DNA of 64,000 bases, from the NCBI GenBank assembly GCA_030710605.1, contig CP092882.1, positions 3,320,515 through 3,384,514 on the forward strand, given 5' to 3'. Under the pieces are notes generated by a model. That model was not told where the DNA came from and did not search any database. It saw only the letters and a program-made list of their open reading frames with translations. Positions 1-64,000 of the stretch are shown in pieces; position 1 is the first letter of the stretch; each line of letters starts with the position of its first letter. Source of the stretch: Cordylochernes scorpioides. Its lineage: Eukaryota; Arthropoda; Arachnida; Pseudoscorpiones; Chernetidae. A program made the translations under genes and the position numbers.

Positions 1-3000
1 TGGCACCTACAGGACAATTGTCCTGGTGTGGAACATAGTCTCCAGCAATGGCTACAAAAACAAGACTCAGAATGAAACATTACAAAGGAATGGCAATACA
101 TCCAGATGGCACCTACAGGACAATTGTCCTGGTGTGGAACATAGTCTCCAGCAATGGCTACAAAAACAAGACTCAGAATGAAACATTACAAAGGAATGGC
201 AATACATCCAGATGGCACCTACAGGACAATTGTCCTGGTGTGGAACATAGTCTCCAGCAATGGCTACAAAAACAAGACTCAGAATGAAACATTACAAAGG
301 AATGGCAATACATCCAGATGGCACCTACAGGACAATTGTCCTGGTGTGGAACATAGTCTCCAGCAATGGCTACAAAAACAAGACTCAGAATGAAACATTA
401 CAAAGGAATGGCAATACATCCAGATGGCACCTACAGGACAATTGTCCTGGTGTGGAACATAGTCTCCAGCAATGGCTACAAAAACAAGACTCAGAATGAA
501 ACATTACAAAGGAATGGCAATACATCCAGATGGCACCTACAGGACAATTGTCCTGGTGTGGAACATAGTCTCCAGCAATGGCTACAAAAACAAGACTCAG
601 AATGAAACATTACAAAGGAATGGCAATACATCCAGATGGCACCTACAGGACAATTGTCCTGGTGTGGAACATAGTCTCCAGCAATGGCTACAAAAACAAG
701 ACTCAGAATGAAACATTACAAAGGAATGGCAATACATCCAGATGGCACCTACAGGACAATTGTCCTGGTGTGGAACATAGTCTCCAGCAATGGCTACAAA
801 AACAAGACTCAGAATGAAACATTACAAAGGAATGGCAATACATCCAGATGGCACCTACAGGACAATTGTCCTGGTGTGGAACATAGTCTCCAGCAATGGC
901 TACAAAAACAAGACTCAGAATGAAACATTACAAAGGAATGGCAATACATCCAGATGGCACCTACAGGACAATTGTCCTGGTGTGGAACATAGTCTCCAGC
1001 AATGGCTACAAAAACAAGACTCAGAATGAAACATTACAAAGGAATGGCAATACATCCAGATGGCACCTACAGGACAATTGTCCTGGTGTGGAACATAGTC
1101 TCCAGCAATGGCTACAAAAACAAGACTCAGAATGAAACATTACAAAGGAATGGCAATACATCCAGATGGCACCTACAGGACAATTGTCCTGGTGTGGAAC
1201 ATAGTCTCCAGCAATGGCTACAAAAACAAGACTCAGAATGAAACATTACAAAGGAATGGCAATACATCCAGATGGCACCTACAGGACAATTGTCCTGGTG
1301 TGGAACATAGTCTCCAGCAATGGCTACAAAAACAAGACTCAGAATGAAACATTACAAAGGAATGGCAATACATCCAGATGGCACCTACAGGACAATTGTC
1401 CTGGTGTGGAACATAGTCTCCAGCAATGGCTACAAAAACAAGACTCAGAATGAAACATTACAAAGGAATGGCAATACATCCAGATGGCACCTACAGGACA
1501 ATTGTCCTGGTGTGGAACATAGTCTCCAGCAATGGCTACAAAAACAAGACTCAGAATGAAACATTACAAAGGAATGGCAATACATCCAGATGGCACCTAC
1601 AGGACAATTGTCCTGGTGTGGAACATAGTCTCCAGCAATGGCTACAAAAACAAGACTCAGAATGAAACATTACAAAGGAATGGCAATACATCCAGATGGC
1701 ACCTACAGGACAATTGTCCTGGTGTGGAACATAGTCTCCAGCAATGGCTACAAAAACAAGACTCAGAATGAAACATTACAAAGGAATGGCAATACATCCA
1801 GATGGCACCTACAGGACAATTGTCCTGGTGTGGAACATAGTCTCCAGCAATGGCTACAAAAACAAGACTCAGAATGAAACATTACAAAGGAATGGCAATA
1901 CATCCAGATGGCACCTACAGGACAATTGTCCTGGTGTGGAACATAGTCTCCAGCAATGGCTACAAAAACAAGACTCAGAATGAAACATTACAAAGGAATG
2001 GCAATACATCCAGATGGCACCTACAGGACAATTGTCCTGGTGTGGAACATAGTCTCCAGCAATGGCTACAAAAACAAGACTCAGAATGAAACATTACAAA
2101 GGAATGGCAATACATCCAGATGGCACCTACAGGACAATTGTCCTGGTGTGGAACATAGTCTCCAGCAATGGCTACAAAAACAAGACTCAGAATGAAACAT
2201 TACAAAGGAATGGCAATACATCCAGATGGCACCTACAGGACAATTGTCCTGGTGTGGAACATAGTCTCCAGCAATGGCTACAAAAACAAGACTCAGAATG
2301 AAACATTACAAAGGAATGGCAATACATCCAGATGGCACCTACAGGACAATTGTCCTGGTGTGGAACATAGTCTCCAGCAATGGCTACAAAAACAAGACTC
2401 AGAATGAAACATTACAAAGGAATGGCAATACATCCAGATGGCACCTACAGGACAATTGTCCTGGTGTGGAACATAGTCTCCAGCAATGGCTACAAAAACA
2501 AGACTCAGAATGAAACATTACAAAGGAATGGCAATACATCCAGATGGCACCTACAGGACAATTGTCCTGGTGTGGAACACAGTCTCCAGCAATGGCTACA
2601 AAAACAATCACAAGACTCAGAATGAAACATTACAAAGGAATGGCAATACATCCAGATGGCACCTACAGGACAATTGTCCTGGTGTGGAACATAGTCTCCA
2701 GCAATGGCTACAAAAACAAGACTCAGAATGAAACATTACAAAGGAATGGCAATACATCCAGATGGCACCTACAGGACAATTGTCCTGGTGTGGAACACAG
2801 TCTCCAGCAATGGCTACAAAAACAATCACAAGACTCAGAATGAAACATTACAAAGGAATGGCAATACATCCAGATGGCACCTACAGGACCTGGTGTGGAA
2901 CATAGTCTCCAGCAATGGCTACAAAAACAAGACTCAGAATGAAACATTACAAAGGAATGGCAATACATCCAGATGGCACCTACAGGACCTGGTGTGGAAC

Positions 3001-3543
3001 ATAGTCTCCAGCAATGGCTACAAAAACAAGACTCAGAATGAAACATTACAAAGGAATGGCAATACATCCAGATGGCACCTACAGGACAATTGTCCTGGTG
3101 TGGAACATAGTCTCCAGCAATGGCTACAAAAACAAGACTCAGAATGAAACATTACAAAGGAATGGCAATACATCCAGATGGCACCTACAGGACAATTGTC
3201 CTGGTGTGGAACATAGTCTCCAGCAATGGCTACAAAAACAAGACTCAGAATGAAACATTACAAAGGAATGGCAATACATCCAGATGGCACCTACAGGACA
3301 ATTGTCCTGGTGTGGAACATAGTCTCCAGCAATGGCTACAAAAACAAGACTCAGAATGAAACATTACAAAGGAATGGCAATACATCCAGATGGCACCTAC
3401 AGGACAATTGTCCTGGTGTGGAACATAGTCTCCAGCAATGGCTACAAAAACAAGACTCAGAATGAAACATTACAAAGGAATGGCAATACATCCAGATGGC
3501 ACCTACAGGACCTGGTGTGGAACATAGTCTCCAGCAATGGCTA
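1..3543. repeat. 106-bp tandem satellite array, truncated by the window start
   Basis: About 33 head-to-tail copies of a 106-bp unit, nearly identical. Each has a 14-bp palindrome (AGGACAATTGTCCT). Variants cluster at the right-hand end: two units with a 6-bp insertion (about 2605 and 2823) and three lacking the 10-bp CAATTGTCCT palindrome core (about 2889, 2987, 3510). Because 106 is not a multiple of 3, the short overlapping reading frames it produces are by-products, not genes. The array stops abruptly at 3543 inside a Penelope-type repeat. Confidence 0.98.
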
Positions 3544-3712
3544 GAGGGCCAACAGCCCGAAACGCGTACGTGGTTAGATTTTCTTGATTAATCAAGATAC
3601 GGTATTTGAGGCCAATTCTGGAATAATTAAAAATCAACGATTAGTTGATATTTATTCCGATAGATGTCGCAAGCCATCAGCAAATTTAATCTGCACGAGA
3701 GATAAGGAAATG
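3544..3712 (+). mobile_element. Penelope-type repeat fragment with partial hammerhead-like core
   Basis: The start reads AGGGCCAACAGCCCGAAAC: a GGGC/GCCC stem followed by GAAAC, as in stem II and the GAAA box of a hammerhead ribozyme. The CTGATGA half is replaced by the satellite junction. The remainder, including the palindrome CTTGATTAATCAAG and the TATTCCGATAGATG segment, matches repeats at 14845-14966, 15553-15672 and 59043-59175. The copy at 59.1 kb keeps the CTGATGA half. Assignment to Penelope-like elements is inferred from the ribozyme layout; no reverse transcriptase is seen here. Confidence 0.55.
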
Positions 3713-6306
3713 TCTTTTAATCTATCCACCTTATCCCGGTACACATTTGTTAGATTTATTTAATATAAAAATTATACTTGGAACTTCTCCAATATCCCCG
3801 TCATTGAGGCTCTCGATGGATTGGTTTCAAGCCCACAGAAACCGACGGAATTCCACATGTGCGTACACTGGGAGCATGGATTACCACGCGACGACAATCT
3901 CCTCCAAGATACTACTCGAGACATCTGAGTGAACATGTATCTAAAATATTGTAACAAAGTATTAATTAATTTTATTATTTTTATTAACAGAGTGGTCATT
4001 TTTTATGCTTATATTTTGCTACTCTGTAAATTTCCCTCGTGGCTTATCTTTTGTTTACCATTCTTAGTTTTGTCCTTCCCTGAAATAAATTGCTGTCCCC
4101 TCCTGAAGTTTTTATCTTCCCTAATTTTCCACGTGGCAATATTATTATAAAAAACGGGCGTACCTACCTGATGTGTGAAAAACATTTTTTACCAAAATAT
4201 TTCGAGGGATCGCTTCCTCTCTTTATCAATTTATGGCAAAAAAAAAAAAACTCTCAATATTTTGAAAAAATAAAAGTTTTTCCTGCACAGGTCCAGTACG
4301 CTCTTTTTTTATATAATTCTATTCAGAGGAGGGGGCTCAACTCGGGTGTATTGTTACATGGATGACACCGCGGAGATGCTAAAATAAGGTTTACAAGATG
4401 GCGGAAATATTTGCAAAGAAAAATGTTCTGGCTCTTGGGGAAAAACGGACAAGTACTCCGCTGAAATGCTGAAATGTGGAGGACAAGAGGCATTGATGAA
4501 ACCATTATTGAATACACAAATATAACACATATAATTGTCTCTTTATATAGTTTTGGGTTTTTAAATAATTCTCTAAAAGTTGGAGAAAGTTGTTTTGGCG
4601 GGGGAGGGGTTTCTAGCGTGTGTTCCAACTTTATTCCCAAAGTAAATGTTTACAAATCCACCAATCACAACTCCAGACAACTGAGGGAGAACCTCGTCGC
4701 CAATCACTCGGGTCGACAGTTCCAGGTTGTACGCCACTTGTTATTTCTGTGGAAGCTGCCGTGATTGATGGCCTCCTGTTGTATCGAGATTGTTGGTGAG
4801 AATAACTATGCTCTAGCGAGAAATGAAAAATTTACTTTTATATTTCCGTGCATAGGTGATAGTGTTTTGTGTTAATATATATAAAAACTTCGAGAGAAAT
4901 ATTGTAGGTACGACAATTTTTATATGTCGCAAGCACAGTAAGTAGCGGCCTGGGTAGTTCCTCGTAGGTTACCTGGAGCCCCTGCGAGCAACCCTGCCTA
5001 CTTGAGGCGCCACAGAACTCTGTCCAACCTCTCGGATCCTCTCGAGTCGTGAACTCCACAAAAGTAAATAAAGACACGGAGTTTGTGTTAATGAAGTTTA
5101 TTGGTGAGGAAGTTGACTTCATAGGTGCGCTTTGTTAGGAAGGTGCGATTGTGGATCCGGGACAATGGAGAGAAGGCCAGCAGTTTCCTCAGGGAGATCC
5201 TGAACACACCCAGGTAAATGTCAACAACGCTATAAACCTGGCAACAGCTGTGAGGATGACCCTTTCTATCAGAAGTATTTTCCACGCTGCAACAGAAATC
5301 CCACTTTCCAAAGCGGCGGTGTGTTTTCAATCGTTTTTTTTTTTTTTTTTTTTTTAATTATCAAAAATAAATATTTAATGTGTTCTTACCTGTTGCTATG
5401 CTGAATAATCCGCAAAGTGCCGAGTTAAGGGCTTCAAAAATTCGACAAAGTGAATTTTAATAAAACACCTCCTCTAGAGTTACTTGATGGAAACCTATTT
5501 AAAATGCAATATTTTTTTTTTCCTCGACCAAATCTGAGCCAATTCAGACCCGGCCACGACACCACACAGCTTCATCATTACTAGGGAGAGGAACCGGTCT
5601 GCCAATTCTGCCCAAAAAGGTCTTCTGCTGGGAATATGGTTGCGCCGATTTTAAGATGAAATACGTGTGATATTGTTGAAGAATATTTAGTAAGACTTTG
5701 TAGACAATGTCCGAGTTCAGGGGGTCGCCTCCAGGTAAAAGTCGACGTAGAAGCGAACACCTAGCCGACGTAGAAGCGAGCACCTAGCCGATAAAGTCTG
5801 TGAAGCTAACATCACATCAATTTATCATCCACTAGTAACTGAATCTGACCAAAGTCTCAAAAACGGTAATACAAGATTATTTACACGGAGAGAAACCTTT
5901 AAAATAGCATTCCAGCTTCTTTAAAAAAAAATCAATTTCTTTTAGACCAAGACGTTATAGCTGCAGCTTCGAAGAATATTTCAGCTAGCAGGAATCGTAG
6001 CCTCACGGGTTCATTTAACTGATACCAAACCTACCGTAAGATGGTCCTCGCCACGGGGACCTACCCTCTGTCTAGACGTTAAAACTTGAAATGCTTTGAA
6101 TCAAATTATTGCTACAAAAAATCCGAAATATTTTAAAATTCAGTTTTTAAAATATGTCTACATGGGTCACAACGAAAGCTATTTCGACAAAATCTGATCG
6201 CACAGACGTCACTGTCGGCGGAGAGTATCCTTGCGGGGAAATGTCGATCTCTCGGCCAGATGCGACGTACTCACCAAGGAGGAAGTGCGAGAAGAGGCCG
6301 CGTAGG
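3713..6306. other. No recognisable gene
   Basis: AT-rich sequence with homopolymer runs. Short open frames on both strands show no recognisable domain or codon bias. A possible splice donor (CCCAG before GTAAAT) sits near 5211, but no supported exon goes with it. Around 5740-5790 there is a short direct repeat (GACGTAGAAGCGA twice). Confidence 0.5.
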
Positions 6307-6588
6307 TTACCCGATCGTTCTGGACGTGCCCCACCTCGAGCCGTGGGGCAGCCCGTGGACGCTGTGCCCCCCACCGGCGATCAAGGGCGTTCCTCCGACC
6401 ATGGGCACGCCCCCTATCACAGCAACGCCCTCCACCATGGGGACGCCTGCTCCGCCGCGCGTCACGACCGTGTCCTGGGTCTGGATGACCCTATGCTCGG
6501 TAACAGTGTGGCCAGACTGGACGGGCACCAGCGGCAGAGCGGCTGACACTGCGAGAACCGCCACGAGCACCACCAGAAATCCTGACAT
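6307..6588 (-). CDS. Small secreted peptide, Gly/Val-rich
   Basis: A 93-residue single-exon frame. It starts at ATG 6588 with a strong signal peptide (about 16 hydrophobic residues, MSGFLVVLVAVLAVSA, probably cut before ALPL). The mature part has a Gln/Thr/Val segment (about 25-43) and then short imperfect GGVPMV-, GGTPLI- and GVPMV-like modules ending in a His/Gly/Arg tail. It has no cysteines. The family is not recognised; the composition would suit a cuticle or matrix peptide or a Gly-rich antimicrobial peptide, which is inference. A TATA-like ATTAAAG lies about 31 nt upstream of an ACAGTT initiator-like site, leaving a very short leader. A near-donor GTAACC overlaps the stop, so splicing to a longer form cannot be excluded. 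Confidence 0.55.
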   Translation of the reverse strand: MSGFLVVLVAVLAVSAALPLVPVQSGHTVTEHRVIQTQDTVVTRGGAGVPMVEGVAVIGGVPMVGGTPLIAGGGHSVHGLPHGSRWGTSRTIG

Positions 6589-6594
6589 CTTGCA

Positions 6595-6629
6595 AACTGT
6601 CTCCTTATCGGGACGTTCGCCTCTTTAAT
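6595..6629 (-). promoter_or_regulatory. Candidate core promoter of the 6307-6588 peptide gene
   Basis: On the minus strand ATTAAAG (6623-6629) lies about 31 nt upstream of ACAGTT (6595-6600), and the ATG follows about 10 nt later. The spacing fits a TATA/initiator pair, but both elements are degenerate. Confidence 0.3.
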
Positions 6630-6640
6630 CGTCTCCCAAG

Positions 6641-8007
6641 GTCCATCAGGGAATTTTTTTCTTTGTTCGCTGGAATTTTTAATGGAAATTGGCGACAGTT
6701 TCCTTCCTCCAAACAATGCTGTCTAAACACCGCTCACCTAATTTTATCACGAGACATCCGGCAATCAGCGCCGATTGTCCAATTTGAGGATCTGTTGTTT
6801 CGGGAATCGCCAATTCCTGTTGCAACAGATGTTTGCTGCCCCCAGGGAATACCCGTCCGTGAGGGGATTTCTTCTCCCGCAGACACCAGGGCAGCACGGT
6901 CGGTAAGACTTGTCTCTTTGGCTGGACGGGGTAGAAAGATACTGACGATGCCATTATGGGAGAATTGCAATTCCCCCGATCTGTCGGGCCAGAACGTCGC
7001 AGGTTCAACACGTTGATAACTAGGCCTCAGGATTGTTCCAGAAGACTTCAGCATAAACACTTTGGCAAAACTCAGGTCAAGTATTTTCGTCCTTCAAAAA
7101 AAAAGTTTTAACTTCATAATTCATTTAAACTTTAACGAGAGCAACTTCTAAATTAGAAGATCTTATTGACCTTGGATATTTGAGAATAAACGAAGCAGAC
7201 GACGCTACACTTTTGGCGTGTGGAAGAAGCAAGGGCTCCTTGTCCGCAGTCGGGCTGTAGAGGCTATATGGGTTAAAATATGGGCGCACTCTGTTTAAAA
7301 TTCAACCGTACTCTGCGAACAAAAGGTGATGTTCCAGCCCTGCGGTTTGCCGGTTATTTTTACCAACTTGGCCAGACCTACTTCTGGAAATTTCTACGTA
7401 GTCCTAGAAAGACTTCAACGCCCCCAATGGGATGGGCCCGGGATCCCTCAAAGTCTATTCGCCAGTACCACTCCGCTAACTTGCACAAGGGAATTACACT
7501 TTGGACACCACCCCCTAACGTCCGTGTTGGGAGGACCCGTCACACTCGGTGTAAGTTTCCCCCAAACATAAGACAGTGCCCATTGGAGCTATCTAGCAAT
7601 AGGAAGTGATGACATATTATTCTCCGTGGAATCGAGGCAGAAAGGGATTGGGTTACGAACGTTTCCATTGACTTCCACAATGTTGAAATTTTGCTTTCAG
7701 CCAAATTCTAAACCTAATCTTTACTTGAAGGATTGGCAAGACATTTCAAGTTTGTAGAATCAAAGATTCCTGAAAAACTCCAATGAGAGACCACCTCCAG
7801 GAAAGACCAGGAATTTGAAACAGTCATTTGGAGGAGGTTCCACTGTAAATTAGGTCTTTAAAAATATTTTCAAAAATCGGCAAATTTAGTTGTTGATTGG
7901 CTGGAAGAGTCGAGGACACTCCTGTGGCTTCAAAGTTTTCAATTTGAAAATATCGAATGCCTCTAAAGTAGGATTTCATTGGCACATTTTTATTTTTCAA
8001 TGCCACG
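6641..8007. other. No recognisable gene
   Basis: Open frames at 6663-7060 and 7280-7609 overlap on both strands, lack recognisable motifs, and look like chance. No repeat family recognised elsewhere in the window occurs here. Confidence 0.5.
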
Positions 8008-8372
8008 CTTCTTCTTTCTTATCTCCACTCAATCATATTAGGGTATCAAGTTGTGACCCTTGATGGTGTTTGACAACCATCATGACTGGGTGAAGTAGAA
8101 TGCGTCTGCCTTTGTCATTAAGACTGGGAGCACTACTCAGTGACAGGCCGACTAGCTCCAAAATAAATGGCTGCCTCTGACATGAGGAACAGACGCCATG
8201 TGCAGCCGCTCCTAACATGGAGTACAAACACTGCTCATCCTGTGTCCCTGGATTAGGAGCCCTTACAGGGTACTATCAGCCGGGCCAGCTGAACCCAGGT
8301 TTTTTAGTGAGCTTGTTACTACTCCCTCATCTCCTTTTTCATCCGGGCTTGGGACCGGCAAAGGCGGAGTTA
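8008..8372 (-). mobile_element. SINE-like element (head H, LINE tail type GAAG)
   Basis: Non-autonomous element of about 365 bp. Sense-strand order: a GC-rich head starting AACTCCGCCTTTGCCGGTCC, a middle with CCATGTTAGGAGCGGCTGC, and a tail reading ACTTGATACCCTAATATGAT and then GATAAGAAAGAAGAAG. The tail matches the 3' end of the RNase H-bearing LINE at 58919-58970, so that LINE family probably mobilised it. Other copies lie at 33478-33768 (minus) and 61112-61492 (plus). Confidence 0.8.
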
Positions 8373-9059
8373 AATGCTTCATGCATTCATGCTTCTCTCT
8401 AAAGCTTGCCGCCGACTAAGAGAAATTTTATTTTAAAAAATAATTTCCTGGTCACCTAAAAGAAAATTTGATTCAATCCAAACTCTCCCAGCGTAAAAAT
8501 CCCCAGCAGCTAAGATCACGTTGCCATCACCAATATTTATTGTTTATAAATAAAGGCTCAAAACTCTCACAAAATATGCACATTGTCGGGAAGTCTTAGT
8601 TGAGCACGTCGGAGAAATAAATATTCAAAGAGAAAAAATCGAACTCTATGAAGCTTCAAGAGCGAGATTGAAGCTTGTTACTTGATGTTTGAATGGATAG
8701 GGCAGAATACAGAAGAACCTTTATATGGATTGAAGGGAAAAACTTGTCGCAAAATGAATTGATAGAAAGATGGGCAGATTTAAAATGGATTCTTGGCAAA
8801 GAAGAACATTTAGATACAGCGCGGTTGGAAGCCAGCCGGGGAGGCTACTTTGCCCTGACTGCCCATTTAACGGCGGATGATCTGGGGGAAAGTTGCATAT
8901 GAGACATGTCGGTGAGATATGTAAATAGGAATATCCTAAAGCTATATAAGTATCTCTCTCTTGAGGCAAAGGTTTAAACTTACCTTCATCCTGAAGTTGG
9001 GAAAATGTTAAGAAAAAATAAACAAATAAATAGATGAAATTCGAGCTGTAATTCTGTCT
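8373..9059. other. No recognisable gene
   Basis: A 69-residue open frame on the plus strand (8693-8902) is uninterrupted but unrecognised. A TATATAAG sequence (about 8942) follows it. Nothing else is supported. Confidence 0.4.
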
Positions 9060-9344
9060 TCAACCCCTTCTCCCTCCTCGCCGTTGTCCGGAATTAACTC
9101 TGCTTCCACCGCCTCCTCCGGCTCCACCTCCGCCCATCGCCCCAGCACCGCCTCCTCCTTGCATCCCAGCCCCTGCATTGAACCCTATACCAGCCCCAAC
9201 TGAGCCCCCTGCCCCTCCGTAGCCCCCTGCCCCTCCGAAGCCCCCTGCCCCTCCGCCCATTCTGTTCTGGCGTCTCCAACGATGGCCCCAGACCACTGCC
9301 CCGAGCACCAGGAGAATCACAGCCACTCGCACGAAGACTCGCAT
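9060..9344 (-). CDS. Small secreted Gly-rich cationic peptide
   Basis: 94 residues from ATG 9344. The frame is open further upstream to about 9500, but this Met is followed directly by a classical signal peptide (MRVFVRVAVILLVLGAVVWG), so it is preferred. The mature part opens with a basic stretch (HRWRRQNR). A Gly/Ala-rich domain follows with GGAGGYGGAGG-type repeats and isolated Met, Phe and Tyr, and the end is basic (GQRRGGRRG). There is no cysteine. The layout resembles Gly-rich antimicrobial peptides of arthropod blood cells, and also some cuticle proteins; it does not identify a named family. A pyrimidine-rich TTCTTTTGTCTAG about 60 nt upstream could be a splice acceptor, so a 5' non-coding exon is possible. 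Confidence 0.65.
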   Translation of the reverse strand: MRVFVRVAVILLVLGAVVWGHRWRRQNRMGGGAGGFGGAGGYGGAGGSVGAGIGFNAGAGMQGGGGAGAMGGGGAGGGGGSRVNSGQRRGGRRG

Positions 9345-10590
9345 CCTGAATGTGTTCTGGTCAACCTGCCCGCTAATAGCTCCAGCAATCATCCGTTTAC
9401 CCCCTAGACAAAAGAATTTACAGACTTCATTATTTAGTAGCTTGTCGTTGGCCAATTTACGTTTCTGGCTTTCCTCCACACGCACCAGCCGTGCGATCAC
9501 ACCAGTGTGGCGGACTCATGAGATGTATGACCGTTAAAACTCTTGGTGGATGTGGAAATGGCGCTTACAGCAGGTTCCTGGCTCACAGTTATGTAACGCC
9601 GCGGTAGGCAGACATAAATATCACATTGTGATCTACGGGTAGGCCAAAAATCTATCAAAATTTAATCGACTAAACGAAAATATGCAAATTTGGCACAGAA
9701 AGCGAGACGGCCAACAACGTACTTAAAATCGCCTAAATCACTCAGTTGGGAAAATATAGGATTTAGTTACCACCCAGTTGTTGGCAGGAAATATGCAAAG
9801 TTGCTAGGAAAGGCAGCATAGGAAGGATTCAAATCGTTGGAAATGTTTATTATCTCAGAAGATCTCCTTGGTTTTATCCCTCAGTGATCAGTAAGTATTC
9901 TGTTTATATTTTTTATGATTCCCCCCCCCCCCCTCGATAAAAAAACGTTGACATATTCCATCAGTTAAAATAGCCAACGATCCCACTCAAAAAATCAATT
10001 AATCTTTATTCTATTGTAATAATTGACATTATATACGCGCAAAAAGTTAACCTAAAAATATATATATTTAAATATTTAAATAAAAATATTTATTAGACTT
10101 TTTTTAATCCGCACAAACATATAATATTTTATATGTTGTACATAGGAATACCAAGCCTTATTTTGACTCAAACCAAATCTGATGTAACTTTTAAATGCCT
10201 TCAATAAAAATACACCCGGAAAAGGAAAGCCGTGGCACCCAAGAAAGGTCGAATAACAGGTCGTTAACATTGTCCAAGCAACTCAGGGAAGAGGTCGACA
10301 TATCGGCCATGCTAGTCCTTGGATTGGACAACCAAGTCCGCCCTCTCTGACGTCACCATCAGCTTATAATCTGGGTTCCTTCTGAGCCCAAGGAGGCGGC
10401 TGTGCAGCCAGGAGTCAATGCCGTTAGGTCGCCATGCTGCCCGATTGACCAGCGTCCCAGGACTCCCCCTTAGTCCCGTCTCACCTTCCCGGGTGCCTAA
10501 ACCGAAGTAACCATGTTTCTATGTGTGTGGTCTTCATTTCTCTTCCGGCTAGTGCGCTCCCACTCTGGCCCATGACTGTAGGTTAAAAGA
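9345..10590. other. No recognisable gene
   Basis: AT-rich intergenic sequence with a 13-base C run near 9921. No domain, no repeat family and no convincing exon was seen. Confidence 0.5.
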
Positions 10591-10599
10591 GGAGCTAGT

Positions 10600-11666
10600 T
10601 TGCTTGAATACCAAAACTCGGATTCCGTCCTTCAATGTCGCATAGAGGGTAAGGTTCTCGGCCTGACCATGAAACACTCTCAGTTTAAAAAAATATGTTT
10701 CTACATAATCTCCCTTGACCTCAACTCACTTGGTCCAGAGTTTCTCCAATATCTGTGTTCCTTCCCGGCAATGAGAGTCTGGAAGGCTGTTAAAATATCC
10801 ATCTACGGCCTTCTCACCTTCTTTTTTGGACGCGAAGCGCTTTCCAGAAACACATTTCTTTGGGTGTGGGAAGAGATCTGAGGATGCCAAATCAGGAGAA
10901 ACGAGGGGATGGCCGAACAAGTCCTACACCTCAAATTCCGCCGTTTTATCATTGCCGCAACACTTTTGTGAGCAGGTGCGTTGTCCTGGTCAAAAATGAT
11001 TTTTTTCTCAAGCCAGGCCGCTTCTCGCTAATTTTGACATCCAGCTGGTCAAGAAGGTTGGAGTGATATTCACCTGTAGTAGTTCTGCATTTTTCAAGGT
11101 AATCAATTATCAGGACCCCTTTGGCATCCCAAAGCACACTGATCATGTCCTTTCTGGCAGATGTGATCGGCTTCGATTTCTTTGTCACTGAACCACTTGC
11201 TTCGACTGCTGCTTGGTTTCTGGCGTGTAGTGGTGGGCCCGTGTTTCATCCATGGAGACAAATCGCGACACAAAATCGGCTGGATTTCTCTTGAATCGGT
11301 CCAAACATTGCTGCGAATTGCGCATTTGCTTTTGATCTGTATTCAGAAACTGCGGCATCCACCTTGCGCAGAGCTTTCGCATCCCTAATTTTTCTTGCAA
11401 GATTTTCCGCGCCCTTTCTTCCGATATTCCCACGGCCTCGACCACACCTTTACTCGCCTATCGTCCAACAATAAATTTGCACTTTTTGATAGTTTCCTTC
11501 ACGTCTTCGAGCGAGGTGCGTGTAAACTCAGCTGCCCACTTTTTAACGGGCGAATTGAAGGAACAAAGTTCCCGTAAACTTTGTCAACTTCGGATGAATA
11601 TCATTAGGTTTAACCCATTCAAACCGAAGAATTTAATAACTGCACGATATATTCAAGTTTATCCAT
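10600..11666 (-). pseudogene. Mariner (DD34D) transposase, decayed
   Basis: Pieces of one mariner transposase lie in order on the minus strand in different frames. The N-terminus starts near ATG 11666 (MDKLEYIV, then RAVIKF in another frame). Next come a helix-turn-helix region with VEAVGISEERARKILQEKLG, the first catalytic Asp in SMDET (about 11237-11260), KSKPITSARKDMISVLWDAK, the second Asp in DQDNAPAHKS after a frameshift near 11000, and the third Asp in SPDLASSD. The tail is ILEKLWTK, then KGDYVE. At least three frameshifts and several stops make it inactive. Terminal inverted repeats could not be set with confidence. The real protein would be about 345 residues. Confidence 0.9.
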
Positions 11667-11734
11667 TTAACGAAACACGTGTGCTGCAAAGACTCGTTTA
11701 CACAAACTACTTTAACGTGTGAAACGTCTGAAAA

Positions 11735-11830
11735 AACGTTGTCGTGGATTAAACTGGCGAAACCGCTGGGATGGTTCACCATTGATGAGCCCAGCCCGCC
11801 TTCATCGCAGTAAGGACAGCAATAGAAAGT
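11735..11830 (+). mobile_element. Foldback-module repeat (GAAACCGCTGGG family), partial
   Basis: Contains the conserved core GGCGAAACCGCTGGGATGGT and then TTCACCATTGATGAGCC, followed by CGCAGTAAGGACAGC. The same core sits at the centre of hairpin elements at 14549-14720 and 54271-54496, and in degraded copies at 27535, 29495 (minus), 52255 and 61550. Confidence 0.7.
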
Positions 11831-12086
11831 TTATTTTGTTTGTTCAAGAAACATTCGCGCTTTTTATTTCTATTTCTTATCAAAAATGTCGTTATCGAAT
11901 TTTAAAATGCCATTAATAAAATCAAACAAATATATATATACATAGCACAATTATAATCAAAGAATATTGCGTATAAAGGTTGACATTTAGACTTAATATA
12001 ATTACAATAAACAATTAAAATGATGTCGATAAAATTAACCAAACCTATGCAATAATTGAACGATGTATACATTATATACAAGTATA

Positions 12087-14078
12087 CAACAACAACAACA
12101 ACAACAACAAAAGCTTTATTAAGACCCTTTAGTCTTATACAGATTCTCCAAGCAGAAATATAGGATACATGCAGGGAAAACAATGATAGAACTTAATGGT
12201 AACATAAAATTTATGTACAGAGAAAATGATATAAAGACAATCAAGCTAATAGATTAATCTGGGCAAATTGGAGGCAAAGAAAGTTACTATACATGGATTT
12301 ACCACGTCGTGTTAGGTCTTGTGGAGTTATTTAGTAGCAGCTCTTCTTAGCTAGGTAGAACTCCTCCTAGTCATCTTCCCCGCCCTTGGCATTGCCGACT
12401 TCACTTGTAAGCATTTCGACCTGTGAGTCAATTGTGGAGTCTTCCACTAGTAAATTCGTTGAATCCCTCAAGCTGCTCTTGTAAGATGTAGCCTTGTCAG
12501 CTGTTCAGGAATACTTGCCAACAGAACGAAACTTCGTATTATCTTTTGCCTTTATATTGTTTAGACCATTAAATTTTGGGACAAGTGGTAGATGGTCCAA
12601 ATAAGGCATGCATTCAATAGTAAGATCAACAATCAGTTCAAGTACTGCAGGCGAAACAATAGAAAGATCTATAACTGAGGATCCTTGAGTTGAAGAATAA
12701 AAGGTTCCATATTTATCACTGATAGATCTGCCATCTATTACTGTGAGTGAACTCTCATCGAGAAAATAATAATTCTACAGAGTATATTTCAGGAGATTAT
12801 TCTATGAGGATTGTTCCTTAGTGATGTAACATTTTATTTTGATAATTAGAATGTTAATGCTGAGCTACAAGTGCAGATTGGCGACTTTTATTCGTTTTTA
12901 GAAATGAGCAATCATGTGATAGTTCTTGTCTAGGTTGTCGCAAAATTTCTTCCTGAGAAAGATATTTTAACTGTGAAAAATTAGGTTGGGCAGTGGTACG
13001 AATGCTATCCGAAGTTTTCTATAATGCACCTCCGTTGGAGCTGACAACGCGGCCATTTAAAACAGAGTAGCTTATGCCACGGACAATTAGCCTGTTATCT
13101 CTTAGTTTGGAAACAGTTCCCTTACTCATGAGTTCCTTTCGCTTGCTAATTAGCAATATCCTTTGGTCTCTAATAGTTGGAGGGTAATCTTTATTTACGA
13201 ATATTTTTTTGACCCCGAGTCTGAAAGCGTTCCGAAAAAGCAGAAGTCTTTGCTTGAAATCAGGCACCTCAATAAGCAGCGGCGAATTAGATTTTTTTGT
13301 CAATCTTCGGCACTGTTCTATCCTAAGATCTTCAGAAATTTGCATCGTGTTTGAAATCAGATCTTGGATCAAACCTCGAGATTCTTCAGGGGTTTCGCCT
13401 TCTGCTCCTTCCATTCCGTAAATAATCAAGTTCTTTTCCCTCTTCCTCATCTCTTCAAGCTCCAACCGTCTCTCGAGATCGGATATTCTATTTGTATTAA
13501 GCGAGACAGCTTTAGAAGTGGTTTCCAATGATGACTCGAAGTGTTGTAGGCGCTGATTTATTTTGTCCAATCCTTGTTCAACCGAATCAAGTCTAGTCTC
13601 CATTTTTTTACCAAAGTCATCTATCTTAGTTGAAAGTGCTAAAATTAGATCATGCAAATCTTTATCTTTGCCCGCATCTAACGTTGTTTGTCTTGTCTGT
13701 TTGGGGCCAGGATTTGGTTCAATACCTGACATTAGCAGCAGCATTAAAATAATACATCGACGAGTTCCCTTTCCAGCATGAGTAAAAGAGATAGCCTTGA
13801 AATTGTTTTCATAATAAACAAAAGTTTTAGCGCGAAAATTTACATATCTAGTGATCACAGCAGCTTCTCTAGCAAAAATGAAGATATTAATTATATAGAA
13901 ATAAATAAAATCAGCTTCATGATCTTCGTAGAGAATATATAAACTATAGGCCAGATACTCACAAGAAGGTATTAACCCAATTAGAAGCACAAAAAAAACA
14001 ATAAGTTTCAAATATTTACTTATCGGAAGCCGAAGAATTTCGCGACCGGTCAACTTGGCCACCTAGCGGAGAATATCC
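12087..14078 (-). mobile_element. Internally deleted LINE with intact ORF1 and 12-bp target duplication
   Basis: Bounded by a perfect 12-bp direct repeat TATACAAGTATA (12075-12086 and 14079-14090). The 3' end has a (TTG)n tail preceded by GGTCTTAATAAAGC, shared with the LINE at 45198-46431 and the fragment at 54.5 kb. It holds a long ORF1 (13019-14062). After that comes only the end of an AP-endonuclease-like domain (about 12495-12765: SSVIDLSIVSPAVL, then PYLDHLPLV, where functional copies usually have SDH). The reverse transcriptase is missing, so the copy would need help from an intact relative to move. Confidence 0.88.
13019..14062 (-). CDS. LINE ORF1 protein with N-terminal 2A-like peptide, coiled coil and RRM-like domain
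   Basis: A 347-codon open frame. Codons 1-105 lack an ATG (the frame begins after a stop, at GTG), so real initiation may be at Met107 or Met111. Residues 103-120 form a hydrophobic run ending SGIEPNPGP (13703-13729), a 2A-like ribosome-skipping motif with Gly where the canonical motif D(V/I)ExNPGP has Asp. Residues about 135-210 are a heptad-rich coiled coil. Residues about 207-345 resemble the RNA-binding region of CR1/L2-type ORF1 proteins (NLIIYGMEG, then RDQRILLISKRKELM). Such proteins bind their own RNA in the retrotransposition particle. Known 2A-bearing LINEs place 2A at this same N-terminal position after a hydrophobic leader. The frame is intact, which suggests a fairly young insertion. 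Confidence 0.85.
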   Translation of the reverse strand: MAKLTGREILRLPISKYLKLIVFFVLLIGLIPSCEYLAYSLYILYEDHEADFIYFYIINIFIFAREAAVITRYVNFRAKTFVYYENNFKAISFTHAGKGTRRCIILMLLLMSGIEPNPGPKQTRQTTLDAGKDKDLHDLILALSTKIDDFGKKMETRLDSVEQGLDKINQRLQHFESSLETTSKAVSLNTNRISDLERRLELEEMRKREKNLIIYGMEGAEGETPEESRGLIQDLISNTMQISEDLRIEQCRRLTKKSNSPLLIEVPDFKQRLLLFRNAFRLGVKKIFVNKDYPPTIRDQRILLISKRKELMSKGTVSKLRDNRLIVRGISYSVLNGRVVSSNGGAL

Positions 14079-14090
14079 TATACAAGTATA

Positions 14091-14548
14091 CTCATATATA
14101 CAATACAATAGTTTTTGTAATTTAAAGAAACATTTTTTACACTTTAATAACTACATTTTGTTGTATTAATTAATTGTTACCACAGAGTTTGTGTAAGCTC
14201 ACAGGTAAATAGGCGCTAACCGACACCAAAAAAAATGTTCCTTTGTTCAATATTAGTTTCCCTTTTATATTTTGTTCTCTCTCTTGTAAATCAATAAATA
14301 TAATGTTTAATTAATAATTATTGGAATCAGTTTCATTAATAATTCTAAGCAAAGTCAACACCTTTTCATTTTTATAAAATGAAAGGATTTAAAAGCACGA
14401 ATGTTTCTTTTATACATAATACAAACTTCTTTTCATTTATAAACGTTATTTTTCGATTTTTAAAAATATTTTAACAATTTTGTAATTTTCAGTTTTACCG
14501 AAATACTTTTATTCTAGCGCGCTGTCTGTTATAAGAATTTGTTTGTCG
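14091..14548. other. No recognisable gene
   Basis: Very AT-rich spacer. No repeats shared with other parts of the window were seen. Confidence 0.5.
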
Positions 14549-14720
14549 CGTTTGATTCTTTTTGAGTTAAAACAATTTTCTACTGCCCTTACTGCAATGA
14601 TGAAATAATGGGAGGCGAAACCGCTGGGAGGGTTCACCACTGATGAGCCAGGCCCTCCCATTAATTTATCATTGCAGTAAGGGCAGTAGAAAATTGTTTA
14701 ATTTTAAAAAGAATCAAACG
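14549..14720. mobile_element. Foldback hairpin element, best copy of the GAAACCGCTGGG family
   Basis: Inverted arms of about 60 bp run from CGTTTGATTCTTTTT at 14549 to AAAAAGAATCAAACG at 14720. They include the paired CTACTGCCCTTACTGCAATG and CATTGCAGTAAGGGCAGTAG. The unpaired centre is GGCGAAACCGCTGGGAGGGT, then TCACCACTGATGAGCC. It has no coding capacity, so it must be mobilised in trans. Confidence 0.8.
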
Positions 14721-14844
14721 CTTCAAAAATAGTTTGTAACTTTTAATTGAAATTTGTCCATTCTAACCAATAAATGGGGCATCACCATAGCGTCCCGACG
14801 CCAACTAAATAAACAATTATGAAAAAGGCATCTCCTTATCGTGC

Positions 14845-14966
14845 AACTGAAAGTTGCTGATGGCTTGCGCCATCTATCGGAATAAATATCAACTATTCTC
14901 GTTGATTTTTAATCATTCCAGAATTGGCCAAATACCCATTCTTGATTAATCAAGAAAAGCTAACCA
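14845..14966 (+). repeat. Dispersed repeat, same family as 3544-3712 (reverse orientation)
   Basis: Shares TTGCTGATGGCTTGCGCCAT, CTATCGGAATAAATATCAAC, CCAGAATTGGCC and the palindrome CTTGATTAATCAAG with the copy at 3.5 kb. The hammerhead-like end is absent here. Confidence 0.75.
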
Positions 14967-16265
14967 TAAATAAACAATGTTTTCTGAGCTAACTGCTATA
15001 ATTTCACCACGATGGTATTTAATAATCTAGAGTTTAAACGGATTTTGTGTGAGTGTGAATTAACATTCACAAAAAGGTTTTATGTAATTTTTAAATATGA
15101 ACTTTTTTTTTTCAATAATATTTTCAAAAAGCACTTTCGTTTAACATATTAAAAATGCATACACAACATCTTAAAGTTTGAGATAGTTCAGTTCTCTGAA
15201 ATGTCAAAAAGATGAAACATCCTTGGCTACGCAGTGAATGGGAACAGCAAGGCATCGCCCAATACAACTCTTCCTCGACTGTGTTTCACCTTTGTTCGAC
15301 AGGGGGAACACATTAGAAATCCTATATCGGCAAATATCAAACTATTCCACTGAATATTTAATTTTTAATCCAATTTCATTTCAAATATGTTTGTGGAATA
15401 TGGAAGAAGGTCGGGGATGGCCGATCTCTCATTGAGCAGATATTGGGAGCGGTTTGTTCCTGTTTGACTCTCTTTATCTCATTTTCCATGGTTCAACTTA
15501 CCTCTTGATTCTTCAGGAGGCCTCTAGGATCAGTTTTTTTTTTATGTTAAGGTAGAGCCGTATTTGGTAATTTCTTGATTTATCAAGAAAACAGGTTGGC
15601 CAGAATAAGGTGGAATAATCCTAAATAAACGTTTGGTTAATAATTGTTCCGATAGATGGTGCTCTGTAGTCAAAAATGGCCATTTGAGAGGTCGGGATAT
15701 GCCTAGATAAGTTAATAAATTGAAAAATGTACATAAAATTAAGGCGATGCTTAGTTTATAACGGAATGCATAATTCTTCTGATCGATGTGTTTCCTCCCA
15801 ATCCAAACTTCCCCAGTGTCCGCTAGAGTTTGTCCCAGAGCTGGTTTGCCCTCGGGAGCCATCGACGCGACACAAATTCTGTTTTTACATCTTCTTAGCC
15901 GGCTTGGAGGTCGTTGGCCGGTTGAAATGGTTTTATTGCGGAGCTAGTTGCATACTGGCAAATATTATCCCAACAAGGACTAGTGCTTGCTGCAATATCA
16001 ATTCTCCAGCACAACGCTCTCATTTCTAACATTTGTTCTAACGTTATCCCGCTCTACATTTGTGGCAGACCTCAGGAATTAGCGTTATAAGCGGGAAACT
16101 AAAGGAAATGGCTTTTTAAAATAGCAAGCTTCCCAAATACCATGCATGAGCTTTCAAGTTTGTTAAAACAAAGTAAAACTTGTCTTGAGCGGACCCTGCG
16201 CTCTGTGCATTCCTTATGAATGACGACTTGAGACAAGTGGGAATATCAAATTGGGTAGGTATTCT
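14967..16265. repeat. Intergenic; contains one dispersed-repeat copy at 15553-15672
   Basis: Bases 15553-15672 (GTATTTGGTAATTTCTTGAT, then CAGAATAAGGTGGAATAATC, then CCGATAGATGG) are a diverged minus-orientation copy of the 3.5-kb family. The rest shows no supported gene. Confidence 0.55.
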
Positions 16266-17078
16266 TGTATCTTTAGCGGTGTGAGGATTGTAGTGTTGCT
16301 GGCACAGCTTCCAGTGTCCCGGTGTTGTGAGAATTGTAGTGTTGCTGGCACAGCTTCCAGTGTCCCGGTGTTGTGAGGATTGTAGTGTTGCTGGCACAGC
16401 TTCCAGTATCCCGGTGTTGTGAGGATTGTAGTGTTGCTGACACAGCTTCCAGTGTCCCGGTGTTGTGAGGATTGTAGTGTTGCTGGCACAGCTTCCAGTG
16501 TCCCGGTGTTTTGAGGATTGTAGTGTTGCTGGCTCAGCTTCCAGTGTCCCGGTGTTGTGAGGATTGTAGTGTTGCTGGCACAGCTTCCAGTGTCCCGGTG
16601 TTGTGAGGATTGTAGTGTTGCTGGCACAGCTTCCAGTGTCCCGGTGTTGTGAGGATTGTAGTGTTGCTCACACAGCTTCCAGTGTCCCGGTGTTGTGAGG
16701 ATTGTAGTGTTGCTGACACAGCTTCCAGTGTCCCGGTGTTGTGAGGATTGTAGTGTTGCTGGCACAGCTTCCAGTGTCCCGGTGTTGTGAGGATTGTAGT
16801 GTTGCTGACACAGCTTCCAGTGTCCCGGTGTTGTGAGGATTGTAGTGTTGCTGACACAGCTTCCAGTGTTCCGGTGTTGTGAGGATTGTGGTGTTGCTGG
16901 CACAGCTTCCAGTGTCCCGGTGTTGTGAGGATTGTAGTGTTGCTGGCACAGCTTCCAGTGTCCCGGTGTTGTGAGGATTGTAGTGTTGCTGGCACAGCTT
17001 CCAGTGTCCCGGTGTTGTGAGAGGAATGCAGTGTTGCCGGCACAGCTTCCAGTGTCCCGGCGTTGTGAGAAATGCAGC
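16266..17078. repeat. 46-bp minisatellite array
   Basis: About 17.5 copies of a 46-bp unit (GTTGCTGGCACAGCTTCCAG, then TGTCCCGGTGTTGTGAGGAT, then TGTAGT) with scattered single-base variants. The two outermost right-hand units are more diverged (GAGGAATGCAG). The unit length is not divisible by 3, so the long minus-strand open frames are artefacts of the repeat. Confidence 0.97.
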
Positions 17079-17089
17079 TCAACACTATT

Positions 17090-17785
17090 TGTAAATCAAT
17101 TCAATGTGAAATGACCTCGCTGTCCTTGTGCACATCGATGTCGTGACATCCTCAGCAGAGCGTTACGCAATGATGGCACCCATTGTTGTCAATCGAAAGT
17201 CAATTTCTTCACTTTCTTTGTTCCCTGGGTGGGTGGGTGTCAAGGTCAGGAGTCGGTTCAAGGTCGGCTTGCTGCGTTGAGCGTCACTATGCTGTATCCT
17301 CGGATTCCACAGGCTCATTCGAAATAAAACTAATTTTTGACTTTAGCCTAGATAGGTGGGAAGCACGCCGCAACGTCATTTTGAAGTTTGGCCTCACACC
17401 GTGAGGACAGTAGGCTGTGATTGGACATTTCAAATGTGCTTGTGCGGGGATATATGCCGGATAGTGGAGGCCACTCAGCCTCATACTGTCTGCTACTGGG
17501 TGACCTCTGTGGCAGGAGTCTAGGCCATGTATAAATGACCTCTGTGGCAGGGGTCTATGTCATATATAATTGTGCACCAAGCGCACTTCTTGAAGAGACT
17601 CCCATGTGTTTCCTATAAATTGTTCAATACAGCATCCTAGAGACAATCCCCTCATTGTTGAAATCCGTATTTGTGGAGAGTAAATGTACGTCACAAGATT
17701 TAGGGAAACTATTTTCTTGAAAACACACACACATATAAACCGATCTCAGGAAATTTATAATCTAAAATTCTACTTATTTTACAGG
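17090..17785. other. No recognisable gene
   Basis: Contains a short direct repeat, TGACCTCTGTGGCAGG, near 17500 and 17538, each followed by a TATA-like sequence (GTATAAAT, ATATATAA). No supported coding exon. Confidence 0.4.
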
Positions 17786-18065
17786 TAAGAACCCGGAAAT
17801 GTTTGGTAGAAATGTCCTAAATCCTGCTTGTTAACAAGTTAGAGCCCGGAAAAGTTCTGTAGAAATGTCCAAAATCCTGCTTGTTAACAGGTTAGAGCTC
17901 GGAAATGTTCTGTAGAAATGTCCCAAATCCTGGTTGTTAACAGGTTAGAGCCCGGAAAAGTTCTGTAGAAATGTCCCAAATCCTCGTTGTTAACAGGTTG
18001 GAGCCCGGAAATGTCCAGTAGAAATGTCTAAAATCCTGCTTGCTCACAGGTTGGAGCCCGCTGGC
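17786..18065 (+). repeat. 53-bp tandem array that repeats a splice-acceptor-like sequence
   Basis: Five units of about 53 bp. Each includes AATCCTGCTTGTTAACAG followed by GTTAGAGCCCGG. The first boundary reads TTTTACAG/GTAAGAACCCGG and the last CTTGCTCACAG/GTTGGAGCCCGC. The last one continues into a unique, exon-like stretch. The arrangement mirrors the verified acceptor-derived array inside IPPK (47858-49410). Confidence 0.8.
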
Positions 18066-18116
18066 GACACTCCGCTGTCAACGGCAGGATCTCCCACGTG
18101 GGCAACGGTCAAGCCG
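18050..18116 (+). CDS. Candidate internal exon after the 53-bp array
   Basis: A 67-nt segment between an acceptor-like TGCTCACAG and a donor-like CCG/GTAAGC. It is open in at least two frames (for example LEPAGDTPLSTAGSPTWATV). No homology was recognised and no partner exon was found, so this is tentative. The main support is the acceptor-repeating array directly upstream. Confidence 0.25.
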
Positions 18117-18839
18117 GTAAGCACTTCTAGTGTGAAACCTTCTTTCAACTTGGCAGCGCGGGTGGATAAGGTCTCCATCGTAGACCAACCTAACATTTTA
18201 TAAAAATTCAATAGATCGCAACTTTATACAATGTTTTAAAGTACATCCACGCCATGCAGGTCTTGGCATTGCTAGCCATTGGCATAGATCTGTAAACTGA
18301 ACCAAGTAGCTGTGTGGTCCATCACAGTAGCTTTAAAACGTCACCGCCAGTCTTCAAATACAAACTGGCCTGACTCAGTGTGTCAAGTCCTGCGGTGAGG
18401 AACTACCGAATCGGACGACACTAAAATCTTCCACGTTAAATTCTTCGTTTGTTCTCACGGAGGACCCAATTCAGACATTGTAGCTAGATCTATTGCTCAG
18501 TCTCCATAACATGTCGAGTCTGCAGAATTCAGTAGATTTGGGGAACTCAACGAAGTCCTTCACAGAACAGCTAGGCTCACTGTCTGAAGAACTAGTGTGT
18601 GGCCGCCGGCCGAAGATTTGGTTGAGTCGGGCAGAACAAGGTCAGGAAATATTATTGAAATGGTCCCTTCTAGAGTGTGACAGATAGAGAGGATGAAGAC
18701 TTACCTTGAAGTTGACCGTTGAGTCTTGATGGAGTTTCGTTATTCAAATATATAAATGTTGATTGAGTATTCCGGTATATAAATGCCTGGTAACATAGAT
18801 TTCTCTCGAGGTGCAGTTAGTGGAAATGTCAGGAGGGAG
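18117..18839. other. No recognisable gene
   Basis: Mixed-composition sequence between the tentative exon and the Gly-rich peptide gene. A 64-codon plus-strand frame (18493-18687) has no recognisable features. Confidence 0.4.
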
Positions 18840-19061
18840 CTAGCGTCCACCCATTCCTGCCCCCTGGCCACCTCCGCCACCCGTAGCCCCTCCGCCCCCG
18901 CTGGCTCCTGCCCCCATACTGACTCCTCCGCTGGCCGCTCCCCTAGAATTACCGCCTCCCCCCGCGCCGCCCCCACCCCCCGCGCCCCCACCTCGCTTTT
19001 GCCCTTGAGCCAGAGCGACTGCCACCACGAGCACCAGGACGAATTTCATCAAAGCTGCCAT
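18840..19061 (-). CDS. Small secreted Gly-rich peptide
   Basis: 73 codons from ATG 19061, single exon. A signal peptide follows Met1 or, more likely, Met5 (19049), which gives the compact leader MKFVLVLVVAVALAQG. The mature peptide is QKR followed by about 50 residues that are mostly Gly with Ala, Ser and a few Met, ending GQGAGMGGR. There is no cysteine. The architecture (short signal, basic start, Gly/Ala body, Arg end) is like the product at 9060-9344, though the DNA is not obviously duplicated. A strong TATA box lies just upstream. A Gly-rich antimicrobial or cuticular peptide is plausible but not proven. Confidence 0.7.
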   Translation of the reverse strand: MAALMKFVLVLVVAVALAQGQKRGGGAGGGGGAGGGGNSRGAASGGVSMGAGASGGGGATGGGGGQGAGMGGR

Positions 19062-19098
19062 CCCTCAAGTGATGCTCCAGCAGCTGTCTTATATATCC
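19062..19098 (-). promoter_or_regulatory. Core promoter of the 18840-19061 gene
   Basis: TATATAAG at 19088-19095 (minus strand). About 25 nt later is TCACTT, an initiator-like sequence close to the arthropod TCAGT consensus. The leader would be only about 10-20 nt, which favours use of the second ATG. Confidence 0.55.
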
Positions 19099-19439
19099 GA
19101 TTCCATTCCATTGTTCCGACCAATAGTTCGTTTTTTAAGGCGCGTGGATTGTAAATGCACAATACCAGTCCTTCAAGGCCGCCAGGATGTGTCTGCAAGG
19201 TCAACGCTGATACAGACTGGCGTGGACTCTCTTTTTTGAAACTCTGTCATCGCACCTTTTTATAGAATTCTCCACAAAGATGTGTGAAAAAAACGTACCC
19301 TGGGAGGACCTTCTCCCATACATTGTCTACAAGTGGAATGGCACAGACCTGGACTCTTTGTATTACGGATGAAATTTGAATTTTATACTTTAAGATTGAA
19401 ATAACCACCAACTGTCAAATGATTTCCTCCCAATTTAAC

Positions 19440-20660
19440 GTCTTGGCGACGGTCAGTCTGTGCTCCAGTCCTCTTCAAGCATTCTTGAGCTGATCATCTC
19501 ACTGGGTTTTCCAGTTCTTTGCATACACGAACCCCTTCAGAACCGACCAGAGGTTCTGTGTTGGTCGAAGTTCCGCGGGACACCATTCTCCAACCGTTCA
19601 GAAAAATTCAAGTTTTCTCCCAGCGAGGAACCGCCACACTTTTTGCATAACGTGCGGGGCGGGTATTTGTTGTTCCAGTCAACTTTATTTATGAAGGATG
19701 GCAGTGTATGTACTCGTTCATATACAGCTCCTGGTTGATGGCAAAACCTGAAGAAGAAGAAAGGATATTTTGGAGAATTCCTTTGGGGAAGTAGCCACCG
19801 AGACAAGCAATCTCTGCTCAATTTTAGCCTGAGCTTTTAACTTGACCTCATTGGAAGCCAACCCGATTTTTCCTTAACTCGTGGGAATATACGCAGAACG
19901 GCCAAATGCAATTTTTGGTTGAAGCCGCTGGGAGGGTTTTCACCACTGAGCCATTCCTCATGTTGAAAGTGAAGGAAGTTCGAAGCCACGATGACAGATG
20001 GTGTACCTGGGTATTGACTTAGTGCGTGCACCATTTTACCTTGGCTGACTCCCTTGAGCACCATAATAAGCACCGTTCACTTTCACTCTTTTGGAGGCCC
20101 TCAGTCATGATGACACTCCCCGCTCGCATCCATAGGGACCTTGCCAACTGTTAGACTGACTTGGACTTTATGGAGGAGGAAGGGATGTTTTCACTGTTGT
20201 GTTTGGATTATAGCACAAAGTGATGGAGGTTGGAGAGATATCGCTGGATTGTCCCAAGAAGGGCCGAGAGTTAAGACAGATGTCTCAGGCGTTTGTTTGT
20301 TCGGTACCATTGACGTGTCCGCCCATCATTCAGGATGTATTCAGCCCGTTCAGGACAAACCTCCCTGAAATGTAACGGAAACGTCGGTCTGCTGTCACCA
20401 AATCCTGGGCCTCTGTGCCAGCAGTTCTGGCCTTCCACTGCGACGGCCATTCTGGACACTGGTGTTTCCCCTTCTTGAACATCGTCACCCATCTCATAGT
20501 GGAATGGCATCGTCCTGTGGATGTCCTCTCCACTCCTGGATAACCGTGACTTGTTGCGTGCTCTAGTTGGGACGCTGGGACGGCTTTTGCCGGCCATTTA
20601 TCAGCCTCACAAAGAATCAAGACGCGTGTTTTAAAAACATTTCTGTCGCATCTATTCAAA
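19440..20660 (-). pseudogene. Tc1/mariner-superfamily transposase remnant
   Basis: Heavily decayed. On the minus strand, in order and in shifting frames: a stretch around 20100-20000 reading VIMT, GLQK and VLIMVLKGVSQGKMVHAL (like the ...GLSKVH... block), then the C-terminal block with NLWSVLKGFVYAKNWK (about 19580-19500), typical of ...NLWxxLK... in Tc1-like transposases. The N-terminal part (20270-20600) is too diverged to confirm. Stops and frameshifts throughout. Between the blocks, near 19917-19965, lies a partial copy of the foldback module (AAGCCGCTGGGAGGGTT). Confidence 0.55.
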
Positions 20661-23600
20661 TTAAGTAGAAATGTTCGGACAGCACCGAGTCATTAGTTAT
20701 GCATAGTTTGAGCTGTCGGGGAAGTCCCTTCTTTAAGATTCAAATGGTATAATAAATAAACGCGGCTTCTACCGCCGGACCGCTGCTTCAAAGGAGGAAT
20801 TCCACATCAATTTCCGCAACATACAGCCAGCATTTCAGTTTTGGCAGTTCCGCCGGGCCACGTCCGGGCCACGGGCCGCGGGAACTGATGTCGACTTCCT
20901 GGTCGAAACACAGAGATTATCAATTTCATCAATATCTTTATTCAATAAAATGTTCTGTGGAAGGACTGATAGGTCCGAAAGCTAGAGAATGAAATTTGAA
21001 CAAGAAACTTAGCCCTGGAGACTTTATTTTCTTTATAAAATGTTGTGTGTTTTAAAATGGTTCCCCTCAGCATCTATTTATTTAGATTATCCCAATGAGA
21101 TTTATTATGCGCGTTGTTGCGTCAACATGGCCGTCACAATGGCGGTGTGCTCCCTCCATGTGTTTACCTCCCATTCAATTGGCGCTCACGACACATGGCG
21201 TGACACGAGGAAATCACGTCCATCGTTTTAAATAATTTGGTTACCTTTCTTCTTTACTCCCACTTTTTTCAAGTAATTTTTTTTTTTTTTTTGAAATTTC
21301 AATTGTTGTTTGGAAAACAATTTGATATCAATTTTCGCTCGTTTAAATGTTATAAAAGAGAATTATGGCCGCCAGCACGTCAAAGGAAAATCTCCATAAG
21401 TGTTTCCTCCATCCGTACATCTGCGTAGCTCCACAATGGGCGGGAACAATTGTCACAACACATCCTCTCTGAAAACTCTGCCAGGAAATTACAGACACAT
21501 TATAATTGTTCCGTAATAAAATATGGAATTGGAAGGATTTGAACCTGAAACTTTTGCCAACAAGTCTTCAGGAGATCCTGATAGTGGCTCTCCTCAAATT
21601 AATTCTCTGCCATCATCCAGGGCTCCGTGGAAACTATGGAAGACTTCATTTCAATTCTAGCTGAGATTCCACTTGGCCTTTTATCACAGTTTCATTCAAG
21701 TTTTGCCCCCTGCGTGGTAAGCTGTGCGGGTTTATTTCCTCAAATTTTGCTTCTAAAGGTCGAGTACGTCCTAGCGTGCATGTTTACGTTCACCTGTATC
21801 TAAAAATGTCCAATGACATCTCTAGTAGGCTCAGTGCGGTGGCAAAGACACAACACCAGTAAATTTAGAACGTCCATCAGGAGTTTCGGGCTAATGACCC
21901 TCGTCAATCCAGGGCGGGATTTTATTTCGTGACATTCCCGAGGGATTCATGAAATCTTCCGAATTGTCCAAAGAGGTGTTTACCCGGTGAAGTGGCCGAT
22001 TCCATGGCCAAAATATCTCACGAAATCAAAGCCCACCCTGGACTGATGACATGGTCGCCAGGTGGGCGTTGTAAATTTGCACCAGCTGGTGTTGCCACCA
22101 ACCCGAGTCCGATAGTTTGTAGAGGTGCTCCCTAGATGGCGTATAGCTTCTTACGTCTATTGTGACTGGAGATATCTGCCTCCTTTATTTCTACTATATT
22201 AATTATATACCTTTCACACACTATGGGAGACAATCCATACTTAGTTATTTTGTAATTAACATAATTCAGACCAAAAGTTAACTATATCGAGCCATCGCCC
22301 ACTTTGCATAATGCCAATTGTGGAAGCGCCGACTTGGGGAAGGTACGACTCAGAATACTGTCCGATATTTCGATTGGCAATGCACCTGCCTTCTTCAAGA
22401 TCAATTTTGTCTTGAAAAGTTTTGTTTGATCTGCACGTTACAGCCACTTCATGGCGAGAGCCAAACAAATGGTTGCAAAATCAATTGACTGGGAAAGATA
22501 AACGCCAATTGAAATAATTTTGATCCCAAAAGTGTCTATTTATAAATATGATAGCAATTAGGTCTTTGTGTATCGCTATACATATTTAAAGAGAACCAGC
22601 CAACCACATAGATGACAGACGACGCTCTCAACAAGGAAATTCCCAGATTGGACGTGCATCTATCTGAATGATTAAGTTGGCCTATGCACGGCTCAACAAC
22701 GCAGCCAAGTTTTTTTTAGAAATGCCTACAAGGTTGATAGGAAGCTTTTAGCCGCCTTAAAAAAGTATTTTTCCTAATTGAAGCAAAAACATTCAGTATA
22801 ACTTACAATTTGGCACGAATCTGAAATTCAAGTTACTTCAAATTCGCAGGAAGCTTTCAAAGGTGTCTCACTCCAACCTTTAGCTCAAGATCCTCGCCGG
22901 AATTCGGCCGTAGAATGTTAGTTTAAATATATAAAATGAGAAAGAAAGTGTCATCTGCGTCATTAGAAATGTTTGGCGACAATCAACGACCGACAAGCAA
23001 TTTTCTCCATTCAATTTGAAATGACGCCATCTGATCGCAAGGCCACGCTGGGACTAATCAGTTGGGTGGCCATAACTTCAGATTTGATATGGAATATTTC
23101 ATTCGCAATGTCTACATTTGTCGATAGTTGGAAGGATTCTGTGAAGATGTGAAGCGGCTACTCTGGCCGGTCCCAAGACGGATTATAACTCCAGCATGCT
23201 TCAATCAAAGCTGCCGTCTACAATTGAAGGTTTGCAGCGCTGCCTCTCTACCATTGCAACATCGGGGAATATCGTTTGTGGATACTTCTCTCCTGCACCG
23301 TACTATCTACAGCACTACTCGTCATCCGTTTGTTTCAAGACAGAGACAAGAAGATAGAGAATTTTTTATCAAAAATCACTTCTAGGATGAAGAGATCGAT
23401 CTTTGCGTGAGCCAACGACTATCATCCCTGTGCCCGGTTGGTTCATAAAACTGCACAAGTTTCAACAGTGTGTTATTTATAACTAATATTGGAGCTTCAA
23501 TACATGGAAATAATATTTTCATATCTATTGCAGCGCTATGTATTTTAGAAAATTGTTTTGAATTTACATATATCAGATTTCTATTGACAATTTTATATGC

Positions 23601-23942
23601 GTTTTTATTACGTCCGTATTATTTCTTGGTATGTGGAACTTGGCGTCATTTCAAGTTTGTATTTCTTCTTGGTGTGTATAGTTATAGTACTGTGTGTTGG
23701 TTACAGGCTTCACGCGGTTTATGAAATATATTTGGAAAATACAAGTATTCTCGCTATCTTAGAGCGGAATTAGTGACCTGCCATAACTTTTGATGGTATT
23801 GTGTTTTATATTCTTATGTCTGTATTTCTACTTGTACGTGTACACACGTGCATCTAACCTCTGTTGGACTGCGGCATCTCCTTACACGAAATGTTTGCGC
23901 AGAAGAACGCGCAAAGTCCGCCAGCCGCAGCTCACGTCCCAG
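20661..23942. other. No confidently recognised gene
   Basis: Over 3 kb without recognisable repeats or domains. The last 150 bases (about 23790-23942) are open and end CGTCCCAG/GGTAAGT, a near-perfect splice donor exactly where the 34-bp array starts. An exon ending there is possible (basic tail LRRRTRKVRQPQLTS) but unproven. Confidence 0.4.
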
Positions 23943-25127
23943 GGTAAGTCTCTATACTTTGAAACACACAAATATCTATAAGTCTCTATACTTTGAAACA
24001 CACAAATATCTATAAGTCTCTATACTTTGAAACACACAAATATCTGTAAGTCTCTATACTTTGAAACACACAAATATCTGTAAGTCTCTATACTTTGAAA
24101 CACACAAATATCTGTAAGTATCTATACTTTGAAACACACAAATATCTGTAAGTCTCTATACTTTGAAACACACAAATATCTGTAAGTCTCTATACTTTGA
24201 AACACACAAATATCTGTAAGTCTCTATACTTTGAAACACACAAATATCTGTAAGTCTCTATACTTTGAAACACACAAATATCTGTAAGTCTCTATACTTT
24301 GAAACACACCAGTCTGTAAGTCTCTATACTTTGAAACACACAAATATCTGTAAGTCTCTATACTTTGAAACACACAAATATCTGTAAGTCTCTATACTTT
24401 GAAACACACAAATATCTGTAAGTCTCTATACTTTGAAACACACCAGTCTGTAAGTCTCTATACTTTGAAACACACAAATATCTGTAAGTCTCTATACTTT
24501 GAAACACACAAATATCTGTAAGTCTCTATACTTTGAAACACACAAATATCTGTAAGTATCTATACTTTGAAACACACAAATATCTGTAAGTCTCTATACT
24601 TTGAAACACACAAATATCTGTAAGTCTCTATACTTTGAAACACACCAGTCTGTAAGTCTCTATACTTTGAAACACACAAATATCTGTAAGTCTCTATACT
24701 TTGAAACACACAAATATCTGTAAGTCTCTATACTTTGAAACACACAAATATCTGTAAGTCTCTATACTTTGAAACACACAAATATCTGTAAGTCTCTATA
24801 CTTTGAAACACACCAGTCTGTAAGTCTCTATACTTTGAAACACACAAATATCTGTAAGTCTCTATACTTTGAAACACACAAATATCTGTAAGTCTCTATA
24901 CTTTGAAACACACAAATATCTGTAAGTATCTATACTTTGAAACACACCAGTCTGTAAGTCTCTATACTTTGAAACACACCAGTCTGTAAGTCTCTATACT
25001 TTGAAACACACCAGTCTGTAAGTCTCTATACTTTGAAACACACCAGTCTGTAAGTCTCTATATACTTTGAAACACACCAGTCTGTAAGTCTCTATACTTT
25101 GAAACACACCAGTCTGTAAGTCTCTAT
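23943..25127 (+). repeat. 34-bp tandem array repeating a splice-donor consensus
   Basis: About 35 units of GTAAGTCTCTATACTTTGAA, ACACACAAATATCT. A shorter variant ends CACACCAGTCT instead. The long form fills the left part; the short form appears singly near 24308, 24445, 24647 and 24812 and then takes over from about 24950 to the end. Nearly every unit carries GTAAGT, and the array begins at a CAG/GGTAAGT junction. Confidence 0.95.
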
Positions 25128-25960
25128 GTTATTTGGAGCAATGGTAAGCTATTTATTGCCAATACGGACACAGATGTGAGTTTGGTTGAGTCCTCCTCGA
25201 TGGCTACATGTTGTTGAAATCTCGGAAACATGCGCGCGCACACCTCGGCACATACACACGGGAGGTAGAAACATTTATTCCTGAATTGTCAGGTGAGATA
25301 AGTGCTTCGCCGATATATATTTCTGAAATCTAAAACTGCACACATTGAGATCTACAACTGTAGGCACTACATGGAGGCCAGGAAATCTTGATAAAACATT
25401 CATACCATCGCGCAGCAGCTCTGGCGCATCTCAGTCCTCCATTCAAAGATCCTTCAGTGAACCAAATACGTATTTTGTAAACATAATGTACATTATATTG
25501 TGAATATATAATTTATAAATTGTTATTTTATAAAATGTACAATAGAAAATTAATTTCTATTGTGACGCCAACAGTTCCAAACACAATAGATTCCATTGTA
25601 TTATCAAATCTAATTCACCGTAATTTGTCAGAGGTTTAGCTTTTTATGAAATAGTCCAACGCACGCCAATATCCACCTTGTGTAAATAATTCATATTTTC
25701 CCATCTCTTATTTATAATTAGTCCATAGAAATACTTATTTATTTGTTTTAATGATGAAAAATATTTTTCTATTGAAGGTTTTATCAAATTACGAGTGATT
25801 CATTTGAAACATTCATAGCTTATCCTATTTCACGAACTTATTTTTTTATCAGGAATAAATAACGTTTAATGGACTATAAAACATGTAAATTATTCCAAAC
25901 GACAGGAGATTGGAATTTACAGCAGAAATGTTGAGGAAAGATCGAATTTATAAAATGTCA
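25128..25960. other. AT-rich spacer
   Basis: No coding signal. Includes an AT-rich stretch of about 400 bp without repeats seen elsewhere. Confidence 0.5.
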
Positions 25961-26755
25961 GGAAGTCTCCAGGAGCGAACTCTCACATTGCAACAACCAG
26001 CTGTTCCACTGAGATCTATGGTGCAGAGCGAACTCTCACATTGCAACAACGAGCTGTTCCACTGAGATCTAAGGTGCAGAGCGAACTCTCACATTGCGAC
26101 AACCAGCTGTTCCACTGAGATCTAAGGTGCAGAGCGAACTCTCACATTGCAACAACCAGCTGTTCCACTGAGATCTAAGGTGCTGGTGCAGAGCGAACTC
26201 TCACATTGCGACAACCAGCTGTTCCACTGAGATCTAAGGTGCAGAGCGAACTCTCACATTGCAACAACCAGCTGTTCCACTGAGATCTAAGGTGCTGGTG
26301 CAGAGCGAACTCTCACATTGCAACAACCAGCTGTTCCACTGAGATCTAAGGTGCAGAGCGAACTCTCACATTGCAACAACCAGCTGTTCCACTGAGATCT
26401 AAGGTGCTGGTGCAGAGCGAACTCTCACATTGCGACAACCAGCTGTTCCACTGAGATCTAAGGTGCTGGTGCAGAGCGAACTCTCACATTGCGACAACCA
26501 GCTGTTCCACTGAGATCTAAGGTGCTGGTGCAGAGCGAACTCTCACATTGCAACAACCAACTGTTCCACTGAGATCTAAGGTGCAGAGCGAACTCTCACA
26601 TTGCAACAACCAGCTGTTCCACTGAGATCTAAGGTGCTGGTGCAGAGCGAACTCTCACATTGCGACAACCAGCTGTTCCACTGAGATCTAAGGTGCAGAT
26701 CGAACTCTCACATTGCAACAACGAGCTGTTCCACTGAGATCTAAGGTGCAGAGCG
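25961..26755. repeat. 53/59-bp alternating-length tandem array
   Basis: About 14 units of GCAGAGCGAACTCTCACATT, GCAACAACCAGCTGTTCCAC, TGAGATCTAAGGT. Roughly half carry an extra GCTGGT at the unit boundary, giving 59 bp. A/G polymorphism at GCAACAACC or GCGACAACC is distributed independently of length. Confidence 0.97.
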
Positions 26756-27227
26756 GACAAATTGGGAAGAGACATCCGATTCCTTCCAGTCAAAGGTTTC
26801 AATTCAATGTACGCTCGAGCCGCTCTCTAGCGGTTTCTGAACTTTGAACCGGCGAGAAAGTAGAGTTTTGTTGACACAAAAAGTTTTTAGGGAAGTGAAC
26901 TATAGCAATATACGTTGCTCTCACTAATTGTGATTCTTATTCTATCCCGCTTATAGCGGACTCAGAATAGCGTATGAAACATAGACGGCCATACAGGCGC
27001 TATCCGGAGTGCTGGCAGATGTCCTGGCGACACAGCCGAGGGACTCTCGTGTCTGAATAATTCCACTTCTTGATTACGCTCCACTAGTACTTTATTTATA
27101 CTTGATGTCGCTACCACACAGGCCAATCGATGCAAGTATTTTTAAATCCTGGGACTCAGGGGTCACTGTCCCGCTCAGGGTGTGTAAAATTACCTGGATT
27201 CAATTATTCTTGAACCGACTCCCCGAC

Positions 27228-27291
27228 TTACCTTTGGTGGACCTCGGACTTTTTCTCTGGCCTCGCGGGTTCTTGCTCCACCAAAGGTAAG
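27228..27291. repeat. 15-bp inverted repeat with a splice donor on each strand
   Basis: CTTACCTTTGGTGGA at 27228 and its reverse complement TCCACCAAAGGTAAG at 27277, about 34 nt apart. Each strand therefore shows CCACCAAAG/GTAAG, a good 5' splice site. Confidence 0.6.
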
Positions 27292-27534
27292 ACCAAGATA
27301 TCGACCCAGGGGATCTTACACCCCGAGCGGGCAGTAATTCCTGTGTTTCAAAATGTAATGTGACAACTTACTTTGTTGGAAACTTTCACTTTCTATACTT
27401 CATAGCAGCTTATTTAATTCTCTGTGTATATTTCCCATATGTGACTCTTTATCCTATGGCTAAATATATTTCCAGAGTCTCCAAATCTCATCTCCATATT
27501 TACCTCACAACGAATTCCTTTACTGACCTGAAGC

Positions 27535-27610
27535 AGTGCGGTAGATTAAACTGGTAGAAGGGTTCACCACTTATGAGCTCCCAATATTTACTCACCGCAG
27601 TAAGAAATTG
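27535..27610 (+). mobile_element. Degraded foldback-module copy
   Basis: Contains AGAAGGGTTCACCACTTATG, AGCTCCCAATATTT, then CCGCAGTAAG, matching the core and one arm of the family at 14549-14720. Confidence 0.6.
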
Positions 27611-30545
27611 CAACGTCGAAATAACTTCAAGTCGGACAAGTTCTGGGAAACCGAGAGAGACGAAACAAGATGATCAGTCAATGACCTGGCAACACACTGG
27701 CTGAAATAGCGTTTACTGGTGATGTTTGAAAGTTCTTGTTTGGGCGACAGGAATGTTGTATAAACGAGGGGGAACCCACATAACGGAATTTTAATATTAA
27801 TTTTGATATCCTACGCTGTACTCTCTATCGGCATCGTCCAAACTTCCGTTCCAGTAGAACTTTTCAAATTCGTTCTTTTTGAACCCTCTTAGCGCCGTCG
27901 TGACATGGCGTTTTACGTCGCCAGGGCTCATTTCCTCCTAGCGAGCAGATAAAAGCCCAGGAGAGATAAATAGGACGCGTGGGTCAGGCTAGAACGTGAC
28001 AATCCCTTTGGTGATCGGTGGGAAAACTGGGCGTCAACTTTTCTGCCACTGTTCGCATTCCCAAATCAACGGACAAAATGCGCCTCAGTCCAACCTGGAC
28101 AAGTTCGAGGATTGTAGATCTTCATTGATGAGTTCGCTGATGTTTTGAGCAGGTAAAGGACAACAGCTGATCTTCAGCGGCCATTTTCCCCATTTAAACC
28201 ACAGAAACAATCGGACACTTGAGTTCTATGTAAGCTGTCTGCAGCATCCCAACAGTTGCCGCTGTGTTCTTGCCGAGTATATATAAGGCATCGTGTTGCT
28301 CGTGAGAATCCTCCGTGTCACGAGTGCGCAGAGGACTGTCAGGTGACGCGGCGCAACAAGTACACGACGCGCGACAACTTCGGTTATTTAGGATCCCCGT
28401 CGCGACAGTCTGCCGGCCATCACTTCCCCACGTTGATCCATCAAACTCTGTGGAACAAGGCTGCAAGATTTCCTCTTGGATGTCGTCGTTATCGCATCCC
28501 TGGATGTGGTCGGTTTGCTGGTTGTTGGCAATAAACACCGTGGGCCACCACAACGCCCCACATTGGATATACTCCAGATCGAATATATATTTACAATTAC
28601 ATATACACTACAATCTTGTGGTTTTCAGCAGTTCCTTCTTTCTGCTAACAGATTTAAAGAAGTTCTATAGAAGTTTGTCCTCGGTTAATTTATCTATCAC
28701 AGAATATATTGACGACTTGATTCCACAGTAGAAATATTCTCCTGTATTGTTGTGGTGTCATATAGTGTTCATTTGTGGCCTTTACAAAGCACAGGCTATG
28801 TCTTTTCCTAAGCTTTTAACAAGATTCCCTCGGAGAAAAAAGTAAAGAATATTCCCAAATGAGCAATGTTTGACTATAAGTGGTCACAGGGAATATCAAT
28901 GTTGATGCTAAGCCATCACTTGAAGAGACTATAAGTGTTACAATATCAGGGATTACCTAGGTAAAATGACACATCACCCGGTGTTTATAATGGGGATAGA
29001 GAGTCAATTATACTAGTTTCATCACTATGCCGAGATCGGTCTAGTGCCGTTTAAATAATTGAAGGATTTCTCTGTTGAACCATTCATGCAATATTTCAGC
29101 CAAAAAAATCCGGGTGAATCTATTATTTAAGTCATGTCCTCAGTAAATCCTTGCATTGTTGTGTAGGATGTCTTCAATAACTGTGTAAGACAGAGGCGAC
29201 GAAGCAAACAATTCTGTATTTGGCCAATCGTTTTGCTCGTTACACGGAGCGGCAACGTCGACATAACAATTGAATCCAGCAAATTCTTTGATGCGGGAAA
29301 ATAATTTAACTTGGGATTGATCAGAATTCTCATGTCGTTGATAGAATGCCACAACAGCTGGCCTTCGCTAAAGTTTCGTTGATTGAATCTAACAGCATTC
29401 ATTTAACCAGCTCTTTCAAATGGCAGGTCAAAAACAGAAACTTTTTATGCGTTGTCTGTTTAAACTTACGTTTTTCTAAAATCACAGAGTGAAGAATATT
29501 GTCAGTGGTGAACCCTCCCAGAATATTCGCCGACATATTCAGTGCAGACATGTTTTAAATGTTTGTTCTGTAGCTGTCATCAATGTGTTTTATCTAATGG
29601 GATAACCAACCAATCAGAGGGTTCCGTGTTGCCAAGCTGCTTATACTTGACTACTGTCACCAGACCGGAAGTCCATCTGGACCTGACGCGATGTAAAATG
29701 GCCCCTATACAGACAGGAAGTCCGATTTGTAATCCATTTAGCGTTACCCAGGGTGCACCACGTGGAGGCGGATTACACTACACCCCGAAATGGGAGAAGG
29801 TCGCCTTGACGCCCCTCCGCGAGGGGGACTAAAACAGGACAAAACAAAGGGCCGACACGACAACGCGGTGTCCAGCAAATAAAGCCGTGGTGTCCCAAGT
29901 CGGCAGAATTTGATGGACGACGTTGAAGGCGGCCCTAAGTTCCGAGCCTGGAGTCAACCCAACGTGGAGCGGACGCCAACGACCAGATCCCATTCCGGGA
30001 CAATCTACTAGGGTCGGGTTCGGCTTATATAGCCCGCACTGGGCGGACGTGGAATCAAATTGGTGGTTTGGATTCTGTCGGCTTAGCTTCTTTCTCAGTT
30101 GGGAGTTACCTTCAGTACGCCATAGTGTATAGCTGGCAGTGTTTCGGAAATTTGCATAACGCAGAAAATATATATGCAAAGGCACGATAGCGCGCCATCT
30201 ACAAAAAAAGAATGGAACTAATTTTCTAATTTTGTTTTTAAATTTCACAAATATATCCTTTTTCACCTTCAAATTTATTAATGAAAATAATTCTTTTTTT
30301 ATTATTATTATTTAAAAGGGAATTTTTGTAAAAAAAGTTTAAAATTCTCGCGCTCTGTCGCCAATTTACATCGCTGCACTTGGGGCTTGAAAGGTAATTT
30401 GGTGGATTTCCTTGTTGTTGTTTGAATAGTGAGTATGCAAATTGTGGGCTATACATCTAGAATGGAAGCGCGGCGACATAGCGCAGATTTGTAAAACCAA
30501 TCTTTATAAAAATAGCATCACTCTAAGAGAGGGGAGAAAAACAAA

Positions 30546-30695
30546 TACAGTTAAACCTGTCTATAACGCCCCCTCTTGGGACTCACCAAAATAGGGTGCT
30601 ATAGAGAGGTCACTTTTAATGTAAATCGCATCGTACTACGTATTTAAAATCGGGCGCTATTTAGAGGGGGCGCTATAGACAGGTTTAACTGTATA
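30546..30695. mobile_element. MITE with terminal inverted repeats
   Basis: Starts ACAGTTAAACCTGTCTATAA, CGCCCCCTCT and ends with the reverse complement AGAGGGGGCGCTATAGACAG, GTTTAACTGT. About 150 bp, flanked by TA. A second paired segment (ATAGGGTGCTATAGAGAGGT) lies inside. Non-coding; a Tc1/mariner- or pogo-type partner is likely. Confidence 0.8.
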
Positions 30696-30859
30696 TCAAA
30701 AGTATGTTTAACAAATATGTTTGTGGGTACAAAACCAACCAGGTCCTTCCACAGTGCATCACAGGGATCTGGCAGCTCGAAATGTAGAGGTGCTTTAAAA
30801 TAATTCTACTTTCATCTCATATCGTATACAAGTTAGTAGACTTTTTATCTGAATTTACC

Positions 30860-33220
30860 AAAACTGGTGTTGCGGGTCAATCACCAATATCACCACATTC
30901 TGTTGGCTCAATTTCTTACAGACAACACTATTATTGTAGGTGACCTTAATGCCAAGCATCAACTATGGGGATGTTCCATGCCAAACCCAAGAGGCAAAAT
31001 ACTTTCAAACATACTTGATAACTGAACTGAACATTGTGAATAAAAAGATTATATGAAAAGGGAAAAATGGAAACAAACTTGTGAAAACCTGAACCCATGA
31101 AACTCAAATACAAAACTTTGGCATTTGGCAAAACAAATTGACAGAGCCCAGCCACAAACTGAAAACAAAAATATGATTAAGAATACAGATGGTACCCCAG
31201 CAACTAATGACAAAAATGCTGCCAATCTTTAAGGTAATTCATATCAAATAAGGAGTAAAATTAAATTTGAAATAAAAGATAAGAAAGTTGAAAAAAAAGG
31301 CCCGAAAGATTATTCATGACTGTAAAAATGTCACTAGCACTCATAATATTTTCCATGAAAAAATCAATATGAAAGAGCTAGATTATGCATTAGAAAACAC
31401 TGCCCTGAACAAGACTCCTGGGCCAGATGGAATCCATGGCCAAATGATATCAAACTTGGGCAAAAATGGCAAAGAAAGACTTCTTGATATTTTTAATAAC
31501 TCCTGGAAAACTGGAAAATTACCTCAAGACTGGAAAAGTGCAACAATAATTCCTATTAAAAAACTTGACAAATCTGCTGATGACCCAAAAAACTACCAAC
31601 CTATCTCCCTCACAAGTATTTGCTGCAAATTAATGGAAACAATTATACTCAGACGACTCACCTATCCCCTCGACACAAGAAATCTCTTGCCAGAAGAACA
31701 ATATGGATTTAGGAAAGGACATGGGACAATAGACCAACTCTTTATTTTTCACACAAAAGGTAAAAGATGCATAAAACAGAAAACCAACTAACCACACCAT
31801 AGCTGCTTTTTTAGACCTTACACAAGCTTTTGACAAGGTATGGAAAAACAAGTTAATTACAAAATTATACAAATATTTCAAAATTGATGGAAAAGCTATC
31901 ACTTGGATAAATGATTTCCTTAAAATAGATATATCAGGGTCAAATATAATGGAACTCTATCTAAAACCTTCAAATTGTACCAAGGATTTACCACAAGGAG
32001 CAGTCCTTAGCCCAACTCTCTTCACTCTATTTATTGCAGGCATAGAAGAAAAAATTTCACATAAAACCAATACTGGACTTTACGAAGCAGACATTATGCC
32101 CTTAAAGAATAGAAGAAGCTACAATCTGCCAAAATATATAAACAAAATCAAGAGTTATGGAAACAAACACAGAACTTCCAATTACATACTTAATTGGGAA
32201 TCCAATCTAAGACTCAAAAAAGAAGGCCCTCTCCACCTGAACAAAAGAAATGATTTTTAAAATATAAAGTAGAAAAAAAATATTTAGCAGAAAAAATTGC
32301 CCCATGCAAACCACTACAAAATGTTATTTTTAATTCCACTTTAAATGAACCCACCAACAAACAATACCAAAATCCAGAATACTTAAAACAATTATCATTA
32401 GAAATAATTAATATAACATTCCTAAAAATGCAATAACTATCTACACCGATGGTAGCAGAGACAAGTTGGGACACACTGGCAGTGGCTGTCTCATCAAAAC
32501 CACAAATGGCATTGAGAAAATAAACAGAAGAAACCCTGATTTTTGCTCAGTCTTCAGATCAGAACTTATAGCCATCTATGAAGCCTTAAAATCCATCAGA
32601 AATACTAATTATCAAGATATCTGGATTCTTACTGATAGTAGAAGTGCCATACAACACTTGAGTCACACAGGGGAACTTAGAGACAAAATAAGCAGGAACA
32701 TAATTGGCTATCTCCAAAAACTCTCAAAAACCTCAAAAATTCACCTTCAATGGATACCCTCACATGTTGGAATTGAAGGCAATGAAGCTGCTGATGTGCT
32801 AGCGAAAAAAGGCACAAAAGAACCCTTGCCACAGAAAAATAAACTTACTTTTAAAGAAATAGAAACAGTAGCCAAAACAAAAATAAGCAAGAACTGGAGG
32901 ATCCCACCTAAGCACAGTTGGTACAGTGGAGTGAACCCAGGAGGAGCTCTGAACATCAGAAATAGACAGCATCAAACAACACTAACAAGATTTAGAACAG
33001 ACCATCTCAAGCCATTGAAAATAGAAAATAACAACAAAATCTACCCCACTTGCCCAAAATGTAGCTTGGCACCTGCAGCTCCAGAACACATTTTGGCTTG
33101 CATTAGATGCACTAAACAGGACCTTTGGGAGAGGCCGCTGCTTATCATAAAACAGCTCAAGGAGCATGGACTCATGAAATTTGTGTAATATTTACACAAA
33201 GGGATAAGAAACAACAACAT
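30860..33220 (+). mobile_element. I-like LINE, copy 1, internally deleted
   Basis: In order: a piece of AP endonuclease (TIIVGDLNAKHQLWGC), a jump to reverse transcriptase (31288-31791: KTPGPDGIHGQMISNLG, then PKNYQPISLTSICCKLMET), motif A (LDLTQAFDKVW), motif B (LPQGAVLSPTLF, about 31990), a deletion that removes the YxDD catalytic box, then the thumb and connection region, then RNase H. Stops and frameshifts separate the blocks. The 3' end GGGATAAGAAACAACAAC is shared with the copies at 40935 and 42215 and with the SINE at 39205. Confidence 0.9.
32466..33188 (+). pseudogene. RNase H domain and C-terminal zinc-knuckle region of I-like LINE copy 1
   Basis: 240 codons open. RNase H signatures: upstream TIYTDGS (partly outside this frame), SELIAIYEALK, ILTDSRSAIQHL and IPSHVGIEGNEAADVLAKKG, giving the expected Glu, Asp and His/Asp active-site residues. 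A C-terminal Cys/His stretch (CPKCSLAPAAPEHILAC) resembles the zinc-binding tail of I/Jockey-group proteins. The frame starts after the first catalytic Asp, so the piece is not a functional enzyme. Confidence 0.85.
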
Positions 33221-33293
33221 GGCCTGTAATTCCATGTGTATTAGAGATAATAAAAAAAGGATAGGAAAACTTGTTGAAGTAAGTGTTTTAAAT

Positions 33294-33446
33294 TCCCTTT
33301 TTTTTCCTTATCCCTCGTACACATGGTACTGGCCATGATAATCATGGTGGGTAGAAGTTGGCGACTGCTTTTTACAGTAAGTGTACCACATGTGAAAAGC
33401 AGTTCAACTTTGCACTTACAAATGTCCCAGAGCCCTGCATTTTAAA
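33294..33446 (-). mobile_element. 3' part of tRNA-derived SINE (family S1)
   Basis: Matches the 3' two-thirds of the element at 49648-49968: ATCCCTCGTACACATGGTAC, then CCATGATAATCATGGTGGGT, then CAGAGCCCTGC. It ends in an oligo-T on this strand (A tail). Confidence 0.8.
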
Positions 33447-33477
33447 TCCTAGATGTTATATCTTCTTTCTTTTCTGA

Positions 33478-33768
33478 AAATCATGACTGGGTGAAGTAGA
33501 ATGCCTTTGTCATTAAGACTGGGAGCACTACTCAGTGGCAGGCCGACTTAGCTCAAAAAGAAATGGCCGACACTGACATGAGGAACAGACGCCATGTACA
33601 GCCACTCCTAACATGGAGTACAAACGCTGCTCATCCTGTATCCCTGGATTAGGAGCCCTTACAGGGAGGGTACTATCAGCTGGGCCAGCTGAGCCCAGGT
33701 TTTTTATTGAGCTTGTTACTGCTTCCCCTCCTCCATCCGGGCTTGGGACCAGCAAAGGCGGAGTTTAG
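33478..33768 (-). mobile_element. SINE-like element (head H, GAAG tail), second copy
   Basis: About 85% similar by eye to 8008-8372 and 61112-61492, from GACTGGGTGAAGTAGAATGC through GGACCAGCAAAGGCGGAGTT. The tail-proximal segment with the direct repeat is shortened. Confidence 0.8.
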
Positions 33769-34493
33769 ATGTTAAATTGTTTAAAAACAATTGCAGCGAA
33801 ATGATCTAAATAATGTGAAGAAAGCCTAGCTCAACAGAGGGGAACAACTGCTTGAATTCCAGTCTCCTCTTGTTCTAGCTTCTGTTTGGATAGATTTAAG
33901 CTATGAGTGTTTAAATGTACAACAAATCCTAATTATTGGATTTGTGGTGTGAACCTTGTGATTCTATAATTCAATGTTATCACAAGACTTGTCAAATATC
34001 AGAAAATGCTTTGTTCTTTACACTTTTGTTAACAGGAGACAAATTTGAAAAAATGAAATCAACCTTCTGTATATTTGCTGCTTCAGTGATCCACTTTCCT
34101 ATTAGTACATCTGGTTTCTGAGGCTTACAGCTTTTATAAATAAACATATGTAACCCCAGGTTACAGCAACACTAGACTTAGTGACTGAGCAAAATTTGGC
34201 AAGTAAGCTGCCTAGCTTTGCTGAGACTCTGCCAAATGAAATGTTTGGAATTGTGCGGCCTTGAGAAGTACTTGAGTTTGTGAATTGCCTGCATTGGTTT
34301 CCAATGATGGGAATTTTGCCCATGTTGTCCGCAATCCAAACAGTTGGACCACCGGAGCAACTTCCTCCTTTGTAAACCAAGATAACAATTTGCATACCCT
34401 TGGATTTTCTTAACAATTTGTAGGGTGTTTGCATCATCATCATACAAGTGTTGTTGCTGGGTTAAAACTTCATTGTGAGAATCATCGTAACAA

Positions 34494-34761
34494 TTACACC
34501 AAGTTACATACACAGAGCTCGTGACTGCAAGACTGACTCAGGAGACAACAGCGGCACAACTTGAGACACAGTTTGCAGAATTACCGTTCCAGTTAGCTTT
34601 GGGACTCATGGAGTCACACATTGTCACAATTACACCAAGTTACATACACAGAGCTCGTGACTGCAAGACTGACTCAGGAGACAACAGCGGCACAACTTGA
34701 GACACAGTTTGCAGAATTACCATTCCAGTTAGCTTTGGGACTCATGGAGTCACACATTGTC
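34494..34761. repeat. Tandem duplication of about 133 bp
   Basis: ATTACACCAAGTTACATACA through TGGAGTCACACATTGTCACA occurs twice back to back with a single obvious difference (ACCGTTCC versus ACCATTCC). Confidence 0.9.
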
Positions 34762-36300
34762 ACACATGGAGGTAGCATAGGAGTAGACTTAACCCAGCTA
34801 TGTGCCGCTGACATATTTCAACAATCTGTCTATTCATACTTGCCCTGACACCATGAAATACAGTTCAACAGTAATTCTGAACAAGCATGTAATAGGCATG
34901 TGGTGGATGAATAGAACACTAAAATGTAACAAAATACAAATAGAAGAAATCTTAGTTCTAAACTTTGGATTTTATTCAAACTGTTGCAAGGTGTGTTTTA
35001 TAAAATCTGCAAGACTTTATGTAATTTTGTTCCTAGAAACTGTGACAGTGAAATGTCAGAACCTCCATTGTGTTATTTTGAAACATTTGAGTTCTTGCCG
35101 TTGTGGCTCATTGTAGAATATTGGCTCTGGAAGTATCTTTCCACTTGTGTGATTTATTTGGTGATGGTCACTCACAGCAAGTTGCTAGGTTCACAGGATC
35201 AAGTGTTGGTACCACAATGAAAACTCCACAAACTTTTTTTAAAAAAATAAAATTTTTATTGTTAAATTAAAAATCACAATTTCTAATATTTAAATGCCCA
35301 CATTCAGGCAAGAAACATCACAAACAAAGTAATAACTTAAGGTTTTAAATAATGAACTAAAAATGCCATGCAGTAAATTACAGACACAACTTTGATGTAA
35401 AACAATGGCCAAACTTTGAGGTCGTGCGGGAAAGAAAGCAACCTCCCCTATCACAGCAAACAAACAAATCTTGGCAGCCACTCTAAGCCCTCGGTGTCCT
35501 GTATATTCCTGCCGGATTCAGTAACTCCAAGCTTATTGCTTGGGAGTTGTACAATGGATCCTGAGATTGAGGTAATTTGGTCAGAAATGGCAACAACAAG
35601 TAGTGACTAACTGGTCAAGTATCTTTGGAAGGAAGGAATACACACCACTGGTGTTTCCTCTCTCTGAGCCACGAAGTAACGTGAAACTCTGACTGTATCA
35701 GACTCTGGCCTCACATCAAAGGATTGTTTGACAGAAAGATGAGGCAAACTTCCTCCATGTCAGTCGCTGCATAGGAACATTCTTTGTGACAGAGGGAAGG
35801 CTGACGACATAGAACTAGTGATGCTACAATGTTTATTGAACTGGTTGTCAACTCTTGGGTGATCCAGACAGTGATTGAGTCTCCAGACTGACTGACTGGG
35901 ACAACGAGGGCTCAGAGTGGAACAAAGGAGAGAGAGTATTGCCAGGCTGCTATGCAAATAGGAACTGGGGCAGTCAGGCTTGGGGGGAGGAGGTCTCTGC
36001 ACACACACACAGCTGAGTGAGAACTTGGCAGAACTGGGGCAGTCAGGCTTGGGAGGTCTCTGCACACACACACAGCTGATTGTGTCAGCCATGCACTATC
36101 TATAGAGCTGTTTCAACACTTCTTCCACTCCAACACAGCTTCCGTTTATCCTCTAAATTACATTAGACCAGATACACCTCAGCAACATTAGAATCCCAAA
36201 GTCCCCATGGTTGTTATAACAACAAGCCCAAATGTTTTGATGAGATCCAGCTGTAGAGCATATTTTCTTTACAACAAGTGATTCTTTACATGGAATGTTT
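34762..36300. other. No recognisable gene; one local duplication
   Basis: A GAACTGGGGCAGTCAGGCTT-type segment with GGTCTCTGCACACACACACA is duplicated at about 35960-36080. No domain-bearing frame was seen. Confidence 0.45.
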
Positions 36301-36301
36301 T

Positions 36302-39110
36302 ATAATTGTTTGATGTGAGACATCAGTGTGGTCATATCTAGCAGAGTGTTCCATGTGAGACATCAGTGTGGTCATATCTAGTAGAGTGTTCCATGTGAGA
36401 GACATCAGTGCGGTCATCTCTAGTAGAGTGTTCCATGTGAGACATCAGTGTGGTCATCTCTAGTAGAGTGTTCCATGTGAGACATCAGTGCGGTCATCTC
36501 TAGTAGAGTGTTCCATGTGAGACATCAGTGTGGTCATATCTAGTAGAGTGTTCCATGTGAGACATCAGTGTGGTCATATCTAGTAGAGTGTTCCATGTGA
36601 GACATCAGTGCGGTCATCTCTAGTAGAGTGTTCCATGTGAGAGACATCAGTGTGGTCATCTCTAGTAGAGTGTTCCATGTGAGAGACATCAGTGCGGTCA
36701 TCTCTAGTAGAGTGTTCCATGTGAGACATCAGTGCGGTCATCTCTAGTAGAGTGTTCCATGTGAGACATCAGTGTGGTCATATCTAGTAGAGTGTTCCAT
36801 GTGAGACATCAGTGCGGTCATCTCTAGTAGAGTGTTCCATGTGAGAGACATCAGTGTGGTCATCTCTAGTAGAGTGTTCCATGTGAGACATCAGTGCGGT
36901 CATCTCTAGTAGAGTGTTCCATGTGAGACATCAGTGCGGTCATCTCTAGTAGAGTGTTCCATGTGAGAGACATCAGTGCGGTCATCTCTAGTAGAGTGTT
37001 CCATGTGAGACATCAGTGTGGTCATCTCTAGTAGAGTGTTCCATGTGAGAGACATCAGTGCGGTCATCTCTAGTAGAGTGTTCCATGTGAGAGACATCAG
37101 TGCGGTCATATCTAGTAGAGTGTTCCATGTGAGAGACATCAGTGCGGTCATCTCTAGTAGAGTGTTCCATGTGAGAGACATCAGTGCGGTCATCTCTAGT
37201 AGAGTGTTCCATGTGAGAGACATCAGTGCGGTCATCTCTAGTAGAGTGTTCCATGTGAGAGACATCAGTGTGGTCATCTCTAGCAGAGTGTTCCATGTGA
37301 GAGACATCAGTGCGGTCATCTCTAGCAGAGTGTTCCATGTGAGAGACATCAGTGCGGTCATCTCTAGCAGAGTGTTCCATGTGAGACATCAGTGTGGTCA
37401 TCTCTAGTAGAGTGTTCCATGTGAGACATCAGTGTGGTCATCTCTAGTAGAGTGTTCCATGTGAGACATCAGTGTGGTCATCTCTAGTAGAGTGTTCCAT
37501 GTGAGAGACATCAGTGTGGTCATCTCTAGTAGAGTGTTCCATGTGAGACATCAGTGTGGTCATCTCTAGTAGAGTGTTCCATGTGAGACATCAGTGTGGT
37601 CATCTCTAGTAGAGTGTTCCATGTGAGAGACATCAGTGTGGTCATCTCTAGTAGAGTGTTCCATGTGAGACATCAGTGTGGTCATCTCTAGTAGAGTGTT
37701 CCATGTGAGACATCAGTGTGGTCATCTCTAGCAGAGTGTTCCATGTGAGACATCAGTGTGGTCATCTCTAGTAGAGTGTTCCATGTGAGACATCAGTGTG
37801 GTCATATCTAGTAGAGTGTTCCATGTGAGACATCAGTGCGGTCATCTCTAGTAGAGTGTTCCATGTGAGAGACATCAGTGCGGTCATCTCTAGTAGAGTG
37901 TTCCATGTGAGAGACATCAGTGCGGTCATCTCTAGTAGAGTGTTCCATGTGAGAGACATCAGTGCGGTCATCTCTAGCAGAGTGTTCCATGTGAGAGACA
38001 TCAGTGCGGTCATCTCTAGTAGAGTGTTCCATGTGAGAGACATCAGTGCGGTCATCTCTAGTAGAGTGTTCCATGTGAGAGACATCAGTGCGGTCATCTC
38101 TAGTAGAGTGTTCCATGTGAGAGACATCAGTGCGGTCATCTCTAGTAGAGTGTTCCATGTGAGAGACATCAGTGCGGTCATCTCTAGTAGAGTGTTCCAT
38201 GTGAGACATCAGTGTGGTCATCTCTAGCAGAGTGTTCCATGTGAGAGACATCAGTGCGGTCATCTCTAGTAGAGTGTTCCATGTGAGAGACATCAGTGCG
38301 GTCATCTCTAGTAGAGTGTTCCATGTGAGAGACATCAGTGCGGTCATCTCTAGTAGAGTGTTCCATGTGAGAGACATCAGTGCGGTCATCTCTAGCAGAG
38401 TGTTCCATGTGAGAGACATCAGTGCGGTCATCTCTAGTAGAGTGTTCCATGTGAGAGACATCAGTGCGGTCATCTCTAGTAGAGTGTTCCATGTGAGAGA
38501 CATCAGTGCGGTCATCTCTAGTAGAGTGTTCCATGTGAGAGACATCAGTGCGGTCATCTCTAGTAGAGTGTTCCATGTGAGAGACATCAGTGCGGTCATC
38601 TCTAGTAGAGTGTTCCATGTGAGAGACATCAGTGCGGTCATCTCTAGTAGAGTGTTCCATGTGAGAGACATCAGTGCGGTCATCTCTAGTAGAGTGTTCC
38701 ATGTGAGAGACATCAGTGCGGTCATCTCTAGTAGAGTGTTCCATGTGAGAGACATCAGTGCGGTCATCTCTAGTAGAGTGTTCCATGTGAGAGACATCAG
38801 TGCGGTCATCTCTAGTAGAGTGTTCCATGTGAGAGACATCAGTGCGGTCATCTCTAGTAGAGTGTTCCATGTGAGAGACATCAGTGCGGTCATCTCTAGT
38901 AGAGTGTTCCATGTGAGAGACATCAGTGCGGTCATCTCTAGCAGAGTGTTCCATGTGAGAGACATCAGTGCGGTCATCTCTAGTAGAGTGTTCCATGTGA
39001 GAGACATCAGTGCGGTCATCTCTAGTAGAGTGTTCCATGTGAGAGACATCAGTGCGGTCATCTCTAGTAGAGTGTTCCATGTGAGAGACATCAGTGCGGT
39101 CATCTCTAGT
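36302..39110. repeat. 40/42-bp tandem array, about 67 copies
   Basis: Unit AGTAGAGTGTTCCATGTGAG, AGACATCAGTGCGGTCATCT, CT (42 bp), or 40 bp when one AG of GAGAGA is missing. The left half mixes both lengths and also T/C (GTGTGG/GTGCGG) and CTCT/ATCT variants. From about 37850 the array is almost purely 42 bp with GTGCGG. Since 42 is 14 codons, this uniform part stays open on both strands (up to 454 codons on minus, 305 on plus). The mixed part does not, so the open frames reflect unit length, not a gene. Confidence 0.97.
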
Positions 39111-39204
39111 AAACAAACCATATTTACATAATTCTGCCATCTAGATAGTTCACACCCAACAATCAATATCACACACGATCTCTACACGATTGTATCAAGT
39201 CTTG

Positions 39205-39530
39205 TTCTAGTAGACTTGATGCTCTAACCAGGAGGGACACTCCCCCTTTAAAAATCCTGAGTTCAACTGACCCGGTTGATGGTCCTCAACAAGGGTCCCA
39301 CTCCAGGAATACGGAGGAGCTGTGTCCGTACTCATGTTAGAGTCGGCAGCAAAGGCTTCCATGTTAGGAACAGCCTCAAACTACAGGCAAAGTCAGACTT
39401 TCACCAAAGTGTGCCTGGATCATGGTGCCATGATCAATGAAAGCTGCACCCCTATACCCCATTCCATGAGATCATGGACTCATGGGATTCGTGTAATCTT
39501 TACACAAGGGGAAAAAGAAACAACAACAAC
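39205..39530 (+). mobile_element. Chimeric SINE: head H joined to an I-like LINE tail (CAACAA type)
   Basis: The 5' part (CCTGAGTTCAACTGACCCGG, TTGATGGTCC, ..., CATGTTAG) is homologous to the head of the elements at 8008, 33478 and 61112. The 3' part (ATCATGGACTCATGGGATTC, GTGTAATCTTTACACAAGGG, then GAAACAACAACAAC) instead matches the 3' end of the I-like LINE at 33165-33220. Confidence 0.8.
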
Positions 39531-39747
39531 AATATCACACATCCTTGGTGTGTCATTGTTTACAAGAATCTATCTTCTCCAGACCAATGCATTCCTTCAT
39601 TTCACGCAGTTAATTTTTACCAAGTTTTAATTTCACCTGGACTCTGTCAACTTGACAGTTTCTGTTACAATAAACTGGTGTATTGTTCCATCAAGATTTA
39701 GTTAGCACTTCTGCAGCCCCCACAAATTCCCTGTGTATGCTTGGATA

Positions 39748-39900
39748 CAGTAGAACCTCCATGAGAGAGGAAACTCTCACGGATAACTCTCTATAAAAGA
39801 CTTTTTTTAATTGTCAAAATTACCATTTTTTTACTAATTAAAACTCTCCAATAAGAGGCTCCCTAAAGGACACTTTGGCCCTGTAACTGGTACACTGTAT
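39748..39900. mobile_element. MITE, CAGTAGAACCTC family
   Basis: Begins ACAGTAGAACCTCCATGAGA and contains the GACAC/CTCTC blocks of its relatives at 56924-57097 and 61742-61905. The right terminal repeat is diverged. Ends like these are typical of pogo/Tc1-related MITEs. Confidence 0.6.
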
Positions 39901-39997
39901 ATTGGAGCAGTGATAGTACAGACATATATTGACCCCAGGGAACTAAGTATTGGAAGTATCTGTATGATTACATCAGCCAAATATATTTATATTAAAA

Positions 39998-40170
39998 ATA
40001 CACTCATGGACAAAACTTAAGGAAGTTGTACCTTTTAGCATGCATATCGAGATTCAGACAATAACTCTGAAAGATATTTAATTTGATACACAGCAACCTT
40101 TATTGAAGACACATGAGATAACCAAAGAGTGAATAAAATTGACTCTGTGTCTCCTTCAAAAAAAAAAATA
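39998..40170 (+). mobile_element. Tc1-type MITE (ACACTCATGGACAAAACTT), right end missing
   Basis: The left terminal repeat ACACTCATGGACAAAACTTA, AGGAAGTTGTACCTTTTAGC and the internal CTTTATTGAAGACACATGAG match the full copies at 57374 and 62836. The right end is lost in an A-rich run. Confidence 0.75.
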
Positions 40171-40555
40171 ATATAAAAAAAAATGATTAGCAACATCAAA
40201 GAATGTAGGAGGAGTATACGGAGAAAAATAAATCATGAGCCATATTCAGAAGAAAGGGCTCGAAGCACAGGCCAAGTTAGTGCCATGATATGTTTCACAG
40301 GTTAGAAGAGGCACATGTGTTTACATACTGATTGACAGAATGGTTGTTTAACAAACTCCAGTGTTGGCTGACAATGGTTTCTAGACCCAGCCACAACAAT
40401 GAGACACAATTTCCAACAATGACAAAATAGCATTCACCGAGCAAAAAGCACTTTCAGCTTGAGCAAATGTTTTCTCTCAATAACAAATGGTGAAGTGTGC
40501 CACTATCTGGGTCATGTGTTCCCCAACAATTGAAAATTAATTACAAATTAACAAT

Positions 40556-40668
40556 TTGTATCTTTTTTATTGGAAAGCAAGCTTTCGAGTATCGAAGCTC
40601 TTCTAGTCTCTTAACAATGGCAAGTGGAGAAATACAAACTGTTTGTAAAAGATACAAATTGAGAAATT
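40556..40668 (-). mobile_element. Penelope-type fragment with hammerhead-like core in the IPPK 3' UTR
   Basis: Flanked by inverted CAATTTGTATCTTTT and AAAAGATACAAATTG. In the mRNA sense it reads CTAGAAGAGCTTCGATACTC, GAAAGCTTGC: a degenerate CUGAUGA box, a GAG/CUC-type stem II, and GAAA. The core deviates at essential positions, so activity is doubtful. Confidence 0.45.
40566..40571 (-). terminator. Candidate poly(A) signal for IPPK
   Basis: AATAAA on the minus strand about 125 nt after the stop codon, inside the Penelope-type fragment. It is the first AATAAA downstream of the stop. Confidence 0.45.
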
Positions 40669-40693
40669 TGTAATAAATTTTTGAATAACAATT

Positions 40694-40886
40694 TTACTCA
40701 ATGAATGATTCCCCAACTATACCTTGGCTGAGGTGGGCCCGGACCATGTTCCAGGTGTCCTGGTGCACCTTGTCCACCTTGCAGACGTGCTTGAGGTCCA
40801 GGTCCGCAAGTCCCACAGAGAAGAGGAACTGCTCTCCATTGCAGTCCCTCACCACGTGCTGGGGGTCCGGGGGGACACAACTTCCC
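40694..40886 (-). CDS. IPPK: IPPK last exon
   Basis: Starts after GTGCTGCAG, completing a Leu codon, and ends with TAA at 40694. Contains QFLFSVGLADLDLKHVCKVD (human FAFSVSVLDLDLKPYESI) and a short tail ending VGESFIE. The human protein continues about 30 residues further, so the C-terminus is shorter here. Confidence 0.93.
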
Positions 40887-43800
40887 CTGCAGCACATCAC
40901 AATGGTAACTGGGGAGTGTCATGTTATTTGTGACAATGTTGTTGTTTCTTATTCCTTTGTGCAAAGACTACACAAATTCCATGAGTTCGTGCTCCTCGAG
41001 CTATTTTATGATAAGCATCGGCCTCCCTCAAAGGTTCTGTTTAGTGCATCTAATGCAAGGCAATATGTGTTCTGGAGCTGCAGGTGCCAAGCTACATTTT
41101 GGGCAAGTGGGGTAGATTTTGTTGTTAATTTCTATCATCAATGGCTTGAGATGACCTGTTGTAAATCTTGTTGTTTGATGCTGTCTGAGGTTCAGAGCTC
41201 CTCCTGGGTCCACTCCACTGTACCAACTGTGCTTAGGTGGGATCCTCCAGTTCTTGTTTATTTTTGTTTTGGCTACTGTTTCTATTTCTTCAAAAGTAAG
41301 TTTATTTTTCCGTGGCAAGGGTTCTTTTGTGCCTTTTTTTTGTTAGCGCATCAGCAGCTTCATTGCCTTCAATGCCAATGTGTGAGGGTATCCATTGAAG
41401 ATAAATTTTTTAGAGTTTTTGGAGATAGCCAATTATGTTCCTGCTTACTTTGTCTCAAGTTCCCCTGTGTGACTCAAGTGTTGTATGGCACTTCTACTAT
41501 CAGTAAGAATCCAGATATCTTTATAAATAGTATTTCTGATGGATTTTAAGGCTTCATAGAGGGCCATAAGTTCTGATCCTAAGACTGAAGACAAAAATCT
41601 GGGTTTCTTCTGTTCATTTTCTCAATGCCATTTGTGGTTTTAATGAGACAGCCACTGCCAGTGTGTCCCAACTTGTCTCTGCTACCATCGGTGTAGATAA
41701 AATGATATATCAATCGAAATAATTGCAAAAAGTTTCTTAAAACGGCAAGCTTTCAAGCTTTAGCTCATCTTCAGGCCAATTGATTCGCAAATTCCTACAA
41801 TATATATATAGAGGTGTAGGAGGTATTTTTACACTTGAAAAAGTTTAACAAATTTTCTGAGAAATACTTTAAATATATATATATCCAAAAACTTATTTAC
41901 TTATAACGGAAATAAAATTTATAAAATATGCTATGCAAAAACTATTGAAAACATGATTCATTTTTAAATTACAAATATTAAAGGAATCGTTAGATGAATG
42001 GATGACAGATCATAACTTGGTAAAGACTATGGATTCATCTTCGTGATGTGTGTTGATATTGCTGTGGTATTTCAATTCTTTGGTTTATACTGCTGTTATT
42101 ATTTGAAATTAGTGATTCCAGAATGAGTCTATTATATTTTGAAAATAACATTTCACATCCTGTAGGTTGAATTGATGGCCGGTGGATTCTTCGTGCTGAT
42201 ATATTAGTGATCTACTGTAATGATTAGACCTATCCTGGAATATGGATATCAAATCTATGGTACAGCATCTGAAACAAATCTAAAATCACTGGAAAGGATA
42301 CAACTAAGTGCAGCTAGAATTATTACAGGTCTTCGAAATACCTGCCCTAATGATATTGTACTTTACGAGGCAGACATTATGCCCTTAAAGGATAGAAGAA
42401 GCTACAATCTGTCAAAATATATAAACAAAATCAAGAGTTATGGAAACAAACACAGAACTTCCAAGTACATACTTAATTGGGAATCCAATCTAAGACTCAA
42501 AAAAGAAGGCCCTCTCCACCTGGCCAAAAGAAATGGATTTTTAAAATATAAAGTGGAAAAAATAAAGTATTTAGCAGAAAAATTTTCTCCATGCAAACCA
42601 CTACAAAATATTATTTTTAATTCCACTTTAAATTAACTCACCAACAAACAATACCAAAATCCAGAATACTTCAAACAATTATCATTAGAAATAATTAATA
42701 ACATTCCTAAAAAAAAATGCAATAACTATCTATACCGATGGTAGCAGAGATGAGTTGGGACACACTGGCAGTGGCTGTCTCATTAAAACCACAAATGGCA
42801 TTGAGAAAATAAACAGAAGAAACCCAGATTTTTGCTGTCTTCAGATCAGAACTTATAGCCATCTATGAAGCCTTAAAATCCATCAGAAATACTAATTATC
42901 AAGATATCTGGATTCTTACTGATAGTAGAAGTGCCATACAACACTTGAGTCACACAGGGGAACTCAGAGACAAAGTAAGCAGGAACATAATTGGCTATTG
43001 TTGGAATAATCAATTTCAACATTTTACTCTTCTTTTATTTTTTTGACCAATTGACCGCTGTATATAATAATTGCTACCATTGTTGTGTCGGAGTATGTAA
43101 AGTAAGCTGCTTTGTGTTTATGTAAATTTTGAGCATAACTAATAAAACTTTCTTTCTTTAAGCACCATTTCCCGGCCTTCTCCTTCCCTTTTTTTCAACA
43201 GCTATCTCCAAAAACTCTCAAATTCACCTTCAATGGATACCCTCACACATTGGCATTGAAGACAATGAAGCTGCACAAGAGAACCCTTGCCACGGAAAAA
43301 TAAACTTACTTTTAAAGAAATAGAGACAGTAGCCAAAACAAAAATAAACAAGAACTGGAGGATCCCACCTAAGCACAGCTGGTACAGTGGACCCAGGAGG
43401 AGCTCTGAACCTCAGACAGCACCAAACAACACTAACAAGATTTATAACAGGCCATCTCAAGCCTTTGAAGATAGAAAATAACAACAAAATCTGCCCCACT
43501 TGCCCAAAATGTAGCTTGGCACCTGCAGCTCCAGAACACATCTTGCCTTGCATTAGATGCATGAAACAAGACCTTTGGGAGAGGCCATTGCTTATCATAA
43601 AACAGCTCGAGGAGCACGAACTCTTGGAATCCGTGTGGAAACCTGACTGAAGTGTGAACTGCAGAAATGTGGGATTTCCCATCTACACACAATTCCGAAA
43701 TATTTTCGACCAAACTATTATAATTCACAATTTATCACAGATCATGGAAATTTCAGGTTTTTTCTTAAGAAAATTCAGGCTGTGCAAGATTCGACATGTT

Positions 43801-46800
43801 TCTGTGGATTGGGGGAACAAACTTCAATACATCTCTTGCTAGAGTGCCCTGTCTTTCAAGATTACAGAGTCAACAACGATTTAATAGCTTTAGGCCCTAG
43901 TGATTTAATTTCAAGTAAGGACACATATATAAAATTTAATTTCCTTTGTAAATATATTTTGGATTTCATTAAGAAAAATGGTTTTTGATGTAACGATCTC
44001 AAGGAAATATTGGACATATTATATGGTTGTAAACAATATATAGGTGTATCCGTGTATATGTGTGTATATATGTATATATTTTTAAATTTAATGATGTAAC
44101 TGTAAATAAAATTCAAAGAATATCTCTATATGTAAATAACATTTTTGAATCTTTCTAAGTCGCTTTCTGTGTATCTTTCCATGTTGAATATTTTCTTTGT
44201 TATATTTGTATGTACATTTAGCGCAAGTGTCCCTAGGGGGACATAGCGTTTTGAATTGAAATAAATAAAAAAAAGGAAGCTGTTCCAGATATTACAAAAG
44301 CAAACAATGTGTCAAGTAATCTCTCCCTCCTTCAGTGCCTTCCTCTACTGAGGGTGGGCCCCCATATCTGCTGTCATCATATGTACGTAGTCTAGTTCAT
44401 TGTCTGTGTAAAGTATAGGAACTAAATATTAGCAAGTATGGTTGTAGCACAAATAGAAGAGAGTGTTGTCTGAAGACAGGATACAACTATCTATTTACAG
44501 AGTCAGCATAAGTGGATGTAACCTATGACATTGTTAAATTAAGTTAATCAAGAAATTCCAGAGGAATCCAACATTGTGTTTCTTTTATCTTATTCTCTGT
44601 GTGAGCTATGTAAGCCTTTATATAACATCAGTCCCTGGAGATTTGACTAAACAACTCCATGTGAGACATTTAAACACCACTCTGCCAGGAGTCCTGCTGC
44701 CATCACCACCGGAGCTGTATTGTTGTTATGGCTTATCCCCTCGGATAGAATCATCCCCAACAGGAGTCTCAGTTTTTCTATTGTCAATTATGAATTTTTC
44801 CCAGAGGTCCTTCTAGTGAACTGTATGCAGGTGCAGCAGGTTGGAAGGCACATTTTGGAAAAGTCATGGTTTTTCCTGAAAATTTAAGAGTTTTTAGGTA
44901 TCCTGTTGGTAATATAGAGATTGCTGCTTGTTCTGCTCTTGGTAGTGCTCTAGATTGGAGGGTATATGCCAGAGAAGAAAGACTTCCCAAGGGAGTTTGT
45001 AGAGTGCTGGTTACTCACAGCTTCTGGAAGACCAGCATGAGGGAGCTGTCCTTGATGGAAAGGGAAAAGAGGAACTCCCAGATCTGCACAGACGTCCCTC
45101 ACTGTAGCCAGTCAACACAATAAAACATTCTATAGTACTTCTAGGTAGAACTATGACTGAGCCACCAGCCAGGTCAAAGGTAGGATTTGGTGCTATGTGT
45201 GGACGAGTATCACAGGAAGTTATCATAACTAAACAGGTCCTGAGATTTTGGGTGAGGATTATGAAAATGGAAGAGAGTAGGTTGCCCCGGGCATGTTTGT
45301 CACACCTCTGGACATTACACAGCAATCAAAGGGCTGGTTTAACCTTTGTCGAAAACCTGTCAACCATTTTAGACTCAAACGGTTTTTTGTTCCTGAAGGG
45401 TTGTCCGGATTACACTGCAATACTGACAGAAATCCCTGCTATTATTCGAATAGCAACCGAACAAAGCATCCAAAGCGGCATGGCGAAAATCCTAAATACT
45501 TCACATTACAGTCACTTCAAATACCTAAAAAATTCAATAACAGCAGAACGATATTTATTCACAACTATTCCTTTAGCAGTTAAAAGATTCTTTGCACAAT
45601 TGAGACTCCTATGGACGATCTTCCCAAAAAATCGTTCAAAGCGCTGGAAGATTGATTTGTCTCTAACTTGCGATCTGTGTAAAAACAGAATCCAAGACGA
45701 AATTATGCATATAATATTTGGATGCTCTTGCTTAGAGAAACAGAGGAAAGAAATTTTGGGTGACTTACCCTGGTCTCAACCTGACTGCCAACAAATTTGC
45801 AGCTGGATGAACACACTGATGGTTGATCAGGGTCTCTCCCTCGGTTTATATAAATTCTACAAAGCCGCAGTCAATGTCCGTTGGAGAATAATGGATTCGC
45901 CGAATGTCGTGGTTTGCTTGGAGGAAGAAGGCGAAGACTGAACGCGGCTGATTCCACACTAGCCCTCTCAATGATATCCTAACCTTGACATATCCTAAAC
46001 ATTGGTACTTTAATTTAAATATTTAATCATGTATGGTTCCTTCTACTCTGTATGTTTATTTTTTGTATATATGGTTATATTTCTTTTTGTTTTTTTTTTT
46101 TCTTTCTTCTCTTTTTTCTTTTTCCTTATTACCTCTTGTATTCTAGTTTTTACTTCTGAAATATCTTCCTTTGCTAAATCCTGTAGAGGGGAATCATGTA
46201 TAGGGCTGGATGCCCCAATATAAAGGCTTGTGTGTGTGTGTTATTTAAGAAAAGGAACTGCTCGACTGCTTGTATATAAGTTTATACCACGCCCTTTCTT
46301 TCTTCTTCCCCCTTATTTGACACATTGTAAATAACATTGCTGATTATGGTGATTTCTGTATATACCCTGTTCTACTCGGAGAATCTGTATAAGATCAAAA
46401 GGTCTTAATAAAGCTTTTTGTTGTTGTTGTTGGTGCTATGACTGAGCCACCAGCCAGGTCAAAGGTAGGATTTGGTGCTATGACTGAGCCACCAGCCAGG
46501 TCAATAATTCATGCTCCAGAGAACATCAGTCAGGTTTGTAGATATCAAGGTAGTAAGTAGAGGGGGCTACACAATATTCTACAGCTCTGACAACACCTAG
46601 TTACAAAGTGTCCTTCAGGGAGAGATGGCCTCTTGTCAAAGAGTTGCTAAGTAGTAACAATATTAATTTTCATGGAAAATTGATTTATAAAAAGCATAGG
46701 GTTCATCTCCCATCAAATTAAACATCAAAACTAGACGCCAACTATTGACCATCGCCGCAAACTAGCAGTAACAAAGCCACAACACCAGCTTTGCCAAACT

Positions 46801-49800
46801 GATCTTATGAGAAAATGTCCGCTTTAGGCTGTCGAGGGCCATGGGCTAATTGAGTGTCACACAGGTAAAACCCACGTCACCTGCGATTGCTGCAGCAGGT
46901 TGTTCTGGAGCCTTTCCAAAATGTTTCCCAAATTGGAAGTCTCTCGTTGTCAGAGATTTGGTCCCAAACCATTTACCACAAGACTTTGTTCAAGATCTGC
47001 CACATTTCTGATGATGCACAGGTCCAGTTTGTCAAAGAGGTTTGTCAAATTGTCACACTTGCAAATTGAAAACCTTTGGTCTCCATACTCTTCTTTAATT
47101 GAAGCTAACATTTCTGGAGCTGTTTTACTGGGAGTTTCAAATGATTCGCTGTTTAATAAAATGCATTTTTTTGAGAAACTTTCTAATAGAACTTGTTGTT
47201 TGCTTTATTATAAAAAATTGCCTTTAATGTGCTCAAGGCATGGTCAAATATGCTCAGATAATGAAGATTATTGTTACAATGTTTAAAACTGTCGTCTAGT
47301 TTCAAAGTACCTCACACACACAGTGATCCCACCTTGTACAAAGGAAGGATTGGAATCTCCAAGTTGACATATTCTCACCTTGCGGGAGTGGAAGGTGAGG
47401 GTGGGTTCGCCCCCAGCCTGGCACCACAGACCCAGGTGAGGTGGCAGGGCAGGTACGGGGTAGCCAGTGAGTGACTGGAGGTGGAGCGTCTCCTCCTCCC
47501 CGCCAGCCAGGCTGTACATGGCGTCCAGGTGGGGGCTGACGTCCTCCGGGGCCAGTCTCTCCATGGCCCACATCCGGTGGAGCACACAGCCGGGGGGCAG
47601 CTGACAGCCTGCACACTCCTCTAGTCCCTTCCCTGCCATGACATCTGCTGACTCCACCCACCGTGGCCACAGGGAGGGGCGGAGGAGTTGCGGCAGTGCT
47701 GGGGGCGGTGGGGCTCCAGCCCCTCACTGGGGCCGGGGGCACACAGTGCTGCAGCCACCAGCTCCGCCAGACCCTCCTCCCCAGCATCTCCCAGCACATC
47801 CCAGAGCTCTTCTTTCAGCCGCAGCATCCTGTCCTCCCCGTACACCAGACATTGATCCTGCACAGCCACATGGTACAACAATGGTCAGACACTGGTCCTG
47901 CACAGCCACATGGTACAACAATGGTCAGACACTGGTCCTGCACAGCCACATTGTACAACAATGGTTAGACACTGGTCCTGCACAGCCACATGGTACAACA
48001 ATGGTCAGACACTGGTCCTGCACAGCCACATGGTACAACAATGGTCAGACACTGGTCCTGCACAGCCACATGGTACAACAATGGTCAAACATTGGTCCTG
48101 CACAGCCACATGGTACAACAATGGTCAGACACTGGTCCTGCACAGCCACATGGTACAACAATGGTCAAACATTGGTCCTGCACAGCCACATGGTACAACA
48201 ATGGTCAGACATTGGTCCTGCACAGCCACATGGTACAACAATGGTCAGACACTGGTCCTGCACAGCCACATGGTACAACAATGGTCAGACACTGGTCCTG
48301 CACAGCCACATGGTACAACAATGGTCAAACATTGGTCCTGCACAGCCACATGGTACAACAATGGTCAGACACTGGTCCTGCACAGCCACATGGTACAACA
48401 ATGGTCAGACATTGGTCCTGCACAGCCACATGGTACAACAATGGTCAGACATTGGTCCTGCACAGCCACATGGTACAACAATGGTCAGACACTGGTCCTG
48501 CACAGCCACATGGTACAACAATGTTCAGACACTGGTCCTGCACAGTCACATGGTACAACAATGGTCAGACATTGGTCCTGCACAGCCACATGGTACAACA
48601 ATGGTCAGACATTGGTCCTGCACAGCCACATGGTACAACAATGGTCAGACATTGGTCCTGCACAGCCACATGGTACAACAATGGTCAGACACTGGTCCTG
48701 CACAGCCACATGGTACAACAATGGTCAGACACTGGTCCTGCACAGTCACATGGTACAACAATGGTTAGACACTGGTCCTGCACAGCCACATGGTACAACA
48801 ATGGTCAGACACTGGTCCTGCACAGCCACATGGTACAACAATGGTCAGACACTGGTCCTGCACAGCCACATGGTACAACAATGGTCAGACACTGGTCCTG
48901 CACAGCCACATTGTACAACAATGGTCAGACACTGGTCCTGCACAGCCACATGGTACAACAATGGTCAGACACTGGTCCTGCACAGCCACATGGTACAACA
49001 ATGGTCAGACACTGGTCCTGCACAGCCACATGGTACAACAATGGTCAGACATTGGTCCTGCACAGCCACATGGTACAACAATGGTCAGACACTGGTCCTG
49101 CACAGCCACATGGTACAACAATGGGCAGACACTGGTCCTGCACAGCCACATGGTACAACAATGGTCAGACACTGGTCCTGCACAGCCACATGGTACAACA
49201 ATGGTTAGACACTGGTCCTGCACAGCCACATGGTACAACAATGGTCAGACACTGGTCCTGCACAGTCACATGGTACAACAATGGTCAGACATTGGTCCTG
49301 CACAGCCACATGGTACAACAATGGTCAAACATTGGTCCTGCACAGCCACATTGTACAACAATGGTCAGACACTGGTCCTGCACAGCCACATGGTACAACA
49401 ATGGTCAAACATGGAGGGCAGTCAGTTACCTTGAAGATGCGGAAGTTATTCTGCGGCGTCCTGATGAGTTGTTTGACAGCAAACGTCATCCTCTCGCGGC
49501 ACCTGTCACCGAGTGTCACAGCCTGCTCCCACTGTGTCCCCACCTCACTTACCCACTGAACAGGTCGATGGGGCAGAAGCCGCTCTTCTGGGGGATGACT
49601 CCTTTCTCCAACTACAAGCAACTTACTGTCAAAACACTTGGACAACAATGTTTTTTTTTTTTGCTTCTCCCTAGTACACGTGGTACAGGCCATGATAATC
49701 ATGGTGGGTAGTTAGCGACTGCTTTTTACTGTAAGCGCACCACATGTCTACACATGTGAAAGCAGTTTGACTTTACACTTACAAATGTGCCAGAGCCCCG

Positions 49801-52800
49801 TTTGGTTACTTGCACTCGCTGGTGGGGTTGGACTTTTGCAAGAATCGGGGGGCCATTGGAGCATTTTTTTTTTTTAAACAGAAAAAAGTGTCCAATGCGG
49901 GAATCGAACCCGGGTCGTAGTTGTTGAAAACCAAATAGTTTAACCAGCCTTCCACCGACCCCCCTGTGGGGACAACATGTCACTGGACAGTGTGTGAGAA
50001 CATGTCATTGGACAGTGTATGAGAACATGTCATTGGACAGTGTATGAGAACATGTCATTGGACAGTGTGTGAGAACATGTCATTGGACAGTGTATGAGAA
50101 CATGTCATTGGACAGTGTGTGAGAACATGTCACTGGACAGTGTATGAGAACATGTCACTGGACAGTGTATGAGAACATGTCACTGGACAGTGTATGAGAA
50201 CATGTCACTGGACAGTGTATGAGAACATGTCACTGGACAGTGTATGAGAACATGTCACTGGACAGTGTATGAGAACATGTCACTGGACAGTGTATGAGAA
50301 CATGTCACTGGACAGTGTATGAGAACATGTCACTGGACAGTGTATGAGAACATGTCACTGGACAGTGTATGAGAACATGTCACTGGACAGTGTATGAGAA
50401 CATGTCACTGGACAGTGTATGAGAACATGTCACTGGACAGTGTATGAGAACATGTCACTGGACAGTGTATGAGAACATGTCACTGGACAGTGTATGAGAA
50501 CATGTCACTGGACAGTGTATGAGAACATGTCACTGGACAGTGTATGAGAACATGTCATTGGACAGTGTGTGAGAACATGTCACTGGACAGTGTATGAGAA
50601 CATGTCACTGGACAGTGTATGAGAACATGTCACTGGACAGTGTATGAGAACATGTCATTGGACAGTGTGTGGAACCAAAGCCATCAATGTTGTAGGCACA
50701 GCTACAGGTGGAAGGAACACCCCCAACCACAAGGCTGATGTTTGCTTCAAATATATAATGGAGACCAAGACCAGAATTTAACCAAAGTACTTTTTGACCA
50801 ATTGACTTAGCATCCATTGTAGGGAAATATATAATGGTCATAAATAGAGAGAGAGGAAGCCCACATAATGGCCACCACATAATGGCCACCACAGTTGGTT
50901 CACAGTAGAAACTCCCCAACCATGTGCTGACAGAATGTACAACAACTACCAGCTGTGGGACCACCAACCTTGTAGGACTGCATCAGACAGAAGCGGCAGA
51001 CCTGGGAGCGGAGCTCATGTCCTGGAGGCAGGGAGTCCGGGTCTGGGATGAAGCCTTGTTTGGGCTGGAGCAGCCACCGCGTGTGGCGGACCATCGCAGC
51101 GCAGGACTGGACTTACCTTGATCTCCACTCCCAGCATGGGGCCGACAGCGGGGAACCTGCGCAGCGCAGGGGGGATCATGCAGTAGTCGGGGAGCAGCAT
51201 GCCCAGGGTGGGGGCCTCCTGTACTACCTTGTGTCTGCGGTGGGCTGGGGACACATCCACATGGTACATTGTATGTACAACACTTCCAACACAAGGATTT
51301 ATTTCATTGCACAACAGTTCTAAATAGCAACACAAGGATTTACTTTGTACAACACTTCTAACACAAGGATTTATTTCATAGATAGAAATACTGCAAAACT
51401 TCAACATTCAACACTTACTTTAATTCAACAGTATTTTAAAATCCATTATTTATCTATTTTACATTTTCTTAAATTTAACACCAACTTTAATTCAACCCAA
51501 AATTCTGATCCCCTGGAAGTTTGACTGTATGATACAAATTACAAATAATTTCTTATTACAGCATGTGCTGGACAGATGTGAGAAATCAGCCAAACTTGTG
51601 TCATTCAATGATTGGAAGCTTCAGTTGAAGGTGATGGGAGTCAGTTGGTTTCAATCCATCCCAAGCTGACGTTTGTTGCCAAGTGGGGCAGGCCAGCAAT
51701 GTTGCCCAGAGAGAGATTTCCCACAAGGCCAAGGGTCCCCCACCCAAACACTGAGCTCAAACAAAGAAATAAGGAGTCTTGCAGGACCAGCATGGCAGAT
51801 CACATCTTCACATGATATCATTCAAAGAACAAGATCGCAAAGTCCAGGTTCAGTTCCAGGACTCCCAGTCCAAGCCAACAGTTTGTTGAAACTTATTGGA
51901 ATAGTGGAGAGCGGAACCAAAACTATTTTAAAATTGGGCAAGATTTGACCAACGGAAACAATCTAGTCAGCGATGACAATAAGTGAAGTGGTTCAATGGC
52001 AGCAGATTTGACAGATCCCAGCTGCCATGGGTTTGCACATCTAAGTAACACAACTTCAACACTCAGCCAAGTTGTCATATCCACAGTGCCTCCAAATTGC
52101 CATATTTAATTCAACTTTGTTTTCAAACTATTTACTTCAATTTGTAACTATAATTCAACTGGCAGCAAGATGTCTGCCACACTGTGGATGATTGGAGCTA
52201 GAGTCACAGAACATGTTGGATCCTAATTTTTTAAATTATAATAACACACACGTGACACAAACTGCTGGAAGGGTTCACCAGTGATGAGCCAGGCCCTCCC
52301 AATATTTCATCATTGCAGTAAGGATGACAGTAGGGGATTATAAACACAAGGTAATAAGACCAAATCCAAATAAATAAATAGTGTGTGACGTTTCGGTAAC
52401 AACGCTGTTACCGAAATGTCACACTATTTATTTATTTGGATTTGGTCTTATTACCTTGTGTTTATAATCTATAATCCAAATTGTGCCTTATTGACAGTAG
52501 GGGATTGTTTATTTACAAAACATCTGTTGGTAAATATTTGATATATTGTAGAAAAGGTTTATAATTGTAAATAGGGAAGTTGTGTTTATGCCATGCAGAT
52601 GATCAAGTATGCAATCAATGGTGGGTAGATGTAAGGTCTAGACTGTCCATCCAATGGACAAGTCAAGGTGACATTGGAGTAATTAAACAAGGGAGTGTGA
52701 CAATGTAGAATAGTGGAGGACCCATTCCAACCTTGTAGTACAATACCCAGAGTCAACTCACCAGGGCGGTGGGGCTCCACCAGCTTGTTCAGGGTCCGCA

Positions 52801-55800
52801 CCTCTGTCTCCGTGAGGGGCACCAGCACCTGGAGGTCCCCAAGTCACCAAGAGTAGGATCAATCCTCACAATGAGGAATTTCAAGGAACCATTTATATAT
52901 TTCAATTTAAAGCGCTGGGACACTTGCGCTGTCATACATATATGCAAAAAAGTCGTAGGATGAGTGGGTAACCCCCTCGATTCCCGACAGTCATGAACCG
53001 GGATTGAATCCCGCGTTAAAATTTGTTTAATATGTGATAACCTTCACATATTACACAATGTTCAATTATCATGAACTAGGTTGCTCTTGCTGAGCGGTAC
53101 CTATTTATGTGAATTTGAACCAGGCATACATATATGCCAATAAGTTGGTGGATGAGAGGGTAACACGCTCGATTCCCGACAGTCATGAACCGGGATTGAA
53201 TCCTGTGTTAAAAATTGTTTAATATGTGAATAACCTTCACATATTATTCACTGTTTCAATTATCATAAACTAGGTTGCTCTTGTTGAGTGGTACCTAATA
53301 AAGTGATTTTGGAACATGTATGCCTTTACAATTGTCTATACATACATATTTACAATAATTGTAGGCCGTGAAGAATATGATATTAACAATGAGAAGGAGA
53401 GAGAGAAAAAAGGAGAACAGAGAACTTTGTACAAAAGAAATGAATATCTGTCAATATATCTACAATCAACCTAATAAATTATCAGTTTGTTAAAATGTAT
53501 TTGTTGCTATATAATTTGTAATATATCTACAGAAGGTATTGAAGTTAATATACATTACTGGAAATACTTGGATATGTTACAATTCCAAGGAACCATCACA
53601 TTGAAGCTACACTGGATTATATTCCTATAACACCGACCTCTCAAACCAGTTTATGAAAATATTGTAACACACTAAATATATTTTGCATAAGAATTTGTGT
53701 TTAAACTATTGAGATAAGTTACGCTAACAAATACTTTGAAGTTTTTGTACAATAAATTGACAAAGAAATCCCTTTTTGTTGTCATTTCACAGCTCCAGGT
53801 TTTATACAATTAACACCTATATACCAGGAGCTGAGGCTAGAGCAGCAGGTTTACAAACAAGAGGTTAGAAGACAGCATCTCCTGACTGGGTAACTGGGCA
53901 GTGCGCCATCTATTGGGGGAAAAACAAGGTAATAAGTTCAAATCCAAATAAATAAATAGTGTGTGACATTTTGGTAACATCGCTGTTACCTAAACGTCAC
54001 ACACTATTCATTTATTTGGATTTGGTCTTATATTACCTTGTGTTTATAATTTATAATCCAAATTGTGACTTATCTATTGGTAGAAATTAAAATTTTTCTG
54101 AAATTGGCCTTCACCCTGTCTCGAATTGACAATGTACATATTTATGGCAATTCCCAGAAATGAAAAGTTGCAGTTGAGATTTTTTTCCCAAAAGACGGCA
54201 CACTGCCATCAGCAATGTTGCACAACCTGAAGGAATGCTCAAACAATAAACAACAACAACAACAAAGCTTTAAAATTTTACACAAATAAATTTACTGGCA
54301 ATGCGTTTCTTTTTTAAATCTCTACAGACCTTACTGCAATGCTATGATTTAATGAATGAGAGGGCTTGGCTCATCAGTAGTGAACCCTCTCAGCGGTTTC
54401 GCCAAATTAATCTCTAGACCGTTTAAAAAAGAAACGCATTGCCAGTAAATTTATTTGTGTAAAATTTTAACGATAGAGGGCAATAAAATTTAATTTACAA
54501 AGCTTTATTAAGACTTTTTAGTCTTTTATAGTCTAACAATAAATAAAGCAATGTGATGTTTATATTGATAATAATTGCCAGAATTGGGTAAAAGCTGTTA
54601 ATTAAGTTCTTCAATGGGGACAAAGACATGGAAGTAACTTGATTCGAAATAATGTGTCCACAATACACCGGGAACGAATTCCACACTGGACACACTTTTT
54701 CTAATTTAAAAAATGCTCTAATGACCCCCGATTCTTGCTAAATTCCAACCCCACTAGTGAGTGCAAGTAACTAAACGGAGATCTGGCACATTTGTAAGTG
54801 AAAAAGTCTAACTACTTTTCACGTATGTAGACATGTGGTGTACTTACAGTAAAAGCAGTTGCGTACTTTTTATCCACCATGATTATCATAGCTTGTACTA
54901 CGTGTACTAGGGATAATTTAAAAAAATATACACTGGAGTGGAAGGTCATCTTTCACTAGAACTAACTGGACATTGTTTCAAGGGAGAGACTGTGTAAAAC
55001 TTTTGATAAAACAAACACATGTGATGTCATAACAACATTTGTATTCTCTCACCCCATACAATTACTGGAGTTTAGAAAACCTGACTGTGGCAAGCAAAAT
55101 GTTGAAGGAACTCCCTGTTATAGATAAATTCTGCTCCAAGTCTTCCACCTGCTCTATTTCCTTAGCTTCTTGTTTATCAGGCTTCTGAGGATAATTATGT
55201 AAAATACCTGTGAAATAAATACTTTTTTCTCTCAAAATAATTTGAAGGATCTTTTCTGAAGATTATTTTTAAAATATTTGATAAGAGAAGTGCGGACACG
55301 GGCGCTGCATGAAGATAACTGACCAATGGGAACGGCCCACCTCAGTCTTCTTCCTTGTATATACCAAAAGACTGCCTACTGCTGTGTGCGGTTGTTTTGT
55401 CAACATATGTATCCTTATATCTAATAATAATACTATATTTATAGAATCACTTATTTGGCTGTTCTTTTTGTAACACCGACCCACAACAATGTTTAATATG
55501 AATATATACACTCATGGACAAAACTTTAGGAAACTGTACTTTTAGCATGTATTCAGACAATAACTCTGAAAGATATTTGATACCCAGTACCTTTATATAA
55601 TGCTAAAAGGTACAACTTCCTTCAGTTTTGTCCATGAGTGTACTTGCACTCATTGGTGGGGTTGGACTTTTGCAAGAATTGGGTGGCCATTGAAGCAATT
55701 TTTCATTTCTTTAGAAAAAAAAGTGCTTAATGCGGGATTCAATCCCAGATAGTGGCATTGATATATCATCAGTTTACACCAGCTGTGTACCAACCCATCC

Positions 55801-58800
55801 AATGTCACAAGGAGGACTCACGGGAATGTCCACCAGGGGGCTCCCCAGCAGCGGAGACACCACCTCCCGCAGGTACTCCAGGTGGGTGGCAAGATGGCCG
55901 AACTCCCGGCCCCGCTGCTGGCCCCCGCTCCATCCCACCTGCTGCTGAACACAACACCGCTGGATCTTCTCAGATTCTTAAATAAATAAATACAGGTGTG
56001 CTCTAAGTGCATCCCTTGGGACCAAGGTACCACGTCCAAATTAATAAATTATGTTTCAGTTTTGTTTCCTTCTTCAGACAAAAGTACTCAGTCTGTACTA
56101 CAAGGTAATAAGACCAAATCCAAATAAATAAATAATGTGTGACATTTCAGTAACAGCGTTGTTACCATCATCAGACAAAAGATGGAATGATAAGGTACAA
56201 TTGGGATTATAAATTAGATTCAGTCTGATGAGGGTAACAATGCTTTTACTGAAACCAAATACACGATTTATTACACGACTTGGCCTTATTGTAGTTCTAA
56301 TCTATAATCCAAATTGTTCCTTATTACTACTGAATCTGTTCTTTTATAATTCAAGTGTACCAGATTATTGGTGGGAGAAGTCTGACCACACCCCCTGGAC
56401 CCTCGACCAAGTTCTGGTCCAACGTGACAACAACACCCATTTTCCTATGAAGAGCAAAACCGATATCCAATAGAGGACATTGCTGTGATAGAGATGCATG
56501 GAGAAATCTGAGGCTCTTCATTGGACACAACAACGACAACAACCTGATCGGTGGGACCAAGATTTTGTATCGTTACAACCATGCTGTTGTACCACAGCAA
56601 AAACAATTGCATCTTTTTAATCTTTTAAACTTTTTTAAAACAAAATTGTTATATTCATTATAATTGGCTTTAAAGTAAATACATTCTTCTTTAAGAATAA
56701 AATACAATCTTTGTGGTGAATATTCTTGTAGCACTTGTGTGTGGGCAACAAAGACATTCTTCCTCCATTTTTACCAGCAGACATTGGAAACCTAGCTGTT
56801 GGTTATGAGGGACAGAGGAGGGAAATACTTCTGTGTGAAAACAGCAAGTGAGTGCACTTCCCCATGTATGCAAGTAATTCTAGTGATGTTATATGGATGT
56901 GTGTATCATCATCCTATTTTTATTACAGTAGAACTATCTCCCTGTAAAGGACAACACCTAATTGCGGAGCCAAACTGTCCTTTAGGGAGAGGAGTCCCCT
57001 TACTGGAGAGTTGCTGAATAGTAAAAATGGTAATTTTACAAATGAAAACTGTCCTTTATAGAGAGGTGTCCACTAAAGGGAGGTTCTACTGTATTTATAT
57101 TTATTCTTTATAGTAGAACCTCCTGCTAGAAGACACTTATCAAAAAAAAGGCAGTTTTCATTGTAAACATTTTTACTTCTTTCCTATCTCCACTCAATTA
57201 TATTAGGTTATCAACCCTGCCACTGAGTAGTGCTCCCAGTCTTAATGACAAAGACACCCAGACCTTAATATGATTGAGTGGAGATAAGAAAGAAGAAGTT
57301 ATCAACTTACTTCACAATGATAATGGAAGAGCAGTAGAAATGTTTATTAAAAAAAAGGAAACAAGCATCTGCATATCCACTCATGGACAAAACTTAAGGA
57401 AGTTTTACCTTTTAGCATGTATATTGGGATGAAATATATTACAGCGACCTTTATTGAAGACACACGAGGTAACCAAGTGTGAACATCCTCTGTCTCCTTA
57501 AAAAAAATGAAAAAAAGAAAACCGCCGACCTTGAAGACTTTCCACTTCCTTAAGTTTTGTCCATGAGTGTAAATAGTTTAAAATTCTATATATTATCCAC
57601 CAGTTGTAGTAATAAACCTGAGTTCTATGGAGAGTACATGGATCTCAACACCAGGATTTTATAACCTGGGTTCAATGGAGTAAGGTTGATGGCCACTGAC
57701 CATGGCATTCTGAGGTTTAAAAGGAAGGAAGTAAAACTAACCTATCCAAAATAGACAGAATCCAAGCAAGCGCAGCTAAAATCATCAGCGGACTTCGAGG
57801 ATCCTGCCCAAATCGCATTGCTGAACTCGAATCCAACCTTCTTCCCCTGCACCTAAGGAGAAAAATCTGCTTTTCAAAATTTATAACAAAAAAGATTAAC
57901 TCTCTAAAAGAACATCTTACAGGAAAATTTATTAGAAATTGGGTCCCAAACCAAAGATTAAAACGCCCCACTCCTCTCAACATGGCTCACAACTCTAATC
58001 TTTTAGACATCCCAATTAATCCCAAACACAGAACTTCCTATCCCCCACACAAAACTCGCAACAAACTCATCTGTTTCCCTCATCTACCAGACAATCCCCA
58101 CAAACATGAAACTCAGCCAGAATTACTTAAAGCTCTTGGCCTCCAAATCATTGAGGAAAATAGCTCCCTCTTCGACATCACAATTTACACTGACGGTAGC
58201 CAACTTGAAACTGGACTGTCTGGCAGTGGAATTGCTATCTACAAAGATAAGATCCTGGAAAAAATCTCCCTCTCCCACCCTAGACATCTTTCAGTTTATA
58301 AATCAGAACTCTCTGCTATAGATATGGCTCTAAAAGACATCAACATCAACTCGCCAAGCAAAATAATAATCTACTCCGACTCAAGAGAAGCCATTTATAC
58401 CCTTCAAAGCTGCTTCTCCAGTCAAGAACCCCTCCTCAAGAGCATTGCTAAGTCTGTAAACCGACTCCCAGCCAACAGCTCAGTCACAGTGCAATGGCTT
58501 CCAGCTCACGTTGGAATTCCTGGTAATGAGCTGGCAGACTCTCTGGCAAAGGCTGGTGCTCTTGGCCTACCTGAAGCAAGAGAATCCACCACCCAACTAG
58601 ACGAAAGAGACCTCCTCCGTACCATCAAAACCCAATGCCTGCAGGAATGGAAATCTGATGCTGCACATGACTGGTACAGAGCAGGAGGGACAAGCACCGG
58701 TTCTGTCCTCCCAAGAGAACAACAGTCTTTGATTTCCAGACTTAAGTCTGGTCATCTACGGACAATGACTTTCCAGAATGGTTGCAAGGTTTTCCCACTA

Positions 58801-61800
58801 TGTACCAAGTGCAATTCTCAGCCTGCAACCCCAAGACATATTATTGACTGTATTGACTCATCCATTGATGAGCTCTACTCTTCCCCGGCAGACACCATCA
58901 AAAATCTCAAGCTTTACAGGCTTGATACCTTAGTGTGATTGGGTGGAGATAAGAAAGAAGAAGAAGAAGAAGAAAGGAAGGAATCTATCAAAGTGCTACA
59001 AAAGTGGAATTGTACTGGGATCAGATGGATAAATTAGAGAAAGGCATTTCCTGATTGTGCAACTAAAAGTTGCTGATGGTTTGCGCCATCTGTTGGAATA
59101 AATATCAATTATTCATTGATTTTTATTCCAGAATTGGCCAGGGCTGTTGGCCCTCATCAGCTTGATACAAGCTGTACCTTAACGACCAAACAAACTGGTC
59201 ATTCAGGCATCCTGAATGTATCAAAATCTAAGGCAAATGTCTTATACTTGCCAAGTGGGTGTTCCTACCTATGGCTTCTAAGATCAAAACTTCTGCAAGT
59301 ACAATATTTGGATTAACAAGACCAAATAGATAGATAAGACTGTTGGTGACATTCCGGTAACAACAACAACTTCAGACAAAAGTACAGAATGATAGGAAAT
59401 GTTGGGAAATATTTTCAGTTTTGAGTGGAAACTTTATAAGTACATTTAACTATAAATCCTGGAATTTTTGTGGTTAGATTGACATCAGCTTGGCTGGGCT
59501 TATTCTCTCCTATCCATACATGTGGAACAGTGAAGTGGCACCCTTTTTCTAATGAAGAGCAACACCCAAGATAGAGGACATTGCTGTGATAGAGATGTAT
59601 GGAGACATCTGAGGCTCTTCATTGGACACCACAACAGTAAAGCCAAACACAAGGTAATAAGTCCAACTCCAAATAAATAAATAGTGTGTGACATTTCCAT
59701 CAAAGCATTGTAACTGAAATGTCACACACTTTATTTATTTGGATTTGTTAACACAAGGTAATAAGGTAAGCAGAGGAGCTTCTTGATATAATTTATTATC
59801 GCTAGCTTTCGAACCCACAAGGTTCTTCATCTGGCCTGGATAGCTTTTAAACTAACATTAGTTTAAAAGCTATCCAGGCCAGATGAAGAACCTTGTGGGT
59901 TCGAAAGCTAGCGATAATAAATTATATCAAGAAGCTCCTCTGCTTACTTTATTTCATGTCAATTTGATCAGGATTAGAGTTGTTCTATAAAAAACAAGGT
60001 AATAAGACTAAATTCAAATAAATAAATAGTGTGTGAGGTTTCGGTAACAGCGTTGTTACCATCTTCAGACAAAAGTGCTGAATGAGAAATTTTACAACAG
60101 CATGATTTAAATAGTTACTGTTATCAAGTGTGTAAAAAAACCATGCTGTGGTAAAATTTCTCATTTAGTACTTTTGTCTGAAGATGGTAACAACGCTGTT
60201 ACCGAAATGTCACACACTATTTATTTATTTGGATTTGGTCTTATTACCTTGTGTTTATAATCTATACTCTAAATTGTGCCTTATCATTTGGATTTGTTCT
60301 AATGACTTTATGTTTCTAATCTATAATCCAAACTGTACCTTACCAACAGTGAAGCCATTTCAATTTGTGGACAGTAGAACCTCTATAACTCAACCCCAAC
60401 AATAATTCAACACCTACTTTAATTCAACAGTTTTCTTATTCCTAAACAGGATATTTCCTTTCATTCAACCGACTATAATTCAACAGGGTGTTGCAGGAAG
60501 TCTGTATTTATGATAATTTGGAATAAACGACACTTCAGTAGCAGCATCGCCACCATCTTCAGACAAAGTATTGTCAGTATGCCATTCACCGTTGCCTACA
60601 TTTCATTGTCTGGTTACTGCTTAACTTCAACTATGTGAAAAAATTGCCTCGGAGGCAAAAAACCTGTTAACTTGGGCAATAACATTTCACCAACATTTTT
60701 TGATCCAATCACTATTGTTACAATTACAAGAAAATAAGACCTCATCCAAATAAATTAATAATATGTGATGTTTCGGTAACAGCGTTGTTACCATCATCAG
60801 ACAAAAGAATACATGAGAAAAAATATCACAGCATGTTTTGGCCATCAATGAGCAACTAAGGGAAAGATTGTTTGTGGCATGGTACAATTAGAATTGTCAA
60901 AGTTTTCAAGATTTTTGTCAAAAATAAAGAGACATGTTTTTGAGTGAAGAATTTATAAATAAAATTAATTCTCTGGTTAATTCTAACAAGCTGGTCTTGA
61001 GCCAAGGATGAGGACACACATGAACTAGTGTAGATGTGGAGAGAAACATTTCCTGCTAACTTTCATAAAGGCAAACTCCAGAACACAGCGTGTGAGAAGT
61101 TCAATTGCCACCATTATTAAAATACCAAACTCTGCCTTTGCCGGTCCCAAGCCCGGATAAAAAAGGAGGAGGGGGAGCAGTAACAAGCTCACTAAAAAAA
61201 CCCGGGTTCAGCTGGCCCGGCTGATAGTACCTTGTAAGGGCTCCTAATCCAGGGATACAGGATGAGCAGTGTTTGTACTCCATGTTAGGAGCGGCTGCAC
61301 ATGGAGTCTGTTCCTCATGTCAAAGGCGGCCATTTCTTTTGGAGCTAAGTTGGCCTGCCACTGAGTAGTGCTCCCAGTCTTAATTACAAAGGCATTCTAC
61401 TTCACCCAGTCATGATGGTTGTCAAACAGACACCATCAAGGGTCACAACTTGATACCCTAATATGATTGAGTGGAGATAAGAAAGAAGAAGATTAAAATA
61501 TCTGATCTATGGCTATATTATGGTGTTTATCATCACCTACAGACATCCTCTACTGCAATGATAACATTATTAAATGAGAGGGTTCACCACAGATGAGCCA
61601 AGCCTCATCTAATAACTTTTATCATTGCAGGAAGGTCTGTAGAGAAGATTTGATAATAAATACCATAAGGAACATAATGCCAAAATTGAAAGTTACAGAT
61701 TTTAATAAAATATAATTTATTCAACACTACATAATAAATAACATACATACAGTACCTCTCTGACAACACCTAGCTGCATGTTTCCTTCAGAGTGTCCTCT

Positions 61801-62687
61801 TAAAAGAGAGTTGCTAATTAGTAAAAATGGTAATTTCAGTGATTTCCTCTGTAGAGAGTTGTCCTCTAGCCAGAGTGACATGGAGAATATGTTCTACTGT
61901 GTACTCACCATAGTGTTAATTATCAGATATGTATAATGTACATATATATATTTAAAACAAATTAGCATATCCTGAACACTAACATGAGTGTTTTTTAACT
62001 TTTAATTATTTTTTTCACATACATATATAGATTCACATACATTTTATTAGACAATAAAAAGACATATATTGGATTTAGTAAAAGATTTATTTGCCAATAT
62101 TTCGGTTGGATGAACGCCAACCTTTATCAAGGCATTACATTTTTGTATACACAAACTCAGCGCCGCATAGTGTTATAATATCACAGTTGAAATAATTTTT
62201 AAAATACAAAGTAGGTGGAGGAAATTTGTGCATGCAAAAATTATTTGTCAGAGTAAGTTAAATATTTTTGCATGCACAAATTTCCTCCACCTACTTTGTA
62301 TTTTTAAAATTATTTCAACTGTGATATTATAACACTATGCGGCGCTGAGTTTGTGTATACAAAAATGTAATGCCTTGATAAAGGTTGGCGTTCAGCCAAC
62401 CGAAATATTGGCAAATAAATATTTTACTAAATCCAATATATGTCTTTTCATTGTCTAATGATTTATATATGAATTGCTCTATTTTCAAAATACATATATA
62501 TGAGCAATAAAAATGTTAAAATAATTTTGGATGAATTTTGAAAATGTCACTTTTCTAAGAAAACTTTGCGGCCAAAAGTCCTGTCCACAGACTGAGGGAA
62601 ACTTACAGAAATCTCTTCATCCTTGACTTTGTTCTTTATCAGCTTGAGTACTTTGCCTTCCTGGATAACACAGGCCGCAGTTAGCTC
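40694..62687 (-). CDS. IPPK: Inositol-pentakisphosphate 2-kinase, eleven exons, first exon missing
   Basis: IPPK uses ATP to phosphorylate the 2-position of Ins(1,3,4,5,6)P5, making InsP6 (phytate), which acts in mRNA export, as a protein cofactor and as precursor of pyrophosphorylated inositols. The joined exons encode about 436 residues; human IPPK has about 490. Recognisable blocks in order: KVLKLIK (N-lobe strand), VEIKPKQGF (the family's EIKPK motif, split by an intron), CRFCLMQ, CPIDLFSG, RMTFAVKQL followed by PQNNFRIFK, VLHRMWAMERL, SIKDSSLML (cf. AKDCSIMI) and SVGLADLDLK (the late DLDLK motif). All ten junctions are GT-AG and keep phase. Introns are either 50-53 nt (three) or 1.4-6.7 kb and full of transposons. 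No frameshift remains once the 53-nt intron at 47609-47661 is removed. The start codon exon lies upstream of 62687, possibly beyond the window. Recognised from memory of the family, without a search. Confidence 0.93.
40935..41700 (-). mobile_element. I-like LINE, copy 2 (3' fragment, RNase H region)
   Basis: Minus-strand match to 32440-33220: LPRKNKLTFEEIETVAKTKI and CPKCSLAPAAPEHILPC, with frameshifts. The 3' end GGAATAAGAAACAACAAC is at about 40944. It lies in the last IPPK intron in the same orientation as the gene. Confidence 0.88.
41705..41830 (-). mobile_element. Penelope-type fragment with hammerhead-like core
   Basis: On the minus strand: GCCTGAAGATGAGCTAAAGC, TTGAAAGCTTGCCG. A CTGAAGA box, an AGCT-rich stem and GAAAG, similar in plan to other Penelope-type cores in the window but degenerate. 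Confidence 0.4.
42215..43640 (+). mobile_element. I-like LINE, copy 3, interrupted by a solo LTR
   Basis: Reverse-transcriptase C-terminal region (42220-42636: ILEYGYQIYGTASETNLKSL, QLSAARIITGLR), then RNase H (YTDGSRDELGHTGSG, LTDSRSAIQHL), then the zinc-knuckle tail (CPKCSLAPAAPEHILPC). At 42999 a 202-bp LTR splits the RNase H region; the sequence resumes at 43201. It retains the segment deleted in copy 1 upstream of YEADIMPLK. Confidence 0.9.
42999..43200. mobile_element. Solo LTR, 202 bp, 5-bp target duplication
   Basis: Starts TGTTGGAATAATC and ends TTTTTTTCAACA, with TGTTG/CAACA inverted ends, flanked by GCTAT on both sides (42994-42998 and 43201-43205). LINE copy 1 has the uninterrupted site TTGGCTATCTCC at 32709. 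It contains a TATATAATAA-type TATA sequence and an AATAAAAC poly(A) signal, as expected of an LTR. Confidence 0.92.
43641..44275 (+). mobile_element. 3' fragment of a second LINE type (A-tailed)
   Basis: Encodes in shifted frames the zinc-binding C-terminus seen in many LINE reverse transcriptases (DSTCFCGLGEQTSIHLLLEC, PVFQDYR) and then a 3' UTR ending GAATTGAAATAAATAAAAAA. It directly follows the truncated end of I-like copy 3. Confidence 0.8.
44276..45018. other. Unidentified intronic sequence
   Basis: Inside the last IPPK intron. A plus-strand frame around 44826-45000 (AGAAGWKAHFGKVMVFPENL, RVFRYPVGNIEIAAC) reads like decayed coding sequence, possibly of a transposon, but I cannot assign it. 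Confidence 0.35.
45019..45083 (-). CDS. IPPK: IPPK exon j
   Basis: 65 nt: IWEFLFSLSIKDSSLMLVFQ, K and two bases, between GTCTGTGCAG and GTGAGT. Joined to exon i, it gives a 28-residue gapless alignment with human TVAFALTKV...AKDCSIMIALS. Confidence 0.93.
45151..46502 (+). repeat. 42-bp tandem repeat split by a LINE
   Basis: CTATGACTGAGCCACCAGCC, AGGTCAAAGGTAGGATTTGG, TG occurs once left of the LINE (45151-45197) and nearly twice right of it (46434-46502). Confidence 0.85.
45198..46431 (+). mobile_element. 5'-truncated LINE with (TTG)n tail
   Basis: Flanked by a 9-bp duplication GGTGCTATG (45189-45197 and 46432-46440). One open frame (to 45941) encodes the reverse-transcriptase C-terminus: RFWVRIMKMEESRLPRACL, then the zinc-knuckle-like CDLCKNRIQDEIMHIIFGCS. 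The 3' UTR ends GGTCTTAATAAAGC(TTG)n, identical in kind to the 2A-bearing LINE at 12087-14078, so both belong to one family. The frame is intact, indicating a recent insertion into the IPPK intron, antisense to the gene. Confidence 0.9.
46560..47300. mobile_element. Intronic transposon debris, not fully assigned
   Basis: 46560-46625 is a fragment of the CAGTAGAACCTC MITE family (GACAACACCTAGTTACAAAG, TGTCCTTCAGGGAGAG). 46690-47280 on the minus strand looks like a decayed coding region with several stops (for example CDTQLAHGPRQPKAD); the family is not recognised. Confidence 0.4.
47379..47608 (-). CDS. IPPK: IPPK exon i
   Basis: Completes the split Gly codon after GTGTGCAG, then CQLPPGCVLHRMWAMERLAP, ..., PTLTFHSRK, ending at GTGAGA in phase 0. 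It aligns with human LPKGCLLYKTLQVQMLDLL and, at the end, GTVAFALTK. Confidence 0.9.
47662..47857 (-). CDS. IPPK: IPPK exon h
   Basis: 65 codons plus 1 nt, starting DQCLVYGEDRMLRLKEELWD directly after CTGTGCAG (human IFK-NGELIYG). The Pro/His/Cys-rich end is variable in the family. The donor CACG/GTGGGT starts a 53-nt intron; ignoring it would create an apparent frameshift. Confidence 0.88.
47858..49410 (-). repeat. 40-bp array built from the IPPK exon h splice acceptor
   Basis: About 39 units of exactly 40 bp. On the IPPK sense strand each unit is 32 nt of intron end (TTTGACCATTGTTGTACCAT, GTGGCTGTGCAG) plus 8 nt corresponding to the start of exon h (GACCAGTG; exon GATCAATG). Variants are single bases (C/T, A/G); no length change occurs. 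The long plus-strand open frames across the array are by-products. It fills the intron except for the first 20 nt. Confidence 0.97.
49430..49502 (-). CDS. IPPK: IPPK exon g
   Basis: 73 nt: completes the Gly codon, then CRERMTFAVKQLIRTPQNNF and RIFK. It follows a 50-nt intron (49503-49552). The donor GTAACT opens the intron that holds the 40-bp array. Confidence 0.95.
49553..49611 (-). CDS. IPPK: IPPK exon f
   Basis: 59 nt: LEKGVIPQKSGFCPIDLFS plus two bases, after GCTTGTAG and before GTAAGT. CPIDLFSG is a hallmark (human CPLDLYSG). Confidence 0.95.
49648..49968 (-). mobile_element. tRNA-derived SINE (family S1), full-length copy
   Basis: In sense orientation: a tRNA-like head (GGTCGGTGGAAGGCTGGTTA as box A region; GGGTTCGATTCCC as box B), a T run, a body with CAAAAGTCCAACCCCACCAG and GGGGCTCTGGCACATTTGTA, then CACCATGATTATCATGGCCT, and an A tail. 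Lies in an IPPK intron in gene orientation. Confidence 0.88.
49969..50672. repeat. 25-bp minisatellite array
   Basis: About 28 copies of GGACAGTGTATGAGAACATG, TCACT in the IPPK intron between exons e and f. The outer units carry T for C (GTCATTGG) and GTGTGTGAG; the central block of about 17 units is uniform, consistent with recent expansion from the middle. Confidence 0.97.
50969..51064 (-). CDS. IPPK: IPPK exon e, PKQGF and Cys-containing block
   Basis: 32 codons from PKQGFIPDPDSLPPGHELRS to QVCRFCLMQSYK, aligning with PKCGFIPF...HKVCRYCMHQHLK of human IPPK. The conserved Cys pair (CRFC) belongs to the family's metal-binding region. Donor AAG/GTTGGT is weak at +3 to +5. Confidence 0.95.
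51117..51244 (-). CDS. IPPK: IPPK exon d, ends in the EIK half of the EIKPK motif
   Basis: 128 nt. The acceptor TGTCCCCAG completes the codon split from exon c. Contains TLGMLLPDYCMIP and FPAVGPMLGVEIK and ends at GTAAGT. It is separated from exon e by a 52-nt intron. Confidence 0.95.
51260..51400. repeat. Short direct repeats in IPPK intron
   Basis: AACACAAGGATTTA occurs three times at about 40-60 bp spacing together with ACAACACTTC and ATTTCAT blocks. Confidence 0.7.
52255..52335 (+). mobile_element. Foldback-module copy
   Basis: AACTGCTGGAAGGGTTCACC, AGTGATGAGCCAGGCCCTCC and ATCATTGCAGTAAGGATGAC match the core and right arm of the family at 14549-14720. Confidence 0.7.
52347..52492. mobile_element. 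Palindromic Penelope-type element
   Basis: CACAAGGTAATAAGACCAAA, ..., GTGTGTGACGTTTCGGTAAC and its reverse complement meet at an AACGCT loop. Each arm ends in GGTAAC/GTTACC next to GAAA, the stem II and GAAA box plan of the hammerhead-like cores. The same sequence recurs at 53929, 56098, 59640, 59994, 60170 and 60735. Confidence 0.7.
52762..52828 (-). CDS. IPPK: IPPK exon c
   Basis: 22 codons plus 1 nt, VLVPLTETEVRTLNKLVEPH and RP, after GACCTCCAG and before GTGAGT. It aligns with the VVQLPLEFVKQL segment of human IPPK. Confidence 0.9.
52930..53330 (+). mobile_element. Two tandem tRNA-derived SINEs (family S2)
   Basis: Two direct copies of about 195 bp, each opening with CATACATATATGC. Each has GTAGGATGAGTGGGTAAC or TGGTGGATGAGAGGGTAAC (box A region), GATTCCCGACAGTCATGAAC and CGGGATTGAATCC (box B-like), then TTTGTTTAATATGTG and AGGTTGCTCTTG. 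They differ by about 10%. Both lie in an IPPK intron, antisense to the gene. Confidence 0.75.
53929..54070. mobile_element. Palindromic Penelope-type element, second copy
   Basis: Same arrangement as 52347-52492, with GTGTGTGACATTTTGGTAAC, ATCGCT and GTTACCTAAACGTCACACAC. The GAAA box is mutated in both arms (CAAAA, TAAAC). Confidence 0.65.
54249..54545 (-). mobile_element. LINE 3' end (TTG-tail family) with a nested foldback element
   Basis: The (CAA)n at 54249 and AAGCTTTATTAAGAC at 54502 are the two parts of one 3' end of the LINE family at 12087 and 45198. They are separated by the insertion described next. Confidence 0.8.
54271..54496. mobile_element. Foldback element inserted in a LINE tail
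   Basis: Flanked by ACAAAGCTT on both sides (54262-54270 and 54497-54505). Arms of about 45 bp: AAAATTTTACACAAATAAAT, TTACTGGCAATGCGTTTC and its inverse. The centre, read on the minus strand, is the family core GGCGAAACCGCTGAGAGGGT, TCACTACTGATGAGCC. The arms differ completely from those at 14549-14720. Confidence 0.85.
54715..54927 (+). mobile_element. tRNA-derived SINE S1, 3' part
   Basis: Sense copy of the S1 body (CCCCGATTCTTGCTAAATTC through CGTGTACTAGGGATAATTTA, A tail); the tRNA head is missing. Confidence 0.82.
55508..55641. mobile_element. Short Tc1-type MITE, nearly palindromic
   Basis: ACACTCATGGACAAAACTTT at the left and AGTTTTGTCCATGAGTGTA at the right, with ACTTTTAGCATGTAT and ATAATGCTAAAAGGTAC also paired. 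Confidence 0.85.
55642..55765 (-). mobile_element. tRNA-derived SINE S1, 5' part
   Basis: Contains GTGGGGTTGGACTTTTGCAA and AATGCGGGATTCAATCCC (box B complement), and runs to about 55765 near the exon b donor. Confidence 0.7.
55822..55944 (-). CDS. IPPK: IPPK exon b
   Basis: 41 codons between TTGTGTTCAG and GTGAGTCC, phase 0. The helix FGHLATHLEYLREVVSPLLG and following VDIP align with the QNIVDFGKNVMKEFLG region of human IPPK. The start (QQVGWSGGQQRGRE) is a poorly conserved linker; an acceptor 3 nt later (CAGCAG) would remove one Gln. Confidence 0.85.
56098..56330. mobile_element. Penelope-type fragment with CTGATGA and GAAA boxes
   Basis: On the minus strand GTCTGATGATGGTAACAACG, CTGTTACTGAAATGTCACAC: CUGAUGA, a U, stem GGUAAC/GUUACU, then GAAA. 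A related segment follows on plus (56220-56330) with CTGATGAGGGTAACAATGC. Confidence 0.6.
56924..57097. mobile_element. MITE, CAGTAGAACCTC family, full copy
   Basis: Ends TACAGTAGAACTATCTCCCT and AGGGAGGTTCTACTGTA; subterminal GTAAAGGACA/TGTCC repeats; TA flanks. A half copy follows at 57112-57160. Confidence 0.82.
57168..57300. mobile_element. Head-to-head tails of the GAAG-type SINE
   Basis: TTCTTTCCTATCTCCACTCA at the left and TGAGTGGAGATAAGAAAGAA at the right are inverted copies of the SINE/LINE tail around a middle piece (CTGCCACTGAGTAGTGCTCC) of the same SINE. Confidence 0.75.
57374..57572. mobile_element. Tc1-type MITE, full copy
   Basis: CCACTCATGGACAAAACTTA, AGGAAG at the left; CTTCCTTAAGTTTTGTCCAT, GAGTG at the right; about 200 bp, non-coding. 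Confidence 0.88.
57721..58975 (+). mobile_element. LINE 3' fragment with intact RNase H frame, GAAG tail
   Basis: A single open frame 57721-58938 covers the end of the reverse transcriptase (RIQASAAKIISGLRGSCPNR) and a complete-looking RNase H domain: YTDGSQ, SELSAIDMALKD, YSDSREAIYTL and WLPAHVGIPGNELADSLAKA supply the catalytic Asp-Glu-Asp-Asp set and His. A Cys/His tail CTKCNSQPATPRHIIDC follows. The 3' end GATACCTTAGTGTGATTGGG, GATAAG(AAG)n is the tail found on the SINEs at 8008, 33478 and 61112. 5'-truncated; antisense in the IPPK first intron. The long intact frame suggests recent arrival. Confidence 0.92.
59043..59175 (-). mobile_element. Penelope-type repeat with CTGATGA half of a hammerhead-like core
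   Basis: On the minus strand AAGCTGATGAGGGCCAACAG, CCC: CUGAUGA directly followed by a GGGC/GCCC stem, but TGGCC where GAAAC would follow. The rest matches 3544-3712, which has the missing GAAAC. Confidence 0.65.
59640..59765. mobile_element. Palindromic Penelope-type fragment
   Basis: ACAAGGTAATAAGTCCAACT, ..., GTGTGTGACATTTCC at the left and TGAAATGTCACACACTTTAT at the right; the stem II centre is mostly deleted. Confidence 0.6.
59766..59947. mobile_element. Perfect palindrome with 90-bp arms
   Basis: GTAAGCAGAGGAGCTTCTTG, ..., CTTTTAAACTAA followed after 2 nt by its exact reverse complement. Each arm contains CCAGATGAAGAACCTTGTGG, GTTCGAAAGC: AGATGAAG, a GAACC/GGTTC stem, and GAAAG, again resembling a Penelope hammerhead. 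Identity of the arms implies recent origin or ongoing gene conversion. Confidence 0.9.
59994..60330. mobile_element. Penelope-type inverted pair
   Basis: ACAAGGTAATAAGACTAAAT through TCGGTAACAGCGTTGTTACC, ATCTTCAGACAAAAGTGC at the left; the inverse (TACTTTTGTCTGAAGATGGT, AACAACGCTGTTACCGAAAT) at 60168-60215. The spacer of about 100 bp itself contains the paired GAGAAATTTTACCACAGCATG. Confidence 0.75.
60371..60560. mobile_element. MITE-like segment plus Penelope-type core remnant
   Basis: 60371 begins ACAGTAGAACCTCTATAACT and 60495 ends near CGACTATAATTCAACAG. From 60525 a degenerate core (minus: GTCTGAAGATGGTGGCGATG, CTGCTACTGAAGTGTCG) follows. Confidence 0.5.
60735..60810 (-). mobile_element. 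Penelope-type core with CTGATGA and GAAAC
   Basis: Minus strand: TTGTCTGATGATGGTAACAA, CGCTGTTACCGAAACATCAC. Both conserved boxes are intact, with a 6-bp stem II and one extra U after CUGAUGA. Confidence 0.6.
61112..61492 (+). mobile_element. SINE-like element (head H, GAAG tail), best full copy
   Basis: Starts CTCTGCCTTTGCCGGTCCCA, AGCCCGGAT and ends TGATACCCTAATATGATTGA, GTGGAGATAAGAAAGAAGAA. Contains an internal CTTGTAAGGGCTCCTAATCC and CCATGTTAGGAGCGGCTGC. Lies in the first IPPK intron, antisense. Confidence 0.85.
61550..61640 (+). mobile_element. Foldback-module copy
   Basis: CTCTACTGCAATGATAAC at the left; GAGAGGGTTCACCACAGATG, AGCCAAGCC in the centre; TTATCATTGCAGGAAGGTCT at the right. 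Confidence 0.7.
61742..61905. mobile_element. MITE, CAGTAGAACCTC family
   Basis: CATACAGTACCTCTCTGACA, ACACC at the left and GGAGAATATGTTCTACTGTG at the right; internal TGTCCTCTTAAAAGAGAGTT matches 56924-57097. Confidence 0.7.
62050..62456. mobile_element. Large palindrome with arms of about 195 bp, Penelope-type
   Basis: The arms meet around GTCAGAGTAAGTT (about 62249-62261) and are nearly identical. Each carries CCTTGATAAAGGTTGGCGTT, CAGCCAACCGAAATATTGGC: a degenerate CUGAUGA box, a GGUUGGC/GCCAACC stem and GAAA. Ends at GACATATATTGGATTTAGTA. It lies close to IPPK exon a. Confidence 0.9.
62607..62687 (-). CDS. IPPK: IPPK exon a (most 5' found)
   Basis: 27 codons, ELTAACVIQEGKVLKLIKNK and then VKDEEIS, preceded by CAAACTCAG and followed by GTAAGT, phase 0 on both sides. 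It corresponds to the N-lobe strand with the ATP-site region just after the Gly-rich GEGN loop, which must lie in a further upstream exon that I could not find. It is the least certain exon because the similarity is short. Confidence 0.65.
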
Positions 62688-62835
62688 CTGAGTTTGGTGG
62701 GACAAAGTAATTGTGATGTATTCAGTGCACATAGGTAGAAATATTACACCGTGACCAATGTCTCCACTGAGTGGAATTTGTGGAGCAGTTCACACAAAGC
62801 CACGTTGAATTCAAGGATTGATTTACAACAGAAAT

Positions 62836-63012
62836 TACACTCATGGACAAAACTTTAGGAAGTTGTACCTTTTAACATGTATATCGGGATTTAGACAATA
62901 ACTCTTAAAGATATTACAGTGACCTTTATTGAAGACACAAGTCTCTGGCTCCTTTAAAAATAGACAACCGGTAACATCAAAGACTTTCCACTTCCATTTG
63001 TCCGTGAGTGTA
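62836..63012. mobile_element. Tc1-type MITE
   Basis: CACTCATGGACAAAACTTTA, GGAAGTTGTACC at the left; GACTTTCCACTTCCATTTGT, CCGTGAGTGTA at the right, matching 57374-57572. Confidence 0.85.
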
Positions 63013-63039
63013 TGCCAAGTTGATGGCTTCCCTCGGTGC

Positions 63040-63710
63040 TACACAGTTGGTCCCACAGACTCTTGGCAACTCCATGGCAGCACTCTCTTTTTTATCTATT
63101 TTCCCTACTACATGTGGTCCATGATAACCATGGTGGGTACTTGGCGACTCCATGGCAGCACTCTCTTTTTTATCTATTTTCCCTACTACATGTGGTCCAT
63201 GATAATCATGGTAGGTACTTGGCAACTGCTGTAAGTGCACCCTATGTCTACACAGTTGGTCCCACAGACTCTTGGCAACTCCATGGCAGCACTCTCTTTT
63301 TTATCTATTTTCCCTACTACATGTGGTCCATGATAATCATGGTGGGTACTTGGCGACTGCTGTAAGTGCGCCATGTCTACACAGGTAGAAAGTGTTTTGA
63401 CTTGTGCACTTACAGAGCTCCGTTGTGCCAGAGCCCCGTTTGGTTACTTGCACTTACAGAGCTCCATTGTGCCAGAGTCCCGTTTGGTTACTTGCACTTA
63501 CAGAGCTCCGTTGTGCCAGAGCCCCGTTTGGTTACTTGCACTTACAGAGCTCCATTGTGCCAGAGCCCCGTTTGGTTACTTGCACTTACAGAGCTCCGTT
63601 GTGCCAGAGCCCCGTTTGGTTACTTGCACTCACTAGTGGGGTTGCACTTTTGCAATAGTCAAGGGCCATTGGAGAAATTTTTTATTGAGAAAAAGCACAC
63701 AGGATTGTCA
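63040..63710 (-). mobile_element. tRNA-derived SINE S1, internally amplified
   Basis: The 3' segment (CTATTTTCCCTACTACATGT, GGTCCATGATAATCATGG) occurs three times at 63080-63345. The middle segment (ACTTACAGAGCTCCGTTGTG, CCAGAGCCCCGTTTGGTTAC, TTGC) is tandemly repeated about five times at 63408-63625 with A/G variants. The head-proximal body follows at 63626-63710. Confidence 0.8.
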
Positions 63711-64000
63711 TGGCTGTCTCTACCACCCTGGCATCTACTGTGCCAGAGCTTCAATTTGACTGCCATTAAACATCCGGCGACACTTCCCAACTGGTGAGCC
63801 ACCTAAGCTTTTAGAATCAAAAATGTCTTGGTATAACCCAACCTCCCATGAGAGACTACCTCCAGGGGAGACCATATTGTCTCCCACACAGAGGAGGTAA
63901 TCCAACAGACTCCTCACTACAAAGTGACACTTGGTGCTTCAGCCGGCACTGGATGGTCAGCCATTGCTCTCAGCAAACTGAGGACAACTTGGATTGAATC
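63711..64000. other. No recognisable gene
   Basis: Upstream flank of IPPK. I looked on the minus strand for the first exon (Gly-rich GEGN-type loop) and did not find it. CCTCCCATGAGAGACTACCT, CCAGGGGAGACC at 63842 resembles 7782-7806, a possible further dispersed repeat. Confidence 0.4.

Follow-up and report, generated by a model that had tools for sequence, protein, structure and literature searches.

The window, by which we mean the whole analysed stretch of 64,000 nucleotides, is located on a 73-Mb contig, 3.3 Mb in from the contig start, and carries on its minus strand a predicted gene for inositol-pentakisphosphate 2-kinase (IPPK), which is found once in the genome and is apparently intact. 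Exons c, d, e, e2, f, g, h and i, all with GT/AG borders, join into a single open frame of 315 amino acids. The gene model spans exons c to i, with possible exons upstream of c or beyond i lying outside it, and the 3' end of exon h and the start of exon i were picked by frame and GT/AG consensus, not by homology. In the direction of transcription the features are:

55822..55944, minus strand: exon c, 123 nt, with an uncertain 5' limit
52762..52828, minus strand: exon d, 67 nt
51117..51244, minus strand: exon e, 128 nt, ending in ...GVEIK
50969..51064, minus strand: exon e2, 96 nt, reading PKQGFIP..., with a 52-nt intron before it
49974..50675, minus strand: second minisatellite, 28 copies of a 25-nt unit, in intron e2/f and off any splice site
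49553..49611, minus strand: exon f, 59 nt
49430..49502, minus strand: exon g, 73 nt, ending in ...NNFRIFK in phase 0, with a Pfam match at 49430-49498
47858..49429, minus strand: intron g/h, 1572 nt, with GT at 49429-49428 and AG at 47859-47858
49410..49429, minus strand: unique 5' part of the intron including the donor site, 20 nt
47850..49409, minus strand: array in which 39 units of 40 nt follow head to tail, each made of 32 nt resembling an intron end plus 8 nt resembling an exon start
47728..47857, minus strand: exon h, 130 nt, starting with DQCLVYG and preceded by acceptor 39
47379..47647, minus strand: exon i, 269 nt, preceded by an intron of 80 nt (83 nt is also compatible with the frame)

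When compared with the Pfam profile PF06090, the joined exons passed the profile test with a score of 167.7 bits (E 6.3e-49; cut-off 22.7), and 155.1 bits were reached without exons h and i. A genome-wide search with the same profile gave three matches, two of which are at the IPPK locus, namely exon e2 (50966-51064, E 0.0934) and exon g (49430-49498, E 2.4). Singly these are weak, and combined they reach 38.3 bits, above the cut-off of 22.7. The third match, on contig C24 (E 1.48), was rejected as a second IPPK, being below the cut-off at a locus with repeat-like frames. With phmmer the 315-aa protein was aligned to the IPPK chains 5mw8_A (E 1.6e-24) and 4axd_A, which we take to be a mouse and a plant protein, with no insertion at the g/h junction, and the aligned blocks stop soon past that junction, 7 residues on in 5mw8_A and 8 in 4axd_A. 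In the alignment to 5mw8_A, RIFK|DQCLVYG stands opposite RIFKNGELIYG and is free of gaps at the junction. Exon i alone gave no IPPK match among solved structures. Exons g and h each occur once in the genome, at this locus and separated as an intron would predict, and neither the profile search nor the searches with exons g and h found any further copy of IPPK in the genome, whether as a retrocopy, a paralogue or another allele.

The preliminary description of this DNA had reported a 52-nt intron, lying between exons g and h, that was extended to 1572 nt as its own 3' splice site was copied in tandem. The array is real, and we can confirm that observation with some corrections. On the minus strand the donor GTAACTGACTGCCCTCCATG begins at 49429 and the first base of exon h is 47857. 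The consensus unit is TCTGACCATTGTTGTACCATGTGGCTGTGCAG|GACCAGTG, 32 nt of which read as an intron end and are followed by 8 nt that resemble an exon start, a composition that had been described correctly, and exon h truly begins with the final 8 nt of the array (47850-47857). Joining acceptor 1 to exon h gives an intron of 52 nt, like two other introns of IPPK. Neighbouring introns of 50, 52 and 53 nt had been named; f/g measures 50 nt, e/e2 52 nt and h/i 80 nt, and the remaining three are of 2993, 1517 and 1357 nt.

Tandem Repeats Finder (TRF) described the array with a period of 40, 39.2 copies, 96% matches and a score of 2922, and on this score the array is not due to chance. The units had been called perfect and about 39 in number; their number and their length of exactly 40 nt stand, but only 14 of the 39 are identical to the consensus, the mean mismatch is 1.9% and 13 distinct sequences occur, with variation in 8 of the 40 columns. 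The 3' splice sites are near-identical and in tandem as claimed, but 39 in all and not about 40. Every unit contains CTGTGCAG|GA, with a distance of 40 nt between neighbouring copies of CTGTGCAG in all 38 intervals, and CTGTGCAGGA is likewise conserved in all 39. The terminal 8 nt of the unit, which had been said to match the exon start, are similar to it but differ at one or two bases in 38 of the 39 units; units 1-38 end in GACCAGTG or GACCAATG, where the exon has GATCAATG. Unit 39 has a private base at column 35, and the variant seen in unit 1 is common to units 3, 28, 32 and 34. A lag analysis over lags 1-15 revealed no clear period of higher order, the share of identical pairs being 0.12-0.30 compared with 0.19 for all pairs. 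The copy number of 39 comes from one assembly and one haplotype, and the true number may differ.

When the transcript is read from exon g in phase 0 into each of the acceptors, 38 of the 39 lead to a premature stop, in all cases at most 70 codons past the acceptor. Acceptors 1-36 stop inside the array, while for acceptors 37 and 38 the stop lies 40 and 57 codons on, within exon h. Acceptor 39 alone stays open through exon h and yields the DQCLVYG of the conserved protein, in agreement with the earlier statement that only the last acceptor leads usefully into the exon. It adjoins the true exon, 130 nt ahead of the exon h donor, and we infer from the protein that it is the acceptor in use.

The most rational explanation, and one that we hold to be probable, is that a minisatellite arose and expanded where intron and exon meet in an IPPK gene that is apparently intact, forming what has been called a “mirage” array, and that it is an accident tolerated in a minisatellite-rich genome rather than a device. 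In the ancestor this would have been a simple intron of some 52 nt. A first duplication may have taken place between a pair of short direct repeats, imperfect and spaced by 40 nt, and slippage or unequal exchange would then have multiplied the units to 39. In the hypothetical joined sequence of acceptor 1 and exon h there is a direct-repeat footprint, TC[C/A]ATGT[T/C]TG, with 8 of 10 bases alike, present as TCCATGTTTG in the intron and as TCAATGTCTG within the opening 12 nt of exon h; no run of agreement between the two repeats extends past these 10 bases. Such a footprint could be the expected trace of the first duplication, and a decayed edge of the array could also be its source.

For the gene to tolerate the array, the spliceosome would mostly pick the last acceptor, by recognising exon h jointly with the donor that follows it, and transcripts joined to earlier acceptors would meet early stops and be lost through nonsense-mediated decay. 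Short introns are usually spliced by pairing across the intron, and since IPPK has very short introns (50, 52 and 80 nt) acceptor 1 would be favoured and unproductive mRNA would be made, which counts against the reading as a tolerated accident. Some loss of transcripts through wrong acceptor choice is likely.

This loss could also be put to use. It is possible that unproductive acceptors tune the output of IPPK, and the array would then be a length-dependent brake with 38 poison acceptors upstream of the good one, where more units lead to more early-spliced and degraded transcripts and the length of the array sets how much IPPK is made. We find this unlikely, even if the stops described above come soon after each of the 38 acceptors and all acceptors present the same CTGTGCAG|GA. 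A branch-site-like match to yTnAy, placed 15 nt or more upstream of the AG, occurs in 37 of the 39 units, a motif so short that it is common by chance, and since the joining of exon g to any acceptor makes AAG|GA and not AG|GT, the junction contains no donor and an early mis-splice is beyond repair by recursive splicing. Against a brake speaks that there is no sign of selection; the acceptor block of 10 columns is invariant, but a random placement of the 8 variable columns leaves it so in 7.6% of cases. Neither does RNA folding help, as a 321-nt piece of the array folds worse than 100 of 100 shuffles (z 4.92), and on the same result folding does not seem to mask the upstream acceptors. Lancelet arrays of this kind reportedly leave regular splicing undisturbed. 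A natural dimmer, in which 38 poison acceptors compete with one good acceptor and the number of units sets the surviving IPPK mRNA, and hence the production of inositol hexakisphosphate, seems improbable to us. In such a dimmer the unit number would shift rapidly from allele to allele, perhaps even among the cells of a single body, and the level of IPPK mRNA and the production of inositol hexakisphosphate would follow that number.

An artefact of assembly or sequencing, by which an array that is shorter or absent in the organism was stretched through misassembly, is very unlikely. It is true that a single assembly with a single copy of the locus was observed, and arrays of this kind are in general hard to assemble. 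On the other hand, the units comprise 13 different sequences without any clear repeated block in the lag analysis, and this scatter of unit variants disfavours a simple stutter of the assembly. The exons on both flanks are intact as well, and other parts of this assembly frequently contain arrays of a similar sort. We regard a wrong copy number as quite possible, and an invented array as not likely.

Transposon-like sequence is common in the window, with RNase H and reverse transcriptase domains, and one could therefore imagine that a satellite or part of a transposable element was inserted in the intron and resembles an acceptor by accident. This is highly improbable. When the 2.62-Gb genome (24 contigs) was searched with 80 nt of sequence made up from the unit, 38 matches were obtained, every one inside the array, and where the preliminary description had named the same array at unrelated sites as a thing to check for, no other site was found, with the best candidates scored and simple repeats and very common words skipped. 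The array also passes unbroken from the intron into the true start of the exon at unit 39. That proteins might lengthen in steps of 40 nt, with three units (120 nt) preserving the frame, as had been proposed, can be dismissed with near certainty, for although acceptors 3, 6, ... 36 do lie multiples of 120 nt from the last, all 12 run into a stop within the array, by which such growth is excluded for this allele, and the aligned IPPK chains have no insertion at the g/h junction.

The surroundings of the gene are rich in minisatellites. In the window, 9 arrays with a period of 10-200 and at least 5 copies make up 18.5% of the sequence, while a genome sample of 20 regions of 10 kb, one each from 20 of the 24 contigs, contained 10 such arrays in 2.7% of 200 kb, two of them short and AT-rich (56 and 66 nt). 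The minisatellite share in the window is thus about 7 times that of the 20 sampled regions. By simple arithmetic the chance that a given splice boundary falls within a founding unit of 40 nt is about 0.2% at the sampled density and 0.6% at the density of the window, and because of this chance per boundary, arrays on splice boundaries are expected to arise occasionally with no purpose behind them. Of the 10 arrays in the sample, none contains GTAAGT, GTGAGT, CTGCAG or CTGTGCAG on either strand.

Two further arrays in the window carry motifs of a 5' splice site. At 23944-25127 on the plus strand, a minisatellite with a 34-nt unit begins exactly at CCCAGG|GTAAGT and contains 34 copies of GTAAGT, directly after a short open stretch led by ATG. 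This may be a candidate 5' splice-site array of the same kind, next to a putative exon. At 63405-63630 on the minus strand, a 44-nt unit is present in 5.1 copies with GTAAGT 5 times on that strand; part of the unit recurs, as judged by eye, near 49780-49815 and 54750-54800, and the array looks to be derived from a dispersed repeat.

Elsewhere in the window, fragments of LINE-like elements with reverse transcriptase and RNase H lie on the plus strand at 31276-33188 and 57721-58938, and by eye related pieces are found in open frames between 41028 and 43988. At 13019-14062 on the minus strand there is an open frame of 347 amino acids with the peptide SGIEPNPGP, which resembles the 2A-type peptide of some LINE first proteins; against Pfam the frame gave only weak matches under the cut-offs. 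ARAGORN found no tRNA genes in the window. A genome search for WD40, in which 150 of 945 candidates were scored, gave at least 150 matches, many of those listed being in pairs or triples of equal score that are spaced tens to more than 100 kb apart on a contig (C4, C16, C13, C1 and others). These could be recent duplications, or two haplotypes placed side by side in the assembly.

What makes the IPPK array worth attention is that it amounts to a natural competition experiment, where one donor faces 39 near-identical acceptors whose main difference is their position. The gene is conserved, and the farthest acceptor is its sole productive choice. The exon g/h junction in RNA would gauge how much position and the neighbouring exon, as compared with the sequence of the acceptor itself, decide the choice of a 3' splice site.

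Several known systems resemble the array in part. Recursive splicing uses AG|GT ratchet points in long introns, and shares with the IPPK array that one intron has several acceptors. The IPPK acceptors are however followed by GA, so that no donor is re-formed, and with CAG|GA in 39 of 39 units in place of AG|GT we rejected recursive splicing as an explanation. Intron gain through duplicated AG|GT is similar in being a tandem duplication that copies splice signals within a gene, but in IPPK an existing intron was lengthened and none was made, and the unit is without AGGT and brings no donor (compared with the parts of PMC2891723 used here). Intron gain of this type was also set aside, since by eye the consensus unit lacks AGGT even across the unit border and GA follows the acceptor in 39 of 39 units.

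A closer parallel is found in human paralogues, where, as far as the excerpted text goes, tandem repeats that lie on exon-intron boundaries in segmental duplications account for 27 reported intron changes (PMC2812944). These are minisatellite expansions at an exon-intron boundary that alter introns, just as in IPPK, with units of about 30 bp repeated 4 times on average, in recent primate paralogues, and they are often retained in some transcripts according to the same excerpt (PMC2812944). The IPPK array, set against those repeats, lies in a conserved gene found once and has 39 units (PMC2812944, in part). With wider wordings the literature search gave no further case of a boundary array among the matches listed, apart from these human genes, most subscription journals being outside the search. 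Two papers were considered as parallels and set aside on the sections used, one on a worm minisatellite close to regions of alternative splicing (PMC4039745) and one on mitochondrial group II introns (PMC6823432).

The known kind to which the IPPK array belongs, as judged by this comparison, is that of the “mirage” minisatellites, and it would be a large further example with many copies. Each of its 39 units combines intron and exon sequence of one boundary (32 nt and 8 nt), and the splice signal is repeated within the units, CTGTGCAGGA being present in all 39. The gene and the repeats suggest that the host is an animal. Lancelet genomes are of about 0.5 Gb, a size with which the 2.62 Gb of the genome here does not agree, and the gene is a different one from those in the lancelet cases. 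Under the name “mirage” only lancelet cases were found among the matches listed, most subscription journals being outside the search. If the host is not a lancelet, this suggests that mirages are no lancelet speciality. Minisatellite-dense genomes should in that case contain many of them, and their number as compared with that expected by chance would measure the selection that protects splice sites.

The first mirage to be described was that of lancelet Adh3, as cited in the excerpts of PMC3087553 and PMC3902484. Its units are of 10-72 bp and it is somatically unstable, as cited in part of PMC3087553. The same part of that paper describes mirages in the lancelet globin genes BflGb9 and BflGb6, the latter joining intron end and exon start in units that number 6 in one haplotype and 3 in another, and puts forward the idea that new introns may come from mirages (PMC3087553). 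An array in PGBD5 is added in a text that in its excerpted part also cites Adh and troponin C (PMC3902484). Splicing and length variation have been studied in the lancelet arrays, and the Adh3 data together with RT-PCR of the globins suggest, in the portion of the paper cited, that regular splicing is undisturbed (PMC3087553). As represented in the excerpts, the lancelet mirages resemble the IPPK array in being tandem units over an intron/exon boundary with a splice signal in many of them; both 5' and 3' boundaries can be affected, and the cited unit sizes of 10-160 bp cover the 40 nt of IPPK (PMC3087553, PMC3902484). Within the cited part of PMC3087553, the IPPK array differs in its copy number, with 39 units of exactly 40 nt compared with the 6 and 3 of BflGb6, and in its splice signal, with the acceptor preserved in all 39 units whereas many but not all of the lancelet units retain their AG or GT.
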